Source: Candidatus Krumholzibacteriota bacterium
Lineage (GTDB): Bacteria; Krumholzibacteriota; Krumholzibacteriia; Krumholzibacteriales; Krumholzibacteriaceae
Assembly: GCA_016932415.1 (NCBI GenBank)
Contig: JAFGCX010000025.1
Coordinates: forward strand, 4,175 to 68,174
DNA: 64,000 bases
Reading direction: 5' to 3'
The translations under genes were made by a program, and so were the position numbers. The notes under the pieces were generated by a model. It was not told the origin of the DNA and ran no database searches. It worked only from the letters and a program-made list of their open reading frames with translations. Positions 1 through 64,000 of the stretch are shown piece by piece. Each line of letters begins with the position of its first letter. Within the stretch, counting starts at the first letter, position 1.

Positions 1-671
1 TCGGTTTCAAGCCGGATTATCATCTCCCCTTTCGGGCTATACTCGAGGATTTCAACCTGGCTTCTCAGGTCTGCCGATCCCCCCTGCGCGCCCGGGCTGA
101 TCCCAAAAGCATGGACTTCCATGCTTCCTGCTGACCCCGAAAACTTCATCGGTCTTTCATATTCCTGAAAAGGCACCCTGAATTTCAGCATTTTGCTGAG
201 AAAAGCGTAAGCAAGTATCCCATCGTCATCATTATATCTGCTCTCGATGATGGGAGCATTCCCTCCGAATCTGACCCTCAATTCCCTGTTGCTCTTCCCC
301 ACGATATCGTCGGCGCCATATCCCGTCATCACAAGGAAGTCCCTTTCGTTGAGGCCGAATGACTCCCCCGTGACGCTGTTCAACAGGTCGGCCATCTCGA
401 TCTGCCTGTCGAGAACGATCTTCTCCCCTACGATCTCGGTCGCCATCCTGTCCCAGGCGATCTGGAAGGTCGCGCAGAAAAGAACAGCCTTCCCGGGCTC
501 GAAATCATTATCGAGAACGGATGTTACGATAAGACCCACTTCCACTTTTTCCGGATCCTCAGCGGATACACTACCGGCTGATCCGGTCCCGCCGTTGACA
601 ACCAGGACAACGAGCAGAATCGCAACAAACAGGTAAATCCGTTTAACTCCAGCTATTTGATTCATTTCCAT
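1..671 (-). CDS. Unrecognised secreted protein, 3' end beyond window
   Basis: The reading frame on the minus strand opens at ATG 669-671 and runs without a stop to base 1, giving at least 223 residues; the C-terminus lies outside the window. Residues about 8-35 (KRIYLFVAILLVVLVVNGG) form a signal peptide or anchor, so the protein is exported. A purine-rich ribosome site (GGAAGGG) lies a few bases upstream. The body is mixed alpha/beta, with a conspicuous stretch FCATFQIAWDRM near residue 70. I do not recognise the family and assign no function. It is divergent from the metal-efflux operon that starts at 984. Confidence 0.7.
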   Translation of the reverse strand, partial: MEMNQIAGVKRIYLFVAILLVVLVVNGGTGSAGSVSAEDPEKVEVGLIVTSVLDNDFEPGKAVLFCATFQIAWDRMATEIVGEKIVLDRQIEMADLLNSVTGESFGLNERDFLVMTGYGADDIVGKSNRELRVRFGGNAPIIESRYNDDDGILAYAFLSKMLKFRVPFQEYERPMKFSGSAGSMEVHAFGISPGAQGGSADLRSQVEILEYSPKGEMIIRLET

Positions 672-862
672 TATTTTTCCCTTCCTATTATTTAACCCTG
701 CCTGATCTGCGGATATGGATTAACCTTTTTATCCTCGATAATTGCCTCCTTTTTAGATCGCTTCCCCGGATTCTCTGCATATTTGACAGGGAAAATTGGA
801 CTGATGTTCCTAAAAATCTGGATTATCCTGGAACAAATATTATTTTAATTCATTAAATATTC

Positions 863-902
863 TTGACTGTAAAATGTTATTGTAGTATTGTGGTACTACA
901 AT
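863..902 (+). promoter_or_regulatory. Promoter with 9-bp palindromic operator over the -10 box
   Basis: Seen: -35 TTGACT (863-868), a 17-base spacer and -10 TATTGT (886-891). A perfect inverted repeat covers the -10: left arm ATTGTAGTA (879-887), spacer TTGTGG, right arm TACTACAAT (894-902). It lies about 80 bases before the Rrf2 gene at 984. Rrf2 regulators usually bind such palindromes and repress their own operon, so autorepression of the metal-efflux operon is the natural inference. It is the main landmark of the 312-base gap 672-983; I see nothing else there. Confidence 0.7.
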
Positions 903-983
903 TCTTGTATTTTGCTGGAGACCCGGTCTACAGTGATCGACAGCTTTCAAATATGGCTCTGGAATTGAAAGGATCTGCCTGAT

Positions 984-1385
984 TTGAACGGATTTATAAA
1001 GATATCAAACGCTGCCTCCCTCGCGTTTCACGCGACGGCATATCTGGCCAGCCATGAAGGCGAACGTATCTCAAACAGGGAAATATCGGAAAGGTTCCTT
1101 GTCTCGGACGCGCATCTCGCCAAGATCATGCAGAGGTTGCAGAAAGCGGGGATCGTAAAATCGGTCAGAGGCCCCAACGGCGGATATCTGCTCACCCGTT
1201 CGCCGGACGATTTTACCCTTACAGAGATATACGAGGCTATCGAATCGAAAATCGAGACTGAAGGTTGCCTGCTTGATGAAAATGTTTGCGAGGGGGGATG
1301 CCTCCTCGGAGCACTTATAACCAGACTGAACAAGGAGGTATGCGAAAAACTGGAGAATACAAGACTGTCAGATGTCAGGATTTAA
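984..1385 (+). CDS. Rrf2-family transcriptional regulator
   Basis: 133 residues, the usual Rrf2 length. The N-terminal winged helix shows the family signature: SNAASLAFHATAYLA, then a recognition region with LAKIMQRLQKAGIV and the wing GPNGGYLL. Three cysteines follow in the dimerisation helix region (EGCLLDENVCEGGC, about residues 95-108), the place where IscR, NsrR and RsrR bind an Fe-S cluster, so an iron-sulfur or metal/redox sensor is likely. The start is TTG with GAAAGGA ten bases upstream; no in-frame ATG gives a full domain. It heads the efflux operon and its palindromic operator lies just upstream. Which signal it senses cannot be read from sequence. Confidence 0.9.
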   Translation: MNGFIKISNAASLAFHATAYLASHEGERISNREISERFLVSDAHLAKIMQRLQKAGIVKSVRGPNGGYLLTRSPDDFTLTEIYEAIESKIETEGCLLDENVCEGGCLLGALITRLNKEVCEKLENTRLSDVRI

Positions 1386-1493
1386 AAGGACAAGGGAAAA
1401 TGGACCGGAAGGGGAAAAAGGCATCGACATAGCCTCTACCGGAAAAAAAGCAGTCTTAATTTATAGATCGAGTCAATCAGAAGGAGGATAGGG

Positions 1494-2282
1494 ATGAATT
1501 TAAGAATGAACGCGAGATTCCTCATCGGGGTCGCACTGGTAATGCTCTTCGTCTTCGTGTCAGCTTCGCCTGGTTTTGCCGGCGGCAATAAAAAAGCCTG
1601 CTCGGCTGGCCTTTGCGAAGCAGCTGCCCTTTGCCAGGGTGAAAAAGACCAGGACAAGGTAAAAGAATCCAGGCCCTGCGGCATGCACGAGGGGAAAAAG
1701 TGCGAAAATGCCACCGAAGGCAAAGAATGTTGCAAGCTGGCCGGCGAAAAATGTGAACACGCGAAGGGTGATAAGGCGTGCTGCAAAATGGCGGAAAATA
1801 AGTGTGCCCATGCCGCCGGTGATACTGCCTGCTGCAAGCATGCCGGGGAAAAATGCGACCACGCGAAGGGTGATAAAGCATGCTGCAAAATGTCCGGTAA
1901 TAAATGCGATCGCGCGAAAGCTGATAAGACGTGCTGCAAAATGTCTGAGAAAAAGTGCCCCGGATCTTCCTTAGACAGCGCTGGCTGCAAGCATGCGCAG
2001 GTCAGGTGCGACGGGTGCGGGCTGGTCAAGGGATCTCCCGGCTGTTGCAAGATAGCCAAAGGTGCGAAGAACGCCGAGCTCTGTCTGAAGTGTGGTCAGA
2101 TCAAGGGCAGCGACCTGTGCTGCAAAAAGGGCCAGGAAAAGTGCCCCGACTGCGGTCTCGCTAAAGGTTCTCCCGGTTGCTGCAGGATACCCGAAGGCGC
2201 GAAAAAAGCAGAACTTTGCGTTAAGTGTGGATTTATCAAGGGCAGCGAGGATTGCTGCAAGATCGAGAAGAAGAAAGAATAG
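1494..2282 (+). CDS. Cysteine-rich repeat periplasmic protein, putative metal sponge
   Basis: 262 residues with 37 cysteines (14%). A signal peptide ends near residue 29 (ASPGFA). Residues 69-170 are six tandem 17-residue units of form KCxHAKGDKACCKM; the sixth is degenerate. From residue 172 come four copies of CxxCGxxKGSxxCC at 172, 197, 217 and 242, which form two 45-residue tandem duplicates. Lys, His and Cys dominate, as in metallothionein-like proteins. The site AGGAGG with good spacing supports the ATG. It lies between an Rrf2 regulator and a CusCBA-type pump, so metal binding or delivery in the periplasm is inferred. I know no named family with this repeat. An alternative is a redox-active disulfide protein. 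Confidence 0.85.
   Translation: MNLRMNARFLIGVALVMLFVFVSASPGFAGGNKKACSAGLCEAAALCQGEKDQDKVKESRPCGMHEGKKCENATEGKECCKLAGEKCEHAKGDKACCKMAENKCAHAAGDTACCKHAGEKCDHAKGDKACCKMSGNKCDRAKADKTCCKMSEKKCPGSSLDSAGCKHAQVRCDGCGLVKGSPGCCKIAKGAKNAELCLKCGQIKGSDLCCKKGQEKCPDCGLAKGSPGCCRIPEGAKKAELCVKCGFIKGSEDCCKIEKKKE
1698..2003 (+). repeat. Six tandem 51-bp coding repeats
   Basis: These bases encode residues 69-170 of the Cys-rich protein as six in-frame 17-codon units. Each has one Cys near the start and a Cys pair ten residues later (Cys-Gly in unit 6). Units 2 to 4 are nearly identical in protein; units 1, 5 and 6 have diverged. The array is prone to copy-number change by slippage. Confidence 0.85.
2007..2276 (+). 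repeat. Two tandem 135-bp coding repeats
   Basis: These bases encode residues 172-261 of the Cys-rich protein. The first copy (2007-2141) and second (2142-2276) each hold two CxxCGxxKGSxxCC motifs with 25-residue then 20-residue spacing. This is a different unit from the 51-bp array just upstream, so the gene was built by two separate amplifications. Confidence 0.8.
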
Positions 2283-2292
2283 TGTAAATGCG

Positions 2293-3639
2293 ATGCGTGT
2301 TTTTCCGGCAGGCTACCGCGCGGTCCTGTTGATCGCGTTTCTCATACCTGCCTCTTCCGGAGCTTTCGAAAGAGACGAGGCCCGGGATATGATGAAAGCC
2401 GTCGAAGCGGGGTTCGCTTCGGCCAGCCCGGCCGGTCCCGGAAACACCCTCGAAGACTACCTCGCTTACGCGGCCCTCAACAATCCCGGTTTGAGGGCCG
2501 CCTTTTACAGATGGAAATCCCGTCTTGAAGGTATTGACGCGGAATCTTCCCTTGCCGATCCGGTTTTTTCCTATAGCTATTTCATTGAGAATATCGAAAC
2601 GAGGGTGGGCCCGCAGAACCAGAGATTCGGTATCAGGCAGAAGTTTCCCTGGTTCGGCACCCTCGGGGCAAAAAGAGATATGGCCGCTGAATCGGCTGCT
2701 GGCCTGTATCAGGCTTACCTGTCGGAAAAACTCTCCCTCTTTCTGCGGGTCAAGGAAGCGTACTACGACTGTTACCTTCTCCGGCGCGAAAGGGAGATCA
2801 TCGAAGCGGGCGCCGGTCTGCTCGCTCAGATCGATGCTGTCTCCAGGACACGATATGAAACATCGAGCAGGCGCTACAGCGATCTGGTCAGGCTGGAGAT
2901 CGAATCGAGCCTTCTCGAGGAGCGGCTTATATCTCTGGGCGACAGGGAAAAAGCCGCCTCGGCAAAATTAAGAGCTTCTCTTGATCTTCCCGGAACGGCA
3001 GAGATAGAAGTATCTGACAGTATTGCCAGGTTCACCCCATCTCTCGATTTTGAGACTGTAAAGAATGATATTCTCGCGAACAACCCCGATCTGAAAGCGC
3101 TCGGCCATATGATCGGAAGGGAAAAGGCCGCTCTGTCCCTTGCCCGCAGGGAAAGATGGCCGGATCTTACGATAGGGTTCGACTATATCGAGACCGGCGA
3201 TGCTATCGATCCGACAATGCCCGGCAGCGGCAAAGACCCCTGGTCGGTCAACTTCGCCGTAGAACTGCCGATCTGGCATGGGAAGAACAGCTCCCGCGGG
3301 AAAGAAGCGCTAGCCGGCATCGAGATGACCAGATATCTCCTCAGGGACCGGAAGAACAGTCTTGTAGCTCTCGCCGAAGAGGTTTTTTCCGAATATATCG
3401 AAGCGGGGCGCGATATTGATCTCTACGGCAACGATCTGATCGCAAAAGCAGAGCACCTTCTAATCGTCACATTTGAAGAATATAAAACAGGAACGGCGGA
3501 TTTTTCGGAACTTGTCGACGCGCAGCGCCAGCTTCTCGATCTGAGGCTTGAGCGTGAAAAAGCGATGGTCGTTGAAGCGAAAAAATTGGCGCTGATTGAG
3601 ATGCTGACAGGGAAAGAACTCATGCAGGGTTCTGATTGA
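2293..3639 (+). CDS. TolC/CusC-type outer-membrane efflux channel
   Basis: 448 residues, typical for outer-membrane factors of RND pumps. A signal peptide (MRVFPAGYRAVLLIAFLIP) is followed by NTLEDYLAYAALNNPGLRAA, the usual first helix of the family, then long helical hairpins in two homologous halves; LANNPDLKALG starts the second half. It forms the trimeric channel through the outer membrane for the CusB/CusA complex encoded downstream. The frame is open upstream into the Cys-rich gene, but the signal peptide places the start at ATG 2293. It begins 10 bases after the previous stop, so the genes are surely co-transcribed. Confidence 0.88.
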   Translation: MRVFPAGYRAVLLIAFLIPASSGAFERDEARDMMKAVEAGFASASPAGPGNTLEDYLAYAALNNPGLRAAFYRWKSRLEGIDAESSLADPVFSYSYFIENIETRVGPQNQRFGIRQKFPWFGTLGAKRDMAAESAAGLYQAYLSEKLSLFLRVKEAYYDCYLLRREREIIEAGAGLLAQIDAVSRTRYETSSRRYSDLVRLEIESSLLEERLISLGDREKAASAKLRASLDLPGTAEIEVSDSIARFTPSLDFETVKNDILANNPDLKALGHMIGREKAALSLARRERWPDLTIGFDYIETGDAIDPTMPGSGKDPWSVNFAVELPIWHGKNSSRGKEALAGIEMTRYLLRDRKNSLVALAEEVFSEYIEAGRDIDLYGNDLIAKAEHLLIVTFEEYKTGTADFSELVDAQRQLLDLRLEREKAMVVEAKKLALIEMLTGKELMQGSD

Positions 3640-3652
3640 AAGGAAGTCATTG

Positions 3653-4147
3653 ATGAAAATAATTACCATAATCTTCGCAGTGGTGATCGCCATAACTGCG
3701 TACGCAGGATTTTCTAACGCGCAGGTAACCGTGCCCAAACTTGTCGACGCCGGATCGATTGAAACGATAGGGTTGAAGAAACAGACCCTCTGCCCCGTCA
3801 TGGGCAACCCGGTCGATCCAAAGATTTTCACAGATATTCAGGGCCAGCGGGTCTATTTCTGTTGCGCGATGTGCATCGACCAGTTCAGGGCAGCCCCCGG
3901 TAAATATTTCGAACAGGCGCGGATCGACTCGGTACTTTTCGAGAATATACAGACGACCTGCCCGATTTCCGGAGACGTGATCGACAGGAAGTTCTTCACC
4001 TGGTACAAGGGCCGCGGTATCTACTTCTGCGGCGAAGAATGCAAAAAGATATTTGATTCCGATCCGGAAAAACAAATGGGTAAACTCGGCAAAGAGGAAG
4101 AAAAAAAGATCGAAAAAGAAAAGATGAAAGTCGAAAATGAACAGTAA
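3653..4147 (+). CDS. Secreted double YHS-domain metal-binding protein
   Basis: 164 residues with a signal peptide (residues 1-24). It holds two YHS domains. The first runs from LCPVMGNPVD to YFCCAMC (Cys 47, 70, 71, 74) and the second from CPISGDVID to YFCGEEC (Cys 103, 126, 130). YHS domains bind soft metals and occur in Cu/Ag/Hg handling proteins. The C-terminal tail is a charged Lys/Glu helix. The start is ATG 3653 with AGGAAG six bases upstream, preferred over the adjacent TTG at 3650. The last 11 bases overlap the CusB gene, implying translational coupling. A periplasmic metal chaperone for the pump is likely but inferred. Confidence 0.85.
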   Translation: MKIITIIFAVVIAITAYAGFSNAQVTVPKLVDAGSIETIGLKKQTLCPVMGNPVDPKIFTDIQGQRVYFCCAMCIDQFRAAPGKYFEQARIDSVLFENIQTTCPISGDVIDRKFFTWYKGRGIYFCGEECKKIFDSDPEKQMGKLGKEEEKKIEKEKMKVENEQ

Positions 4148-5996
4148 AACAGCTTTAAATAGCAGGAACGGGCTGATACTCCTCGCGGCCATTGTTCTCA
4201 TTGCTTTTATGGCCGGGTACTTTTCCCGCGGAAATCGCGATTCCGGGGAAATCCCGGGCGAGCATGAGCATTCGGGCAGCGTTACAGCCGAAGTATCGCA
4301 AACGGCCTTGTGGACATGTTCGATGCATCCTCAGATCAAACTTCCCTCTCCGGGAAAATGCCCGATCTGTTTCATGGACCTGATCCCGGTTGAAACCGGC
4401 TCCGGCGATGACCGCCTTGAAGAACGGCAACTGAGAATGACACCGGCCGCAATCAAGCTCGCCGGGATCGTGACAGCTCCAGTCACGCGTGGGTTCGTCG
4501 AAGCTGAGATACGGGTGACTGGCGACATCACCAATGACGAGACCCGTGTCACCTATATATCATCCCGGATGCCCGGGCGGCTCGATCGTCTTTTTGCCGA
4601 TTATACGGGGATCGAGGTGAAAAAAGGTGATCCTTTAGTCAGTATCTACTCCCCCGATCTTGTAGGCGCGCAGGAGGAACTTCTCCAGGCAGCCGTGATG
4701 AATAACAAGGAGAAAGGATCGAACAGGTTCCTGGAAAAGGGTGCAGAGCCGACCCTGGCGGCAGCGAGGGAAAAACTGAGATTGCTCGGCTTCGATAAAA
4801 GCCAGATAGAACAGATCGAATCTTCAGGAAAAACGACCGATCACATGACGATATTTTCACCGGCCGAGGGAACGGTAATTGAAAAATCCGCTTTCGAAGG
4901 GATGTATGTAGAGACAGGCACGAAGATATACACTATATCGAAGATGTCGAGCCTGTGGGTGAATTTCGACGTTTTCCAGAGCGATCTTCCCTGGCTGAGG
5001 GAAGGACAGCCGGTCGAATTTGCGACACCCTCGCATCCTGGAGAAAAATTCACCGGTATCATTTCTTTCATCGACCCTGTTTTCGACGATGAGACTCGCA
5101 CGGTATCGATAAGGGCTGAATTCGACAACTCCGGTGGTCGGTTGAAACCGGGGATGTTCGTCAGCGGCAATATTAAAGCCCGCCTTGACAGGCTCGGCAG
5201 AGCTGTCGACGATCGGGCGGCAGACCTCTCGGAAGCTCCCCTTGTGATCCCGGCCACATCGGCTTTGCTGACTGGTACGCGGGCAGTGGTCTACGTTAGA
5301 TTACCCGGCGGATCGGAGCCTCTTTTTGAAGGGCGCGAAATAGCCCTCGGCCCGAGGGCCGGTGAATATTACATAGTAAGATCGGGCCTTGAAGAAGGAG
5401 ATCTCGTCGTCGTGAACGGAGCATTCAAAATCGACAGCGAGCTTCAGATAAGGGCAAGACCGGGTATGATGTCGTCGATCGGATCGGGCACTCCACGATC
5501 ATCGAAAGAGAATGAAGAAAAGGCCGGTCATCAGGTTCGGCGGCAAGGTTTCCAGTCGCTAGGGCCTGTCTATGAATCATATTTCGCCGTACAGATGGCG
5601 CTGGCAGGAGATGACCTCGTTTCCGCGTCGAAAGGAAACGCCGCTCTCGTCAATGCTCTCAGGCAGGTCGACCGTTCTCTTTTCGAAGGAAAACTCGCCG
5701 GATCATGGAAAAAATTATCGGCCGATCTCGTCAGGGAAGCTGAAGCGGGAGAATCGGCCAGGACGATATCGGAATCGCGCGAAGCATTCTACAACCTGTC
5801 GAAATCGATGATCAGTCTTCACGATAATTTCGGACATCCCGGGAAGAACGATTTTTTCCTTACCTATTGCCCGATGGCCGACGGCAACAGGGGCGCCTTC
5901 TGGCTTCAGGCGGTCGACACTGTTTATAATTCCTTCTACGGAGCTTCCATGCTCCGATGCGGCTCGATTGAGAAAACCCTGCCCCCGGCAAGGTAG
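4137..5996 (+). CDS. CusB-type membrane-fusion protein with metal-binding domain and C-terminal DUF3347-like domain
   Basis: 619 residues. After an N-terminal membrane anchor (LILLAAIVLIAFMAGYF) comes a heavy-metal-binding domain, TCSMHPQIKLPSPGKCPICF (Cys61, Met63, His64, Cys75, Cys78, Met80). The adaptor core follows: hairpin, lipoyl half-motifs near SIYSPDLVGAQEELLQA and GTVIEKSAFEGMYVETG, and beta-barrel. Residues about 470-619 resemble the DUF3347 domain found fused to metal-efflux adaptors, including LTYCPMA. It links the inner-membrane pump to the outer-membrane channel and probably hands over Cu or Ag. It overlaps the YHS gene by 11 bases and is 15 bases before cusA. Confidence 0.88.
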   Translation: MNSKTALNSRNGLILLAAIVLIAFMAGYFSRGNRDSGEIPGEHEHSGSVTAEVSQTALWTCSMHPQIKLPSPGKCPICFMDLIPVETGSGDDRLEERQLRMTPAAIKLAGIVTAPVTRGFVEAEIRVTGDITNDETRVTYISSRMPGRLDRLFADYTGIEVKKGDPLVSIYSPDLVGAQEELLQAAVMNNKEKGSNRFLEKGAEPTLAAAREKLRLLGFDKSQIEQIESSGKTTDHMTIFSPAEGTVIEKSAFEGMYVETGTKIYTISKMSSLWVNFDVFQSDLPWLREGQPVEFATPSHPGEKFTGIISFIDPVFDDETRTVSIRAEFDNSGGRLKPGMFVSGNIKARLDRLGRAVDDRAADLSEAPLVIPATSALLTGTRAVVYVRLPGGSEPLFEGREIALGPRAGEYYIVRSGLEEGDLVVVNGAFKIDSELQIRARPGMMSSIGSGTPRSSKENEEKAGHQVRRQGFQSLGPVYESYFAVQMALAGDDLVSASKGNAALVNALRQVDRSLFEGKLAGSWKKLSADLVREAEAGESARTISESREAFYNLSKSMISLHDNFGHPGKNDFFLTYCPMADGNRGAFWLQAVDTVYNSFYGASMLRCGSIEKTLPPAR

Positions 5997-6011
5997 ACGA
6001 AAGCAGGGATC

Positions 6012-9000
6012 GTGGAAAGTTCCAATGACAATTCCAGCGCCGGAAAGAACTCCTTCCTCGATCGGATGATCTCCTTCTGCCTTCAGAACAAACTGATAAT
6101 GACCCTGTTGACACTGATCCTCGTCTTCTGGGGTATAATGGTCGCTCCTTTCGGCTGGAGTACCGGGATCTTCCCCCGCGATCCCGTTCCCGTCGACGCG
6201 ATCCCCGATATCGGTGAAAATCAACAGATAGTCTTCACCGGCTGGAGCGGCCGCTCTCCCCGTGATATCGAGGACCAGATCACCTATCCCCTCACCGTGT
6301 CGCTCCTCGGGATTCCAGGCGTCAAGACGATCCGAAGCTTCTCATATTTCGGATTCTCCACGATCTATGTCATTTTCGACGAAAAGACAGATTTTTACTG
6401 GTCGCGTTCCCGGATACTGGAAAAACTCAGCTCTCTCCCCGATGGGACTCTCCCCGCTGCGGTAAGTCCGACGCTGGGTCCCGACGCGACCGCCCTGGGG
6501 CAGGTATTCTGGTACACACTGGAAGGGATGGATAAAGAGGGTAGCCCCACAGGCGGATGGGACCTTCACGAATTGCGTTCAATACAGGACTGGACGGTAA
6601 GGTATGCTTTGATGTCAGCCGGCGGAGTGGCCGAGGTCGCCTCGATCGGCGGATTCGTGCGGGAATACCAGGTCGACGTCGATCCTGACGCGATGCGCGC
6701 CTTCGGCGTGACTCTTCAGGATATACTCGCCGCCGTCCGGGCGTCGAATCTCGACACCGGCGCCGGCACGATCGAGGTAAACAGGGTCGAATACGTGATC
6801 CGCGGCCTCGGTCTGATCGGCGGGACTGCTGACATCGAAAACAGCGTCATCAGGGAATCGGATAATGTACCGATCAGGGTGAAGGACGTAGCGGCTGTCT
6901 CGCTCGGACCGGCTGCGCGCAGAGGCGCTCTCGACAAGGGTGGCGCCGAAGCGGTAGGCGGAGTAGTCGTCGTGAGGTTCGGAGAGAATCCGCTGAAAGC
7001 GATCGACAACATCAAGGCGAAGATCAGGGAGATCTCCCCGGGCTTGCCGAAGAAGACTCTCGCCGACGGAACAGAGTCCCAGGTGAGGATCGTTCCTTTC
7101 TACGACAGGACCGGCCTGATATACGAGACCCTCGGCACTCTCAACACGGCTCTGATCGACGAGATTCTCGTTACGATAATAGTGATCATTATCCTGATGG
7201 CCCATATAAGAAGCTCCCTGCTGATATCGGGGCTCCTTCCTCTTACGATCCTTCTTGTCTTCATCGCCATGAAACTTGTCGGCGTCGACGCGAATATCGT
7301 CGCGCTGTCGGGGATCGCGATCGCGATCGGCACGATTGTCGACATGGGGATCATAGTCTGCGAGAATATCATCAGGCACCTCGCTATGGCAGTCCCCTCA
7401 AAAAGTACGTTGAAAGCGGTCTATGATGCCACCTCCGAAGTCGCCGGGGCCGTTCTGACCGCCATAGCGACCACCATCATCTCCTTTCTCCCCGTTTTTA
7501 CCATGACCGCTGCCGAAGGGAAGCTCTTCAGACCTCTCGCCTATACGAAGACTTTCGCCCTTTTATCCTCGGTCGTGATAGCGCTGGCAATCATTCCTCC
7601 TTTCGCCCATTTTCTTTTCTCGAAAAGAAAGATCTCTCGCCGCGCGAAAGTCCTTATCGCATTTCTTATGGTCCTTGCCGCAATCACGGCCGTCGTCTTT
7701 TCCTTATGGCTTGCCGCGCTTGTTCTGAGCCTTGTGGCTCTTTATATCTACCTGGCTCCGTCGATCCCCGCGAGAGCGAAAGCGGCGATCCCGTCATATC
7801 TCAACTACGCGATTGTTATCACTGTCGGCATCTTCCTCGCCAGGCACTGGCGGCCGCTGGGATACGGCAGGTCTTTTCTATCGAACTTCGCTGTCGTCGC
7901 CATTCTGCTCGGCGGATTCCTTTTTTTCTTTACGATACTTCTGAAGATCTACGAACCGGTCCTGAGGTGGAGCCTTGCTCACAGGAGACTGTTTCTATCT
8001 ATTCCTCTGGTGCTGGTATTTCTGGGAGTAATAATATGGCTCGGATTTGGCCGGATCGCCGGATTTCTTCCCGAAAGAGCGCGGTTGGCCAGGCCTTTTA
8101 CCGCGATTTCACACGTTTTCCCGGGCCTTGGCAATGAATTCATGCCCGATCTTGATGAAGGTTCTTTCCTTTACATGCCGACAACGATGCCTCACGCTTC
8201 TATCGGTGAGGCTCTTGATATCCTTCGAACGCAGGATATCGCTTTTTCTTCCCTCCCTGAAATAGAGTCTGTAGTCGGTAAGACTGGAAGGGTCGATTCC
8301 CCCCTTGATCCTGCTCCCGTCTCGATGTTCGAGACGATAATCAATTACAAGCCTGAGTATGTCACAGATAAAAATGGCAGAGTGCTAAGGTTCCGTTACG
8401 ACAAAGATTCGGGGAAATATCCACGAAACGAGAATGGAGATCTCATTGAGGACGGGCGCGGCCGTCCTTACAGGAACTGGCGCGACGGCATCGACAGTCC
8501 CGACGATATCTGGAAAGAAATCCTCCGGGCTGGAAAGATGACGGGGACGACTTCCGCTCCGAAACTTCAGCCTGTCGCGGCGCGCCTTGTCATGCTCCAG
8601 TCGGGGATGCGTGCCCCGATGGGAGTAAAGATCAAGGGACCCGATCTGGACGCGATCGAGAAGACCGGGCTGTCTATTGAAAAACTGCTCAGGGAAGTAC
8701 CGCAGATCGATCCCGCGACAATCGTCGCCGACAGGATCATCGGGAAACCGTACATCGAGATCGACCTCGACCGCGAAAAACTGGCAAGATACGGTATTTC
8801 GGTCGGCCGGGCGCAGGAGATAATCGAAGCTGCTGCGGGAGGAATGGATGTGACTGCCACAGTCGAGGGACGCGAACGCTATTCGGTCCGTGTAAGATAC
8901 AAAAGAGAGCTTCGGAATTCGATCGAAGGCCTCCAGAGTATCCTCGTTCCGTCACCCACCGGGACCCGGATACCTCTCGCGGAACTCGCCGATATCAGGT

Positions 9001-9785
9001 TGGTAAAGGGTCCCATGGTGATAAAATCGGAGGATACCTTTCTGGTCGGGTACGTGATCTTCGATAAAAGATCAGGGTATGGCGAAGTCGAAGTGGTCGA
9101 AGCGGCGGCAGTTTATCTTGAAAGCAGGATTGAAAGCGGCGATCTCGAGATCCCGGCCGGAGTGAGCTATGCTTTCGCCGGAAGTTACGAAAACCAGGTC
9201 AGGTCGGCAAAAAGGCTCCGGGTCGTACTTCCCCTTTCCCTGCTTCTCATCTTTATCATCCTGTACCTGCATTTTAAGAATATACCAGTCTCTCTTCTCG
9301 TATTTTCAGGGATATTCGTCGCGTGGTCCGGAGGATTTATCATGCTCTGGCTCTACGGTAACGGGTGGTTCCTTGATTTTTCCCTGTTCGGAGTCTACCT
9401 GCGCGATCTTTTCCAGATACGCCAGTACAATCTTTCAGTGGCAGTCTGGGTAGGCTTTCTCGCCCTTTTCGGAATCGCCAGCGATGACGGGGTGATGATC
9501 TCGACCTATCTTGACAAGGTATTCAGAGAGGTCAGACCATCTTCTGTCGATCAGATCCGCGAGGCTACGGTCCGGGCGGGAAAGATGAGAGTCCGCGCGG
9601 CCCTCATGACATCTGCGACGACGATACTCGCCCTGATTCCCGTACTGACCTCTACGGGAAGGGGCTCTGACATAATGGTTCCAATGGCCATCCCGTCCTT
9701 CGGAGGAATGAGCGTGGTGCTGATAACTATCTTTCTTGTTCCAGTACTCTACTCCCTCATCGCCGAAAGGCGCCTTTCGCGGTAA
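6012..9785 (+). CDS. CusA/CzcA-type heavy-metal RND efflux pump, enlarged
   Basis: 1257 residues against about 1040-1050 for CusA. The N-terminus (NKLIMTLLTLILVFWG), the porter domains, FYDRTGLIYETL and the TM4 motif VDMGIIVCENI with its proton-relay Asp place it in the heavy-metal RND group. Between TM6 and the second porter half there is an insertion (about residues 530-690) that appears to add four hydrophobic segments, for example VLIAFLMVLAAITAVVFSLW. Another insertion (residues about 775-840) is hydrophilic. The start is GTG with AGGG upstream. It would drive proton-coupled expulsion of monovalent Cu/Ag, or divalent metals; the substrate is inferred only from the Cys/Met-rich partners. 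Confidence 0.88.
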   Translation: MESSNDNSSAGKNSFLDRMISFCLQNKLIMTLLTLILVFWGIMVAPFGWSTGIFPRDPVPVDAIPDIGENQQIVFTGWSGRSPRDIEDQITYPLTVSLLGIPGVKTIRSFSYFGFSTIYVIFDEKTDFYWSRSRILEKLSSLPDGTLPAAVSPTLGPDATALGQVFWYTLEGMDKEGSPTGGWDLHELRSIQDWTVRYALMSAGGVAEVASIGGFVREYQVDVDPDAMRAFGVTLQDILAAVRASNLDTGAGTIEVNRVEYVIRGLGLIGGTADIENSVIRESDNVPIRVKDVAAVSLGPAARRGALDKGGAEAVGGVVVVRFGENPLKAIDNIKAKIREISPGLPKKTLADGTESQVRIVPFYDRTGLIYETLGTLNTALIDEILVTIIVIIILMAHIRSSLLISGLLPLTILLVFIAMKLVGVDANIVALSGIAIAIGTIVDMGIIVCENIIRHLAMAVPSKSTLKAVYDATSEVAGAVLTAIATTIISFLPVFTMTAAEGKLFRPLAYTKTFALLSSVVIALAIIPPFAHFLFSKRKISRRAKVLIAFLMVLAAITAVVFSLWLAALVLSLVALYIYLAPSIPARAKAAIPSYLNYAIVITVGIFLARHWRPLGYGRSFLSNFAVVAILLGGFLFFFTILLKIYEPVLRWSLAHRRLFLSIPLVLVFLGVIIWLGFGRIAGFLPERARLARPFTAISHVFPGLGNEFMPDLDEGSFLYMPTTMPHASIGEALDILRTQDIAFSSLPEIESVVGKTGRVDSPLDPAPVSMFETIINYKPEYVTDKNGRVLRFRYDKDSGKYPRNENGDLIEDGRGRPYRNWRDGIDSPDDIWKEILRAGKMTGTTSAPKLQPVAARLVMLQSGMRAPMGVKIKGPDLDAIEKTGLSIEKLLREVPQIDPATIVADRIIGKPYIEIDLDREKLARYGISVGRAQEIIEAAAGGMDVTATVEGRERYSVRVRYKRELRNSIEGLQSILVPSPTGTRIPLAELADIRLVKGPMVIKSEDTFLVGYVIFDKRSGYGEVEVVEAAAVYLESRIESGDLEIPAGVSYAFAGSYENQVRSAKRLRVVLPLSLLLIFIILYLHFKNIPVSLLVFSGIFVAWSGGFIMLWLYGNGWFLDFSLFGVYLRDLFQIRQYNLSVAVWVGFLALFGIASDDGVMISTYLDKVFREVRPSSVDQIREATVRAGKMRVRAALMTSATTILALIPVLTSTGRGSDIMVPMAIPSFGGMSVVLITIFLVPVLYSLIAERRLSR

Positions 9786-9835
9786 GTCATACCGGATCGG
9801 GGTAAAAATATTTCATCCATCTCCCGCGAAGGGAC

Positions 9836-9874
9836 TTGACATCTTCCTAATATAGGACTATATTAGTCCTATAT
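9836..9874 (+). promoter_or_regulatory. Promoter overlapped by IscR-like palindrome
   Basis: Seen: -35 TTGACA (9836-9841), 17-base spacer, -10 TATATT (9859-9864), a near-ideal housekeeping promoter. A perfect inverted repeat with arms ATATAGGACT (9850-9859) and AGTCCTATAT (9865-9874) and a 5-base centre covers the -10. Its core GACTATATTAGTC fits the core of the published IscR type-1 site (GACT-RWWWY-AGTC). The gene pair it drives ends with an Rrf2 regulator, so autoregulation through this site is the simplest reading. Confidence 0.75.
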
Positions 9875-9893
9875 AAAGGTTATCGATTTCCCG

Positions 9894-11855
9894 GTGCCTT
9901 GGCGGAAAGGGAAGTCGGCCGGACGGGACCATCGAATGAATGATCTGCCTGTCTGGGTATTAACTGGAGGTACTCCCATCGACTCATCGCAGTCCATAAT
10001 TGACAATGAAGGTTTCTCTGCCAACCCGGTCGAAGCTCCTGGAGATTTCACCAACAGGCTGATCTCGGAAAGCAGCCCCTACCTGCTTCAGCATGCCCAT
10101 AATCCGGTGGACTGGTACCCATGGGGGGAAGAGGCCTTCCGGAAAGCGAAAGAAGAGGACAAGCCGATCTTCCTCTCGATCGGTTATTCGACGTGCCACT
10201 GGTGCCACGTCATGGAAAGGGAATCTTTCGAGAATGACAGGATCGCCTCCCTTCTCAACGGCGATTTTATCTCGATAAAGGTGGACAGGGAAGAAAGGCC
10301 GGAGATAGACGATCTCTACATGAAAGCTGTCCAGATGATGACCGGACAAGGTGGCTGGCCGATGTCGGTCTTCATCACCCCCGGTGGCCTTCCCTTTTTC
10401 GGCGGCACCTATTTCCCGCCTGAAGAAAAATATGGAAGGCCGGGATTCACTGATATTCTTACAAGCATCTCGAAAATTTGGAATAACGACAGGAAAAAGA
10501 TAGAAGATTACTCCGGGAAGATGCGCGATGGATTAATTTCAATAAATGATTCTGAAAAAAAGACCGTGATCTCCGGATCTCTGCTGGCTGATTTTCTTTC
10601 GAACATGAAAGATTCTTTCGATCCGGAGTCTGGAGGGTTCAGGGGAGCTCCCAAATTCCCGCAACCGGCGCATATCTCCCTGCTGCTGAAAATCTGGAAA
10701 AGAGATGATGACCCCGATGCCCTCCGAATGGCCGAATCGACTCTGAAAGCGATTATGCGCGGAGGGATCTACGATCATATTGGAGGCGGGTTTCACAGAT
10801 ATTCGACCGACTCGAAATGGCTGATACCTCATTTCGAAAAAATGCTGTACGACCAGGCTTTGATGGCGAAGGTATATATCGAAGCATTTCAGGTGACGAA
10901 AAATAAAGAGTTCGCGCGGGTCGCGCGGGAGACTCTTGATTATATCCTGCGCGACATGACTGACATAAACGGCGGTTTCTTCAGCGCTGAGGATGCCGAT
11001 ACCAAAGGAGCTGAAGGCACTTTCTACGCATGGTCTCCGATTGAAATAATCGACGCCTTGGGAGCTGAAGATGCCGCCGTTTTTAACAACTATTACAATG
11101 TTACCCGGGAGGGGAATTTCGAGGATGGCCTTACCATTCTCAATATTACCGGATCAACTGACGCTCTTGCAGAACAGACAGGTAATGACCCTTCCCGGGT
11201 CCAATCGATCCTGGCGGCGGGACGAAGCACCCTTCTCGAGCGCAGATCGCTTCGGGAACGGCCGATGGTGGACGACAAGATAATAACCGCCTGGAACGGC
11301 TTGATGATCTCAGCGATGGCCTTCACCGGAGGTGCCCTTGGCGAGAAGAGATATACGGAAGCCGCCGGCCGAGCGGCACGATTTCTCCTCGATCATTCGT
11401 TCGAAGATGGAAGACTTATGCGCTATTACCGGGATGGAAAGACGCGCGGACTGGGAGTGCTTGACGATTACGCCTTTCTACTGCTCGGGCTTATAGACCT
11501 CTACCAGGCGACGCTGGACAGCAGTTGGTTGAAGGAAGCTTCGATTCTGGCCGGCAAAATGACAGCACTTTTCTATGATGATAAAAATGGAGGTTTTTTC
11601 CTTACAGGCTCCGACACCGATGTAATCCTTGTCCGCGATAAACCCGCTTATGACGGCGCCATTCCCTGTGGGAATTCCGTCGCCGCGCTTGATCTTCTCC
11701 GGCTTGGACGCCTTCTTTTCGATGAGCACCTTTCGGAAGAAGGGGAAAAGACCCTTGAAGCTTTTTCATGGAGAGCGGAGCGGTCACCAGCTTCCCTGCC
11801 TGTGATGTTGGGCGCGGTCGATTATTACCTTGGCCCTCCGGGGAAATCGTTATAA
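9894..11855 (+). CDS. Thioredoxin-domain protein of the YyaL/SPATA20 (DUF255) family
   Basis: 653 residues. The N-terminal thioredoxin-like domain begins at [19 protein letters not shown] and holds the CHWC motif (Cys101/Cys104 from this start). The rest is an (alpha/alpha)6-barrel like N-acylglucosamine 2-epimerases, with [14 protein letters not shown] and HFEKMLYDQ. This layout is diagnostic for the widespread family, whose reaction is not settled. The start is uncertain: GTG 9894 gives an unusually long N-terminus, ATG 9936 is in frame, and the conserved part starts later still. It is transcribed from the palindrome-covered promoter at 9836-9864 and is followed by an Rrf2 gene, which suggests redox or Fe-S-stress control. 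Confidence 0.85.
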
Positions 11856-11922
11856 TCTGATGAGGTCGGCGCGGTACGGAATACTGCCGATCGACTGATA
11901 CTTACAGTGGAGGATGTGGATT

Positions 11923-12360
11923 ATGGAGATACTTCGCAGAAATACTGATTATGCCCTGCGGGCCCTTGTAATACTGGGCCGGACGGAACAAGACATGCCG
12001 GTTCCGGCGAGTAAGCTCGCCGAGCGCGAAAAGATCTCGTATCCGCTTACCTGCAAGCTGCTTCAGAAACTTCAGAAAGCGAAGATCGTGCAAAGCAGGA
12101 TGGGGCCATCTGGCGGATTTCAGCTCAGGAGAGATTCCTCAGATATCAGCCTGCTCGAGATCATCGAGGCGATACAAGGTCGTATTCTCGTCAACGCCTG
12201 TTTCAGTGATGACTTTCTTTGCGAAAAAAGTCCAACCTGCCTTACGAAGGCAAAGCTCCAATACCTTCAGGACCATCTGGAAAACTACTTCAGCGGGCTT
12301 ACTCTCGCCGACATCATTGAAGATAAGGGAAAAAGAAAGAAAACTGTCAGGATAAGATAA
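11923..12360 (+). CDS. Rrf2-family transcriptional regulator with three cysteines
   Basis: 145 residues. The winged helix opens with the classic MEILRRNTDYALRAL and continues with YPLTCKLLQKLQKAKIV and the wing GPSGGFQL. Cys residues in NACFSDDFLCEKSPTC sit where Fe-S ligands lie in IscR/NsrR-type members. ATG 11923 has GGAGG nine bases upstream, whereas ATG 11914 abuts that site, so the shorter form is preferred. It follows the thioredoxin-domain gene and most likely controls the palindrome at 9850-9874. It is a paralogue of the regulator at 984, with a different cysteine spacing. Confidence 0.9.
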   Translation: MEILRRNTDYALRALVILGRTEQDMPVPASKLAEREKISYPLTCKLLQKLQKAKIVQSRMGPSGGFQLRRDSSDISLLEIIEAIQGRILVNACFSDDFLCEKSPTCLTKAKLQYLQDHLENYFSGLTLADIIEDKGKRKKTVRIR

Positions 12361-12384
12361 AGGCGCCGTTCAAGCGCGGCGCCT
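12361..12384. terminator. Bidirectional hairpin terminator between convergent genes
   Basis: An 8-bp GC-rich stem (AGGCGCCG at 12361-12368 pairing with CGGCGCCT at 12377-12384) with an 8-base loop follows the Rrf2 stop directly. A short T-run occurs about 9 bases further on the plus strand; the minus side has only weak T-richness. It separates the plus-strand Rrf2 gene from the minus-strand rubredoxin. Confidence 0.6.
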
Positions 12385-12419
12385 CGAAATGATTTTTCAG
12401 ACAAGTGGCCTGGATCCCC

Positions 12420-12578
12420 TTACACCTTTTCGAACTCTTCCTTGCCGGCTCCGCATTCGGGGCAGATCCAGTCTTCTGGAAGGTCTTCAAAGGCAGTTCC
12501 CGGATCGATCCCCGCTTCCGGGTCACCGATTTCCGGATCATATACATAACTGCATACCGTGCATTCCCATTTATCCAT
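12420..12578 (-). CDS. Rubredoxin
   Basis: A 52-residue protein, the size of classical rubredoxin. It reads [20 protein letters not shown] at the N-terminus, with [18 protein letters not shown] near the C-terminus: the two Cys-x2-Cys pairs (Cys6/9, Cys39/42) bind a single iron. The conserved GDP and DWxCPxCG motifs are present. AAGGAGGG lies just upstream. It would pass electrons to the rubrerythrin-like proteins encoded upstream on the same strand, as in known rubrerythrin/rubredoxin peroxide-reducing pairs. It is the last gene of the cluster and stops before the hairpin at 12361. Confidence 0.95.
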
Positions 12579-12613
12579 TACGCCCTCCTTTGATCATAAG
12601 ATACCGATTCCCG

Positions 12614-13105
12614 TCAATCTTCCATGAATGTCGTCGAATCCATATCGAACCAGTAAAAACTGTCAATCAATGAATTCTTTTCCGCCAGCAGCAGATTGTA
12701 ATGCCCCAGTTCTTCTTCGGCAAGACTTAAAAAGAGGCTTTTCAGATCTTTTTCGACAGCCTTGTCTGCTTCCTTCTGGTAGAAGTCATTGGCGTTTCCC
12801 TCCGCCTCGATGGCGATATCGAGAGCGGCAAGAGCTCCCGCCACCTCGCCAACGGCTATGCCGCGGATCTCCGACTCCCTGATCTTGCTTGGAGAGGGAA
12901 TGAATTTCTCGTTAAAAAGTTTCTTGTACCATGATTCGAGTTTTTCGCGATGGCCCTGTTCGTCATCGGAGAGACTGAGAAAGATCTTTTTCCCGCCGGA
13001 GTTGGTGATACTTCCCCCGATATTCCTGTAAAAGTTGCTGGCGCCGATCTCCTTGTATATCGCGTTGACGAGAGCCTCTTTCATAGCGTCATTCCTGTCA
13101 GGCAT
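12614..13105 (-). CDS. Ferritin-like di-iron (rubrerythrin-type) protein
   Basis: 163 residues forming a four-helix bundle with the di-iron signature twice: E(x)SNFY followed by DEQGHRE (ExxH), then AEGNANDFYQKEA followed by EEELGHY (ExxH). No C-terminal rubredoxin domain is fused; a separate rubredoxin lies 35 bases downstream. Likely roles are peroxide reduction or iron oxidation in the cytoplasm. It starts 3 bases after the stop of the ferritin-like/PP2C gene, so the two are in one operon. Confidence 0.85.
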   Translation of the reverse strand: MPDRNDAMKEALVNAIYKEIGASNFYRNIGGSITNSGGKKIFLSLSDDEQGHREKLESWYKKLFNEKFIPSPSKIRESEIRGIAVGEVAGALAALDIAIEAEGNANDFYQKEADKAVEKDLKSLFLSLAEEELGHYNLLLAEKNSLIDSFYWFDMDSTTFMED

Positions 13106-13108
13106 TTT

Positions 13109-14137
13109 CTATTCTCCTTTTGACCGTATAACGACGATTGATATCTCATCTTCCAGAGGTATGCCGGAAGAGAATTCCCTCAATTCTGCCATGATATTCT
13201 TTATTATTTCTTCTGGCGTACCTTCCCACGTTTTTTCCAGGCAAGCGGCGATCCTGTCCCTCCCGAATATCTCATCTCCGGGGCCCTTCGCTTCCACCAG
13301 GCCATCGGAAAATATGCAGAATACGTTCCCTGACTCGAAAGGGACCTTGCTCTCCCTGTAGGTGAAGTTCGTGTCAACGCCGAGGATAAGCTGGGTGTTG
13401 AGAAGAGAGCCTACCTTTCCTCTGTCGTGGACGAGAAAGGGTGGCTCATGTCCGGCAATGGTGAAAGTCATCATCTTGTCTTCGAAATCTATCAGAAGGC
13501 AAAGCAGAGTCAGGAAGACTCCCTGCCCCTCGAATTTCTCGCCGAACCTCTCATTCAGGTGGCAGACTATATTTTTCGGGCTGAGCAGCTCCATCTCCAT
13601 CTTCCCCGAAGATGAAGCTTCAATGTATTCACCGAGCAGCCTGGCGGCAAGGGCATTGATCTCTGTTGTTTTGATACTGTGCCCCATCACGTCGTATAGC
13701 ATCAGGAAGGTGCCCTTTTCTCTTTTGTCGCGCCCCCTGATCACTTCAGAAATGATATTGTCTCCCCCGAGGAGCCTCCCGGGAAGAGATATCGAAGTGA
13801 TCTCGATGTCTGTCGTCCCGCTCAACGAGGTCAACTCAAATTCGTCGGGAACATGATAAGACAGGGAATGTTCCTTGTCCTCGGCACCGTCATTGCTCCA
13901 GCTTTTCTGCACCGTCATATACTCGTTAAGGAGCAGATACCTGTGTCTTCGCTCTTCTTCGGCAAGCCGTTCGAGCAACCCCCTGACACCGGCCGGAAGA
14001 GTCTTGTCTTCGCTCCCCTTGTAATAGTAGTTGAACGCGGCGGTTTCCCTGGCGATCGCCCTGGAGAGCACTTTCAGCACCTGCCCGACTTCAGTCAGAC
14101 CGGCTTCTTCCTCTGTCCTCTCCGAATCGTCTTCCAT
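13109..14137 (-). CDS. Ferritin-like half-bundle fused to SpoIIE-type PP2C phosphatase
   Basis: 342 residues. Residues about 17-75 form one ferritin-like helical pair with Glu31 and EEERRH (Glu62, His65), half of a di-iron site. Residues about 105-340 are a SpoIIE/PP2C phosphatase: GGDNI (124-128), DVMGHS (149-154), IAGHEPPFLV and FSDGLVEAKG supply the usual metal-binding aspartates. A dimer could complete one di-iron centre, making this a candidate iron-, oxygen- or peroxide-sensing Ser/Thr phosphatase. The partner kinase or anti-sigma system is not in the window. It lies between two ferritin-like genes. Confidence 0.85.
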   Translation of the reverse strand: MEDDSERTEEEAGLTEVGQVLKVLSRAIARETAAFNYYYKGSEDKTLPAGVRGLLERLAEEERRHRYLLLNEYMTVQKSWSNDGAEDKEHSLSYHVPDEFELTSLSGTTDIEITSISLPGRLLGGDNIISEVIRGRDKREKGTFLMLYDVMGHSIKTTEINALAARLLGEYIEASSSGKMEMELLSPKNIVCHLNERFGEKFEGQGVFLTLLCLLIDFEDKMMTFTIAGHEPPFLVHDRGKVGSLLNTQLILGVDTNFTYRESKVPFESGNVFCIFSDGLVEAKGPGDEIFGRDRIAACLEKTWEGTPEEIIKNIMAELREFSSGIPLEDEISIVVIRSKGE

Positions 14138-14177
14138 TATTTCTCCAAACGATCTTTAATGCTGCCTGCCTGAAATG

Positions 14178-14630
14178 CTAGTCTTCCTTTAGTATCTCGT
14201 CGTCGTATTCGATCTCGAATCTCAGCTTGTGCTTTGCCTCTTCCTGGGCCAGGCGTAGAAACAACTCTTTCATCTCCGGGATATCCGTCTGGCCGGCAAG
14301 GTCCTGATAGAGTCTGAAAGCGGCTTTTTCAGCCTTCATCGCTATTATCAGCGCCTTCTGGTAATCGAAATCTTCCGAGGGATCGACATCAACGAGGTAA
14401 TCGGCGATCTTCAGGTCTGTGACCTTTTTCTTCTCGGGAAGTTCCAGCCTGCCTTCCTTGACACCGAGGAGTTTCGCCTTATGTCCCTTTTCCTCTTCGG
14501 CAAATCCAAGGAAGACCTCTTTCATATTCTTGTGCGGGACCTTCTCCGCCAGTTCGGTATAGAACCTGGCCGCTTTTTCTTCCTCTCCGATAGCGAATTC
14601 GATGATCTGCTCTATATTGTCGAAACTCAT
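14178..14630 (-). CDS. Rubrerythrin-like ferritin-family protein
   Basis: 150 residues from the preferred start. Two helix-pair repeats carry GEEEKAARFYTEL...EEEKGHK and KAEKAAFRLYQDL...QEEAKHK, a full set of Glu and ExxH di-iron ligands. AAGGAG lies six bases before ATG 14630; in-frame ATGs at 14633 and 14645 lie nearer to or upstream of that site. It is the first gene of the minus-strand cluster that ends with rubredoxin. Peroxide detoxification is likely; exact chemistry is unproven. Confidence 0.85.
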   Translation of the reverse strand: MSFDNIEQIIEFAIGEEEKAARFYTELAEKVPHKNMKEVFLGFAEEEKGHKAKLLGVKEGRLELPEKKKVTDLKIADYLVDVDPSEDFDYQKALIIAMKAEKAAFRLYQDLAGQTDIPEMKELFLRLAQEEAKHKLRFEIEYDDEILKED

Positions 14631-14756
14631 CATCTTCTCCTTCATCTTTTACCGTTTCCACGGGGACAATTTAAGTTTCAATTATCTGTATTCCGGTTTT
14701 TCGCGACTGCCCGCCCCTGCGTCTTTCCCGACATTCCAGTAAAAGGCACGCACAGT

Positions 14757-14785
14757 ATATTAATAGATGCTCCCGGCTTTTTCAA
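14757..14785 (-). promoter_or_regulatory. Predicted promoter of the ferritin/rubredoxin operon
   Basis: On the minus strand, -35 TTGAAA (14780-14785), 17-base spacer and -10 TAATAT (14757-14762) precede the operon, leaving a leader of about 120 bases to the start at 14630. I see no clear palindrome overlapping it. Confidence 0.45.
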
Positions 14786-14887
14786 TCTTCAAATACTCCG
14801 CTTTCCAAAGAGAGTTCCCGCTACACAACGGTTTTCCCTCTTAGGCAGGTATTTTTCATCATGGTCCGATCATCTGCTACGGTTCGA

Positions 14888-16537
14888 TTAGTCGACGGGA
14901 AAGGAGATCCTTCCCTTCCACTCTATCTCCGGCGTTTCCCTGTTTATATAATCGATCAGTCGTAGCGCCACGCCTATCGTCTGGACAGCGCTTCCGAGAT
15001 CCCATTCCGGGTCATATTCATCGTCGACAGTATGGTATTTGCCTAGAAAGAACTCCATAAGCCTGTTTCTACCGCTCTCGAAATCCTCCCCGGCGCTGAG
15101 CCATACAGACGGTATCCCTTTCCTTGCGAAACTGAACTGGTCGCTTCGATAGAAGAACCCCTGGTCTGACATCGAGAAGTACGAGTACTCCAGGTCTGCA
15201 TCATGAAGGATCCTTTTAAGGATATCTTCGATATTTGAATATTTCGCCCCTACCCCGACGAAATTGCGCGACTTCTCCCATACCGGGGTCGATTCGAAAT
15301 TGATATTGGCTATGATCTTTGAAGGGTCGAGAGTCCCGGCAAAATAATGCGATCCGAGCAGGCCCGCCTCCTCCGCCTCGCAGGCGAGGATTATCACCGA
15401 ATACTTGAGATCCTTTTCGTATTCCTTTATATGCCTGGCGGTCACCATCATCGAAGCGACCGCCGAACCGTTGTCGACGGCGCCGTTGAATATCCGGTCT
15501 CCCTCCAGCCGGGGGTTCATCCCGAGGTGATCGATATGGGCGCTCAGCACGATCGCTTTCCCGGCATACTTCGGGTCATTACCCGGAATAAAACCGACCA
15601 CATTTCTCGTCGTAAAACTGCGGCGGCTGCTTTCGCCGGTGACCATAATATCGACTCCAAGATCGACCGGCCTGAAGCCGCCACTCTCCGACCTGCCGTA
15701 CAGATCTTCCATCGACATCCCCGCGGCAGCGGCTATCTGGACGAATTTCTCTTCCCTGATCCACCCCCTGAAAAGAAGGTCGTTGTCTATCGCTGAATCG
15801 AGATAGACCTCCTCGCCACCCCATGAATTCATAACCACATGCCATCCATACCCTGCCGACTCGGTGGTATGGACGAGAAGGATCCCTTTTGCTCCCCGTC
15901 TTGCCGCCTCCTCGATCTTGTAAGTCCAGCGCCCGAAGTAGGTCAGGGCGCTCCCTTCGAAAAGGCTCTCGTCGGACTCGTCGCTACCCTGTGGTTCATT
16001 CACGCGGACGATCACGATCTTTCCCTCGACGGAAACATCTTTATAGTCATCCCACGACCAGTCGTCCGAACTTATGCCGAATCCGGCGAACACAACCTCG
16101 CCGGTCAGCGAAAACTCTCCACCAGCGCCCGTATAGCTTCCGACGATATCGTCGGGATAGGACAGGGTCACCCCTCCCGCTTCACCGCCGAGGCGGTCGA
16201 TGCTGAATCCGTTCAGCGTGAATTCCTGGTAATATCCTCTGGAGAGATCATTCGCCGCGCCGGATAGAGCATCCGCGCCGGAAATGGAGAATCCCTCCCC
16301 GGTGTAAGGTGCTATTTCAAGCACCTGGAAGAGGCTCTGTATATATTCCTCGGCGAGCTGCGCGCCCCTCGTCCCTGGAGCCCTTCCTTCGAGCAGATCG
16401 CTTCCGAGAAACTCGATGATCCCGCGGATCTCACTCTTCGATACTGATCTGTACGCCTCCTCCAGCCCATCGGCCGATGCCCCGCGCGGAAATAACAGCG
16501 CCCCAGCCAGAACAATAATCAATGTATCTCTTAACAT
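14888..16537 (-). CDS. Secreted M28-family zinc peptidase with PA domain
   Basis: 549 residues with a signal peptide (LIIVLAGALLFPRGASA). A protease-associated domain spans roughly residues 140-290. The M28 catalytic domain follows: SAHIDHLG (zinc His), NGAVDNGSAVASMM (bridging Asp), CEAEEAGLLGS (catalytic Glu and zinc ligand) and a C-terminal KYHTVDDEYD His. Members are aminopeptidases or glutamate carboxypeptidase-like enzymes that trim peptides outside the cytoplasm. The next upstream gene on the strand is another exported peptidase, so the pair may feed peptide scavenging. Confidence 0.9.
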   Translation of the reverse strand: MLRDTLIIVLAGALLFPRGASADGLEEAYRSVSKSEIRGIIEFLGSDLLEGRAPGTRGAQLAEEYIQSLFQVLEIAPYTGEGFSISGADALSGAANDLSRGYYQEFTLNGFSIDRLGGEAGGVTLSYPDDIVGSYTGAGGEFSLTGEVVFAGFGISSDDWSWDDYKDVSVEGKIVIVRVNEPQGSDESDESLFEGSALTYFGRWTYKIEEAARRGAKGILLVHTTESAGYGWHVVMNSWGGEEVYLDSAIDNDLLFRGWIREEKFVQIAAAAGMSMEDLYGRSESGGFRPVDLGVDIMVTGESSRRSFTTRNVVGFIPGNDPKYAGKAIVLSAHIDHLGMNPRLEGDRIFNGAVDNGSAVASMMVTARHIKEYEKDLKYSVIILACEAEEAGLLGSHYFAGTLDPSKIIANINFESTPVWEKSRNFVGVGAKYSNIEDILKRILHDADLEYSYFSMSDQGFFYRSDQFSFARKGIPSVWLSAGEDFESGRNRLMEFFLGKYHTVDDEYDPEWDLGSAVQTIGVALRLIDYINRETPEIEWKGRISFPVD

Positions 16538-16575
16538 TCCTTCAATCCTTTCATCGGATACGGCGTTCGATTGAA

Positions 16576-18219
16576 TTATGGCCTTACCCTGTTATTCGAA
16601 TATTTCGTAATGAGCTGGTCCCTGAGCCCGGAGTAGATACCGTGTATCTCCCCCATCCGCTCCAGAGTTATCCCGGTAAGGTATTTCTTCGCTTTTTGAG
16701 GGTCTTTTTTATACAGACGGGCCGCTTCTTCATCGATCTGAGCCTGCTGCTTGAAGAAGGAGTCTTCCAGCGGATCGCGCAGAGCCTTGACGTCCTTTAT
16801 CGCCTCCTGCCATTTAAGGTAGAGGAGATTGTCGACAAAATCTATCGCCCATCTGACCGAGCCCTCATCATACTTTTCGGGATCCCATACCTGGTAAGCC
16901 TGATGGATCTGCGTCACACCGGTATAGATCGGCACATACGCTCCGACATGCTGGTTATCTACGAAGAACCAGTAGATTCCTCCTACGGGATCGGGAAGCC
17001 ATGACCGCAGCTGGGCGACCATCCCGTATCCCCCCTTGGAGACGTTTCTGCGAAAATCGATATCGAGAAGGTTTCTCAAGTCAGGCGTGGGGAAAGGTGT
17101 CGCGAGAGGGCTCTTCACGAGATTTCCCTCGTCATCCGGCACGAGCCAGTCGAAATCGGCCGTCATATCATAGATCGTCCCCTCGAAAGTCGAGCGCTGG
17201 AAAGCGATCACGTCACGTACGGAGATGAGTGTGTCCGGCCTGGCGGAAAATGGATAGATGGAAAGCGGTTCGACATACTGGTGATATGAGTCATTCTTCT
17301 TCGCCGGTTTTTCGAGCCACCTGTCGGGCCACTCCCTGAGACCGGCGCAGAAAGTCGAATAAAAGAGCCACGATCTGCTCGTAGCCCATTCTCTTGGAAG
17401 GGGAGCGTAGATTTCCTGCCATACGAATGGGGCTCCCCCTGCCGGATCGTACCAGCCCCTGTCGATAGCTTCCTGCATGTAGTTGGACGAAGCGATGAAC
17501 TCGCCGGAACGGGAAAGATCGATCTCGCCAATGATCGACCAGTTCGGGACCATCGCCACGTGATCGTCTGGAAGTCGTCTTGCTGCCCAGAGAGCTCCAG
17601 GTTTTCCACTCCCGCGTTTCCATCCCGGTCCGATGCTGAAAAGCTCGAGGATCCAGGCTTCATCAGGATCGGCGATCGCTATCGTCTCCGATTCCGGTCC
17701 GCACGAAGGAAGAAAACCGTATTCGTCGACAAGAGACGTGATCAGCCTCACAGCGTCTATCGCTTTCCTGCACCTCTGGAGGGCGAATATCATCGCCTGC
17801 TCTACGGTGATTATCTGCTCGCCTTCTCCCTTTTCGAGACCAAGTTCATCCCGCTGGCTCGTCGTGCTCTCGCCTATCGCCAGCTGGTATTCATTTATAT
17901 GCGAATATCCCGAATGGAAATAGGCGAAAGTCCTTTCTACCTGCGGTATCTCCCCTATCACTTCCCATTCTCCGTGGGCGATAGAGGGGTCCTGGATTCC
18001 CCAGTAGACGGGAGCCATACTTCCCTTCCCGTGTCTCATCGCCGGAACATAGACTAGTCGTGAATTGTCGCACGCGTCGGTATGCGAGGTTATCACTGAA
18101 CCGTCGACAGTGGCATCCCTGCCGGCCACGACTATCGTGCAGGAACCGGCCGGCGACAGGTGCGATGACGATACAAGCAAGGCGAGGCAGAATGATATTG
18201 TTGTCACGGGGTTCTTCAT
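16576..18219 (-). CDS. Secreted C69-family dipeptidase
   Basis: 547 residues from ATG 18219, which has AAGGAG eight bases upstream; the frame is open 22 codons further. The signal peptide is followed by SCTIVVAGRDATVDGSVIT, where Cys27 is the N-terminal nucleophile that family C69 exposes after processing. The long C-terminal region with FSARPDTLISVRDVIAFQRS matches dipeptidase A homologues. It lies 38 bases upstream of the M28 gene and is probably its operon partner. It is divergent from the methyltransferase/HEAT gene at 18446. Confidence 0.85.
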   Translation of the reverse strand: MKNPVTTISFCLALLVSSSHLSPAGSCTIVVAGRDATVDGSVITSHTDACDNSRLVYVPAMRHGKGSMAPVYWGIQDPSIAHGEWEVIGEIPQVERTFAYFHSGYSHINEYQLAIGESTTSQRDELGLEKGEGEQIITVEQAMIFALQRCRKAIDAVRLITSLVDEYGFLPSCGPESETIAIADPDEAWILELFSIGPGWKRGSGKPGALWAARRLPDDHVAMVPNWSIIGEIDLSRSGEFIASSNYMQEAIDRGWYDPAGGAPFVWQEIYAPLPREWATSRSWLFYSTFCAGLREWPDRWLEKPAKKNDSYHQYVEPLSIYPFSARPDTLISVRDVIAFQRSTFEGTIYDMTADFDWLVPDDEGNLVKSPLATPFPTPDLRNLLDIDFRRNVSKGGYGMVAQLRSWLPDPVGGIYWFFVDNQHVGAYVPIYTGVTQIHQAYQVWDPEKYDEGSVRWAIDFVDNLLYLKWQEAIKDVKALRDPLEDSFFKQQAQIDEEAARLYKKDPQKAKKYLTGITLERMGEIHGIYSGLRDQLITKYSNNRVRP

Positions 18220-18445
18220 CTCGATATCTCCTTCGGTGAAAGACGCTGACCATCGATTGTAAACAAAGCATCGACGGCCGAACAAGTGAATTGTTCGCGT
18301 CGGTAGGCATCCAGCCTCTCGAGCGATCTTAAAAAGAGACTTTTGCAGTCTGCCAATAATATGTACAATGCGAGTACACTATATCAGGGATCCCTGTTCC
18401 ATCGTGACCGGTAGGAAGATGACCCTGCTCCGGGAGGCTGATAGA

Positions 18446-20221
18446 ATGAAAGGACGATTCCTTCAGACTGCTTTCCTTTTTTGCCTGGCCGTTGTCTTTA
18501 CAGTCGGGCTGACTTTTGCGACTGTCGAGCTTCCTTACAGGATCGATCATATTATCCAGGGCAGAGTGACTACTCCCGGTTTCGATTCCCATGCAGATGA
18601 GGCGAGCCGTCTCCAGACAGAGCTGTTCATCGATCATTACAATCTCAGGGAAACAGGATATTTTTTCTTTGCCTTGATGGTCATCCTTCTCATAACCGGA
18701 TTTGCCACGCGCAGGACAGCCCTGGCGGCCGCTGGAGCTTTTACTTTCATGCTTCCTGTTTTCGCGCAGTTCGCCGGTGTAATGTTCTTCCTTGCCGGCC
18801 TGGGAATATTGAACATCCTCTGGCTACCCCTTCTCGACATTTCATACGACCTTCAACAGCTCGGGATGGTCATCCACGCTCCATACGACCTGTTGATGTG
18901 GCTGCTGGGAAAGGCCGGTATCAACGGCTACCGGTATATCGTCAATTTCTTCATCGGAGGAGGGCTTCTTCTTTTTTTTCTGGGAACATGGGCCTGGCTC
19001 ATCGCCCGGGGCGGCAGGAAAAAGGTGGCAGATATCTGGATATACAGGTTCTCCCGCCATCCGCAATACGCCGGATGGATAATCTGGAGCTACGGGGTCT
19101 ACCTCCTGCTTCTTCGTGGACTGTATCCGAAACGTTCATGGGGAATAGGTGCCAGTCTTCCTTGGCTGCTGTCGACGATCTTCATCATCGGAGTGGCTAT
19201 GGCAGAGGAGATACGGATGGCCCGTCTCCATGGAAGCAAGTACGAAAAATACCGCTTGAGCGCGCCTTTCCTTTTTCCTTTGCCCCTCTGTATCAGACGG
19301 CTTTTCTCGGTGCCGCTGAGATTGATCTTTAAAAAAGAGTTTCCCGTCAGAAGACGCGAAGTTGCCGCTGTCCTTTCCCTTTACACAGCCCTGCTCCTGT
19401 CGATATCGGCTCTTTTCTATATGGACGGAACCCGAACGATATCTCTCCTCTTCAGACCAGCCGCCAGCCGCCAGGAAGAACTTGAGGATATCACCAGAGA
19501 TATTGAAGTGGAGGATCGCAGGATACCCCGGTATCGCCTGGCGGAAAGGTTGAGATCGTACGGAAACCCATCTGTGGAACATTTCGTCAGGCTGCTGGGC
19601 AATGAAAAAGATCCGGTCAGGTTGATCGCTATAGACGCTCTTGGGAAGCTTGGGAGTGAAAAAACCCTGCCGGTTCTCGTTGGATTGCTTGATGATCACT
19701 CTGCCGATATACGCTGGCATGCGACTATCGCTTCCGGGGCGATTTTTTCAAGGCTTCGGGATAAAGATGTCGCTCTCGCCGACGTCGACGCAAATACGAA
19801 GACGGAGAAGATTCCCGCCGCGACCCGGGAAATGGAGACGATCTATCAACTCGCCCGGGAGGCGCTTGCCGCCAGGCTCGACGATACAGAATCATATATC
19901 CGTATTGAAGCGATGAAATCGCTGGCTTACGCCGGATCCGACACAATAGTCGAAAGAGCAAAGCGGTACATGGGCAGCGACGAGAAGTGGTTCCGCGCGG
20001 GTACGATCGACGCCCTCGGACTTCTGCGCTCGGAAAAGGCTGTAGATATAATTCTTGCCGGGCTCGTCGACGATGACGCGTATGTCAGGCGCCGCTCCGT
20101 TATCGCCCTGGTTATGTCCCGATCGCGCCGGGGATGCCCGGTACTGGAAAAGGCGGCAGGCGACGACGACAGGGAAGTCCGCCTCTACGCCGCCGAAGCG
20201 TTGAAGCGCCTCTGCCCCTGA
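18446..20221 (+). CDS. ICMT-like membrane methyltransferase fused to HEAT repeats
   Basis: 591 residues from ATG 18446, which has GGGAGG eight bases upstream. The N-terminal half has about six hydrophobic helices ending in the isoprenylcysteine/phospholipid methyltransferase signature RFSRHPQYAGWIIWSYGVYL and EEIRMARLHGSKYEKY. A further TM near SLYTALLLSISALFY leads to a C-terminal domain of about 240 residues with HEAT/PBS-type repeats (LLGNEKDPVRLIAIDALGKL, GLVDDDAYVRRRSVIALV). The methyl acceptor is unknown. The topology suggests the HEAT solenoid recruits a protein or lipid substrate to the membrane enzyme. Confidence 0.8.
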   Translation: MKGRFLQTAFLFCLAVVFTVGLTFATVELPYRIDHIIQGRVTTPGFDSHADEASRLQTELFIDHYNLRETGYFFFALMVILLITGFATRRTALAAAGAFTFMLPVFAQFAGVMFFLAGLGILNILWLPLLDISYDLQQLGMVIHAPYDLLMWLLGKAGINGYRYIVNFFIGGGLLLFFLGTWAWLIARGGRKKVADIWIYRFSRHPQYAGWIIWSYGVYLLLLRGLYPKRSWGIGASLPWLLSTIFIIGVAMAEEIRMARLHGSKYEKYRLSAPFLFPLPLCIRRLFSVPLRLIFKKEFPVRRREVAAVLSLYTALLLSISALFYMDGTRTISLLFRPAASRQEELEDITRDIEVEDRRIPRYRLAERLRSYGNPSVEHFVRLLGNEKDPVRLIAIDALGKLGSEKTLPVLVGLLDDHSADIRWHATIASGAIFSRLRDKDVALADVDANTKTEKIPAATREMETIYQLAREALAARLDDTESYIRIEAMKSLAYAGSDTIVERAKRYMGSDEKWFRAGTIDALGLLRSEKAVDIILAGLVDDDAYVRRRSVIALVMSRSRRGCPVLEKAAGDDDREVRLYAAEALKRLCP

Positions 20222-20438
20222 CCTTACAGGCCGATTGAAGTATAATCACTAAAAACCCTCTTTGACTCGGTCTGGCTCTCCATTTTTCGGATTATTTGTC
20301 ACTTTATGTTATTTTTTATCTATTTTTTGCTTTTCGCGATCGTTGATTTTGGTTATACTACCACCTTGCGACGAGGCGCGGCAGCACAAAGAACGATTTT
20401 TTTAATTTCCGCGGGGGAAAGAATCGGGAAAAAAGATC

Positions 20439-21335
20439 ATGACAGACCGGTTGATGACGACGAAAGAACTGGCCGCTTATCTGAGCCTTAACGAAAAGAA
20501 GGTATACAGCCTTGTGAAAAAAGGGGCTATCCCCTTCACGAGGGTGACGGGAAAATACCTCTTCCCGCTAGACTCGGTAAACAGATGGATCGAGGAGAGC
20601 ATTATAGCCGCTTCGACCGGAAAAAGCACCGGAAAGATCACCATCACGGGAAGCCACGACCCTGCCATCGACCTTCTCGTATCGGAAGTGAACCAGAGAC
20701 ATTCTGATATCACGATGTTGATGGCGAGCGTGGGCAGCACAAGAGGGATGGAGATGCTCAGGGATGGAAGGGCGGACATGGCAGGCATCCACATCCTCGA
20801 CCCCGATTCGAGCGACTATAACCTTCCATGGATAGAAAAAAACGCCCCCGGATTAAGACCTGTAGTCGTTCATTTCGCGATGAGAAGCCAGGGACTGATA
20901 GTGGCAAAGGGGAATCCTCTCGGTATTGCCGGGATCGAGGATATCGCCGCAAGGCGGCTTAAGTTCGCCGGAAGGCAGAAGGGCTCGGGCACAAGGATGC
21001 TGTTGGGGCACCTTCTCTTCAGAGCCGGCCTCGCCGAATCCAATATCGAGATGCCTCTCGGCGAGGCGGCGACGCACACCGAGATCGCCCAGGCGGTCCG
21101 CGCCGGGCTTGTCGATGCCGGATTGGGAGTGCAGGCAGCGGCGATCGCGGCAAGGCTCGATTTTATAAATCTTACCGAGGAAAGCTTCGATATCGCCATG
21201 TCGAAGAGAAATTTTTACAGCGAGCCGGTGCAGAAATGCCTCGACACAGTCAGGTCCGAGGCGTTCAGGGGGAAAGTGACGTCGATGGGCGGCTATGACA
21301 TGAAAGATTCCGGATCTGTCATCTCATGGGGATAA
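20439..21335 (+). CDS. MerR-like HTH plus periplasmic-binding-like domain regulator
   Basis: 298 residues. Residues 1-55 are an excisionase/MerR-type helix-turn-helix (MTTKELAAYLSLNEKKVYSLVK). From about residue 70 a PBP-like domain follows, with GSHDPAIDLLVSEVNQRH, MASVGSTRGMEMLRDGRADM and GSGTRMLL, the group seen in regulators proposed to sense molybdate, tungstate or related small ligands. It lies upstream of a cytochrome with a sulfite-oxidase-like fold and a porin on the same strand. A TATACT at 20354-20359 in the 217-base upstream gap could be a -10, with no convincing -35. The ligand is inferred, not shown. Confidence 0.82.
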   Translation: MTDRLMTTKELAAYLSLNEKKVYSLVKKGAIPFTRVTGKYLFPLDSVNRWIEESIIAASTGKSTGKITITGSHDPAIDLLVSEVNQRHSDITMLMASVGSTRGMEMLRDGRADMAGIHILDPDSSDYNLPWIEKNAPGLRPVVVHFAMRSQGLIVAKGNPLGIAGIEDIAARRLKFAGRQKGSGTRMLLGHLLFRAGLAESNIEMPLGEAATHTEIAQAVRAGLVDAGLGVQAAAIAARLDFINLTEESFDIAMSKRNFYSEPVQKCLDTVRSEAFRGKVTSMGGYDMKDSGSVISWG

Positions 21336-21371
21336 GAGGCGCTCGTGATGAGACGATCCTGGTGAAAATGA

Positions 21372-22682
21372 TTGAATTTAAACGCGAGATTAAGCCCTTT
21401 TCAGCACGGAGCTGAAAGAAAGGAACATCAGGATTTGAAATCAGAAATAAACAAAAAGAAAACAGAGTGGCCCGCTGTCATTCTTCCTCTACTGGCAATC
21501 CTTATCGCCGCTTTGTTCACGATGAATTGCTCGGAAGACGACCCCGAGCTTCTCGTCTCGTCGAGAGCTTACCAGGGACACGCGTCTGACGCCGATATCA
21601 ATAATTTCGTAAGGACCTACCCGCACGCGATCGGGACCCGTCTCGATGATTGTCAGACCTGCCACCGCGCCGGAGCGGTCACTGATGACCAGATGGAGAT
21701 CATCCAGGCTAACCCGTGCGACTACTGTCACTATATTCTGCATCCCCCCGAGGGATGGACTGGATTACCTACGACCATGATAGAGACTCTCAACCCTTAC
21801 GGGCGTGACTACCTGGATGCGGGAAGGGACAGGATGGCCATAGTCGATATCGCTTCTTTCGACAGCGACGGCGACAGTCATATCAACTCCGACGAGATCG
21901 ACGACCTCAGGTACCCTGGCGACCCTGGCAGCTACCCGGGGCTCGAACTCTGCCCAGTACGGACGATCACCCTTGAAGAGATGAAAAATATGCCGGTGAC
22001 AACGCAGTTTGGACTGGCCAACACGACCAAGCAGCAGTACGACTACTATGCGACATATACCGGCGTAAAGATCATCGATCTTCTCGATGCCGCTGAAGTA
22101 GACCTTGATGGAGCTGTGAGTATCGATGTCATGGCTCCCGACGGGTACGCGAAGACATTCTCGGTCGAACAGATCACGCAGCAATACCCCGATCATCGCT
22201 TCTATCCTGGTCTCGGAACAGCCGATCTCGGGATCGATTGCGCTTTTGTCGAATATCCGGACGAGACATACGGCCTTTCCTGGGGTGAACTTATAGGAGT
22301 GGAACTCGGTCAGGAATTCTGGCATATCCTGGCCTACGAAAGGGAGGGTCAGCCTCTTGAAAGATCATATCCCGACCCGGCGACTGGAAGGATAGTCGGA
22401 GAAGGTCCGTTCAGAAATATCATACCCCCCGGAACGGGCGACGATGAACTCGACAGGCCCGATCGCGGAAAGAACCAGGAAACATCCGGCTGCACGATGC
22501 CCGAATGGAACTACAACTACGACGCTGATCACAACGCGGGAAGCATGGTCAAGGCGGTTGTCATCATAAGGATTAATCCGGTCGATGAGGGCTGCGAGGA
22601 ATTCGATATAATCAACGGCGGATGGGCGATGGTAGACGGCGATTTCATCCTGATCTACGGACATGGAGTAAGCGCGGACTGA
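21372..22682 (+). CDS. Di-heme c-type cytochrome with sulfite-oxidase-fold domain
   Basis: 436 residues. A hydrophobic export segment (LPLLAILIAALF) is followed by two heme motifs, CQTCH (94-98) and CDYCH (116-120). A calcium-loop-like DSDGDSHINSDEI lies near 164-176. Residues about 200-350 resemble the molybdopterin-binding fold of sulfite oxidases: YTGVKIIDLLDAAEV, APDGYAKTFSVEQI, GEGPFRNIIPP. I see no clear cofactor-ligating cysteine in that domain, so it may be a non-catalytic or quinone/electron-transfer version. The start is TTG 21372; TTG 21435 is an alternative nearer the export segment. Its stop overlaps the start of the porin gene. Confidence 0.78.
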   Translation: MNLNARLSPFQHGAERKEHQDLKSEINKKKTEWPAVILPLLAILIAALFTMNCSEDDPELLVSSRAYQGHASDADINNFVRTYPHAIGTRLDDCQTCHRAGAVTDDQMEIIQANPCDYCHYILHPPEGWTGLPTTMIETLNPYGRDYLDAGRDRMAIVDIASFDSDGDSHINSDEIDDLRYPGDPGSYPGLELCPVRTITLEEMKNMPVTTQFGLANTTKQQYDYYATYTGVKIIDLLDAAEVDLDGAVSIDVMAPDGYAKTFSVEQITQQYPDHRFYPGLGTADLGIDCAFVEYPDETYGLSWGELIGVELGQEFWHILAYEREGQPLERSYPDPATGRIVGEGPFRNIIPPGTGDDELDRPDRGKNQETSGCTMPEWNYNYDADHNAGSMVKAVVIIRINPVDEGCEEFDIINGGWAMVDGDFILIYGHGVSAD

Positions 22683-23851
22683 TGCGGTATCTGATGCAGC
22701 TGGCAGCTGCTGTCATTTTGATCCTCTTCCTCCAGTCGGCGGCGGCTCGTAATGCCCTGGCCGGAGAAGAGAGCCTGGCGATCGAAAGCAACGCCTCGAT
22801 ATGGTGGATCATAAATGAAGAGGTTGAGAACGGTCTTTTCCAGAACGGATCCCTCGATCCCGCCGCGGGCAGCGCTTCCGGGTTTAATTTCAGAGCCGGC
22901 AGGCTCGCCTTCTCCTGGCGATCGGCCGATGGCAGATACGAAGCACTAGTCAGGATCAGGCTTGAACAGAGGGCAGACATGCTTGATCTTTACGGCACCT
23001 GGAATTTCAGGCCATGGCTCCGCGCGTCGATCGGACAGATGCGCATCCCTTCTACCAGAGAAGGGATGACTCCCTGGTACGACCTCGATTTCATAGGAAA
23101 ATCTTCTTTCGCGAAACATATATCGGACTATTCTCTCAGCCGCACTCCATACATATCATCGGTCATGGCGGTCAAATCGTACGACAGGGACCTGGGAGTA
23201 GCTCTGAAAGGCGCCGTCACGTCAACGGACCGCGACCTTTTATCATGGTTCATCATGGTATCTAACGGGATCGGAGCTGGCAGCTATATAGGAGGAAGGG
23301 AAGATCCGGGATTTGTCTATACGAACGCGGTCGGAGACTATTATTACGGCCTCAGGGTCGAGGCCTCCCCTTTGTCGATTGTGAGACTTGGCCTGCATCT
23401 AAGCAGAAATATTCACGACAACATCGCACTCGGCGATCGCGGGCCCGTCCTCGATCTGGACAGATCGGCACGTACCGCTGACCTTTCCGCGAGCCTTCCA
23501 TCCGGGCAGCGCCTATACGTTTTTTACGGCGATGGAAGAATGGATGACTATTCCCTCGCGCAGCATTACCTCTATGAATACGGTGGCTGGGGGATCTCTC
23601 TGATCCAGCCACTGGACTCGGGAAGATTTGAGCTTTGCGCCCGTTTCGATCGTTTCACCGCTGAGTACGCGACCGGAAGTCTCGAGACGGTCGATGAAAA
23701 CATCACCTTCGGAATCAATTTCCGTCCCGACAGGCGGATCAGGCTCATGCTCAATTATCTCCTGAAGAACAGGTCGAATTCATCCGAGCCGGATCTCGAA
23801 GACAATATCCTCTACCTTGATTTCCAGTTCAATTTTGATACGAAGGTATAG
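22682..23851 (+). CDS. Outer-membrane porin (OprP/OprO-like)
   Basis: 389 residues from ATG 22682, which overlaps the stop of the cytochrome gene (TGATG), implying coupling. A signal peptide (LAAAVILILFLQSAAARNALA) is followed by repeated amphipathic beta strands, including GFNFRAGRLAFSWRS, ASIGQMRIPSTREGMTPWYD and a C-terminal strand with aromatic alternation (ILYLDFQFNFDTKV). The layout fits phosphate-selective-porin-like barrels. With the cytochrome before it, it may move a substrate or electron partner across the outer membrane; that is inference. Confidence 0.8.
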   Translation: MRYLMQLAAAVILILFLQSAAARNALAGEESLAIESNASIWWIINEEVENGLFQNGSLDPAAGSASGFNFRAGRLAFSWRSADGRYEALVRIRLEQRADMLDLYGTWNFRPWLRASIGQMRIPSTREGMTPWYDLDFIGKSSFAKHISDYSLSRTPYISSVMAVKSYDRDLGVALKGAVTSTDRDLLSWFIMVSNGIGAGSYIGGREDPGFVYTNAVGDYYYGLRVEASPLSIVRLGLHLSRNIHDNIALGDRGPVLDLDRSARTADLSASLPSGQRLYVFYGDGRMDDYSLAQHYLYEYGGWGISLIQPLDSGRFELCARFDRFTAEYATGSLETVDENITFGINFRPDRRIRLMLNYLLKNRSNSSEPDLEDNILYLDFQFNFDTKV

Positions 23852-24090
23852 TTATACCCTCTCATTCAGCCCTGCCAGCCTCTGCCCCGGAAGGGTCACA
23901 ATTGCTCTCCGGTCTGTACGTGACGGGACATCATCCTGATACTCCGCAAATCCCACACCAACACTAAACAGCCGAATTTATGACAGTTATGACCCATCAC
24001 CCTTTCGAGGCACACCGATTGCAGTCCAGAACCCCGAGTGGGTACCCGTGCAGCCAGTAATGGATTGAAAAAATTGAGGAGGGATCCAGT

Positions 24091-24474
24091 ATGAAAAGGA
24101 TCAGTATAGCTACGCTTGCGCTAGTTCTTGTGATAAGTCTTTCGGGCATTTCTCTCGGCGCTGACCGGTGGGAGGAACAGATAACGATATCACCACAGGT
24201 ACTTGTGCTCGATTTTGCGGGGACGAGGATCTCCATTCACTCGATAATTCCAGCCGCCGATCTTGTTAAAAACTCGATCTACATCGAGGTAAATGGCGCG
24301 GGGCCGATAGCGCCTTGCGGCCTGGGTGTCGATCTGCGGGGAAATATCGTTGTAAAAGTGAGAGTCGACGATATAAGGCAGTACGTCGCGCCTCCGTCGG
24401 CGGAGATCGCGTTGCGCGGCCTTTATGTCTCGGGAGAGGAACTCTTTGCGACCGGAACGGTCGGCATTAGATAG
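24091..24474 (+). CDS. Small secreted protein, unknown function
   Basis: 127 residues with a clear signal peptide (LALVLVISLSGISLG) and GGAGGG well placed before the ATG. The mature part is beta-rich (QVLVLDFAGTRISIHSIIPAADL; VEVN-like strands; DLRGNIVVKVRVDDIRQYV) and looks like a single Ig-like or carbohydrate-binding-like domain. I do not recognise the family. It is a single-gene unit: 239 bases without a gene lie upstream, and a strong terminator follows at once. Confidence 0.7.
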   Translation: MKRISIATLALVLVISLSGISLGADRWEEQITISPQVLVLDFAGTRISIHSIIPAADLVKNSIYIEVNGAGPIAPCGLGVDLRGNIVVKVRVDDIRQYVAPPSAEIALRGLYVSGEELFATGTVGIR

Positions 24475-24482
24475 ATCTGTCC

Positions 24483-24526
24483 GGGGGACCGCGGAATTGG
24501 CCTCACCGCCTGTCCCCCTTTTTTTT
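24483..24526 (+). terminator. Rho-independent terminator
   Basis: GGGGGAC (24483-24489) pairs with GTCCCCC (24512-24518), followed by eight T residues (24519-24526). It ends the small secreted-protein gene. The same bases also code the extreme C-terminus of the convergent rsgA. Confidence 0.8.
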
Positions 24527-25579
24527 CATATCTTTCTTGACTGATTTAACATACTTGCCGAAATCTTTATCCTTTTTTCGTTTTTCCACGTACGACATCT
24601 GATGAAATTCCGATTCCCGTATCAGCTTCATATAGCTCTTATACCGTTCTTTGTCGAGACTACCGTTATCGACAGCCTCGAGGACCGAACAACCCTCTTC
24701 GTTCGAATAAGTGCAGTTACGAAAACGGCAATTAGGGGTCAACTGAGTGATATCCGAAAAACTTTCATCGATCCCCGTATCGAGGCCGATCAGGCCCAGC
24801 TCGCGCATTCCGGGATTATCGATCAACATCGCTCCGTTATCGAGAACTATCAGCTGGCGGCGCGTAGTGGCGTGTCTTCCCTTACCGTCTTTTTCCCTGA
24901 CCTTCCTTGTCAGAAACTCTTCCCTGCCTGTAAGATGATTTAGAAGGGATGTCTTTCCGACTCCCGAGGATCCGAGCAGGCAGTATGTCTTGCCAGCCTC
25001 GAGGAAACTCCTGATCTCATCAAGCCCGGATCGAGATTCGTTACTGAACGCAATGACCCTGGCTTTGATGCCGGCACTGCTGATCCCGCCCAGCATTTCC
25101 TGAAGTTCATCGGAACTTACCAGGTCGGTCTTGCTCAGCAGAATGGCAGAGTCGATCTTGCCCTCTCCGACCATCGCCAGGTAACGCTCAAGCCGCCTTA
25201 GATTGAAATCGGAATCGGCCGCCTGCACTACAAAAGCTGTATCGATATTTGAAGCGATGAGCTGATGATCGATCGACTTGCCCGCGGACTTTCGCGTCAA
25301 GATTGTTTTTCTCGAGAACAGGCCATGAATTATTGCAAAGGTGCCTGAATCGTAGTACGTGACAAAGACCCAGTCTCCAACGCATGGCAGATCGGCATCA
25401 TCCTCTGAATGATAAGATAATCTGCCGGCGAGCTCGGCTGGCAATTCACCATTTTCATTCCTGATGATATATCGCGACCGGTCGACGGCTGTCACCCTGG
25501 CAGGGTGAAAATCCTTATTTTCCGATTCATCGAGTTGGCTCTGAAACCACTCATCGAATCCGAGATCCTTCAGTTCCAT
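24503..25579 (-). CDS. rsgA: RsgA-type circularly permuted ribosome GTPase
   Basis: 358 residues. An OB-fold (residues about 25-90) precedes the permuted GTPase domain: G4 LLSKTDL, G1 GSSGVGKTSLLN (203-214), G2 HATTRRQL and G3 DNPGMREL. The C-terminal zinc knuckle reads CRFRNCTYSNEEGC, where the usual His ligand (CxH) is Tyr291. RsgA matures the 30S subunit decoding centre. The N-terminal extension fits the longer YjeQ/EngC forms. It is the last gene of a minus-strand run after DUF3078 and mscS (24-base gap), and its end overlaps a terminator of the convergent gene. Confidence 0.9.
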   Translation of the reverse strand: MELKDLGFDEWFQSQLDESENKDFHPARVTAVDRSRYIIRNENGELPAELAGRLSYHSEDDADLPCVGDWVFVTYYDSGTFAIIHGLFSRKTILTRKSAGKSIDHQLIASNIDTAFVVQAADSDFNLRRLERYLAMVGEGKIDSAILLSKTDLVSSDELQEMLGGISSAGIKARVIAFSNESRSGLDEIRSFLEAGKTYCLLGSSGVGKTSLLNHLTGREEFLTRKVREKDGKGRHATTRRQLIVLDNGAMLIDNPGMRELGLIGLDTGIDESFSDITQLTPNCRFRNCTYSNEEGCSVLEAVDNGSLDKERYKSYMKLIRESEFHQMSYVEKRKKDKDFGKYVKSVKKDMKKKGDRR

Positions 25580-25603
25580 GATTGTCTCTGAATTCCCTTT
25601 TTC

Positions 25604-26467
25604 CTACAGGAAACTGTACGTTATCCCGAGGGCTACCGCCTGCTTGATCTGACGCCGCTTGGAAATATCCCTGTCGTAGAAGAGTTTGAAATTGAAATTG
25701 ACATTGATATATTTCGAGATCTTCACAGTCAGGAGATTATCCAGGTTGACATCTGTCTCATTGAACGCCTTGAAAGCGGTGAACAGTTCGAGCTTCGATG
25801 TGAGCTTCGTGTTCTCGGTTATCTTCCAGTCGACATCTGTCACTGATTCGGCTCCGATCTCATTCTTTGTCTTCTCTATCTTGTCGTCAGTTTCCGGATC
25901 ATCTGCGTAAGGCACCGGGTAAACGCTTGTCAATGTCTGTTTCATAGAGAAACCGATCCTTGTCTTTACTATCTTGTTCGACTGATAAGCAAGCCCGATG
26001 CTTTCTCGAAAATACCCCGGGTCCATGAAAGCCGATATCTGCGTTTTGGGATCAGTGTCATAGACATATCCAGGGGCAAACTGCGTCTCCCCCGTGGCAG
26101 CGACGAAAGGATCTGCCAGCCACCCCAGTTTATATGTATAAACGCTCTCCAGCTTGATCTCGTCTATCGACTTCTGAGTCTCCTGGTCTCCCGCCTTCGT
26201 CGACCCGAAGCCGAATTTGCCCGAATTGGTCCAATTGGATCTTTCCTGGTCGTTTGTGAATTTGAAATAGAGGCTTGTCTGCCAGGCGAATGAATTCTCC
26301 CCGCCCTGGGCCCAGTTGTCGAATGTAGTCTGAGTAATATTGAGGGCGCCGACCATCTCTTTTTTCCAGCCATACTCCGGCTTCTCAGCCTTCTCTTCCT
26401 GAGCTGACAGGCAACCGCTGAATGCGATCCACGTCGCCAGCATCAATATGAAAATCCTTGTTCTCAT
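25604..26467 (-). CDS. DUF3078-like outer-membrane beta-barrel protein
   Basis: 287 residues. The signal peptide (ILMLATWIAFSGCLSA) contains SGC, so a lipoprotein is possible. The N-terminal GWKKEMVGALNITQTTFDNW and WAQGGENSFAWQTSLYFKF are typical of DUF3078. The remaining sequence alternates polar and aromatic residues and ends in Phe-Leu, as barrels do. Function is unknown; members are common in Bacteroidota and relatives. It lies 38 bases downstream of mscS and 24 upstream of rsgA. Confidence 0.8.
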   Translation of the reverse strand: MRTRIFILMLATWIAFSGCLSAQEEKAEKPEYGWKKEMVGALNITQTTFDNWAQGGENSFAWQTSLYFKFTNDQERSNWTNSGKFGFGSTKAGDQETQKSIDEIKLESVYTYKLGWLADPFVAATGETQFAPGYVYDTDPKTQISAFMDPGYFRESIGLAYQSNKIVKTRIGFSMKQTLTSVYPVPYADDPETDDKIEKTKNEIGAESVTDVDWKITENTKLTSKLELFTAFKAFNETDVNLDNLLTVKISKYINVNFNFKLFYDRDISKRRQIKQAVALGITYSFL

Positions 26468-26505
26468 ATCATCTCTCCTTTCAAACAGGTGGCGATATCA
26501 TTCGC

Positions 26506-27321
26506 TCAGTGATTATACAGATGTACATCCTGCTGCGGGAATGGTATCGATATCGAGTTCTTATCGAATTCGAGTTTCACTTTTTCATGAGTATCGAAAA
26601 AGACGCCCCAGTAATCAGTTCCTTTGCACCATGGCCTGACGTTGAAATTGACCGAGCTGTCAGCGAGCTCGCCAACGACGACTACGGGGGGCGGGTCGTC
26701 AAGCACCCGGCTGTCTTCTCCGAGAATCCGATTCAGGATTTCTTTCGCTTTCCTGATATCGGAAGAATACGCGATACCGAACTTCATGTCGACCCGGCGC
26801 GTTTCCTGTGTCGAATAATTAATGATCGATGAATTTGATAATACTCCGTTCGGGATGATCACTGTCTTATTATCCGGTGTCGTCAGGATCGTATTGAGGA
26901 TCTGGATGCTCTTTACAGCACCGGCGTGTCCAGCCCCTTCGATAAAATCACCGACTTTGAAAGGTTTGAAAAGAAGAATCAGGACGCCGCCGGCGAAATT
27001 GGACAGGCTGCCCTGAAGGGACAGTCCGACCGCCAGCCCGGCCGCTCCCAGAATGGCGACGAATGAAGTCATCTGGATGCCTATCATCGAAGCGACGCTT
27101 ATTACCAGCATGGCCTTCAGCGAGATCCTGACCAGGCTCATCAGAAAATGTTGCAGGGAAAGATCGGTTTTACTCCGTTCCATCGCCCGTCCAAGCGCTT
27201 TTACAAAGAATTTGATGACCCAAAGGCCGATTATCAGCGTCACCACGGCCAATATCAGTTTTGGCCCGTACGCCATAACCAGTTCCATTGCTTTATCAGT
27301 GTAAGTCTGAAGGTTGCCCAT
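26506..27321 (-). CDS. MscS-family mechanosensitive channel
   Basis: 271 residues, the size of E. coli MscS. Three N-terminal TM helices end in the pore helix GAAGLAVGLSLQGSLSNFAGGV. The beta domain has FKVGDFIEGAGHAGAVKSI and TPDNKTVIIPNGVLSNSSIINYS. The cytoplasmic vestibule ends at ISIPFPQQDVHLYN. It relieves osmotic down-shock in the inner membrane. GGAGAG lies before the ATG. It is the first gene of the run mscS-DUF3078-rsgA. Confidence 0.93.
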   Translation of the reverse strand: MGNLQTYTDKAMELVMAYGPKLILAVVTLIIGLWVIKFFVKALGRAMERSKTDLSLQHFLMSLVRISLKAMLVISVASMIGIQMTSFVAILGAAGLAVGLSLQGSLSNFAGGVLILLFKPFKVGDFIEGAGHAGAVKSIQILNTILTTPDNKTVIIPNGVLSNSSIINYSTQETRRVDMKFGIAYSSDIRKAKEILNRILGEDSRVLDDPPPVVVVGELADSSVNFNVRPWCKGTDYWGVFFDTHEKVKLEFDKNSISIPFPQQDVHLYNH

Positions 27322-27490
27322 TAATATCTCTCCTGCTTAAATACAATCCAAAATGATCATCTGATCCTGATTTATAATCTGACAGCAGAAAGAATAGGTT
27401 ATTTGATCGATGATTACAAACAATTTTGGGCGGCGGGACATATGCTTCTGTCCCGGATTTGATCTCTCCCCGGCGGATCAATCATTGAAT

Positions 27491-28309
27491 TTATCTTTCC
27501 ATTACAGATCCACTAAAGACGGTATAAGTGAAAAAAGCGTAGTATTCCTTGAGGTTCAGAATAAAATCTGGTGATCCCGGGGAACAAAGAGACCGATACA
27601 TCGCCCTGTCCTCAGAGGAAGCATCCGGTTGAGCCTTCCCCCAGAGCATCTCGAAGAGCTGGGTCAGCGCCTCGCGGATATCGTCATTCAGCGGGGCCTG
27701 GAAGTCCCTGATATATGTCTTTCCTTTCGCTCCTTTCAGCCCGGCCCTGCGGAACCACTTGAGCGCTCTCATGAATTGTTCGTCCGGGTCCCTGCCGTTG
27801 AGGTATGAAGCGACCGGCGAAGATGATGAATTAAGCCTCGCTTCCAGCATCTGGTGTCCCGGAAGAAGGCTTTGTGAAGACCATGCCATGATAGCGACAA
27901 AGCCCCCCGGCCTGACTACCCTGGCAAATTCACGGAGGATAGGAAGCAGGTCACCCGTTGGATACCCGGCGCAATCAGCGCTCCATACCCAGTCAAAGTA
28001 TCCGTCATCAAAGGGAAGGTCCCTGATATCACCCTGCTGGAAAAGGATCCTGTCCGAAAAACCCGCTTCCCTGATTTTCTTTTCAGCATAATGGATAAAA
28101 TCTTCTGACAGGTCCAGGCCTGTAATGACTCCTGAAGATTCGGCCGCTTCTGCAAGAAGAATCGATTGCAGCCCCGCCCCGCATCCGGCGTCAAGACCCC
28201 GGCTTCCCGCATTGACGGGCAGATCTTCTATTACTGAACGAAGGATCGGCTCGCGCAGGACATTAGAACCTACAAGTTTCTGAATATACTCGTCTTCGTC
28301 TATCGTCAT
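27491..28309 (-). CDS. Class I SAM-dependent methyltransferase
   Basis: 272 residues with the Rossmann motifs GLDAGCGAGLQSILLAE (motif I), GLDLSEDFI (motif II), QQGDIRDLPFDDGYFDWVW and VVRPGGFVAIMAW. It belongs to the UbiE/Methyltransf_11 type. The C-terminal half (about residues 160-272) is substrate-specific and not recognisable. No neighbour indicates the substrate. Stand-alone gene between mscS and the peroxiredoxin. Confidence 0.85.
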   Translation of the reverse strand: MTIDEDEYIQKLVGSNVLREPILRSVIEDLPVNAGSRGLDAGCGAGLQSILLAEAAESSGVITGLDLSEDFIHYAEKKIREAGFSDRILFQQGDIRDLPFDDGYFDWVWSADCAGYPTGDLLPILREFARVVRPGGFVAIMAWSSQSLLPGHQMLEARLNSSSSPVASYLNGRDPDEQFMRALKWFRRAGLKGAKGKTYIRDFQAPLNDDIREALTQLFEMLWGKAQPDASSEDRAMYRSLCSPGSPDFILNLKEYYAFFTYTVFSGSVMER

Positions 28310-28391
28310 CCTTCTAACCCAGCGCTCGATATCTCTTCGATTATATTGTCAACCCTGCTTTTCCTGACCACGCGACGAAATCTCGATAATC

Positions 28392-29111
28392 CTAGTCGAA
28401 CGCCTGATCGGTCTTCCATTCTTTCCATACATTTCCGACCAGTTCCGGCCCCGGCTTCAAAGTTTTCTTCCCCGGTTTCCATCCAGATGGTGTAGCTTCC
28501 GTCCCTTTCGATTGTCTCACGAGCTGGAACGCCTGGATCTGCCGGATCGATTCATTGACGTTCCTTCCGACCGGAGGCGTCAATACTTCGTAACCCTGTA
28601 CTATTCCATCCGGATCTATGATGAACCTTCCCCTTGTCTCGACACCGGCATCCTCATCATAAATACCATAAACCCTGCCCACTTTTCCACCGGCGTCAGA
28701 GAGCATGGCGTAGGGGACTCCACCTTCGACCATCTTTGACAGCTCGTTATCATTCCACATCTTATGAACGAACATGCTGTCAACGCTCATCGAAAGGACT
28801 TCGACGCCGAGTTTCTGGAATTCAGGATACTTTTCAGCAACTGCTGAGATCTCGGTCGCTCAGACGAAGGTAAAATCACCGGGGTAGAAACATAGCACTA
28901 CCCATTTTCCCAGATAGTCTGATAATTTGACATTTATGAATTTACCCTTATGATATCCCGGCGCGGAAAAATCAGGGGCTTTCTTGCCGACTTGTATCAT
29001 ACTCTTGACCTCCTTTTTCTCGATGACCTTTTCAGGTGTCTCTTCGGCGGGAGGCTCACCTACCGGTCCTCCCGTAGGCCGGGCGCATCCGCCCTTTACT
29101 TCCTCTGCCAT
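28392..29111 (-). CDS. Selenocysteine-containing peroxiredoxin (AhpC/PrxU type), UGA read through
   Basis: One continuous frame with an internal TGA at 28860-28862. Upstream it reads [16 protein letters not shown] and downstream [14 protein letters not shown], then [17 protein letters not shown]. This is the AhpC/TSA peroxiredoxin sequence with TGA exactly where the peroxidatic Cys of TxxC stands. A 5-bp hairpin lies 12 bases after the TGA. I read it as selenocysteine, reducing peroxides in the cytoplasm. ATG 29000, with GGAGGT seven bases upstream, gives 202 residues with Sec at 47, the family's usual place; ATG 29111 adds 37 residues including a CARPTGG segment. No resolving Cys is visible in the C-terminus. 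Without a SelB pathway it would be a broken gene. Confidence 0.88.
28834..28847 (-). promoter_or_regulatory. Candidate bacterial SECIS hairpin
   Basis: Just after the in-frame TGA (28860-28862) the mRNA can form UCAGC(28847-28843)-AGUU-GCUGA(28838-28834). The 4-base loop has G at its second position and starts 18 bases after the UGA. Published rules for bacterial SECIS elements ask for a short stem, a small loop with G in the first two positions and a distance of about 16-37 bases. All are met, though the stem is short. Confidence 0.55.
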
Positions 29112-29218
29112 AACACATCCTTTCGCTGTTTTTCGATTCTCCCAATACGTTCCAATGATACCATATATAAAAAATCAACCAATATTTTTCCCGCGGCTTC
29201 CGATCGGGCATTCTTCCT

Positions 29219-29896
29219 TCATGCCTCTGGCAGTTCAGGCATCCCTTGATACCGTACTACTGCTTCTGGTTTGCCGCAGAAAAGAAAACTGTTATTCATG
29301 TGATCGCGCTCATCGAGGCCTATGCGCCGGAAGAGGTCTCCCCAGCTTTCGAAATCACCATATTCTTCAGCAACCGCTGACCCGACCGGCTGCGAATCGA
29401 GTTCCGGGTGATCTTCAACGAATCTGGCGTATACATGCTCGGCGTGGTCTTCAAATTCAGCGTTGAAGAGAAATGCTCTCGAGATATTGAACGCGGCGAG
29501 GATCGAAGAGATAGCGGCGTATGTATTCACCATAATGGATCGCACTGCCGGGGCAAGGAACCATGGGTCTTTAACGCCATCTTCCCTCATTTTTTCGTCT
29601 ATCACCCTCAAGTGCCAGTATTCGTTATCCTGCGCTTCCCTCCCCCATGAGACGATCCGGAAGGCTCTCCGTACAAATTCCCCGTCACCGTACCTGCCCG
29701 TCATCTGCCTGTACTGGCGTATCTCCCACGCCCTGTAAGGTACCGAGGCCAGGGCTTCGATAAGTTTCGCCTTGGCCAGGGTGGTTTTTCTGCCCGTCAC
29801 GATATCCATCATGAAAAAAAAGAATCTCGCCGCCAGGGAATACCTGTACCGCTTCCTCAATAACGTCGCTTTCTGTTCTTTACGCAGATCGATCAT
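29219..29896 (-). CDS. Alternative-oxidase-family di-iron protein
   Basis: 225 residues. The four-helix pattern of AOX is present: LIEALASVPYRAWEIRQY (cf. LETVAxVPGM, Glu47), NEYWHLRVIDE (cf. NERMHL; Glu92, His95), FNAEFEDHAEHVY (cf. LEEEAxHSY) and LDERDHMNNS (cf. DExHHRDVNH; Glu196, His199). AOX proteins oxidise quinol with oxygen without pumping protons. The bacterial copy next to a peroxiredoxin and WrbA suggests an oxygen- or electron-overflow role. The diverged motifs (NEYWHL, DERDH) leave open another di-iron chemistry. The start is ATG 29896 with AAGGAGATAT upstream. Confidence 0.78.
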   Translation of the reverse strand: MIDLRKEQKATLLRKRYRYSLAARFFFFMMDIVTGRKTTLAKAKLIEALASVPYRAWEIRQYRQMTGRYGDGEFVRRAFRIVSWGREAQDNEYWHLRVIDEKMREDGVKDPWFLAPAVRSIMVNTYAAISSILAAFNISRAFLFNAEFEDHAEHVYARFVEDHPELDSQPVGSAVAEEYGDFESWGDLFRRIGLDERDHMNNSFLFCGKPEAVVRYQGMPELPEA

Positions 29897-29970
29897 ACCG
29901 ATATCTCCTTATTGACCCCCGCGCCATGGCTGTATCAATCAAAAGATCAGGTTCCTGATCGGTTCCCGGA

Positions 29971-30582
29971 TCAGGCGCTAAGCTTCCTGGCTATCCTTGC
30001 GACATGCGCGCCCTGGAATCGGGCGCCGAGAATATCCGTCTCACAGGGCTTCCTGCTTCCATCCGAACCGGCGATCGTGGAGGCGCCGTAGGGTGAGCAG
30101 CCGATCACGCTGTCTGTCTTTGTCTGTTCCTGGAAAGCGTATGGAAGCCCCACAATCACCATCCCGTGATGCAGCAATGTTATATGGCAGGTCAGTATCG
30201 TCGATTCCTGACCGCCATGCTGCGTTCCAGAGCTTGTGATAACGCTGCCCGCTTTTCCGACGAGCGCTCCTTTTGCCCAGAGCGGACCTGTCGCGTCGAG
30301 GAATTGGCGCATCTGGCCGCACATATTCCCAAACCGCGTCGGCGTGCAAAAAATAACCGCGTCCGCTTCTCCCATCTCTTCAACCGTGCATATAGGAACA
30401 TCCGCCTGTGCTTTCTGCGCCTCTGCAGCTCCCATCTGGGCGATCAGATCATCGGACAGGGTCTCGGGCACGCGCCGGATGACTGATTCCACTCCTTCTA
30501 CCGATCCGGCTCCCTCGGCGGCTGCCTGCGCGAGCTTGTAAATGTGTCCATACATCGAATAGTACAGTACGAGTACTTTCAT
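29971..30582 (-). CDS. wrbA: WrbA-type NAD(P)H:quinone oxidoreductase
   Basis: 203 residues, the normal WrbA size. The FMN-binding flavodoxin fold starts MKVLVLYYSMYGHIYKLAQ and has the WrbA signatures FCTPTRFGNMCGQMRQFLDATG and SSGTQHGGQESTI. It reduces quinones by two electrons and so avoids semiquinones. AAAAGGAGGC lies before the ATG. It belongs to the redox gene group 28392-32487, all on the minus strand. Confidence 0.93.
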   Translation of the reverse strand: MKVLVLYYSMYGHIYKLAQAAAEGAGSVEGVESVIRRVPETLSDDLIAQMGAAEAQKAQADVPICTVEEMGEADAVIFCTPTRFGNMCGQMRQFLDATGPLWAKGALVGKAGSVITSSGTQHGGQESTILTCHITLLHHGMVIVGLPYAFQEQTKTDSVIGCSPYGASTIAGSDGSRKPCETDILGARFQGAHVARIARKLSA

Positions 30583-30699
30583 AACGGCCTCCTTTTAGTT
30601 ACAGGATTCAAGAATTCCATTCCGTCCCGGAGTATAAACACCCGGCAACCTGATATCTAAACACATGAAACAACGGCTATCCGGCCCGAATCTGTTCTC

Positions 30700-31515
30700 T
30701 CAGCCAAGGGCAACGTCGAGGATCATCATGATCGAAAAACCGATCATGGTGGTCATTGTCACCAGGTCGATATTTTCCTGTTTGGACTGTGATTCCGGAA
30801 TCAGCTCCTCAACGACGACGAAGATCATCGCCCCGGCGGCGAAGCAGAGGGCATAAGGAAGGACAGATTGCATTTTAAGCACGAACAGCGCTCCCGCCAC
30901 GCCGGCGATAGGCTCGACTATCCCTGATGCCTGCCCCATGAAAAAGCTTTTTCCCTTGCTCATCCCTTCCCGCCTCAGCGGCATCGCAACGGCGGTCCCT
31001 TCGGGAAAATTCTGGATCCCTATCCCGATAGCCAGCGCGATCGCTCCACCGATCGTCGCCGATGGAAGCCCCGCCGCCACCGCTCCGAACGCCACGCCGA
31101 CAGCAAGTCCCTCAGGTATGTTATGCAGGGTTATGGCAAGAACAAGGAGAGTGCTTCTCTGCCATGAGGTCTTTACTCCTTCTGACTTGTCGACACTGAG
31201 ACCTGGATGCAGGTGGGGCAGGAATTTATCGGTCAGCCTCATCAGGATCCCACCGGCCATGAACCCTGTCGCCGCCGTCAACCATGGGATCTGACCCAGC
31301 TGGGAGGCCATCTCTATCCCAGGCGCCAGAAGAGACCAGAAGCTTGCCGCGATCATTACTCCTGCGGCAAATCCAAGCATCGAATCCATAAGCTTCTGGT
31401 TCACGCCCCTGGTAAAAAGGACTATTGCCGCTCCGGCAGCCGTTACTCCCCAGGTGAACAGTGTCGCGATAAACGCCTGCATGACGGGATGATACTGTTG
31501 TATGAAATCGACCAT
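30700..31515 (-). CDS. ZIP-family divalent metal transporter (GufA/ZupT-like)
   Basis: 271 residues with eight predicted TM helices. The metal-site motifs of ZIP TM4 and TM5 are HNIPEGLAVGVAFG and NFPEGTAVAMPLR (the second has Asn in place of His). The variable loop is short, as in the GufA subfamily. It would import Zn, Fe or Mn into the cytoplasm. It is flanked by wrbA and msrBA, which suggests metal supply linked to oxidative stress. I see no Fur or Zur box at its start. Confidence 0.88.
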   Translation of the reverse strand: MVDFIQQYHPVMQAFIATLFTWGVTAAGAAIVLFTRGVNQKLMDSMLGFAAGVMIAASFWSLLAPGIEMASQLGQIPWLTAATGFMAGGILMRLTDKFLPHLHPGLSVDKSEGVKTSWQRSTLLVLAITLHNIPEGLAVGVAFGAVAAGLPSATIGGAIALAIGIGIQNFPEGTAVAMPLRREGMSKGKSFFMGQASGIVEPIAGVAGALFVLKMQSVLPYALCFAAGAMIFVVVEELIPESQSKQENIDLVTMTTMIGFSIMMILDVALG

Positions 31516-31551
31516 ATCGTGTTTCCTGTCGATTTTGAAAAACCCGGCCGA

Positions 31552-32487
31552 TCAGAACTTCCTTTTATATATATGGCAGTAGGGCTGTTTTTTGTTTCTG
31601 CTGTAATAATCCTGGTGATAATCTTCAGCTTCCCAGAATCTTCCCGCTGGAAGAACGCTTGTAACGACTTGATATCCTTTTTGTTTTAATATTTCTATTA
31701 ATTTCTCCGTGATTTTTTTCTCTTCTTCGGTGCGGTAAAAGACCGCCGAAAGATATTGCTCACCTATATCAGGACCCTGTCCATTGGCTTGCGTCGGATC
31801 ATGGATCTCGAAGAAAAACTTCGCGATCTCTTCATAATCCACGACTGATGGATCATAGATCACCTCCACCGCTTCAAGATGACCTGTGCCTCCTCCCGTC
31901 ACGTCGCGATATGTCGGATCGGCCAGAGATCCTCCCATATATCCTGAAGTGGCGGAGATGACCCCTTCCCTGCCCTCGAAAAGGTATTCCACTCCCCAGA
32001 AACACCCTCCCGCAAAATAAGCTTTTTCTCTTCTGGATACTTCTTCGCCCGGGACGAAGACAAGGGAAATGGAATTTACGCAATGCCTGACATTCCTCTC
32101 GGTGAGCATCTCTCCTTCAAAAACATGCCCGAGATGCGCTCCGCAACTGGCGCAGAGGATCTCGGTCCTTATCCCGTCGATGTCGATCTGCCTTCTGACC
32201 GCTCCGGCTATCTCATCATCGAAGCTCGGCCATCCGCAGGATGAGACAAACTTGTCGCTCGAGACGTAAAGAGGCGCGCCGCATCGTTTGCAGTGATAGA
32301 TTCCCTTTTCAAAAAATTCGTTGTACTTGCCGCTGAAAGGGGCTTCAGTCCCCTTATGCAGGATCACTCTTTCCTCTTCCTTGGAAAGCTTGTTGTAGTG
32401 TTCTTTATCCATTGTCCCCGCCTCCGCGTGAGAGATCAGGAATAGAACTGCACAAACTGTGACTGCCAGATTTTTATCTCTCCGCAT
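31552..32487 (-). CDS. Secreted MsrB-MsrA fusion methionine sulfoxide reductase
   Basis: 311 residues. A signal peptide (LAVTVCAVLFLISHAEA) precedes the MsrB domain, with zinc cysteines 66/69/112/115 and catalytic Cys136 in RHCVNSISL. The MsrA domain follows with GGCFWG (Cys162) and the GTGHLEAVEV motif. The domain order is B then A, the reverse of the PilB/MsrAB order. It repairs both sulfoxide epimers of oxidised methionine in envelope proteins. It lies 36 bases from the ZIP gene; the upstream gene is the porin-cytochrome at 32567. Confidence 0.93.
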   Translation of the reverse strand: MRRDKNLAVTVCAVLFLISHAEAGTMDKEHYNKLSKEEERVILHKGTEAPFSGKYNEFFEKGIYHCKRCGAPLYVSSDKFVSSCGWPSFDDEIAGAVRRQIDIDGIRTEILCASCGAHLGHVFEGEMLTERNVRHCVNSISLVFVPGEEVSRREKAYFAGGCFWGVEYLFEGREGVISATSGYMGGSLADPTYRDVTGGGTGHLEAVEVIYDPSVVDYEEIAKFFFEIHDPTQANGQGPDIGEQYLSAVFYRTEEEKKITEKLIEILKQKGYQVVTSVLPAGRFWEAEDYHQDYYSRNKKQPYCHIYKRKF

Positions 32488-32566
32488 CGCCTGTCCTGTC
32501 AGCTTGAGTTTCCGGCCTCATCGAGGTCCCGAAAGAGGTGCCCGGCACGGCGCCTCCTCATGCCCT

Positions 32567-33736
32567 TTAGAAAGCACCCACCATTCCGAGAACTCCCCTG
32601 TTGCGCTCTTCGGCGAGGTCTCTTGTATATTCGGCGATAAACCGGAGATTGCGGGAAATAAGATAAGTATAGCTAAGTGTCGCCGTTTCATAGTCAAAAA
32701 CCTTCGAATCGACAAGATTGTAAAGACCGGTGAAGAAATACCTCGAATTATCGATATCGGGGGCGAACATCATCTCAACGACATATCCATGAGTTTCCAA
32801 ATCATCCGATGATGTGAGGAATTCAGGGTTGGTATCCTTGCGATAAAGATACTGGGCGGTCAGTTCAACCGGGCCCATACCGAACGTCAGATCGGGGCCA
32901 TAGTATGTCACATCGTTCGTCCTGCCGGATCCCGGTGATTTTTCCTTTCCGGCGTAATAAAAACCTCCAATGGTAACAATATCCCCTATCCCCTGATTCA
33001 ATCTCAAGGCATAGTTCTTGTAATCATCCTGATCGAGTTTGTCGTCTACCGCTTCCCCTTTTCCGTTCCCGTTCACTACCATCGCCACCAGATCGCTACC
33101 GGTCTTTTCCAGAGTATAAGCGAAGACCAATCCCCGGTCATAAGTGAGGTTGATCGTCGAAGATCCGGGGCTTACCTTGTATACGAGATAATCTTCGTAT
33201 GTAAGGCGCAGTTCGCGCTTCATAAGGGGATCGCAGACCTGAAACTGCCCGGCAAGCACATCTATCTTCGAATTGAAGACATTTCGAAAATGGATATAAG
33301 CGTCTTCAACCCCGGCGACCTCACCGCGCTCCGACATGAAAAAATAGAAGTAATACCCGATATTCTTGTAAAGCGTGCCGCCGGAAAGCAGTTTTAGGCC
33401 CCATGGTATCTGCAGATCGTTTTCTACTCGTTGATCCTCATCAAAAGCGGCGAAAAGATCGATCCTGGCTGCGAGGGGGAAATCCTTGTTCAACCATAAC
33501 AGGTCGTCGCCAGCGGTAATGTAGTCGCGTTTGTTCTCTTTCTCCGGAATAGTGAAGGCGTTAGCGGCAAACTCATCGCCATAGTCTTTCAGACGCGGGA
33601 TCACCGAATGACAGGTATTGCAGGAGATCTTGTATTTCCTCGCGAAGGCTGGGATTGCGTTTCCCTGCTGCGGGACAAGCATCCCTGCGAGCAGAACCAG
33701 GCAAAAAACAGACAAAAAACATCTCGATACCTTCAT
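32567..33736 (-). CDS. Outer-membrane porin with N-terminal c-type heme motif
   Basis: 389 residues. A signal peptide ends near residue 27 and is followed at once by KYKISCNTCHSVIPRLKDYG, a single CxxCH heme site (39-43). The remaining 340 residues are beta-barrel-like: KNIGYYFYFFMSERGEVAG, RFIAEYTRDLAEERN and a C-terminal Phe. A heme plugged at a porin N-terminus could pass electrons through the outer membrane. It is 93 bases downstream of the five-heme cytochrome and probably co-transcribed with it from the Fur-box promoter at 35304. Confidence 0.82.
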   Translation of the reverse strand: MKVSRCFLSVFCLVLLAGMLVPQQGNAIPAFARKYKISCNTCHSVIPRLKDYGDEFAANAFTIPEKENKRDYITAGDDLLWLNKDFPLAARIDLFAAFDEDQRVENDLQIPWGLKLLSGGTLYKNIGYYFYFFMSERGEVAGVEDAYIHFRNVFNSKIDVLAGQFQVCDPLMKRELRLTYEDYLVYKVSPGSSTINLTYDRGLVFAYTLEKTGSDLVAMVVNGNGKGEAVDDKLDQDDYKNYALRLNQGIGDIVTIGGFYYAGKEKSPGSGRTNDVTYYGPDLTFGMGPVELTAQYLYRKDTNPEFLTSSDDLETHGYVVEMMFAPDIDNSRYFFTGLYNLVDSKVFDYETATLSYTYLISRNLRFIAEYTRDLAEERNRGVLGMVGAF

Positions 33737-33829
33737 CTTCGATCTCCTCCTTGCTTACCATTCAGTCCGCGTCGAATTTATGTCAATAACATCAACTGCC
33801 GTTGATCTATAGAAAATGGCCCGGCATTA

Positions 33830-35176
33830 TTATTCGTATATTTCTACCCATGTCGTCGCCCTGTTCACCAGGACAATCTCACTCTCCTCTTCGGGGACTT
33901 TGAGATATTCCGCGACCGGCCTGACCAGTTTCTGATAATTCAGTACTGCGTTGAAGACGACTATTCCCGGAGCTATATCTTCTGGAAGTTCAAAAGTATA
34001 TGTCTCTATCTTTGTCTCGCGCGGACCTATGCGGTAATCGACTCCGAGCCTGTGCGTGTTCCATTGCATGATCGTCATGTTTCCATCCGAATCAAGGTAC
34101 GGCATCCGGAAAATTCGGTCACCTTCCGGGATTCCGTCCCGCTGAACACCTTTGAAATCAGGCAATCCCAGAGGGATCCCCATGTCCTGGTAAGCGAGAG
34201 TCTTTGCCGCTATCGTGAACTCTTCCCCTTCAAACCCTTTCCTGTCAACGCTGAGATGATACTTTTTCCCATCAGCATCGGTCGCTGTCACATCAAGCCA
34301 GAGGATCCTGTCTTCGACGGAACCGGTCGGGAATTTATGCCCCGTCTTGGCGTTGAACAATTGCACCTTGAGAAGCACCGATCCGTCTATCTCGACTTCC
34401 CTCTCCTCTGGATGCATCCTGATCTCGACGACTCCGGCCACCTTGCCTGGATCATGCGCGCCATGAAACAGGTGCTGCGCTACCATGTCTTCTGCGGCCA
34501 TTATCGCGCTCTGGCCTGGAGCTTTCGGCATATGGCACTGATGGCATGGTACTCCTTCTGCCGCGTACGGACCATCGTTCCATTCGATCTGTGTCGATTT
34601 CACCCAGATACCGAAAGGGTTTTTCTCGTTATGGCAGGTCGCGCAAAACTTCGCTTCCTTTATATAATCTACCGACCTGGTAATATGGTGCGGTGATACC
34701 AGCCCCTCTTTCGGGCCATACTTGGTCTTTCCGGGACTGCTTATGAAATCGAAATTGAACGGCGGGTCCTCCTTGAAACCTGATATCGTATGGCATATCT
34801 CGCAATTGACACTCTCATTGGCCCTGCTGTTCTCCGAAGGCCGTGGTGGCGGCACGTCTCCGGCCAGAAAAGCCATAGGCGTGTGGCAACCGTTACAACC
34901 GTCGGCAACAGGCTTGAAACTTGGATCTTTCTTCGCGTGCTCGACGGCGAGGTCGAAATATTCGATCTCATCCCAATGATGAGTATAAGCCTGCGACATC
35001 ATCGACTGCTTCCATTGCTGGTAGATATCGATGTGGCAGCTCTGGCAGACCTCCGCCTTCTCGAACCGATCGTATGGTATCTTTCCCTTAGCCTCCTCTC
35101 CGGCGGGAATCTGCTGAAAAGCGAGTATTCCTGAAAAAAGAAGCAGTAAGAAGATAATAGATTTGGTCCTGTTCAT
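33830..35176 (-). CDS. Five-heme c-type cytochrome (c554-like)
   Basis: 448 residues with a signal peptide and five CxxCH motifs at residues 44 (CQSCH), 94 (CNGCH), 125 (CEICH), 178 (CATCH) and 211 (CHQCH). The N-terminal half fits the cytochrome c554 group. Residues about 245-448 are heme-free and beta-rich (TGHKFPTGSVEDRILWLDVT), as in related multiheme proteins. It is a periplasmic electron carrier; the physiological donor is unknown. GGAGGG precedes the ATG, and a promoter with a Fur-like box lies 130 bases upstream. Confidence 0.88.
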   Translation of the reverse strand: MNRTKSIIFLLLLFSGILAFQQIPAGEEAKGKIPYDRFEKAEVCQSCHIDIYQQWKQSMMSQAYTHHWDEIEYFDLAVEHAKKDPSFKPVADGCNGCHTPMAFLAGDVPPPRPSENSRANESVNCEICHTISGFKEDPPFNFDFISSPGKTKYGPKEGLVSPHHITRSVDYIKEAKFCATCHNEKNPFGIWVKSTQIEWNDGPYAAEGVPCHQCHMPKAPGQSAIMAAEDMVAQHLFHGAHDPGKVAGVVEIRMHPEEREVEIDGSVLLKVQLFNAKTGHKFPTGSVEDRILWLDVTATDADGKKYHLSVDRKGFEGEEFTIAAKTLAYQDMGIPLGLPDFKGVQRDGIPEGDRIFRMPYLDSDGNMTIMQWNTHRLGVDYRIGPRETKIETYTFELPEDIAPGIVVFNAVLNYQKLVRPVAEYLKVPEEESEIVLVNRATTWVEIYE

Positions 35177-35303
35177 TTTACCCTCCGGATCGAAGTGTCC
35201 TAATAAAGCCCGGGGCGCCCAGCATACATGGAATCATCAATAATTATGCTGATCTTTGTTGTTGATTCGCTTGATGATGTGTATAGACTGCTTTTCTGGA
35301 AAG

Positions 35304-35331
35304 ATGATAGCACAATGAGAATCATTTTCAA
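35304..35331 (-). promoter_or_regulatory. Promoter containing a Fur-box-like sequence
   Basis: On the minus strand, -35 TTGAAA (35326-35331), 16-base spacer and extended -10 TGTGC-TATCAT (35304-35309). The bases 35311-35329 on the plus strand, with core AATGAGAATCATTTTC, agree with the 19-base E. coli Fur consensus at about 15 positions and fill the spacer. Binding there would block the promoter of the five-heme cytochrome and porin genes, so iron repression is inferred. Confidence 0.6.
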
Positions 35332-35391
35332 CAAAATATATTTTCAATTTTACCGCCGCCCGCTTTGATCCCTGAAAATCATCACAGGTCC

Positions 35392-37065
35392 TCATTCCTC
35401 ATCATACGGCAAAAACCCGGGTGCCTTTCTGTACCCCGTCTTCTTCTCATAGGCGTACGCTATCTCGATCAGGACCGGTTCGCTCCATGCCCTGCCGAAA
35501 AAAGAGATCCCGACCGGCAGAGCGCCGACGAACCCCATCGGCAATGTTATATTCGGGTATCCCGCCTGCGCGGCCGGAGATGAGCTGCCCAGCTGGAAAC
35601 AGTCACCGTTAATATGATCTGTCTGCCAGGCGGGACTTCCAGTGGGAGCTATAATCGCGTCCAGGCTGTTTTCGTTCATTACCCTGTCGATCCCTTCATC
35701 CCTGATCCCTTTGATCATTCCGGCCAGAGCTTCCTTGTATTCAACGCTTTCCAGGCTTCCTTTTTCCTGGGCCATTTCGAGATATCTCTGGTTGAAATAT
35801 TTCAGTTCCAGCGGATCGGACCTGTTGAACTCTATCAGATCCTCAACTCTTTTGACCGGCGCCTCCGGGCCGAGGGACTGAAAATATCTGTTCAATCCAT
35901 CCTTGTACTCATAAAGCATGATCTCAAAGGAATAATCACCGACTTTACCGTCAGATATCCTGTCGATCTCGATAATCTCGGCTCCCTCGCTCCTGAGAAG
36001 ATCCACGGCGTCATAAAAGAGGGAATCGACCTTGTAATTTACTCCCAGCGGAGCCTTGTACAGTCCGATCCTTTTTCCCCGCAGTCCTTCGGCGTCAAGG
36101 AACTGCGTGTAATCAGCATGGTATTTCCCCTCGCACGCGAGGGTCTTCGCGTCTGACGGATCTACTCCGGCTATCGCCCCGAGGCAGATGGCGGCGTCCC
36201 TTACTGTTCGGGCCATCGGCCCGGCAGTATCCTGCGTAAAGGAAATGGGGATTATCCCTGACCGGCTCACCAGCCCGACCGTCGGCTTGATACCGACGAT
36301 ACCGTTGCTGCTCGATGGGCATACGATCGACCCGTTCGTTTCGGTCCCTATGGCGATCATCGTCAGGTTGGCCGATACGGCCACAGCAGATCCCGAGCTT
36401 GATCCACAGGGATTTCTGCTGAGAATATATGGATTTTTAACCTGGCCTCCGACAGCGCTCCAGCCGCTTGACGATAATTCTCCGCGAAAATTCGCCCATT
36501 CGCTGAGATTCGCCTTCCCTATTATCACCGCTCCGGCTTCTCTGAGCTTACCGGCGACGTGGCTGTCTTTGAGGGGATGAGAATCCATCAACGCTCTCGA
36601 ACCGGCGGTCGTAGCCATCTTGTCACGCGTATCTATATTATCCTTAAGCACGACCGGTATTCCGTGAAGAGGCCCCCTGATCTTCCCCTCTCTCATTTCG
36701 ATATCGAGCTTGACCGCGATTTCGATCGCGTCGGGATTGATCTGGATCATCGAATTGAGCCCTGGTCCGTCGTTATCGATCTTCTCGATCCGCTCAAGGT
36801 ACGCCTTCACCACATCTTCGATCGAAAAAGAATCTGCTTCATATCCCGCCCTGAGTTCGTCGATCTCCATCTCGAAAAACCTGAAATCGTTATAATCCGC
36901 GCTCCCGGTCTCTTTGCCGGGAGATTGACATGACACCTGAAACATCATGACAGCGACGAGAAGAACGGCGAGCCCCGAGAAACGGGACCAGCGGCGACTG
37001 TTACCTGATTTCATGTATTTGTCCTGCCTTTCGCTGCTTCTCAGCCACGTATTGTCAGTGATCAT
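35392..37065 (-). CDS. Amidase-signature lipoprotein
   Basis: 557 residues. The amidase signature region has PLHGIPVVLKDNIDT (catalytic Lys), GSSSGSAVAVSA (cis-Ser) and GTETNGSIVCPSSSNGIVG (Ser nucleophile). VMMFQVSCQS is a lipobox, so the enzyme is anchored and exported. AAGGAGG supports ATG 37065, which gives a long N-region; ATG 37014 is an alternative. It hydrolyses an amide of unknown identity. It is upstream of, but separated by 215 bases from, the cytochrome gene. Confidence 0.9.
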   Translation of the reverse strand: MITDNTWLRSSERQDKYMKSGNSRRWSRFSGLAVLLVAVMMFQVSCQSPGKETGSADYNDFRFFEMEIDELRAGYEADSFSIEDVVKAYLERIEKIDNDGPGLNSMIQINPDAIEIAVKLDIEMREGKIRGPLHGIPVVLKDNIDTRDKMATTAGSRALMDSHPLKDSHVAGKLREAGAVIIGKANLSEWANFRGELSSSGWSAVGGQVKNPYILSRNPCGSSSGSAVAVSANLTMIAIGTETNGSIVCPSSSNGIVGIKPTVGLVSRSGIIPISFTQDTAGPMARTVRDAAICLGAIAGVDPSDAKTLACEGKYHADYTQFLDAEGLRGKRIGLYKAPLGVNYKVDSLFYDAVDLLRSEGAEIIEIDRISDGKVGDYSFEIMLYEYKDGLNRYFQSLGPEAPVKRVEDLIEFNRSDPLELKYFNQRYLEMAQEKGSLESVEYKEALAGMIKGIRDEGIDRVMNENSLDAIIAPTGSPAWQTDHINGDCFQLGSSSPAAQAGYPNITLPMGFVGALPVGISFFGRAWSEPVLIEIAYAYEKKTGYRKAPGFLPYDEE

Positions 37066-37173
37066 TTTTATATCCTCCTTGCGTCACCTTTAGAAGCTCT
37101 ACCGGCCCGGCCAGCAAATGATCCCGGCGATCCCATCCCGGCTATTAAATCCCGCTCGTATTCATACCAGGTA

Positions 37174-38700
37174 CTATTTCATCTCCCTGTCTCGAATCCT
37201 TTTCGAATAATCGGCGAACCGCCTGGCGTAGATCACTGAAGTGACCCCATTATCCTCAAGCCCCTTGAACCGTTTTTCAAACAAAAGCTCCGCCCTGCGC
37301 GTGGCATGATCGAGGTTTCCCTGATATGAATAAACGCTCAGATAAGGCGCGACATCACCGCTCAGATCGATATCGATATCGAGGTATTGCGCCGGCTTTG
37401 TATCGAAATCGAGACTGGCGAACGAAATATATCTCTGATTCCTGTTTTTCTCGGTATTGAAATAGATCACGCCTTTTTTGATATCGGCAAGCATGCTCCA
37501 TTTGTTCCATCCCTTTACTTGAATGTCTTTCAGAAGTTCCAAAGCGTATTCTTTCGGAGCGATGCCGTCAGCCTTGTCAAAACCATCAAGACCTCTCGCC
37601 GCGCGGACGAACCTCGGTGTCTTTGGAAGAATCTTCCTGATCATCCCCTTAAAACCGCTATACTTCTCGAGTCTTTCAAGTTCCAGGGCGTACTCCGAAT
37701 TGCAAAGCACGGGATATTTGACATCCTCCCCCCTGTGGATCACAGGGATCCCGTCGATGAACTCTATTATCGCGAAATCGCCGTTCCTGTCGGAGACGAA
37801 ATAGTGCCATGACCACCCCTGAAGATTTATATCACAGGCGTTCCATACTACTTCATCGACAAGGGAGCAGTTGTCCAGCTGATACTGTATCCAGAGGCAT
37901 ATGAACAGGGTCGGGTTTGATTCATCATGCTTATGCCTCGTTTTTCCGAGACTCATCTCAAAAACTGACAATCCCTTTTCATTGACTCCTCCGTCAGGGA
38001 AATCTATCCCCTCGCTGTTAAATGTTACCGATCCATACTTCGAGACCCAACTGATCTTAGGCTCCGGTTTATCTTCGAAAGGCACGATCACCTTTTCATA
38101 TTCAGATGGTGAAGCGATCAGTTCAAACCATGTGATCCCCTCCCTGTAGACATTTCTCTTATTGACGCATACCAGTCCTGGAACATCAAACCCCGGAGTC
38201 TCATCAAGGTTGTGCCCGACGAAAAGAAGCGAATCGGCCTCGAACGCGAAGGTCGAACAGCTGTGACGTCCCTCCTGTGCCGCGGACAATGAATCTTCAA
38301 TCGACTCGATCAGGGAATCTCCATCGACTGCAAGCGTAGAAGATCTGTAGTCTTCAAGAGCCTTCTGAAGCCAGGATGAACTGAGCTCTTCCTTCCCGTT
38401 TTTCAACCTTACTTCGTATGGCTTCCCGCTTACAGTACTCCTTGTACCGGCAAGCCGGATAAAATCTTCCGGAGTCTTTATCTCATCTTTAAAATGTTCG
38501 TATTTTCTTTTCATATGCCGGGCTGCTTTTTTTGAATCATGCTCGCGTCCGTTCCTGATAAAGACGCACTCTGATTCTTCCACGAATTTCAGCAGATACT
38601 CGATGATCTGAATGGTATCCCCGCCGCGCCTTATCTCCTGGGCGATCGGAATTTCAGAAAGGAATAAAATAACACAGAGCAGGATCATTGAACGTCTCAT
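37174..38700 (-). CDS. DUF5329 domain fused to linear-amide (C59-like) Ntn hydrolase
   Basis: 508 residues from ATG 38700 (GGAG five bases upstream). After a signal peptide, residues about 25-120 match DUF5329: IEYLLKFVEESECVFIRNG, EHFKDEIKTPEDFIRLAG. Then HSCSTFAFEADSLLFVGHNLDE begins a choloylglycine hydrolase/penicillin acylase-type domain, in which Cys148 would be the nucleophile. Such enzymes need a free N-terminal Cys, so cleavage between the two domains is expected. GGVNEKGLSVFEM fits the family. The substrate is an unknown amide. Confidence 0.75.
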   Translation of the reverse strand: MRRSMILLCVILFLSEIPIAQEIRRGGDTIQIIEYLLKFVEESECVFIRNGREHDSKKAARHMKRKYEHFKDEIKTPEDFIRLAGTRSTVSGKPYEVRLKNGKEELSSSWLQKALEDYRSSTLAVDGDSLIESIEDSLSAAQEGRHSCSTFAFEADSLLFVGHNLDETPGFDVPGLVCVNKRNVYREGITWFELIASPSEYEKVIVPFEDKPEPKISWVSKYGSVTFNSEGIDFPDGGVNEKGLSVFEMSLGKTRHKHDESNPTLFICLWIQYQLDNCSLVDEVVWNACDINLQGWSWHYFVSDRNGDFAIIEFIDGIPVIHRGEDVKYPVLCNSEYALELERLEKYSGFKGMIRKILPKTPRFVRAARGLDGFDKADGIAPKEYALELLKDIQVKGWNKWSMLADIKKGVIYFNTEKNRNQRYISFASLDFDTKPAQYLDIDIDLSGDVAPYLSVYSYQGNLDHATRRAELLFEKRFKGLEDNGVTSVIYARRFADYSKRIRDREMK

Positions 38701-38786
38701 TGATACTCCGATCGTGCCCGCGCCCTGTCTCAACTGTCGCGTGGCGCGAGTAGCATAAATACCTGTTTTAAAGTATTACTGTTTTT

Positions 38787-39392
38787 TCATGTCATCCGCG
38801 TCATATTATGTCCCAGATCATAGGCTTTTTTAAGATTCTCTTCCCGAAACGTGTCATCCTTCGGCATCATGCCTCCGAGGATCAGCATTGAAGCGCTCTT
38901 CACACCGATACCAAGAAGTCGGTCTTCAATCATGATCTTTCTCATGCTTTCCGCGATCCCTGTTTCTTCAAGGTGTTCATTGGTATGGCCCGCGGAGCAT
39001 ATGACGACTGCCTTCTCTATTTCTACGGTGCTATGGCGTGTTTCTGATTCATCATAGTAGTAGGCGTAACCATACGTCATCACCCGGTCGAACCAGCCTT
39101 TTAATTTTGCCGGACAGTCACTCCACCATACCGGATAAATGAATGCCAGGGCATCTGCTACATCGATCTTCCTATGTTCCGCGCTGACATCTTCAGGCAC
39201 TGGAAGAAGCGGATCGAGACCTACTTCGCGCTTATACTGCTCGATTTTCATCTCTGATTCGAATCCCATCCTGTACAGATCTGCCAATTCAAAAGTATGT
39301 CCGGCGTCCACCAGACCCCTGGTAAAGATTTCCAGCACTTCCCCGCAGAAAGATTTTTCGCAAGGGTGGGCGAATACAATATAAACGTGCAA
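38787..39392 (-). CDS. Flavodoxin-fold NAD(P)H oxidoreductase (NQO/KefF-like)
   Basis: 201 residues. The fold begins MHVYIVFAHPCEKSFCGEVL and has FIYPVWWSDCPAKLKGWFDRVMTYGYAY, the signature of NAD(P)H dehydrogenase (quinone) family flavoproteins. It probably reduces quinones or electrophiles in the cytoplasm. The start is TTG with GAGG upstream; no ATG precedes the first beta strand. Confidence 0.88.
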   Translation of the reverse strand: MHVYIVFAHPCEKSFCGEVLEIFTRGLVDAGHTFELADLYRMGFESEMKIEQYKREVGLDPLLPVPEDVSAEHRKIDVADALAFIYPVWWSDCPAKLKGWFDRVMTYGYAYYYDESETRHSTVEIEKAVVICSAGHTNEHLEETGIAESMRKIMIEDRLLGIGVKSASMLILGGMMPKDDTFREENLKKAYDLGHNMTRMT

Positions 39393-39446
39393 TGTCAGTA
39401 CCTCACGCCCGAAGGAGCGACAGCCGAAGAACTACCGGCATGCCGG

Positions 39447-39983
39447 CTACTCGACCTTTGTTATCTCAACGCTGGTCTGCCTTATGTAATTAGAATCGCC
39501 CTCATATTTTACCCTTACTATCACATCTGCTTCTGTATCCACATCCCAGGCAGGTCCGCATCTGGCGATCATGGCCATCTCGTAATCATCCGCTTCCGCG
39601 GTACCTTCATCCGCGAGCCAGCTACTCCAGACCTTGCCGCCATTGATCACCCATACGCACTCCACCTCCACCCCCTGGGGAATGGCGGTCGAATCGCAAT
39701 CGATGATTTTTATATATGCCACCAGGCTTGTGCAGTCAGGCGGAGTCATCGGCATAAAGTTACGCCACAATTCGCTTGAAAGATATAACCTGGTGCCGTC
39801 GATATCCATTGTGTCTGAAATGGTCGATATCTCCGGAGGCGTCCCCGTAGGATCGTTGTAAACAAAAGGCCAGGACGGACAGCATCTATGTACAGTACGG
39901 GGTTCTTCAAGGCAGGAATTCATAGAGACGATCAAGATCAACGGAATCATCGCGGCCAGAGTCATTCTGACGGTTGTATTCAT
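39447..39983 (-). CDS. Lipoprotein of unknown function
   Basis: 178 residues from ATG 39983 (GGAGGT eight bases upstream). The N-terminal hydrophobic segment ends in VSMNSCLEE, a plausible lipobox. The mature part is acidic and beta-rich, with RCCPSWPFVYNDPTGTPPE and several more Cys residues (at least five). I do not recognise a domain. It lies 54 bases beyond the flavodoxin-type gene on the same strand. Confidence 0.65.
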   Translation of the reverse strand: MNTTVRMTLAAMIPLILIVSMNSCLEEPRTVHRCCPSWPFVYNDPTGTPPEISTISDTMDIDGTRLYLSSELWRNFMPMTPPDCTSLVAYIKIIDCDSTAIPQGVEVECVWVINGGKVWSSWLADEGTAEADDYEMAMIARCGPAWDVDTEADVIVRVKYEGDSNYIRQTSVEITKVE

Positions 39984-40084
39984 CGCTGACACCTCCAAAC
40001 ATCCTGCCTGGGAGCGCTGACGGATAACTCAGCCCGGTGCTACCAGGAATCCGCGCCAGCCACCCCATACAAATGTGGCCTTTC

Positions 40085-40564
40085 CTAAAAGACCATTTTG
40101 AAATTAATACCTGAATACGTACTCTTTCTCCCATCCGGACAGATCACCGGGAAGACCTCGATTCGGGATATTCCCGGAGCATCATCAGTGTCGTGTCCTG
40201 CCCTCGTCATATTCAATACTCCGAAGACGAGCGAGGCCGTACCGGCTCCACCCATGACAATGGCGAAATCATCGCGCAGATCATCATCGTCAGTCATCGC
40301 ATAACCTGCCGCTACCAGGCCATACGATATTATCCCCGCGGCCACGCCGAAATATCCATTCCTCCGATTGGGCCTGTCGGCTGCCAGTGAGACGGCGTTT
40401 GCGACCGAACTCCCTATGTCGATCACCAGTATGCCAGCTACAACGTATGATGCTGAAGAATAACTGACCTGTTCTGAAAAAAGTTCGGACGGCAGGAGAA
40501 TCACTATTGTTATTGCGATGGCCAGGATAATTCCCGAAGATGATCGATGCGATATCCGCTTCAT
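40085..40564 (-). CDS. Hypothetical exported or membrane protein
   Basis: 159 residues from ATG 40564. An N-terminal hydrophobic segment (GIILAIAITIVILLPSELF) acts as a signal. Further glycine/alanine-rich hydrophobic stretches (VVAGILVIDIGSSVANAV, FGVAAGIISYGLVAAGYAM) suggest two or three TM segments before a polar C-terminus. No family recognised. Confidence 0.6.
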   Translation of the reverse strand: MKRISHRSSSGIILAIAITIVILLPSELFSEQVSYSSASYVVAGILVIDIGSSVANAVSLAADRPNRRNGYFGVAAGIISYGLVAAGYAMTDDDDLRDDFAIVMGGAGTASLVFGVLNMTRAGHDTDDAPGISRIEVFPVICPDGRKSTYSGINFKMVF

Positions 40565-40624
40565 AATTGCCCCGTAAAGGAATGCCGGGTCGGTTGGATC
40601 CTGATAAATCACATCATGGCCCTG

Positions 40625-40936
40625 TCAGCATTTCTCAAGAAAGAAAACCAGCACCGCGGAAGAAATGGCTCTGCCCCTGTGTCTGTGGCCCGGACCTTCA
40701 GGGATAAAAATACCATCGCCCGTCTTGTATATGACCTTCTCACCAGTATATTCGATTTCCATCTTACCTTCAAGAAGATAGCCGTGATGCCCTTTCTCAC
40801 ACCAGTGAAGAGGCATTTCTCTTGAATACTCGACCAGCCTCATCCGCATTCCGTCCTGGTCGATATATTTGTGCCGTACACCTTCCATTGGAGATTCCCA
40901 CTCCAGTGAATCAAAATCGATTTTACGCGCAGTCAT
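40625..40936 (-). CDS. Single-domain cupin protein
   Basis: 103 residues from ATG 40936 (GAGGTG upstream). It shows cupin motif 1, HWCEKGHHGYLLEGKMEIEY, and motif 2, GDGIFIPEGPGHRHRG, so a metal-binding beta-barrel is likely. Small cupins of this type act as sensors, dioxygenases or isomerases; no specific role can be assigned. It lies 13 bases downstream of the hybrid kinase gene and may be co-transcribed with it. Confidence 0.8.
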   Translation of the reverse strand: MTARKIDFDSLEWESPMEGVRHKYIDQDGMRMRLVEYSREMPLHWCEKGHHGYLLEGKMEIEYTGEKVIYKTGDGIFIPEGPGHRHRGRAISSAVLVFFLEKC

Positions 40937-40957
40937 TTCGCTCACCTCTGTGACAGA

Positions 40958-42670
40958 CTATTGTTTCTCGACCTGTTTCTGATCGAGGATATCACGTAAT
41001 TTTACAGCCAGGTTATTAACAGAAAACGGTTTTTGTATAAATTCCCTGTCCTCTTCAAGAATCCCATCGGCGCCTGCCATGTCCGCGGAGTGCCCCGACA
41101 TAAACAAAACACTGACTCCGGGATGACGTTTTTCAACCAGCTTTGCCAATTCGACGCCGTTCATCTCCGGCATAACAAGATCGGTTATCAACAGATCGAC
41201 CGTGCTGACCCTGGCATCTATCACCTGGAGCGCCTCCTCCGGGGTGAAAGCGGTCAATACCTCATATCCCAATGATTCCAGCATCTTTCTCGTCAGTTTA
41301 AGCAGGCGCGGCTCGTCTTCGACTAGGAGCACCGTTTCCTCCCCATGAAGCGAAGATGTCCGCGAGATATCATTTATTTCCTCCCCCTTCAACGAGATAA
41401 ACCTCGGAAAATATATCTCGAATTTCGTTCCGGCTCCGGGTTTGCTTGCCACTGTGATATCACCGTTGTTCTGTTTCACTATGCCATATACAGTGGAAAG
41501 CCCCAGGCCTGTACCCTTGCCTATCTCTTTGGTCGTAAAGAAAGGTTCGAACAGATGCGACAGTGTCTCATCGTCCATACCGGATCCGCTGTCCTGGACC
41601 ATAAGCCTGACATACTCGCCGGGTTGAAGGTCGGGGGAGCTATCCCCGGAATCAGCATCGATGACGACATTGGAAGTACTGATCACTACTTCGCCCGCAC
41701 CATCTATAGCGTCACGGGCATTTATGCAGAGGTTCGCCAGTATCTGGTCGATCTGGCCTGGATCCATTTTGACCTGCCAGAGGCCTTCCCCGGGTATCCA
41801 GACAAGCCCTGTATCCTCACCGATAAGACGTTGCAGCATTTTCAGCATGCCGGTCATTGTCTCATTCATATCTATGACTTTACGTCTGACCGGCTGCCTG
41901 CGTGCGAAAGCCAGCAACTGCCTTGTAAGATCAGCGGAGCGGTGCGCCGCTTCCTGTATTTCCCTGATATCGGCATATAACTGATCCCCGGGGTCCAGCT
42001 GTAATAACGCCAGTTCGCTGTATCCCAGGATAACGCCAAGTATATTGTTGAAATCGTGCGCGATCCCCCCTGCCAGACGCCCGACCGATTCCATCTTCTG
42101 AGCCTGGATCATCTGTTCTTTATAATTAAGCCGCTCCTTTTCGAGCCGCTTGCGTTCTATAAGCTCCTGTTCCAGGCTGCGGTTCGACTCCTCGACCTCA
42201 AGCATTTTTTCTTCCAGCTTGCGGATGAGAGCAGTATTGTAATTTTTATAGAATACCGACTCTTCCATAACCTGCTTATTCGCGACCGGCTTTTTCGTCT
42301 CGAAATTCTCCAGTATCTCAAGAAGGATCGCGAGAAACTTATCCGGTCCGGTAGGTTTGATTATGAATCGATCGGCTCCAAGGTTGAGAGCTAACTCTTC
42401 ATCTTTAGGATCGGTATAAGTCGCTGTATAAAATATGAAGGGAATCTCTTTCAGTTTCTCGTCCCGCTTCCATTCACGGCAGAGGGCATACCCGTCCATC
42501 ACCGGCATGAGGATGTCGCTGACTATCATATCCGGTGGATTAAGCCTCGCTTGTTCCAGTGCTTTTTTTCCGTTTGAAGCCTGATCGACCTGAAACCCGT
42601 TGGCAGAAAGAAGGACCTGCAACATATAAAGATTTTGCTCGTCGTCATCGACAATGAGTAATCTAGCCAT
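40958..42670 (-). CDS. Hybrid histidine kinase (REC-HisKA-HATPase-REC)
   Basis: 570 residues from ATG 42670, which overlaps the stop of the response regulator upstream by 8 bases. Residues 1-125 are a receiver (LLIVDDDEQNLYML, IVSDILMPVMDGYAL). A coiled coil leads to the phospho-His motif GGIAHDFNNILGVILGYSE. The ATPase has NLCINARDA, DSGSGM and GKGTGLGLSTVYGIVKQ. A second receiver follows (VLLVEDEPRLL, LLITDLVMPEMNGVELA). There is no TM segment, so it is cytoplasmic. It probably takes part in one phosphorelay with the neighbouring regulator and PAS kinase. Confidence 0.92.
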   Translation of the reverse strand: MARLLIVDDDEQNLYMLQVLLSANGFQVDQASNGKKALEQARLNPPDMIVSDILMPVMDGYALCREWKRDEKLKEIPFIFYTATYTDPKDEELALNLGADRFIIKPTGPDKFLAILLEILENFETKKPVANKQVMEESVFYKNYNTALIRKLEEKMLEVEESNRSLEQELIERKRLEKERLNYKEQMIQAQKMESVGRLAGGIAHDFNNILGVILGYSELALLQLDPGDQLYADIREIQEAAHRSADLTRQLLAFARRQPVRRKVIDMNETMTGMLKMLQRLIGEDTGLVWIPGEGLWQVKMDPGQIDQILANLCINARDAIDGAGEVVISTSNVVIDADSGDSSPDLQPGEYVRLMVQDSGSGMDDETLSHLFEPFFTTKEIGKGTGLGLSTVYGIVKQNNGDITVASKPGAGTKFEIYFPRFISLKGEEINDISRTSSLHGEETVLLVEDEPRLLKLTRKMLESLGYEVLTAFTPEEALQVIDARVSTVDLLITDLVMPEMNGVELAKLVEKRHPGVSVLFMSGHSADMAGADGILEEDREFIQKPFSVNNLAVKLRDILDQKQVEKQ

Positions 42671-43067
42671 CGCTTTCTCCCTTCCCCGCGGCCTTTTTCC
42701 CGGCAGGCAGGTACTTTTCGAACTCTGAGACGAATGTCGCGGGATTGATCGGCTTTTCGATATACCCGGCGCATCCCGCGTCCATAATACGTTCCCTGTC
42801 ACCAGGCATGGCGTACGAAGTGACCGCAACAATGGGGATTTTTTTGAGCTTCTGATCGCGCGCGAGTTCTCGCGCGATAGCATATCCATCCATAACGGGC
42901 AGCTGTATATCGAGCAGGATCAGATCGGGGACGATCTCGCGGACCATTGAAATGCCTGTTTTTCCATCCATCGCTTCCACTACTCTATATCCGGAATTTT
43001 TAAGTATAAATGAGATAAGATATGCGTTTTTTTCATTGTCCTCGATCAACAGGATCGTGGGTTTCAT
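42663..43067 (-). CDS. Single-domain response regulator
   Basis: 134 residues, a lone receiver: [20 protein letters not shown] (acidic pocket), [17 protein letters not shown] (phospho-Asp in LLD), [11 protein letters not shown] (Thr) and EKPINP (Lys). It has no output domain, as in CheY/DivK-type shuttles. It overlaps the PAS kinase gene by 4 bases (ATGA) and the hybrid kinase by 8, so the three are translationally coupled. Confidence 0.92.
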
Positions 43068-45469
43068 GCTTCAGCCCTTTCAACAGGTAATGTAAATATA
43101 AAGCAGCTGCCTTTTCCGTACTCGCTCTCGACAATGATGCTACCTCCCATCGACTCTGCCAGTCGCCTGGATATCGATAGCCCAAGACCTGTCCCTTCAT
43201 ACTTCCTCGTTGTGCCGGTATCTGCCTGACGGAATGGTTTGAAGAGAGTCTCGATATCTTCCTCCTTGATGCCTATTCCCGTATCTGTTATCCGCGTTTT
43301 CAGAAACCCGTCCGCGAACGAGCATTCGATCCGGACTTCTCCCCGCTCGGTGAATTTGACCGCGTTGCTGAGCAGATTCAATAACACCTGCTGCACACGT
43401 CTTGAGTCACCCTTTATCATTCCAATATCCGGATTGACCATTTCGGTGATTTTCAATCCCTTTTTATCAGCCAGCGGGTTGATTTTCTGAATGCTGTCGC
43501 GTATGACTTCCCGCATATCGAATCCCTCATACGCAAGTTCGACATGGCCTGCTTCTATCTTTGAGATGTCGAGAACGTCATTTATCAGATCGAGAAGATG
43601 TTGCGCGCTTTCCTGTACCATTACAAGCTGCTTTTTCTGTTCGGGAGTCAACGTTCCGACCAGGCCCATGAGCAGGATCCCCGAGAATCCGATTATGGAA
43701 TTGAGCGGTGTGCGCAGCTCATGCGACATCGTCGCGAGAAATGCCGATTTAAGGCGGTCCGACTCTTCCGCGTGATCCAGGGCTATTTCCAGTTCAGCAG
43801 TACGCTCTTCAACCCGGTGTTCCAACTCCGCGGCATGCCGCTGCAGATCCTGATGCAGGCGACGGATCTCTTCATTCGCTCTTATGCGCTCTGTTATGTC
43901 AGTGCCTACGCTGAGTATTTCCGAGACCTGGCCATCAGGTCCCAGTACGACCCGGTTGGTCCAGCTGATCCAGACCCGTTCGCCATTGCGCCGGATATTC
44001 TCATTAATATTCTGTTCGAATTCTTTCGGATCGGCGCATATCTGCTCCATCAACAGTCTCAGATCGCGTCCATCACTTTCAGTCGTGGGAACGATTGTTC
44101 CTATTACATGCTTCCCTGTTATCTCGCCGGTGGAATAACCAAAGAAACTCTGGCCGAACTCATTGAGAAAAGTGATCTCTCCTTCGGAATTCCAGCGAAG
44201 GATTATACTATTGGCCTGTTCGACAAGCTCGCGGTATTTCCGTTCGCTCTCGGCAAGCTGCTCTTCCGTTATTTTTCGGTTCGTTATATCCCGCACTATC
44301 GATTGAACAAGTACCTCTCCGCCGAGTTCCAACTGGTTGAGACTTACCTCTGCCATGAACCGTGTTCCGTCCAGGCGTCTGTGTTCCCATTCAAAAAACT
44401 GGTGTCCTTCTTCATTTGCCAGCCTGATTTTCTCAAGAGCTTTCTTTTTCGAATTCTGGCCATCAGGCTGAACGTCTGGAGAAAATTTATATGGAGGAAC
44501 ACCGATTATCTCATCCCTCCCGCATCCAAACATGGCAAGAGTCTTCGCGTTACAGTCAATAAACCGGTCTCCGCGCATAAGCAGGATCGCGTCACCCGCA
44601 GTCTCGAACAAAGTCCGGTACTTCAGTTCGCTCTCGAGCAATGCCTGTTTTATATTTTCCTGCTCTGTGATATCCCGGACAGTTTCGATCGCTCCCGAAC
44701 GATTTCCTTCCTTGTCGAATATAGGCGCGGCAACGCCCCACAGGTGGGCACCCTCTCCGTTCCTCAGACGTGGAATGAACGACTCGGCATAGATCGAATC
44801 ACGTTCCCGCCTGACGTACTTGTAATTTTTCTCCATTTCGGGAAACGATAGGTCGAGCAGGTCGATAAGGATAGGACGTCTTTCTCCAAAAAATGGTTCG
44901 GCATAAGCATGATCACCTTTGCCGAGCATCGCTTTCTTACTTACGCCTGTCATGATTTCGCAGGCGCGGTTCCATGCTATGATCCGTCTATCCTGATCGA
45001 TAACAAATGTCGCGTCGGGTAGAAATTCTATGATGTTTAAGAGCTGTTGCTGCAAGGCTCGGTTGGCCGATTCGGTGTGCATGCAGTCCGTTATATCATG
45101 GAGGATTACCAGCAGGTTCTGATCCTGTTTGATCCAAGTGCTGAATTCGATTGGAAAAAGGGTGCCATCCTTTCTCATTATCGTGCATTCAACGGTGCTG
45201 GCTTCGTCGGTCTTAAAAAAACCTTCTCCTACCCCGTCACCTGTTGTATTTTCAGGGATCAAAAGATCTTCGATCGTGAGCGAGAGAAGTTCCTCGCTGG
45301 AATACCCTGTCAACTCGGTTCCCCGCCGGTTAGCGGCAATTATCTTCCCATCAGCGCTGGTTACAAGCAATCCATCGGGGGATTCATCGAAAAATTTCCG
45401 ATATATTTCCGTGGGAAGCGCTCCCCGGATATGTTTTCCCGCTTCACTTCGAATCCCAGCTTTTTTCAT
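43064..45469 (-). CDS. Cytoplasmic four-PAS sensor histidine kinase
   Basis: 801 residues with four PAS domains (starting near residues 22, 145, 278 and 405; for example [19 protein letters not shown] and [18 protein letters not shown]). A coiled coil follows, then HisKA ([21 protein letters not shown]) and HATPase ([35 protein letters not shown]). No TM segment is present, so the signal is intracellular. It is a phosphodonor for the receiver encoded 4 bases into its end. Confidence 0.93.
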
Positions 45470-45484
45470 CGCAATTCTCGCTTC

Positions 45485-45682
45485 TCAGGACCTGTCCCTG
45501 GAGATTCCCTTGCTCATTTTGAAGCCGATCAGGAAAATCGCAAGCCCCGCTATTACTCCCGGAAAGCCGACTTGGTATATGGCCTGGTCTGAAAGGTGAT
45601 TGAGAATATGAATAAGGGCGGCGATGATCACAACACTACCGAAAACGATCAGGACCTGACCGATAGACGATCCGTTTTTCAT
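45485..45682 (-). CDS. Small two-TM membrane protein
   Basis: 65 residues with two hydrophobic helices (VLIVFGSVVIIAALIHIL and VGFPGVIAGLAIFLIGF) and a positively charged tail. GGGGGA lies about ten bases before the ATG. It sits 15 bases upstream of the PAS kinase and is probably the first gene of that operon. Function unknown. Confidence 0.6.
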   Translation of the reverse strand: MKNGSSIGQVLIVFGSVVIIAALIHILNHLSDQAIYQVGFPGVIAGLAIFLIGFKMSKGISRDRS

Positions 45683-45772
45683 GATAATATATCCCCCTGT
45701 TACCCGTTCAATATATCACCTTTCGCGAAACCTATCATTAAAAATCTGTTTCCGATCGAGGCTGGGGTTGAT

Positions 45773-46903
45773 TCAAGTTGTCGCTATCCATTCTGCCATA
45801 ACCTCGAGCGAAAGGCCGATATTGCCGACTTGGCAGTGATTCTGGCCCTGTTCTTCTTTCGTGAATACCCTGCTTGTCACGCTTTTCGCGTTCTTCAACG
45901 CTTTTATCTGCATGTCAAGCATCTTGAAAGGAATGAAATGATCGTCTCTCCCCGTCATCAGGAGAACATCCTGAGTGACCAGGTCGGAATGAATATTCTG
46001 TTCGTTAAGATCGAGGTATATCTGGAGAGCATCGAGAGGCTTGTCTTTCCTGGTAATATACTTCAAATGATCTACCATCCACGGGGCCATGCCATCTCTT
46101 TTTTCGAATTTCATCGTGGCCATCTTATCCATGAAATCCCTGCAATGTTCGATGCACCACAGATGAAGATGCCTGAGTACCGGCGGCATGCTTTTCATAT
46201 AATCGATCGCGTGTCCGGACGAGATCACTCGTTCGATCCGGTGTTCAAGCGCCGCGGCCCTCAAGCATAACCACCCACCGAGCGACAGGCCGATAAGTGT
46301 GCATCTCCCGGTATCAAGATAGTTTATGACCGCGCTGACAGGCTTTTCCCATTCGTATATCAGAGGCAATCCGTATTTTCTCAATGCCGCACCCTGTCCT
46401 GGACCTTCGAACCCTATCACCTCGTAGCCAAGTTCCGAAAAATATTTCATCATTGAAAACCACTCTTCGATAAATGAATCGAATCCCCCGTGCATCAGGA
46501 TCGTGCCTTTTTTTCCAGCTGCCGGGGGGATCCTCATTACCGGGAGGAAAGCGCCTTCGTAAGGCACCGTCAGTCTCTCGATCTTTTCACTCGCGAAGGC
46601 GGTGTCAAAAAGATCGAGGAACCTGTTATATACCTTATCTTTTTCGGAGTCCCTGGCCTTTATATAGAATTCGGCCGCTCGATAATAAAAAGCCGCGTTG
46701 ATCAGCCTCTCTTCTCCAAGCGCTTCCTCACCCAGGCTTACCATCACGTTTTTCCAGTCTTTGAAGCTCCTGATTTTCCTTCCCGCTTTTTCCATATCCT
46801 CGCGTCTCGCGTACCCCAGCGAGTACCACCTGTTAAGCTGGAAGTTAAAAAGCTGCTTTCTGTGGAACTCGCGATATCCGACGGGAAAATCGAATTCGAT
46901 CAT
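45773..46903 (-). CDS. Alpha/beta hydrolase with N-terminal cap
   Basis: 376 residues. A helical N-terminal region of about 110 residues precedes the hydrolase core: oxyanion segment LMHGGFDSFIEEW, nucleophile elbow LIGLSLGGWLCLR (Ser), acid MTGRDDHFIP (Asp) and His in GQNHCQVG. The layout resembles the dienelactone/2,6-dihydroxypseudooxynicotine hydrolase group. No signal peptide. Substrate unknown. Confidence 0.85.
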   Translation of the reverse strand: MIEFDFPVGYREFHRKQLFNFQLNRWYSLGYARREDMEKAGRKIRSFKDWKNVMVSLGEEALGEERLINAAFYYRAAEFYIKARDSEKDKVYNRFLDLFDTAFASEKIERLTVPYEGAFLPVMRIPPAAGKKGTILMHGGFDSFIEEWFSMMKYFSELGYEVIGFEGPGQGAALRKYGLPLIYEWEKPVSAVINYLDTGRCTLIGLSLGGWLCLRAAALEHRIERVISSGHAIDYMKSMPPVLRHLHLWCIEHCRDFMDKMATMKFEKRDGMAPWMVDHLKYITRKDKPLDALQIYLDLNEQNIHSDLVTQDVLLMTGRDDHFIPFKMLDMQIKALKNAKSVTSRVFTKEEQGQNHCQVGNIGLSLEVMAEWIATT

Positions 46904-46936
46904 TTAAAACTCTCTTTTCGAGCTTTTCGCCCCATC

Positions 46937-47407
46937 CTACTCATCCTCCGACCCATGCTTCTCGACTCTTTTCGCGTAATCTCCCCTCCTCAGATGGAGA
47001 ACGACGTTCTCAATCAGAAAGACTCCGACAAGGACGATCAGCACCAGAAGCGTTACGATAATTGCGGCCATATTGTACTCCAGAGCTATCATTGCTCCTA
47101 TCGCGGCGAGCATCCAGATCCCCGCCGCTGAAGTGACCCCCTGTATCAACCCTTCGCGCGCCAGCATCACGCCTGCTCCGAGGAATCCGATACCCGTGAC
47201 GACCTGCCCGAGTACTCTCGCTGGATCACCCGTTGAACCGGCCGTCACGCTTCCGAGACGGACGAACAGCATCGTGCCGAGACAGATCAGAATACTTGTG
47301 CGAATGCCGGCAGGTTTCCCGCGAAGCTGACGTTCAATACCAATCAGCGCTCCGCAGAGACTTGCCAGTCCTACCGCTATCCAGAAATCAAGCCTGGTTG
47401 GATCCAT
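46937..47407 (-). CDS. MgtC/SapB-family membrane protein
   Basis: 156 residues with the family signatures GALIGIERQLRGKPAGIRT and GIGFLGAGVMLAREGLIQGVTSAAGIW. It has four or five TM helices and lacks the C-terminal ACT-like domain of full-length MgtC. Members support growth at low Mg2+ or modulate ATP synthase. It lies 33 bases upstream of the hydrolase on the same strand. Confidence 0.9.
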   Translation of the reverse strand: MDPTRLDFWIAVGLASLCGALIGIERQLRGKPAGIRTSILICLGTMLFVRLGSVTAGSTGDPARVLGQVVTGIGFLGAGVMLAREGLIQGVTSAAGIWMLAAIGAMIALEYNMAAIIVTLLVLIVLVGVFLIENVVLHLRRGDYAKRVEKHGSEDE

Positions 47408-47533
47408 TGGTCATTTACCTCCGATGATCAGCCTTTTTACAGCTCACTGTCTGATCTTATTCAAAGTCTGCGTTCCTTTCCTCGCCATTGCAGAGCATTC
47501 TTATCATCCTTTTCTTCATCATGACCCGCCTGA

Positions 47534-47974
47534 TTAAAGGATTGAATCCATCCTGGCTTCACCCTGCCTGCTTTTTACAAACATGATCGATTCGTAAATA
47601 ACGATTGCCAGCAAAGAGCCGGCGGCACTTGCGATTATGTCATACGGATCAAAGTGCGTACTCGCTCCCCACATCGGCTTTATCTCCTCTATCGCCAGAA
47701 TTATGAATATAAGAACGGAACTGATCCACACGAACAATCTTCCATATTTCGGGTCCCTTGTCAGAATTGCGTTCACGAAAGCGAGGCTTATAAGCCACGC
47801 GGCCAGGAAATTCGGCAGACAACCGGTCAATAATCTCAACGCGGTTATGTGGGAGAAAGAGGGTCTTAAGACTTCTTTGTTGAAAGAGATCAGCCCGAAT
47901 AAAGCGGCGAAAAGGACCGCGTTTATAACAATGATCCTTTTTTTGCTTTTTCGCTCGATATTTCCTTTCATCAT
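47534..47974 (-). CDS. VanZ-like membrane protein
   Basis: 146 residues from ATG 47974. Four TM helices are predicted. The third is followed by EEIKPMWGASTHFDPYDIIASAAGSLLA, which resembles the E...D..D pattern of VanZ-like proteins. It begins 4 bases after the stop of the lipocalin gene. Function is unknown. A second protein with the same pattern lies at 60508-60921. Confidence 0.65.
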   Translation of the reverse strand: MMKGNIERKSKKRIIVINAVLFAALFGLISFNKEVLRPSFSHITALRLLTGCLPNFLAAWLISLAFVNAILTRDPKYGRLFVWISSVLIFIILAIEEIKPMWGASTHFDPYDIIASAAGSLLAIVIYESIMFVKSRQGEARMDSIL

Positions 47975-47977
47975 CAA

Positions 47978-48520
47978 TCACCGCTCCTCGACTGGCTGAA
48001 TCGACCTGTCCTGTTTTACATAGATCAACTTGTCTGTTTCAAACCCGAGTGAATCCGCTTTCCTGACGAAGATGTCGATCAAATCCTTTTCAACTTCAGG
48101 CGTTCTCGACAAAAACCAGAGGTACGATTTGTCCGACCCTGAAATAAAAGCATACTGGTAGTTTTCCCTGTCCAGATCAAAAATGACATACGACCCGTAA
48201 AACGGTCCAAAAAACGATACTTTCAGGTATCCGGTACTCTCCTGCTTAACGAAGTAAGCTTTCCCCTCCGCTTCTTTCCAACTCTTCCTGCTGACGGAGA
48301 ATCCTCTGTTGACTATTTTTACGCCGCCGTCATCGTGCATCGAATACTCGGCGGTGACATTATCAAGGCCCCTCTCGAACGAATGATCAAGGCGGGCGAT
48401 CTCATACCATTTTCCAAGATACCTGTTCAGTTCGAAACCTTCGACCGGACTGACATTCTCTGGAATCCCCAGGCACCCCGGCAGCAGAAGCAGCAGAACC
48501 CCGGCAATGGATATTCTCAT
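47978..48520 (-). CDS. Blc-type outer-membrane lipocalin
   Basis: 180 residues. VLLLLLPGCLG is a lipobox. The lipocalin fold shows FELNRYLGKWYEIARLDHSFERGL (the GxW motif), NRGFSVSRKSWKEAEGKA and LWFLSRTP, as in bacterial Blc/ApoD homologues. It binds fatty acids or lysophospholipids in the envelope. AGGAGGAAG precedes the ATG. It is followed by the VanZ-like gene 4 bases later. Confidence 0.93.
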   Translation of the reverse strand: MRISIAGVLLLLLPGCLGIPENVSPVEGFELNRYLGKWYEIARLDHSFERGLDNVTAEYSMHDDGGVKIVNRGFSVSRKSWKEAEGKAYFVKQESTGYLKVSFFGPFYGSYVIFDLDRENYQYAFISGSDKSYLWFLSRTPEVEKDLIDIFVRKADSLGFETDKLIYVKQDRSIQPVEER

Positions 48521-48553
48521 AACTTCCTCCTCTGACGCATTTCTATATCTCTG

Positions 48554-49150
48554 TCATTTTGCCATCCACAGCCTTATACCATCAAGTATCATCTGGACGC
48601 TCATTGAAAGTACTATCAGCCCGGTCAATCGTATCAGGGCTCCAAGAATATTGAATTTCGCGAGGCCTTTGCTGATCGAAAATGACATGAACATAAGGAT
48701 CATATTGACCGCGAGGGCAGACAGAGTGGAGAGTGAAGTCACGATGACTCCCTGGTTTATGCTCATCGTGATCATCACCGTTATAGTCGCCGGACCTGCT
48801 ATCATTGGACAGGCAAGAGGAACGATAGAAATGTCGGAAAACCTGTCGTGCCCATCCTGCCTGAAAAAGACACCTTTACTGAGAGCTCCGAATCCAGCCC
48901 AGAACAGAACGATCCCTCCCGCTATTTTCAACGAATAAAAATCTATGTGAAAGATCTTTCTCAGAATAAATTCTCCGGCTACCATCGAAAGCATCAGGAT
49001 AAGAAAGGCTACGATGGTGGATTTTATGGCGACGGGGATTATTTCCTTCCGTTCCTCCTCGGACGCGAATACCGAGAGCATCGACACCTTGCTGACGGGA
49101 TTGATCAGCGCGAGAATGTACAGCATGTTAATCAAAATCGCTTTGACCAC
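48554..49150 (-). CDS. MarC-family membrane protein
   Basis: 198 residues, six TM helices, with the family motifs YILALINPVSKVSMLSVF and IVPLACPMIAGPATITVMI. The start is GTG with GGGAG upstream. The function of MarC/SNARE-like transporters is not established. It begins 3 bases after the DUF169 gene ends, and the lipocalin follows 33 bases later, so these genes probably form one operon. Confidence 0.9.
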   Translation of the reverse strand: MVKAILINMLYILALINPVSKVSMLSVFASEEERKEIIPVAIKSTIVAFLILMLSMVAGEFILRKIFHIDFYSLKIAGGIVLFWAGFGALSKGVFFRQDGHDRFSDISIVPLACPMIAGPATITVMITMSINQGVIVTSLSTLSALAVNMILMFMSFSISKGLAKFNILGALIRLTGLIVLSMSVQMILDGIRLWMAK

Positions 49151-49153
49151 TTT

Positions 49154-49873
49154 TTACTCTCCCTTTACGGTCTTCACCCTGGACTGCCTTAACTCTTTCC
49201 AGAAAGGCTTGTAAAGAAAACTGTCCTTATCCAGATTGCAAAGCTGTTTGAACATCGGTTTTGTGACGGTAAGGGCAAGTAGATCCGGCGGTAGGAACTT
49301 TCTCATGGCAATATCCGTCGCGCCGATGATCGCTTTCGGAAGATCCAGATCGCCTAATAGCGCTGCCATCTGGCCGCAACCTGATCCAAAAGAAGAGATC
49401 GCTGGAAACCCTCCCGGTGAAGCATTGTGGTATTCCGCTCCGGTAAGCAGCAGGCTTAGCTGATCGGGATTAACAAAAAAAGTTACCGTTCTCAGGTAAT
49501 CATACTGATTTTCTTTGAGAGGTCCGATCACGATATACTTGTGCTGTTTCCTGTATGGGGATTGATTTTCAAGCCACTTCTCTATGATGGCAGGGGAAGA
49601 TTTCAGGCCTTCCTTTTCAGCGAGGAATTTCACCAGATTGTCGCGCGGCATCGACTCTACTCCGCAAAGCCAGTACCCGCCTCCCGGACACTTTATATTA
49701 TCCTCGGAAACGATGATGCTTTTCCCTTCTGCCCAGTCTTGATAGGAGGAAAAAAAACACCGTCCCGGTTCGGCGAACGGTGCGAAAGGTTCTTTTTCCG
49801 GAGCATCATAAAGTCCGATCGGAACCATGGTAATGCCGGCAATCTCGATAAGATCTCTAGCGTCTGGCTGCAT
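49154..49873 (-). CDS. DUF169-family protein
   Basis: 239 residues. The family patterns are GRCFFSSYQDWAEGKSII, CPGGGYWLCGV, FFVNPDQLSLLLTGAEYHN and FGSGCGQMAALL. DUF169 proteins are widespread in anaerobes and archaea and their role is unknown; several conserved Cys residues suggest metal or redox chemistry. TAAGGAGAATTCAT before the ATG gives a strong start. Confidence 0.85.
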   Translation of the reverse strand: MQPDARDLIEIAGITMVPIGLYDAPEKEPFAPFAEPGRCFFSSYQDWAEGKSIIVSEDNIKCPGGGYWLCGVESMPRDNLVKFLAEKEGLKSSPAIIEKWLENQSPYRKQHKYIVIGPLKENQYDYLRTVTFFVNPDQLSLLLTGAEYHNASPGGFPAISSFGSGCGQMAALLGDLDLPKAIIGATDIAMRKFLPPDLLALTVTKPMFKQLCNLDKDSFLYKPFWKELRQSRVKTVKGE

Positions 49874-50064
49874 ATGAATTCTCCTTATTCTTAATTCCCC
49901 GCTTTGTTTTCTGCTGCATGGATCCGGTCAGTAATCCGCATTATGCCAGATTTCATCGATATTCATATATAAGAATCTTGAGGCGCGGGAAGTCTTCTTT
50001 GGTCAGTTCTTCTTCCAATCGTCATAGTACTTCAGCAGCATATTTTCCCTCTGGCTCGCGGCGA

Positions 50065-50652
50065 TCACCGGATATATCTGAAATGTCCCGTGACCGGATA
50101 GTCGAAGAGCATATCGGCGATCTCCGGCCCTCTGCCAATGTTGTGGGCGATCAGTGGCCTTTTTTCGTCAGGTGAGCGCTCGTATGTCACAATACCTATA
50201 TGAGGCAGGCCACCGGGCAACATCCATGTCACGATATCTCCCGCAGAGTAGTCGCCAGGGTCTGTGCTGATTCCCAGTACTTCTCCATGCCGTCGGAAGA
50301 ATACCTGGAGATTCGGGACTCTCCTGTGATCTATATTGGGATCGGGGCTGCCCGACCCCCAAAAGTCCGGATATTCATCAAACGCGCCGGTCATGTCGAC
50401 GTGGACCATTTCCTGCAGGTCGATTCCAACAGCTCGATAGGTCCGGATGATCAGATCGGTACAGACGCCGATACTATCCGGAACATCTCCCCCGGGATAA
50501 GCGATAGCCCTGTATGCCCCATCGTAGGTCACGCCGTGTCGAGTACGCTCGATCGCGGCTTCGACAAGCCGGCCTGTGAGGGTAGAATCCGGATTCTGCG
50601 CGAAAACTCCCGTAGCGACAATTATGATCAGGGTGGCGGCAATTATCTTCAC
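50065..50652 (-). CDS. DUF1287-family secreted protein
   Basis: 195 residues with a signal peptide (LIIIVATGVFAQ). DUF1287 motifs: RTRHGVTYDGAYRAIAYPGGDVP, GVCTDLIIRTYRAVGIDL (Cys) and LPHIGIVTYERS (His). This is an NlpC/P60-like Cys-His arrangement, so a cell-wall amidase role is possible. The 191 bases downstream (49874-50064) hold no convincing gene. Confidence 0.85.
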   Translation of the reverse strand: MKIIAATLIIIVATGVFAQNPDSTLTGRLVEAAIERTRHGVTYDGAYRAIAYPGGDVPDSIGVCTDLIIRTYRAVGIDLQEMVHVDMTGAFDEYPDFWGSGSPDPNIDHRRVPNLQVFFRRHGEVLGISTDPGDYSAGDIVTWMLPGGLPHIGIVTYERSPDEKRPLIAHNIGRGPEIADMLFDYPVTGHFRYIR

Positions 50653-50700
50653 TGGCCTGCCTCTGCGATACCGCGTATGACGATCCAGCCCGAAAAGGGT

Positions 50701-51633
50701 TTAGTTGCCATAGACATCTGTACTGAGATATTTAAGCCCCGAATCGACCATCAAGGTGACAACGCAGGCGTCCGGGCCCAATTTTTCCCCCACCCGGATG
50801 GCCGCGGTGACATTCGCCCCTGACGACGTCCCTGCGAAAAGACCTTCCTCCCGGGCCAGGCGCCTGGTCATTTCTTTCGCCTCTTCAGTTTTGACCGCGA
50901 CAGTCTCATCGATCAGGCCTGGATCCCACAGCGGAGGCTTATAACCAATCCCAACACCCTCGATCTTGTGGGGGCCGGCTTCTCCGCCCGACAATACGGC
51001 TGATTCACCGGGCTCGACGGCTATTGCCCTGATCCCGGGATTATATCGCTTCAGCACCGTCGCTACTCCACGAGACGAAGCCCCGGTACCCACAGACTGG
51101 ACAAAAGCGTCTATCTCGCCATCTGTCTGGCTCAATATCTCTTCAGCAAGAGGATAATATCCAGCGATACTGTCAGTATTGTTGAGCTGGTCTGTCCAGT
51201 AAGTATGCGGTTTTCTGCTTGATTCCCTGGCCGTTTCGATCATATCGAGAATCAATTTCTTTGTGGTGCGTCCGCCTTCGCTCGGTACAAGGGTAAGCTC
51301 GGCCCCGAAAGCCGACATCTGGTTCAACTTGTCCCTGCTGAACGCGTCGGAAGTGATAATATGAAGCTTGTACCCTTTAGCCACGCATATCAAAGCTAGC
51401 GAAACACCAGTGCTTCCTCCAGTGTATTCGATAACAGTATCCCCTGGTTTCAACCTGCCATCTTCCTCCGCTCTTGAGATCATCGCCTGCGCGGCCCGGT
51501 CTTTCATGCTGCCCGTCGGATTTTCCCATTCCAGCTTCACAAAGATTTTCGCGCAGCCTGGCGGAACTACCTTTCGCAGTCGCACGATGGAAGTGTTCCC
51601 TATCGCCTGGAGTATATTATTATCAATACCCAT
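50701..51633 (-). CDS. Cysteine synthase-family PLP enzyme
   Basis: 310 residues. The PLP lysine lies in ENPTGSMKDRAAQAMI, the substrate loop in EYTGGSTGVSLAL and the phosphate-binding loop in VGTGASSRGVA. It belongs to the O-acetylserine sulfhydrylase/cystathionine beta-synthase fold II family. Related enzymes make cysteine, but this branch can also act on other O-activated serines. ATG 51633 has GGGGG upstream. Confidence 0.9.
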   Translation of the reverse strand: MGIDNNILQAIGNTSIVRLRKVVPPGCAKIFVKLEWENPTGSMKDRAAQAMISRAEEDGRLKPGDTVIEYTGGSTGVSLALICVAKGYKLHIITSDAFSRDKLNQMSAFGAELTLVPSEGGRTTKKLILDMIETARESSRKPHTYWTDQLNNTDSIAGYYPLAEEILSQTDGEIDAFVQSVGTGASSRGVATVLKRYNPGIRAIAVEPGESAVLSGGEAGPHKIEGVGIGYKPPLWDPGLIDETVAVKTEEAKEMTRRLAREEGLFAGTSSGANVTAAIRVGEKLGPDACVVTLMVDSGLKYLSTDVYGN

Positions 51634-51789
51634 GGTCGACCCCCGCATTCACTTGTTCGATCTTTAATTTTCGAAGGAAATGTGCTGCCGAAATTAAACA
51701 TCCCGTCAGAAATATTCATAAGTGACTCGCCCCTTACGGATCCAACTGTCCTTTTCGTTATTCCCCCCTTTTCAGCAGTTTGAGTCCAA

Positions 51790-54597
51790 TTATTTTGTCA
51801 ACACATGGCTCAACACTTCCAAAAGTTTTTTCTTTTTATATGGCTTGGCAACTATACCCCTGAAACCATATTCAGAATAGTTTGCCATAACAGGATCATT
51901 GGCGTATCCGCTTGAGACGATTACCTTCGCTTCAGGATTGATCTTGAGGATCTCCCTGATCGCGTCTTTTCCACCGACTCCTCCTGGAATCGTAAGATCC
52001 ATGATAACAACATCAAAAGGCTCGCCGGCATCCATCGCGTCTTTATATATCTTGAGCATCTGCATGCCATCCAATGCCGTCTCAATTGCAAAGACTTCAT
52101 TTTTGAGCATTCGCGAGACGACATCACATATCATCTTTTCATCATCCATGACAAGCACTCTGGTGGTTTGATCTATTTTAATACTTTTTGAAGAAGGTCG
52201 CCCTTTTTCGATCAACAGAGATTGATCAGATGCGGGCAGATACAACTTGAAGGTCGCGCCTTTACCATGTTTTGAATCGACACTGATGCTTCCACCATGG
52301 CTCTTGATGATTGAATAGACCGTTGTGAGACCCAACCCGTTACCCGCGTGCTTCGTAGTAAAATAAGGATCGAATATCCGGCCAAGATGATTCCGGTCGA
52401 TTCCAATACCTTCATCTGCCACGGTTATCTTGATATATTTTCCTTCGTCCAGCCCCTGGATCTCGTTTGCTGAAATATCGACATTCACCATTGTGATATA
52501 TAGATGACCTCCATCCGGCATAGCTTGTTTGGAATTTATCGTGAGGTTGGAAAAAACCTGTTGTATTTGTCCTCTATCCGCCTCGACCGGCCAAAGGTCA
52601 TCTCCATGCTTAAAAACCGGTAATACATTGCTGCCCGAAAGATCAAACCGAACGACTTCCTCTATCAGCGTGTCCAGGTTGACCCTCTCCTTTACGGGCG
52701 CCCCTCCCTTGGAAAAAGTAAGCAGTTGCTTTGCGAGCCGGATCGCCCGATCCATTGATTTTCCGGCATCTTCAAGCGGTTTGAAGCCGGGGTGATCTTC
52801 GGGAAGTTCTTCTTTAGCCAGCAAAATATTCCCGAACAGCCCCATCAAGATATTGTTGAAATCGTGTGCTATTCCCCCTGCCAGGATACCGACACTTTTC
52901 AAATTTTCTGTCTTTCTCAATTCTTCTTCGGCCTTTTTTCGCTGTGTTATATCTATGAACACGCAGATAACCGCTGCCATTATCCCATCATCGTCAAAAA
53001 CCGGGTGCGCCGTAAAAAGCGAGGGGAATGTTTCTCCTGATTTCCTTTCCAGCGTCGATTCTCCGCTGCAGCTTTTTCTGTATTCATTCATTTCTTTAAA
53101 ACACCAGGCTACTTTATCGATTTCCTCCCGTGAATAAAGGATCATGATCGGCTTGCCCAGGACTTCTTCCGCCGCGTATCCGAATATCTGCTGGGCCCCG
53201 GGGCTGAAATCGACTATTTCCCCATTTTCACTGTCCCCTTCGACCTTTACAAAGGCTACATTCTTTGCCGCTTCAAATACCGCGCGGAGGTTCGCTTCGC
53301 TTTTGCGAAGAGATTCTTCGGCCTGCCTGCGATCCATTATCATCTTGTTGGCATTTTCTGCCATCTGGTCAAGTTCGGCAAACTGTATTACACCCCTGTC
53401 GATCGGATCGTCGGAAAATACCGCCCGATTGAAAAACAAGCTGAACAGATTGAAATCTTTTTTAAGTCTTCGGTTCAGCCTGCTGAATATAAAAAGCAAC
53501 AACGCTACTACGCTGATAGTAATCAGAAGCGATTGAAGGATCCTCGATTTGATTTTATCGTTCAGCCCTGATTGAATCAGTGCGATTTCTGTTTCAACAT
53601 CATCAAGATAGACGCCGGCTCCGATAATCCATTCCAATTCCGGAATCCCGTAGATAAAAGAAGCTTTTGGCGAATCCTTCGTCATATCGGTCAGTTTATA
53701 AAACGAATAATAAATATAATCACCATCGGGTATATGCGCGGCTTTGTACTCTTTGTCAAAAATGTTTTTCATTTTTTCTGGATCAGCGTCAAAGACCTCC
53801 CAGAGCTTTTGCGTTCCGGCCAAAAGTTTTCCGTTTGACACCAGAGCATCGCCGTTAAACTTGTTGACGAAAATATATCCTTCTTTGCCAAACCGGATCC
53901 TGCTGATGTCCAGGAGAAGGTTTTCCTTTATCCGTTTTGTAACATCATCAATATACAAGCCTGTTCCTATAAACCACCCGTACAGATTCAACCGCTTTAC
54001 AAAAGATATTTTTTTAAAATCATCACCTTCAGCATCCGGCTTTTTCCAGTAGTATTGATAAAAACCCTCTTCAGCCTGCTCCACGATATCAATCATATTT
54101 TTTGTGATGCTTCGTATTTCCGGATACTGTTCTAATAACAGATTTTTACCGTTCAAATCGGATTTGCCAGGAAACAATATCGCAACTCCATCGACACGAA
54201 TGATAAAATAGTATCCTCGATTCTGTTCAAACCGGATCGGAGTCAACGTGTTTAATATTATTTTTTGGATTTCATCCTCGTTTTTGCTGTTTTTATTTTC
54301 CTGATAAATATTTTGGACTATCGCGCACGCTTCATAGACCCTGGATTCAATTTTTGATTTTACCTGATCTTCGCTTTGCTCTTTTTCATAAAGGATCATA
54401 TCGACAACGCGTTCGACCTCACGCTTGATTATCTGTTTTTGACGATCAATATGATCTTCGCGCATTTGATCCGCTCGAATATTGAAATCCTGGTAAGAAT
54501 CGATTACGTCAATGGTGATTATGCTCACACCGATAGTTATTATGATGATAATCGACCATGACTGGATATATTTTATGAAACTGGTTTTATTCTTCAT
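51790..54597 (-). CDS. Membrane hybrid histidine kinase with two Cache domains
   Basis: 935 residues. TM1 (IIIIITIGVSIITIDVI) and TM2 (SLLITISVVALLLFIF) frame a periplasmic region with two Cache-type domains (RGYYFIIRVDGVAILFPGK and KEGYIFVNKFNGDALVSNG). A PAS domain follows (near 425), then HisKA GGIAHDFNNILMGLFG, ATPase (DEGIGI, GNGLGLTTVYSIIK) and a receiver (VLVMDDEKMICDV, DVVIMDLTIPG). It senses small extracellular ligands such as organic acids. The gene is visibly more AT-rich than its flanks. Confidence 0.92.
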   Translation of the reverse strand: MKNKTSFIKYIQSWSIIIIITIGVSIITIDVIDSYQDFNIRADQMREDHIDRQKQIIKREVERVVDMILYEKEQSEDQVKSKIESRVYEACAIVQNIYQENKNSKNEDEIQKIILNTLTPIRFEQNRGYYFIIRVDGVAILFPGKSDLNGKNLLLEQYPEIRSITKNMIDIVEQAEEGFYQYYWKKPDAEGDDFKKISFVKRLNLYGWFIGTGLYIDDVTKRIKENLLLDISRIRFGKEGYIFVNKFNGDALVSNGKLLAGTQKLWEVFDADPEKMKNIFDKEYKAAHIPDGDYIYYSFYKLTDMTKDSPKASFIYGIPELEWIIGAGVYLDDVETEIALIQSGLNDKIKSRILQSLLITISVVALLLFIFSRLNRRLKKDFNLFSLFFNRAVFSDDPIDRGVIQFAELDQMAENANKMIMDRRQAEESLRKSEANLRAVFEAAKNVAFVKVEGDSENGEIVDFSPGAQQIFGYAAEEVLGKPIMILYSREEIDKVAWCFKEMNEYRKSCSGESTLERKSGETFPSLFTAHPVFDDDGIMAAVICVFIDITQRKKAEEELRKTENLKSVGILAGGIAHDFNNILMGLFGNILLAKEELPEDHPGFKPLEDAGKSMDRAIRLAKQLLTFSKGGAPVKERVNLDTLIEEVVRFDLSGSNVLPVFKHGDDLWPVEADRGQIQQVFSNLTINSKQAMPDGGHLYITMVNVDISANEIQGLDEGKYIKITVADEGIGIDRNHLGRIFDPYFTTKHAGNGLGLTTVYSIIKSHGGSISVDSKHGKGATFKLYLPASDQSLLIEKGRPSSKSIKIDQTTRVLVMDDEKMICDVVSRMLKNEVFAIETALDGMQMLKIYKDAMDAGEPFDVVIMDLTIPGGVGGKDAIREILKINPEAKVIVSSGYANDPVMANYSEYGFRGIVAKPYKKKKLLEVLSHVLTK

Positions 54598-54670
54598 GCG
54601 CGGTCATCCACTACCAGGAAGTTTTATCAACTCCGCGGCAACTTCGATTCACCCTTTCTGATGCATTCCT

Positions 54671-55042
54671 CTACCATTCAAGCCGGTCAAACTTTTCTCT
54701 GGTTATCTCCGATTTGACATTGCCGGTGTGAGAGATGCCTGCCGGTTCAAACAGCATCAGACGGACATGCCCCCGGGGAACGACTCGATGTTCCACTCCT
54801 TTTGGGACGATATAGAACTCTCCGGCCTGCAATGTTGTCTTCTTCTCCGTCTCAATGATCTCCAGGACACCAGCCAGCACGAAAAACATCTCATCCTCGC
54901 CGGCATGCGCATGCCACGGCACTTTGTCGCCTTCCAGCCGTACAATCATAACATATTGACCGTTCAACTCGCCAATGATCTTTGGCGAAAACGTATCGCT
55001 GAATTTTTCGAAACATCTATCGACATTTACCGCCCTTGACAT
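54671..55042 (-). CDS. Single-domain cupin protein
   Basis: 123 residues from ATG 55042 (AGAGGAG six bases upstream). Cupin motif 1 is PWHAHAGEDEMFFVLAGVLEI, with two His and Glu as metal ligands, and motif 2 is GEFYIVPKGVEHRV. Many such proteins are described as sugar isomerase-like or quercetinase-like cupins; no substrate can be named. Distinct in sequence from the cupin at 40625. Confidence 0.82.
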   Translation of the reverse strand: MSRAVNVDRCFEKFSDTFSPKIIGELNGQYVMIVRLEGDKVPWHAHAGEDEMFFVLAGVLEIIETEKKTTLQAGEFYIVPKGVEHRVVPRGHVRLMLFEPAGISHTGNVKSEITREKFDRLEW

Positions 55043-55144
55043 TCCCAACTCCTCTTGCTGATACCATGGATCCCTGTTATGAACATCCGGACATTACTCA
55101 CATATTCTCCCTGTTCACATATTGCATTTCATGTAGGTGATTCA

Positions 55145-55411
55145 TTAATACTGCACCGATACTCCTTGCGCCACCAGGGCCGGGATCTGTACGTTCAGCG
55201 CGGCCGTTCCTTCATTATCATCGTCGCCTGTGGCCGTCCATGTCAGGGTGGCCGTCGTGTCTGTGATCGAAACGACTGCCAGGTCGGTTATGGCCCCGGG
55301 CGCGATGCCCTCGTCATCGGTGCCCGTCGCGGATGAACAGGAGATCAGATGCAGCCCTGGCGGCATCAACAATACTATCGCGATGGCGATCCTGAGTATG
55401 AGTGATTTCAT
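55145..55411 (-). pseudogene. Truncated FN3-domain lipoprotein
   Basis: 88 residues. A lipoprotein signal ends in HLISCSS. Then AITDLAVVSITDTTATLTWT begins a fibronectin type III domain with the common GDDDNEGTA turn. Where the next strand (usually with a Tyr-Asp pattern) should follow, the sequence changes to AALNVQIPALVAQGVSVQY and stops. Half of the FN3 domain is missing, and nothing in the 100 bases downstream restores it. It is either a remnant or a very short lipoprotein. Confidence 0.5.
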
Positions 55412-55712
55412 TGCAGATCCTTCTTTTTCCAGCAGGCGACAATCGCCCGCCGCGGGGTCTTGTCAATGGCCTCACCGTTGCCGCAGCCACTCTTCACGGG
55501 ACCACAACGAATGAGGAACAACCGCAAACGTATTCGCCTGACAGCCATAATATTCTTCTCCATCTGAATGATAGATTTTATTTAAACCAGGGCACACAAT
55601 ACAAGTCTTATCCTAATACCCAATTCCCCTCTTTCACTGGAATTCCATCCCGCAGATGTGATATTCTCCTCTGAACAGAGTTCAACCCGTCAAGCAGAAA
55701 GAGGAAACGAAA
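55412..55712. other. Intergenic region between divergent genes
   Basis: About 300 bases between the FN3 lipoprotein (minus) and the DPP4-like gene (plus). It is AT-rich in its right half and must hold both promoters. I found no convincing -35/-10 pair, palindrome or short gene in it. Confidence 0.5.
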
Positions 55713-57980
55713 ATGCGCCACGTCCATCTTATTACTCCCGCGTTAATACTGTTATTTATATCGATCTTACCATTGTCAGCCATAGCGGAGAAGGAAGCCG
55801 CCAGATTGACTATCGAGCGTATTTTTGACGACCCGAGTCTCAGTGGACCGAGTCCGCGCTCGTTGAAGATCTCCCCTGACGGTTCGCGGGTGACTTTTCT
55901 CAAGGGTAAGGATACAGACGCCGCGCAGCTCGATCTCTGGGAATACAATATCGCTGACGGAGTCTCCCGGCTGCTTGTAGATTCCCAGGTGCTGTTGCCT
56001 GGTGAGGTGAAGCTGTCAGCGGAGGAAAGAGCCCGCCGCGAGAGGCAGAGGATCTCTGCCTTCAGTGGAATAGTCGAGTACAGCTGGTCCGAAGACGGCA
56101 CGGCACTGCTGTTTCCGCTTGCCGGCGATATTTATCTTTATGATCTGACCCTGCCGCCTGAAAAGGCGATGACCAGGCTGACCGAGACAGGCGCATTCGA
56201 AACGGATGCCCGCTTTTCTCCCCTCGGTAATTTTGTTTCCTTTATACGCGACAAGGACCTTTTCGTGATAACCCGCGCCACTGGCGGTGAGCATCAGTTG
56301 ACCAAGGGTGGCGGAGGCGTCGTCTCCAACGGTATGGCCGAGTTTGTGGCCCAGGAGGAAATGCACCGCTTCACCGGTTACTGGTGGTCAGACGATGAGA
56401 AGTATATCGCCTTCGAGACGTTCGACGAATCCCCCGTACCGGTGGCAAAGCGTTACGAGATCAATGCCGAGGATTTTGTAGTGACCGAGCAGCGTTATCC
56501 GGCTGCCGGCGATCCGAACGTCCTGGTAGGCCTTGGTGTGGTCACGATCGCCGGTAAAAAGGCCGGCGATATCACCTGGATCGATCTGGGTGCAGAAAAG
56601 GATATCTATCTCGCGCGCGTCGACTGGTACGACGGTGAACACCTGATAGTCCAGCGTCAATCGCGTAACCAGCAGAGCCTTGACCTGCTGCTGGCCAACG
56701 TGCGCAGCGGCGAAGCGAACCGGTTCATGCGGGAAGTCAGCGATACCTGGGTCGAGCTTCACGAAGACCTGCGCGTCCTGAAGAAGAGCCAGGGGTTCGT
56801 ATGGAAAAGTGCCCGCGACGGATTTCCACACCTCTACGTGTGTGATACGGATAGCGGGGTCCTGACCCGGCTGACAAAAGGTGACTGGTGCGTGGAAAAG
56901 CTGCTCGGTGTCGATGAAGAAGCGGGGCTCGTGTATTTCATGGCAACCAAAGAGACCGTCCTTGAGAGACATCTCTACACCGCTGCCCTCGACGGCTCGG
57001 ATCCTGATAGCCCGAGGCGGATAACTTCCCGAAGCGGTGTCCATTACCTGGAATTCGCCGAAGACTGCAGCATATACATCGACAAGTTCTCGAACACCGA
57101 TACGCCCCCCCAGGTCAGCGTGCACAGGGCCGATGGCACAAGGATCACCTGGTTGGAGGAAAACGCTCTTTCCGAAGAACACCCGTATTTTCCGTACTCC
57201 CGCCGGCACGCCAAAGTGGAGTTCGGGACCCTGAAGGCCGAAGACGGCCAGGACCTCTACTATAGCATCATCAAGCCGGTACCTTTCGATCCCGATCGCA
57301 GATACCCCGTATTCGTCGACTGTTACGGTGGGCCACGCGGCCAGCAGGTATACAACAACTGGCGCGGAGTCTGGAGCCTGTATTCGCAATATCTCGCCCG
57401 GCATGGATATGTCGTCTTCACTCTGGACAACCGGGGCACGGGACATCGGGGAAAGAAGTTCGACGATCCGATCTACGGGCAGTTGGGAAAGATAGAAGTC
57501 GACGACCAGGCGGCCGGCGCCAGATTCCTTGCGACCCTGCCGTACGTCGATCCTGAGCGCATAGGTATCTTCGGCTGGAGCTACGGCGGGTACATGGTCC
57601 TTATGACCATGACGAAAGTTCCCGGCCTGTTTCACGCTGGCGCGTCGGTCGCTCCGGTCACCGATTACCGGCTTTACGACACTCATTATACCGAGCGCTA
57701 CCTTGGCCTGCCTGGCGTAAACAGCGACGGGTACGAAGCGACATCAGTATTTCCCTGGTTGGATGCTCTCCGGGGGCCTTTGCTGGTGGTACACGGCATG
57801 GCCGATGATAACGTCCTGTTCACCAACAGTACGCGGCTCTTCAAGGAGCTTCAGGACAGGGTGATTCCGTTCGAGATGATGACCTACCCTGGAAAGAAGC
57901 ACAGCATCACCGGCAAAGCGACCAGGACTCACCTGTTCGAGACTATAACAAGTTTCATGGACCGGCATCTGAAGGAGTAA
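55713..57980 (+). CDS. Secreted dipeptidyl peptidase IV-like serine protease (S9B)
   Basis: 755 residues with a signal peptide. The N-terminal beta-propeller holds the double-Glu motif FVAQEEMHRFTGYWWS that fixes the substrate N-terminus. The C-terminal hydrolase has GWSYGGYMVLM (Ser), HGMADDNVLF (Asp) and GKKHSITG (His), with DNRGTGHRGKKF nearby. It removes N-terminal X-Pro/X-Ala dipeptides outside the cytoplasm. AGAGGA precedes the ATG. It is GC-richer than the genes on both sides. Confidence 0.95.
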   Translation: MRHVHLITPALILLFISILPLSAIAEKEAARLTIERIFDDPSLSGPSPRSLKISPDGSRVTFLKGKDTDAAQLDLWEYNIADGVSRLLVDSQVLLPGEVKLSAEERARRERQRISAFSGIVEYSWSEDGTALLFPLAGDIYLYDLTLPPEKAMTRLTETGAFETDARFSPLGNFVSFIRDKDLFVITRATGGEHQLTKGGGGVVSNGMAEFVAQEEMHRFTGYWWSDDEKYIAFETFDESPVPVAKRYEINAEDFVVTEQRYPAAGDPNVLVGLGVVTIAGKKAGDITWIDLGAEKDIYLARVDWYDGEHLIVQRQSRNQQSLDLLLANVRSGEANRFMREVSDTWVELHEDLRVLKKSQGFVWKSARDGFPHLYVCDTDSGVLTRLTKGDWCVEKLLGVDEEAGLVYFMATKETVLERHLYTAALDGSDPDSPRRITSRSGVHYLEFAEDCSIYIDKFSNTDTPPQVSVHRADGTRITWLEENALSEEHPYFPYSRRHAKVEFGTLKAEDGQDLYYSIIKPVPFDPDRRYPVFVDCYGGPRGQQVYNNWRGVWSLYSQYLARHGYVVFTLDNRGTGHRGKKFDDPIYGQLGKIEVDDQAAGARFLATLPYVDPERIGIFGWSYGGYMVLMTMTKVPGLFHAGASVAPVTDYRLYDTHYTERYLGLPGVNSDGYEATSVFPWLDALRGPLLVVHGMADDNVLFTNSTRLFKELQDRVIPFEMMTYPGKKHSITGKATRTHLFETITSFMDRHLKE

Positions 57981-58017
57981 TGATCGCTGCCGGCAGTGAT
58001 ATTATATGACTCCATCA

Positions 58018-58515
58018 TTATTGTCTTATCAGTTTGACTCTTGCGAATATTTTACGTTGACCGTTTTCCTCCGAATCAATAAGCCATTCCCAGGTATCGT
58101 TATCCGGATCGCGGGTAAATGTATTATAGATTATACTTTCATCAGGCAGTCTGAACACAAACGGCAGCTGATTTCCTTCACGTTTCGCGCGGCCGATTAC
58201 TCCCGAAGAAAGACCACTTCCTCCGGTGTTATCAAGCCACAGGCATACGTACTGATCTGAGGTATCGTCCCAGCCGATAAGCACCGTGGCTTCATATTCA
58301 GGTTCACCGTCGACAGTCATCTCCCGGGATACTTCATTCAGCTGCAGGTAATAATGTCCAAGTACCCATTTCGCCTCAATATCATGTCTGGTCTCGTTTC
58401 CCGCAATCGTACCCTGCATAAGCCACTTTCCAACCAACTGGTCAAGCATGGCATCCTGGAATCCTGGTTGTTGAGCGTATAATGGGCCTGCTGTTAAAAT
58501 ACTAATGGCCACCAA
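58018..58515 (-). CDS. DUF1579-like secreted protein
   Basis: 165 residues. A short signal (MVAISILTAGPLYAQ) leads to LDQLVGKWLMQGTIAGNETRHDIEAKW pattern elements of DUF1579 (here LVGKWLMQGT and WVLGHYYLQLN), a lipocalin-like beta-barrel of unknown role. The start is TTG or the next GTG, and the gene overlaps the end of the serpin gene by 22 bases, so translation is probably coupled. Confidence 0.7.
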   Translation of the reverse strand: MVAISILTAGPLYAQQPGFQDAMLDQLVGKWLMQGTIAGNETRHDIEAKWVLGHYYLQLNEVSREMTVDGEPEYEATVLIGWDDTSDQYVCLWLDNTGGSGLSSGVIGRAKREGNQLPFVFRLPDESIIYNTFTRDPDNDTWEWLIDSEENGQRKIFARVKLIRQ

Positions 58516-59750
58516 TACCCATTTGCATCCATTACTCTTCCGATAAATAATATCACCCCTTTCGGTTCATCTATAACCGCGAAAATAAAAGGTCGATCTG
58601 CGCTGAACCTTGGAAGCTCACAAACAAACAAGACTATTCCTGTGGCGCTGTATAAATAAGTTCCATACTCATTCAAATACATTGATGTTTTATGAATAAC
58701 ATCACCGACCCATGGAGATCCATCATCAATTCCATCAATTCCTGATAAATTCGCCCCAGGATAAAATACTGATGTCATACCCATCGATTCCAGCACACTT
58801 TTAAGCGATAAAGCTGTATCGATATGAAATCTGGGAAGATCAACATGAATAAATGTTGAATTCAAAGAATCATAGATGGATGTAATGAGTTTTCCATCTA
58901 AAGAATCTTCAAAATCTGAATAATTACCTTCATCAGGTAGAAGCAACAGCATTGATACGCTATCTCCCTTATAAGGCAATCTCAAAGCTTTGTACCCATC
59001 GCCATCGAAATAATCGAAATGGCTTTCTCCCGCCATTGTCATGACAGATATTGTGCTTCCATCAAGTCTTGTAAATACTCTGTTACTTGAATATTCAGGA
59101 TCAAAACATTGCAGCCATTGCGCCTCGAAACAAAATACATTTGATAACACAAGGCGCGTGGCTGAATTAATGCATTCGGGAGGAAAAGCATCTTCAATTT
59201 GTTCATTCGTATTTTCATACACCCAATCATTTATGGTGGAACGAGCTTCTTCAGGATGGTTGGAAAAATCGACCGTGTCCATTTCAGTTTCATAATAATA
59301 AACTAAAGTGTCCTGGTATGATTGAAGGATAGAAAAACTCCGGTCTATCCAGCATCCGTTTGCCATCCATACCTTGAATTCTTCGGGATTCGCTCCACCC
59401 CTTGAACAGATCTGTTCATTGAGCAATGACATTGACGAATGAAAACCGTTTTCCTGCGGATAATGAAATTTCAGCACATCTGATATCTCAACTTCAGTGG
59501 CTCCTCTTGCGCCAGCATAGAGCAACGCAAACGCGACAGAAACACTATGTGGACAAACGATCAGGTTATCCTCTGATTCCCTGACATTCTTGAACAATTC
59601 CACGGCAAATTCATTTGTACGTTCAACTCTCAGCGTGAAATTTGTCGTTGGTTGAATTTCTTCGCCTGGAATCGTCCCTGAGTCACCATTACAGCCTGCG
59701 ATCAATGCCATAGCAGGGATAATCATCCATGCCGGCGAGTTTTTTTTCAA
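58494..59750 (-). CDS. Serpin-family lipoprotein
   Basis: 418 residues from TTG 59750, which has GGAGG eight bases upstream; GTG 59759 overlaps that site. The lipobox is MALIAGCNG. The serpin fold is clear: LIVCPHSVSVAFALLYAGARG, LSNVFCFEAQW, and C-terminal SADRPFIFAVID with FIGRVMD. In the reactive loop the hinge reads YGTYLYSATG instead of the small-residue GTEAAAATG of inhibitors, so loop insertion may be impaired. A protease inhibitor or a non-inhibitory serpin at the outer membrane. AT-rich. Confidence 0.9.
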   Translation of the reverse strand: MKKNSPAWMIIPAMALIAGCNGDSGTIPGEEIQPTTNFTLRVERTNEFAVELFKNVRESEDNLIVCPHSVSVAFALLYAGARGATEVEISDVLKFHYPQENGFHSSMSLLNEQICSRGGANPEEFKVWMANGCWIDRSFSILQSYQDTLVYYYETEMDTVDFSNHPEEARSTINDWVYENTNEQIEDAFPPECINSATRLVLSNVFCFEAQWLQCFDPEYSSNRVFTRLDGSTISVMTMAGESHFDYFDGDGYKALRLPYKGDSVSMLLLLPDEGNYSDFEDSLDGKLITSIYDSLNSTFIHVDLPRFHIDTALSLKSVLESMGMTSVFYPGANLSGIDGIDDGSPWVGDVIHKTSMYLNEYGTYLYSATGIVLFVCELPRFSADRPFIFAVIDEPKGVILFIGRVMDANGYWWPLVF

Positions 59751-59887
59751 TTTGATCACCTCCGTCGACTATCAGCCTGACGACAGCTTCAGGCGCGGGC
59801 GCCGCCTGCGCACTTCGCGGCAATAACCCGCTATTTCCTTCGCTGGAAGTGTGAGAAGTATCACTATAATTATAGCGATTTTCCTCA

Positions 59888-60511
59888 TTATTTGCACCCA
59901 TCACCAGGGCTCGACAGTCGATTTCCCGGGATGCTCTGGAGGACAGTCGATATAGCACCGGTCACCTCCGCTGTGAACCGTCCGCTGACTTTGACAAATG
60001 GCATGTCTCCATACTCGCTGCCCATAACAGCATCGATTGAAAAGTCAACAGTCGTACCGTCCGGGCATGGCAGACTGTGAAACACGATAAACCCAGCGGA
60101 CTCTTCCGTGTCCGTAGCCAGTTCGTTCGGAGGATCGAAGAGGAATATGTGCACACTGTCCGGTTCGTCCCAGATAAAATAGTTTGGAAAACGCAGTGTG
60201 TCCCCTGTCTCAATATCGGCGACGACTGCCTTGAGCATCCATCCACCGGTCTGAGGCGAACTCCCGAACGAGACATGCAATGAAGGTTCGGGTATAGCCC
60301 CGGATTCCCAGGGACCACACCATACGTAAGTTTTAGCATCAATCGAGAACTCTACTTCAGATCCATCTTCCCGCGTGAAGACAAGTTGATTATCCGATTT
60401 TTTTGATGGATTCACGGAATTGTCGTCTCCACAGCCAAACAACATTATGATCAATACCATTACCGTGACTCGAACCATGATGATATAGCTACTCCGAGCG
60501 AGCACTCTCAT
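59888..60511 (-). CDS. Lipoprotein of unknown function
   Basis: 207 residues. The signal (VRVTVMVLIIMLFGCGDD) contains a lipobox. The mature part is beta-rich and carries VFTREDGSEVEFSIDAKTYVW and a second similar strand set (GTTVDFSIDAVMG), which suggests two related immunoglobulin-like or jelly-roll repeats. ATG 60511 has GGAG seven bases upstream and overlaps the preceding gene's stop (ATGA). No family recognised. Confidence 0.65.
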   Translation of the reverse strand: MRVLARSSYIIMVRVTVMVLIIMLFGCGDDNSVNPSKKSDNQLVFTREDGSEVEFSIDAKTYVWCGPWESGAIPEPSLHVSFGSSPQTGGWMLKAVVADIETGDTLRFPNYFIWDEPDSVHIFLFDPPNELATDTEESAGFIVFHSLPCPDGTTVDFSIDAVMGSEYGDMPFVKVSGRFTAEVTGAISTVLQSIPGNRLSSPGDGCK

Positions 60512-60921
60512 ATTTTAACTCCTGAATCCTCACAATCATGTTTCGACTGAATTGAGTCCAAAAAGAACAGTGGAATCAGAATTGAAACATAGGCTAAAAG
60601 GTCCCATGGATCGTATGTGGACTCGTACAACCTGAAATACTGTGCTCCCTCAATGCTGACGCAAACTGAAAGAAAAATGAACAAAGTGCTTTTCGGAGTA
60701 AAAAACCGTGTCCAAGCGTTATCTGTTTTAAACGTGAAAAGTCCTCGAAACAAGATGTAGTTCCACGCGGGACCAGTCATATCCAAAACATATCCTTTCC
60801 AAAAAGATCCGAAATCAATCCATATCGTTGCCAACCCGGTTCCAACAAGAATAATAAGACCCACTGCCCAATACGGAGCGAATATATCATGCCTGCTCTT
60901 CTCTTCCTGATATGCTTGAAT
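60508..60921 (-). CDS. VanZ-like membrane protein, possible ATT start
   Basis: GTG 60864 gives 118 residues but starts inside the first TM helix. The same frame is open further, and ATT at 60919-60921 has GGAGG seven bases upstream, giving 137 residues with a cytoplasmic N-terminus (QAYQEEKSRHDIFAPYWAV) before the TM helix. The second half, SIEGAQYFRLYESTYDPWDLL, resembles VanZ-like proteins and the gene at 47534. Its stop overlaps the lipoprotein start (ATGA). Confidence 0.55.
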   Translation of the reverse strand: MQAYQEEKSRHDIFAPYWAVGLIILVGTGLATIWIDFGSFWKGYVLDMTGPAWNYILFRGLFTFKTDNAWTRFFTPKSTLFIFLSVCVSIEGAQYFRLYESTYDPWDLLAYVSILIPLFFLDSIQSKHDCEDSGVKI

Positions 60922-61207
60922 CCTATTGCCTCCAAATAGTCTAATCGGGCATCTCCAGAGATTTTATTTGCGCATTAAAGATAGCATAACAACCTTCGGG
61001 CAGGCAATGCTTGACACATATTGGCTCTTTCTGGATCTAAACCTTATAAGCAAGATACTTATCCAACCCAACGCTATAAGACACCACACCAAATAACGAG
61101 AACAACGGCATAACCGGGGCGCGATATGAAAATCTCACTTCGACTCCAGCGCATACATTGTCAACTAATTTAGAATCGGGACAAAGCGGGGCCGACGGCC
61201 AGACAGT
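60922..61207. other. Intergenic region, AT-rich
   Basis: Between the VanZ-like gene and the SnoaL-like gene (both minus). It contains the GGAGG used by the VanZ-like gene (60929-60933). Otherwise I see no gene, terminator or strong promoter. I looked for integron attC core sites here and found no convincing one. Confidence 0.45.
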
Positions 61208-61648
61208 CTAAGTTTCCCTGTCAGTATAAATCTCAATAGCTCCTATTTCAAACAGGGGTTCTAATAAATTCGCAGCCCCCCCATGTTCAACGATTAAACC
61301 GTCACTAATTCGATCGACATTTACACCAGAATATTCCACTAATTTACCCGTTGGCTTTATTCCAAGCCATTCTCCCTTGTGAGTCCCTCGCGCCGTGATT
61401 TGAGTGACTACCCAATCACCTTCAGCTATCTGCCGTTCAATCGTTAATTTAAGGTCAGGGTATGTCCGCCTGACTCCCAATATATGTTCTTTAGCTCCGT
61501 CAATCCCCATCGGATGCTTTTTGTTCCTGTATATTTCAACATAGTCTGGCGATATGTATTTGGATATTTGCGTCACATCTCCGGTGTTGACGACATTTTG
61601 TATATAATCATGAACAATACGCTTATTTCTTTTCAAAACATCCGTCAT
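61208..61648 (-). CDS. SnoaL-like ester cyclase family protein
   Basis: 146 residues, one NTF2-like fold: RIVHDYIQNVVNTGDVTQISKYISPDYVE elements (IVHDYIQNVVNTGD), MGIDGAKEHILGVRRTYPDLKL, EGDWVVTQITARGTHKGEW and ISDGLIVEH. This is the SnoaL/ester-cyclase group common in polyketide clusters and as stand-alone genes. No partner suggests a substrate. The start is ATG with GAGGAT upstream. Confidence 0.85.
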   Translation of the reverse strand: MTDVLKRNKRIVHDYIQNVVNTGDVTQISKYISPDYVEIYRNKKHPMGIDGAKEHILGVRRTYPDLKLTIERQIAEGDWVVTQITARGTHKGEWLGIKPTGKLVEYSGVNVDRISDGLIVEHGGAANLLEPLFEIGAIEIYTDRET

Positions 61649-61778
61649 TGAAGATCCTCAGACTTGTCTTACAATGCTCTTCAGTTGCTTACGGCGCCAG
61701 CGTACCAGGCACTCTGCTACGGGCGTGACAGGCCGGGGCCCTAAGCTGTAAACAATGATGAAGACGCCACTCCATATA

Positions 61779-62816
61779 TTAATTCGAAGATATCCACTCG
61801 TTTACGGTTTCGAACACTTCTTTTTTACGAGATTCATATTTCTCCTCACCGTTTTCCACCACCTTCTCATGGAGCCAATGCTCGCATCCGGGGAGGACGT
61901 GATAGGTCAAATTTGTTTTTCCCAATCTCAGAAACTCCAGCATAACATAATCAGAATGCAGAACAGGGACATTTCGGTCCGCCGATGCGCTGACATAGAG
62001 AATAGGTATCTCCAGGTTTACCAGATATTCCAGAGCGGCATCTGAACAGAAGCTGGCCCAACGACGATAGGGATGCCCATACCAGGATTTCTCCGTGCTC
62101 GTTGGATCGGCATATATCTTCCTATATATGTTGAACAGGCTATCTACAGCCGCCTGAGCTTCCCTGTGTGTAATTGTTCCTGCCATTGCTTCGATCCTGT
62201 TATTAATAATGCTGGAATAGAACTCATTGAGCCCTCCGCTAATAACGCAGGCAAGATGTGTAATTCTTGGATTCTTTGCGGCCAGACGGGACGCGATACC
62301 GCCTCCCTCGGAGGCCCCAAGGGTTATCACCTTATTTCCGGAAACAGACAGCAGGTTGCACAGTGAATCTATGACGACTGAACTCGCGTCGATTTGCCAT
62401 TCCATCCCGCATTTGCTGATGTATTCCTCGCTCGGTTGATAATTTTCAAGTATCTCCAGAGGATTAAGTTCTTCGACTGTGACCGTATCACAAAATGGAG
62501 TTCCAGGCCTTCCCACACAAGCAACATGATATTCGTCGGAAAAACTGGTTATCCAGTCAGGTGGCATCGTGCCAATCTGCGTAGATTCTTCTCCGCATCG
62601 CGCTACTATCATAGTGGGTAATCCTCCACAACCGATTACCATGAACAACAGAGGTTTGTTCTCTTTTATTCCCTTCTCGGTGACATAGAAATATATATCA
62701 CCGAGTCTTTCATTCTCCATATGAAACTGTTTGAGTCCCCAATCCTCAGGATTAACTCCCTGAGCGATAACGTTTTGTGACAAGAAAAGAACAAAAATAA
62801 AAAGAAGTGTTCTCAA
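61779..62816 (-). CDS. Secreted alpha/beta hydrolase
   Basis: 345 residues. A signal peptide (LLFIFVLFLSQNVIA) precedes the hydrolase fold: VIGCGGLPT near the oxyanion hole, nucleophile elbow TLGASEGGGIAS (Ser), SASADRNVPVLHSD (Asp) and GCEHWLHE (His). It starts at TTG with GGAGG seven bases upstream. It is exported and probably an esterase or acylhydrolase; the substrate is unknown. Confidence 0.8.
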   Translation of the reverse strand: MRTLLFIFVLFLSQNVIAQGVNPEDWGLKQFHMENERLGDIYFYVTEKGIKENKPLLFMVIGCGGLPTMIVARCGEESTQIGTMPPDWITSFSDEYHVACVGRPGTPFCDTVTVEELNPLEILENYQPSEEYISKCGMEWQIDASSVVIDSLCNLLSVSGNKVITLGASEGGGIASRLAAKNPRITHLACVISGGLNEFYSSIINNRIEAMAGTITHREAQAAVDSLFNIYRKIYADPTSTEKSWYGHPYRRWASFCSDAALEYLVNLEIPILYVSASADRNVPVLHSDYVMLEFLRLGKTNLTYHVLPGCEHWLHEKVVENGEEKYESRKKEVFETVNEWISSN

Positions 62817-62959
62817 TTATTTACCTCCTCTAAAATGCTGACAGTCAATTTGCTTTTCGACCCCAATTCCGCCCGACGGCGCCTCACACATATTGGGACA
62901 ATGCATTAGAGGAAAATGTTTCATAAATTCGTTTGACCAAGACCGGCCGTCCACACAAT

Positions 62960-64000
<1,041 letters not shown>

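Follow-up and report, generated by a model that had tools for sequence, protein, structure and literature searches.

A selenocysteine peroxiredoxin of the PrxU family, with a possibly relocated resolving thiol, in a Krumholzibacteriota genome

The stretch of DNA analysed here (64,000 nucleotides, hereafter the window) belongs to a Candidatus Krumholzibacteriota bacterium and harbours, on its minus strand, a peroxiredoxin gene interrupted by one in-frame TGA, prxU (Table 1). Read through the TGA, the frame encodes 83 residues, the TGA as codon 84, and a further 155 residues before the TAG. An earlier note on this sequence had given the same boundaries (28392-29111) and read-through frame, which are correct; it left the minus strand unstated. 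It had also predicted that automated annotation would split the gene. Plain ORF calling does break it into pieces of 83 and 132 aa, but such a split is not inevitable, as the PrxU model of NCBI spans the Sec site. prxU shares its strand with genes for WrbA, an AOX-like di-iron protein, a methyltransferase and an MscS channel, and an MsrB-MsrA fusion is encoded further upstream.

Table 1. Features of the prxU locus and of the selenocysteine machinery in the host genome. Positions are those of the window unless a contig is named.
Feature	Position	Strand	Description and basis
prxU CDS	29111..28392	minus	239 aa; ATG 29111..29109; TAG 28394..28392; single in-frame TGA read as Sec; translation, profile matches, full-length homologs
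Sec84 UGA codon (peroxidatic residue, P77xxxT81xxU84)	28862..28860	minus	TGA in 110/110 homologs; invariant P77, T81, R160
Cys9 codon, conserved N-terminal motif, candidate resolving thiol	29087..29085	minus	Cys in 108/108 homologs reaching the position
Cys74 codon (LCFYPGDF), second candidate resolving or structural thiol	28892..28890	minus	Cys in 110/110 homologs
Thr207 codon (EATPSG), site of the resolving Cys in typical 2-Cys peroxiredoxins (EVCPAG)	28493..28491	minus	aligned to the canonical CR column
Bacterial SECIS hairpin	28849..28832	minus	core stem UCAGC/GCUGA 28847-28843 and 28838-28834; apical AGUU 28842-28839; wobble covariation, fold, published model
AOX-like di-iron protein, divergent, 225 aa	29219..29896	minus	107 nt upstream of prxU; 4/6 family members match Pfam AOX, best 7.6e-4; invariant E, ExxH, DExxH
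WrbA, NAD(P)H:quinone oxidoreductase	29971..30582	minus	TIGR01755, 290.8 bits
MsrB-MsrA fusion, methionine sulfoxide repair (Cys type)	31552..32487	minus	NF004042, 442.4 bits
tRNA-Sec gene	contig C36, final 87 bases (L006 1494-1580)		gene runs off the contig end
NifS-SelD fusion	L015 289-2556, contig C10 of the host genome (G000)	plus	755 aa; Cys at the SelD active site

The window member of the AOX-like family has no Pfam match of its own, and a single-sequence structure model of it reached a pLDDT of 39. The family alignment comprises the window protein and five relatives with 65-68% identity, all from one family of genomes. Co-transcription of this gene with prxU is possible. In another genome of the same genus, prxU and the AOX-like gene share a contig and a strand, with about 1.9 kb between them. 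A divergent AOX-like protein is encoded beside a peroxide-defence gene in a host that is a probable anaerobe. No conserved operon partner of prxU was found across the homolog loci, and the neighbourhood is not kept beyond the family. The neighbours vary from locus to locus, and among those recognised by eye in clustered ORFs are a Fur/PerR-like regulator, a flavodoxin, a catalase and a FAD-dependent oxidoreductase.

The read-through protein matches the NCBIfam equivalog model NF040737 (peroxi_PrxU) with 427.6 bits, against a curated cut-off of 270 bits. The match pairs residues 7-235 with positions 2-232 of the 233 in the model, so the N-terminal extension of the protein belongs to the family. 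The Pfam domain AhpC-TSA covers residues 41-172 and spans the TGA (4.8e-39), and the domain 1-cysPrx_C was matched at the C-terminus. The TGA stands at the position expected for the peroxidatic Cys of the PxxxTxxC motif. The relatives found in the PDB are typical 2-Cys peroxiredoxins, and their peroxidatic position is aligned opposite the TGA. Pro77, Thr81 and Arg160 are retained and are invariant in the homolog alignment. The structure predicted with AlphaFold, of moderate confidence (mean pLDDT 64), resembles Prx2 and AhpC. Judged from these sequence comparisons, the gene almost certainly encodes PrxU, a selenocysteine peroxiredoxin with the Prx1/AhpC fold in which Sec is inserted at the UGA. 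The earlier note had placed Sec at the peroxidatic position, at TGA 28860-28862, and both the full-length family match and the homologs described below bear this out.

A scan of genome contigs returned 281 candidate loci, the best 80 of which were read; they belong to Desulfobacterota, Myxococcota, Spirochaetota, Fibrobacterota, Calditrichota, Cloacimonadota, Acidobacteriota and others. The scan of 80 genomes of the host phylum gave 29 matches above the PrxU cut-off, that of the window included, and one fragment just below it. Each of these 29 matches has an in-frame TGA, and one has two. Among the 110 aligned sequences (the best 80 of the 281 contig loci and the own-phylum matches), which represent many phyla and nearly all have no further stop, the Sec84 codon is TGA throughout and Cys occurs at this position in none. 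The peptide patterns of the contig scan and the tblastn query, which carried Cys at the Sec84 site, gave no bias toward TGA. The same codon in 110 out of 110 homologs shows that the TGA of prxU is not due to chance. Within this sample the PrxU family appears to be obligately Sec-based, with no Cys version found. Were prxU a nonsense pseudogene, derived from a Cys peroxiredoxin by an ordinary stop mutation, its frame would be interrupted as well. However, the TGA is shared by all homologs, protein conservation extends to either side of it, and the hairpin that follows it covaries (see below). Conservation across phyla refutes the pseudogene reading, which is extremely improbable.

From the UGA onwards the RNA reads UGA-GCG-ACC-GAG-AUC-UCA-GCA-GUU-GCU-GAA. 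When the U of UGA is numbered 1, positions 16-20 pair with 25-29, and 21-24 are the apical bases. The published model of the bacterial SECIS describes a stem of 4-16 bp, a small apical loop with G in its first two positions, an N1/N2 flanking pair, a spacing of 16-37 nt and a minimum free energy of at most -7.5 kcal/mol (PMC13188914). The prxU hairpin has a 5-bp stem, a loop A-G-U-U in which A21-U24 alternates with G21-C24 among the homologs, and a spacing of 17 nt between the UGA and the apical loop, inside the published range. Its energy varies with the length folded: -6.4 kcal/mol for both 18 and 38 nt, slightly short of the -7.5 of the model, and -15.8 for a 64-nt stretch. Energies of the longer stretches do not stand out from those of shuffled sequences (z -1.0 at 64 nt and +0.13 at 48 nt). 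A search of the window with Rfam gave nothing at gathering scores, and near prxU just one weak spurious match.

Wobble positions are more informative. Pair 18-27 joins two wobble positions and is a standard pair in 110/110 sequences, with five pair types (Watson-Crick in 108/110). Pair 21-24 is Watson-Crick in 109/110, and pair 15-30 in 98/110, the window itself having C-A there. These are the top three for Watson-Crick pairing among 231 pairs of wobble columns, for which the median is 33. Compensatory substitutions in them arose independently many times. On the maximum-likelihood tree, pair 18-27 needs about 28 or more changes per side. Phylogenetically independent contrasts went in the same direction by 7.5 to 0 (p ~0.008), and the printed control columns were not significant. 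It is wobble covariation rather than energy which identifies the hairpin 3' of the UGA as a bacterial SECIS. The SECIS-like hairpin of the earlier note is present as UCAGC-AGUU-GCUGA at 28847..28834, its energy alone being unremarkable. The gene offers a clean example of SECIS covariation at wobble positions within a coding sequence.

The host genome, 3.11 Mb in 38 contigs and 95.5% complete, possesses selA (490 bits), selB (350 bits), a tRNA-Sec with UCA anticodon (53.8 bits with the covariance model, gathering score 47) and two selD genes, one for a Sec-type SelD and one for a NifS-SelD fusion. The separate SelD, of 351 aa, has an in-frame TGA of its own within the GUASK motif. All four genes of Sec decoding, selA, selB, selC and selD, are therefore present, and decoding of UGA as Sec by the host is supported by this gene content. 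The earlier note had held that the organism reads UGA as Sec and that a genome devoid of Sec machinery would refute this; the machinery was found, and the refutation fails. Truncation at the contig end hid the tRNA-Sec gene from ARAGORN, whereas the covariance model did detect it. A selC survey based solely on tRNA calling would count this genome as selC-negative in error. The NifS-SelD fusion is located about 6 kb from the separate Sec-containing SelD; only two prokaryotic fusions of this kind had been reported in 2015 (PMC4561486). A selA match was found in 78 of the 80 genomes examined of the host phylum, so Sec decoding is almost universal there, and prxU documents its use in this phylum.

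A UGA evidently translated within the prxU frame could also be an ordinary sense codon, if UGA were globally reassigned, to Trp or Gly for example. However, TGA is the terminator in six out of ten neighbouring genes checked and also ends many genes across the window, which means that UGA is used without global reassignment. The residue at the prxU TGA aligns to the catalytic Cys, unrelated phyla share the codon, and the genome holds the Sec genes. Global reassignment, refuted by TGA as terminator in the same window, has a vanishingly small probability. No TGA-interrupted gene other than prxU was found within the window, where the remaining in-frame continuations resembled ordinary gene boundaries or short non-gene stretches.

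With Sec at codon 84, a catalytic cycle can be proposed. SelB with Sec-tRNA(Sec) would bind the hairpin immediately downstream of the UGA, leading to insertion of Sec84, a step supported by homology, genome content and covariation. By analogy with established peroxiredoxin chemistry, Sec84, in its conserved Pro/Thr/Arg pocket, would reduce peroxide and be converted to a selenenic acid. Its resolution would most likely fall to Cys9, with Cys74 or an external thiol acting directly as less likely candidates; a thioredoxin-like partner would then reduce the selenenylsulfide. The resolving step is the weakest of the proposal. Physiologically, PrxU probably protects its host, a probable anaerobe, against peroxide; the redox genes for WrbA, the AOX-like protein and MsrBA are located nearby.

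The C-terminal resolving Cys that characterises typical 2-Cys peroxiredoxins is lacking in the window protein, which has Thr207 there, and Cys occurs at this position in 0/110 homologs. Cys9 and Cys74 are the only conserved Cys residues. Peroxiredoxins that keep the canonical C-terminal Cys have Phe or Leu at position 74; these include six other Sec proteins of the phylum (L133-L138) and seven of its Cys peroxiredoxins. Three further Sec proteins (L128-L130) lack the canonical residue; position 74 is Cys in all of them, and their N-terminal segment contains a Cys as well. Loss of the canonical Cys is coupled to the presence of Cys74 and an N-terminal Cys, and the resolving thiol thus seems relocated. 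That it has moved to Cys9 or Cys74 is put forward tentatively, at somewhat less than an even chance. Between the two, Cys9 is the most likely candidate, since the active site could be within reach of a flexible N-terminus. In the AlphaFold model, residues 1-35 are below pLDDT 50 and the N-terminus is near 31, values so low that the side-chain geometry of Cys9 and Cys74 cannot be judged and no distance backs Cys9.

PrxU might instead be of a 1-Sec type that needs no internal resolving thiol: an outside reductant such as thioredoxin, glutathione or a dithiol would act on the selenenic acid, and Cys9 and Cys74 would serve other roles. The missing canonical Cys in 110/110 homologs agrees with this, as do the 1-cysPrx_C domain called by Pfam and the location of Cys9 in a segment of very low prediction confidence that is likely flexible. 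In contrast, the invariant Cys9 (108/108) and Cys74 (110/110) track the loss of the canonical Cys, and NCBI names the family thioredoxin-dependent, which is a name and not a test. Overall, direct reduction by an external thiol is considered unlikely. The alternative of a relocated thiol would make PrxU a mechanistically distinct class of peroxiredoxin, combining a catalytic Sec with a resolving thiol moved to the N-terminal motif or to Cys74, and this classification shares the tentative standing of the relocation. No description of such a relocated thiol in PrxU was found in the open-access literature. If true, it would be a new catalytic layout for peroxiredoxins and a possible reason why the PrxU family seems not to revert to Cys.

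The window protein has 84-86% identity to homologs of Desulfobacterota (85% to those of Desulfobacula), compared with 77% to its same-genus relative, and the tree places it among Desulfobacterota. Transfer or replacement of the gene is possible, the support being not significant: a clade of the two same-genus proteins was not rejected by the AU test (p 0.064). Given this value and the partial synteny of the prxU locus within the genus, horizontal transfer is not claimed.

In the Sargasso Sea selenoproteome, Sec peroxiredoxins ranked second in abundance among the known families (PMC1088965); twelve were counted in a survey of 2006 (PMC1794560), and the NCBI databases contain many annotated selenoproteins (PMC13188914). 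Table 1 of a review from 2026 (PMC13188914), which cites Sohling et al. 2001, includes the TxxU type among the experimentally verified families. Since TxxU Sec-peroxiredoxins have been known experimentally since 2001, the window PrxU is a new member of an already known family, and no difference from the full-length family model NF040737 was found. Similar to the PrxU of Eubacterium acidaminophilum, it has a TxxU active site, the peroxiredoxin fold and a probably anaerobic host. In the clostridial protein, which is shorter, Sec is located near position 47, so the 37-residue N-terminal extension of the window protein may be missing from it.

Two other kinds of Sec peroxiredoxin were found in the phylum of the host. 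The proteins L128-L130, from three genomes, are apparently exported, with a signal-peptide-like start followed by a GxCG Cys. The proteins L133-L138 are a second type with TxxU encoded by TGA and a downstream hairpin, as in PrxU; the hairpin after their UGA is long (GCUGCUCU-GGC-AGAGCAGC). They differ from PrxU in that EGCPSK contains the canonical resolving Cys, position 74 is Phe and the N-terminal motif is absent. Typical 2-Cys peroxiredoxins (Prx1/AhpC; PDB 4fh8, 1qmv, 7kj1) share the fold and the PxxxTxx site with PrxU at 36-47% identity, but differ from it in having a peroxidatic Cys, a C-terminal resolving Cys and Phe at 74, and in lacking the N-terminal GCARPTGG segment.
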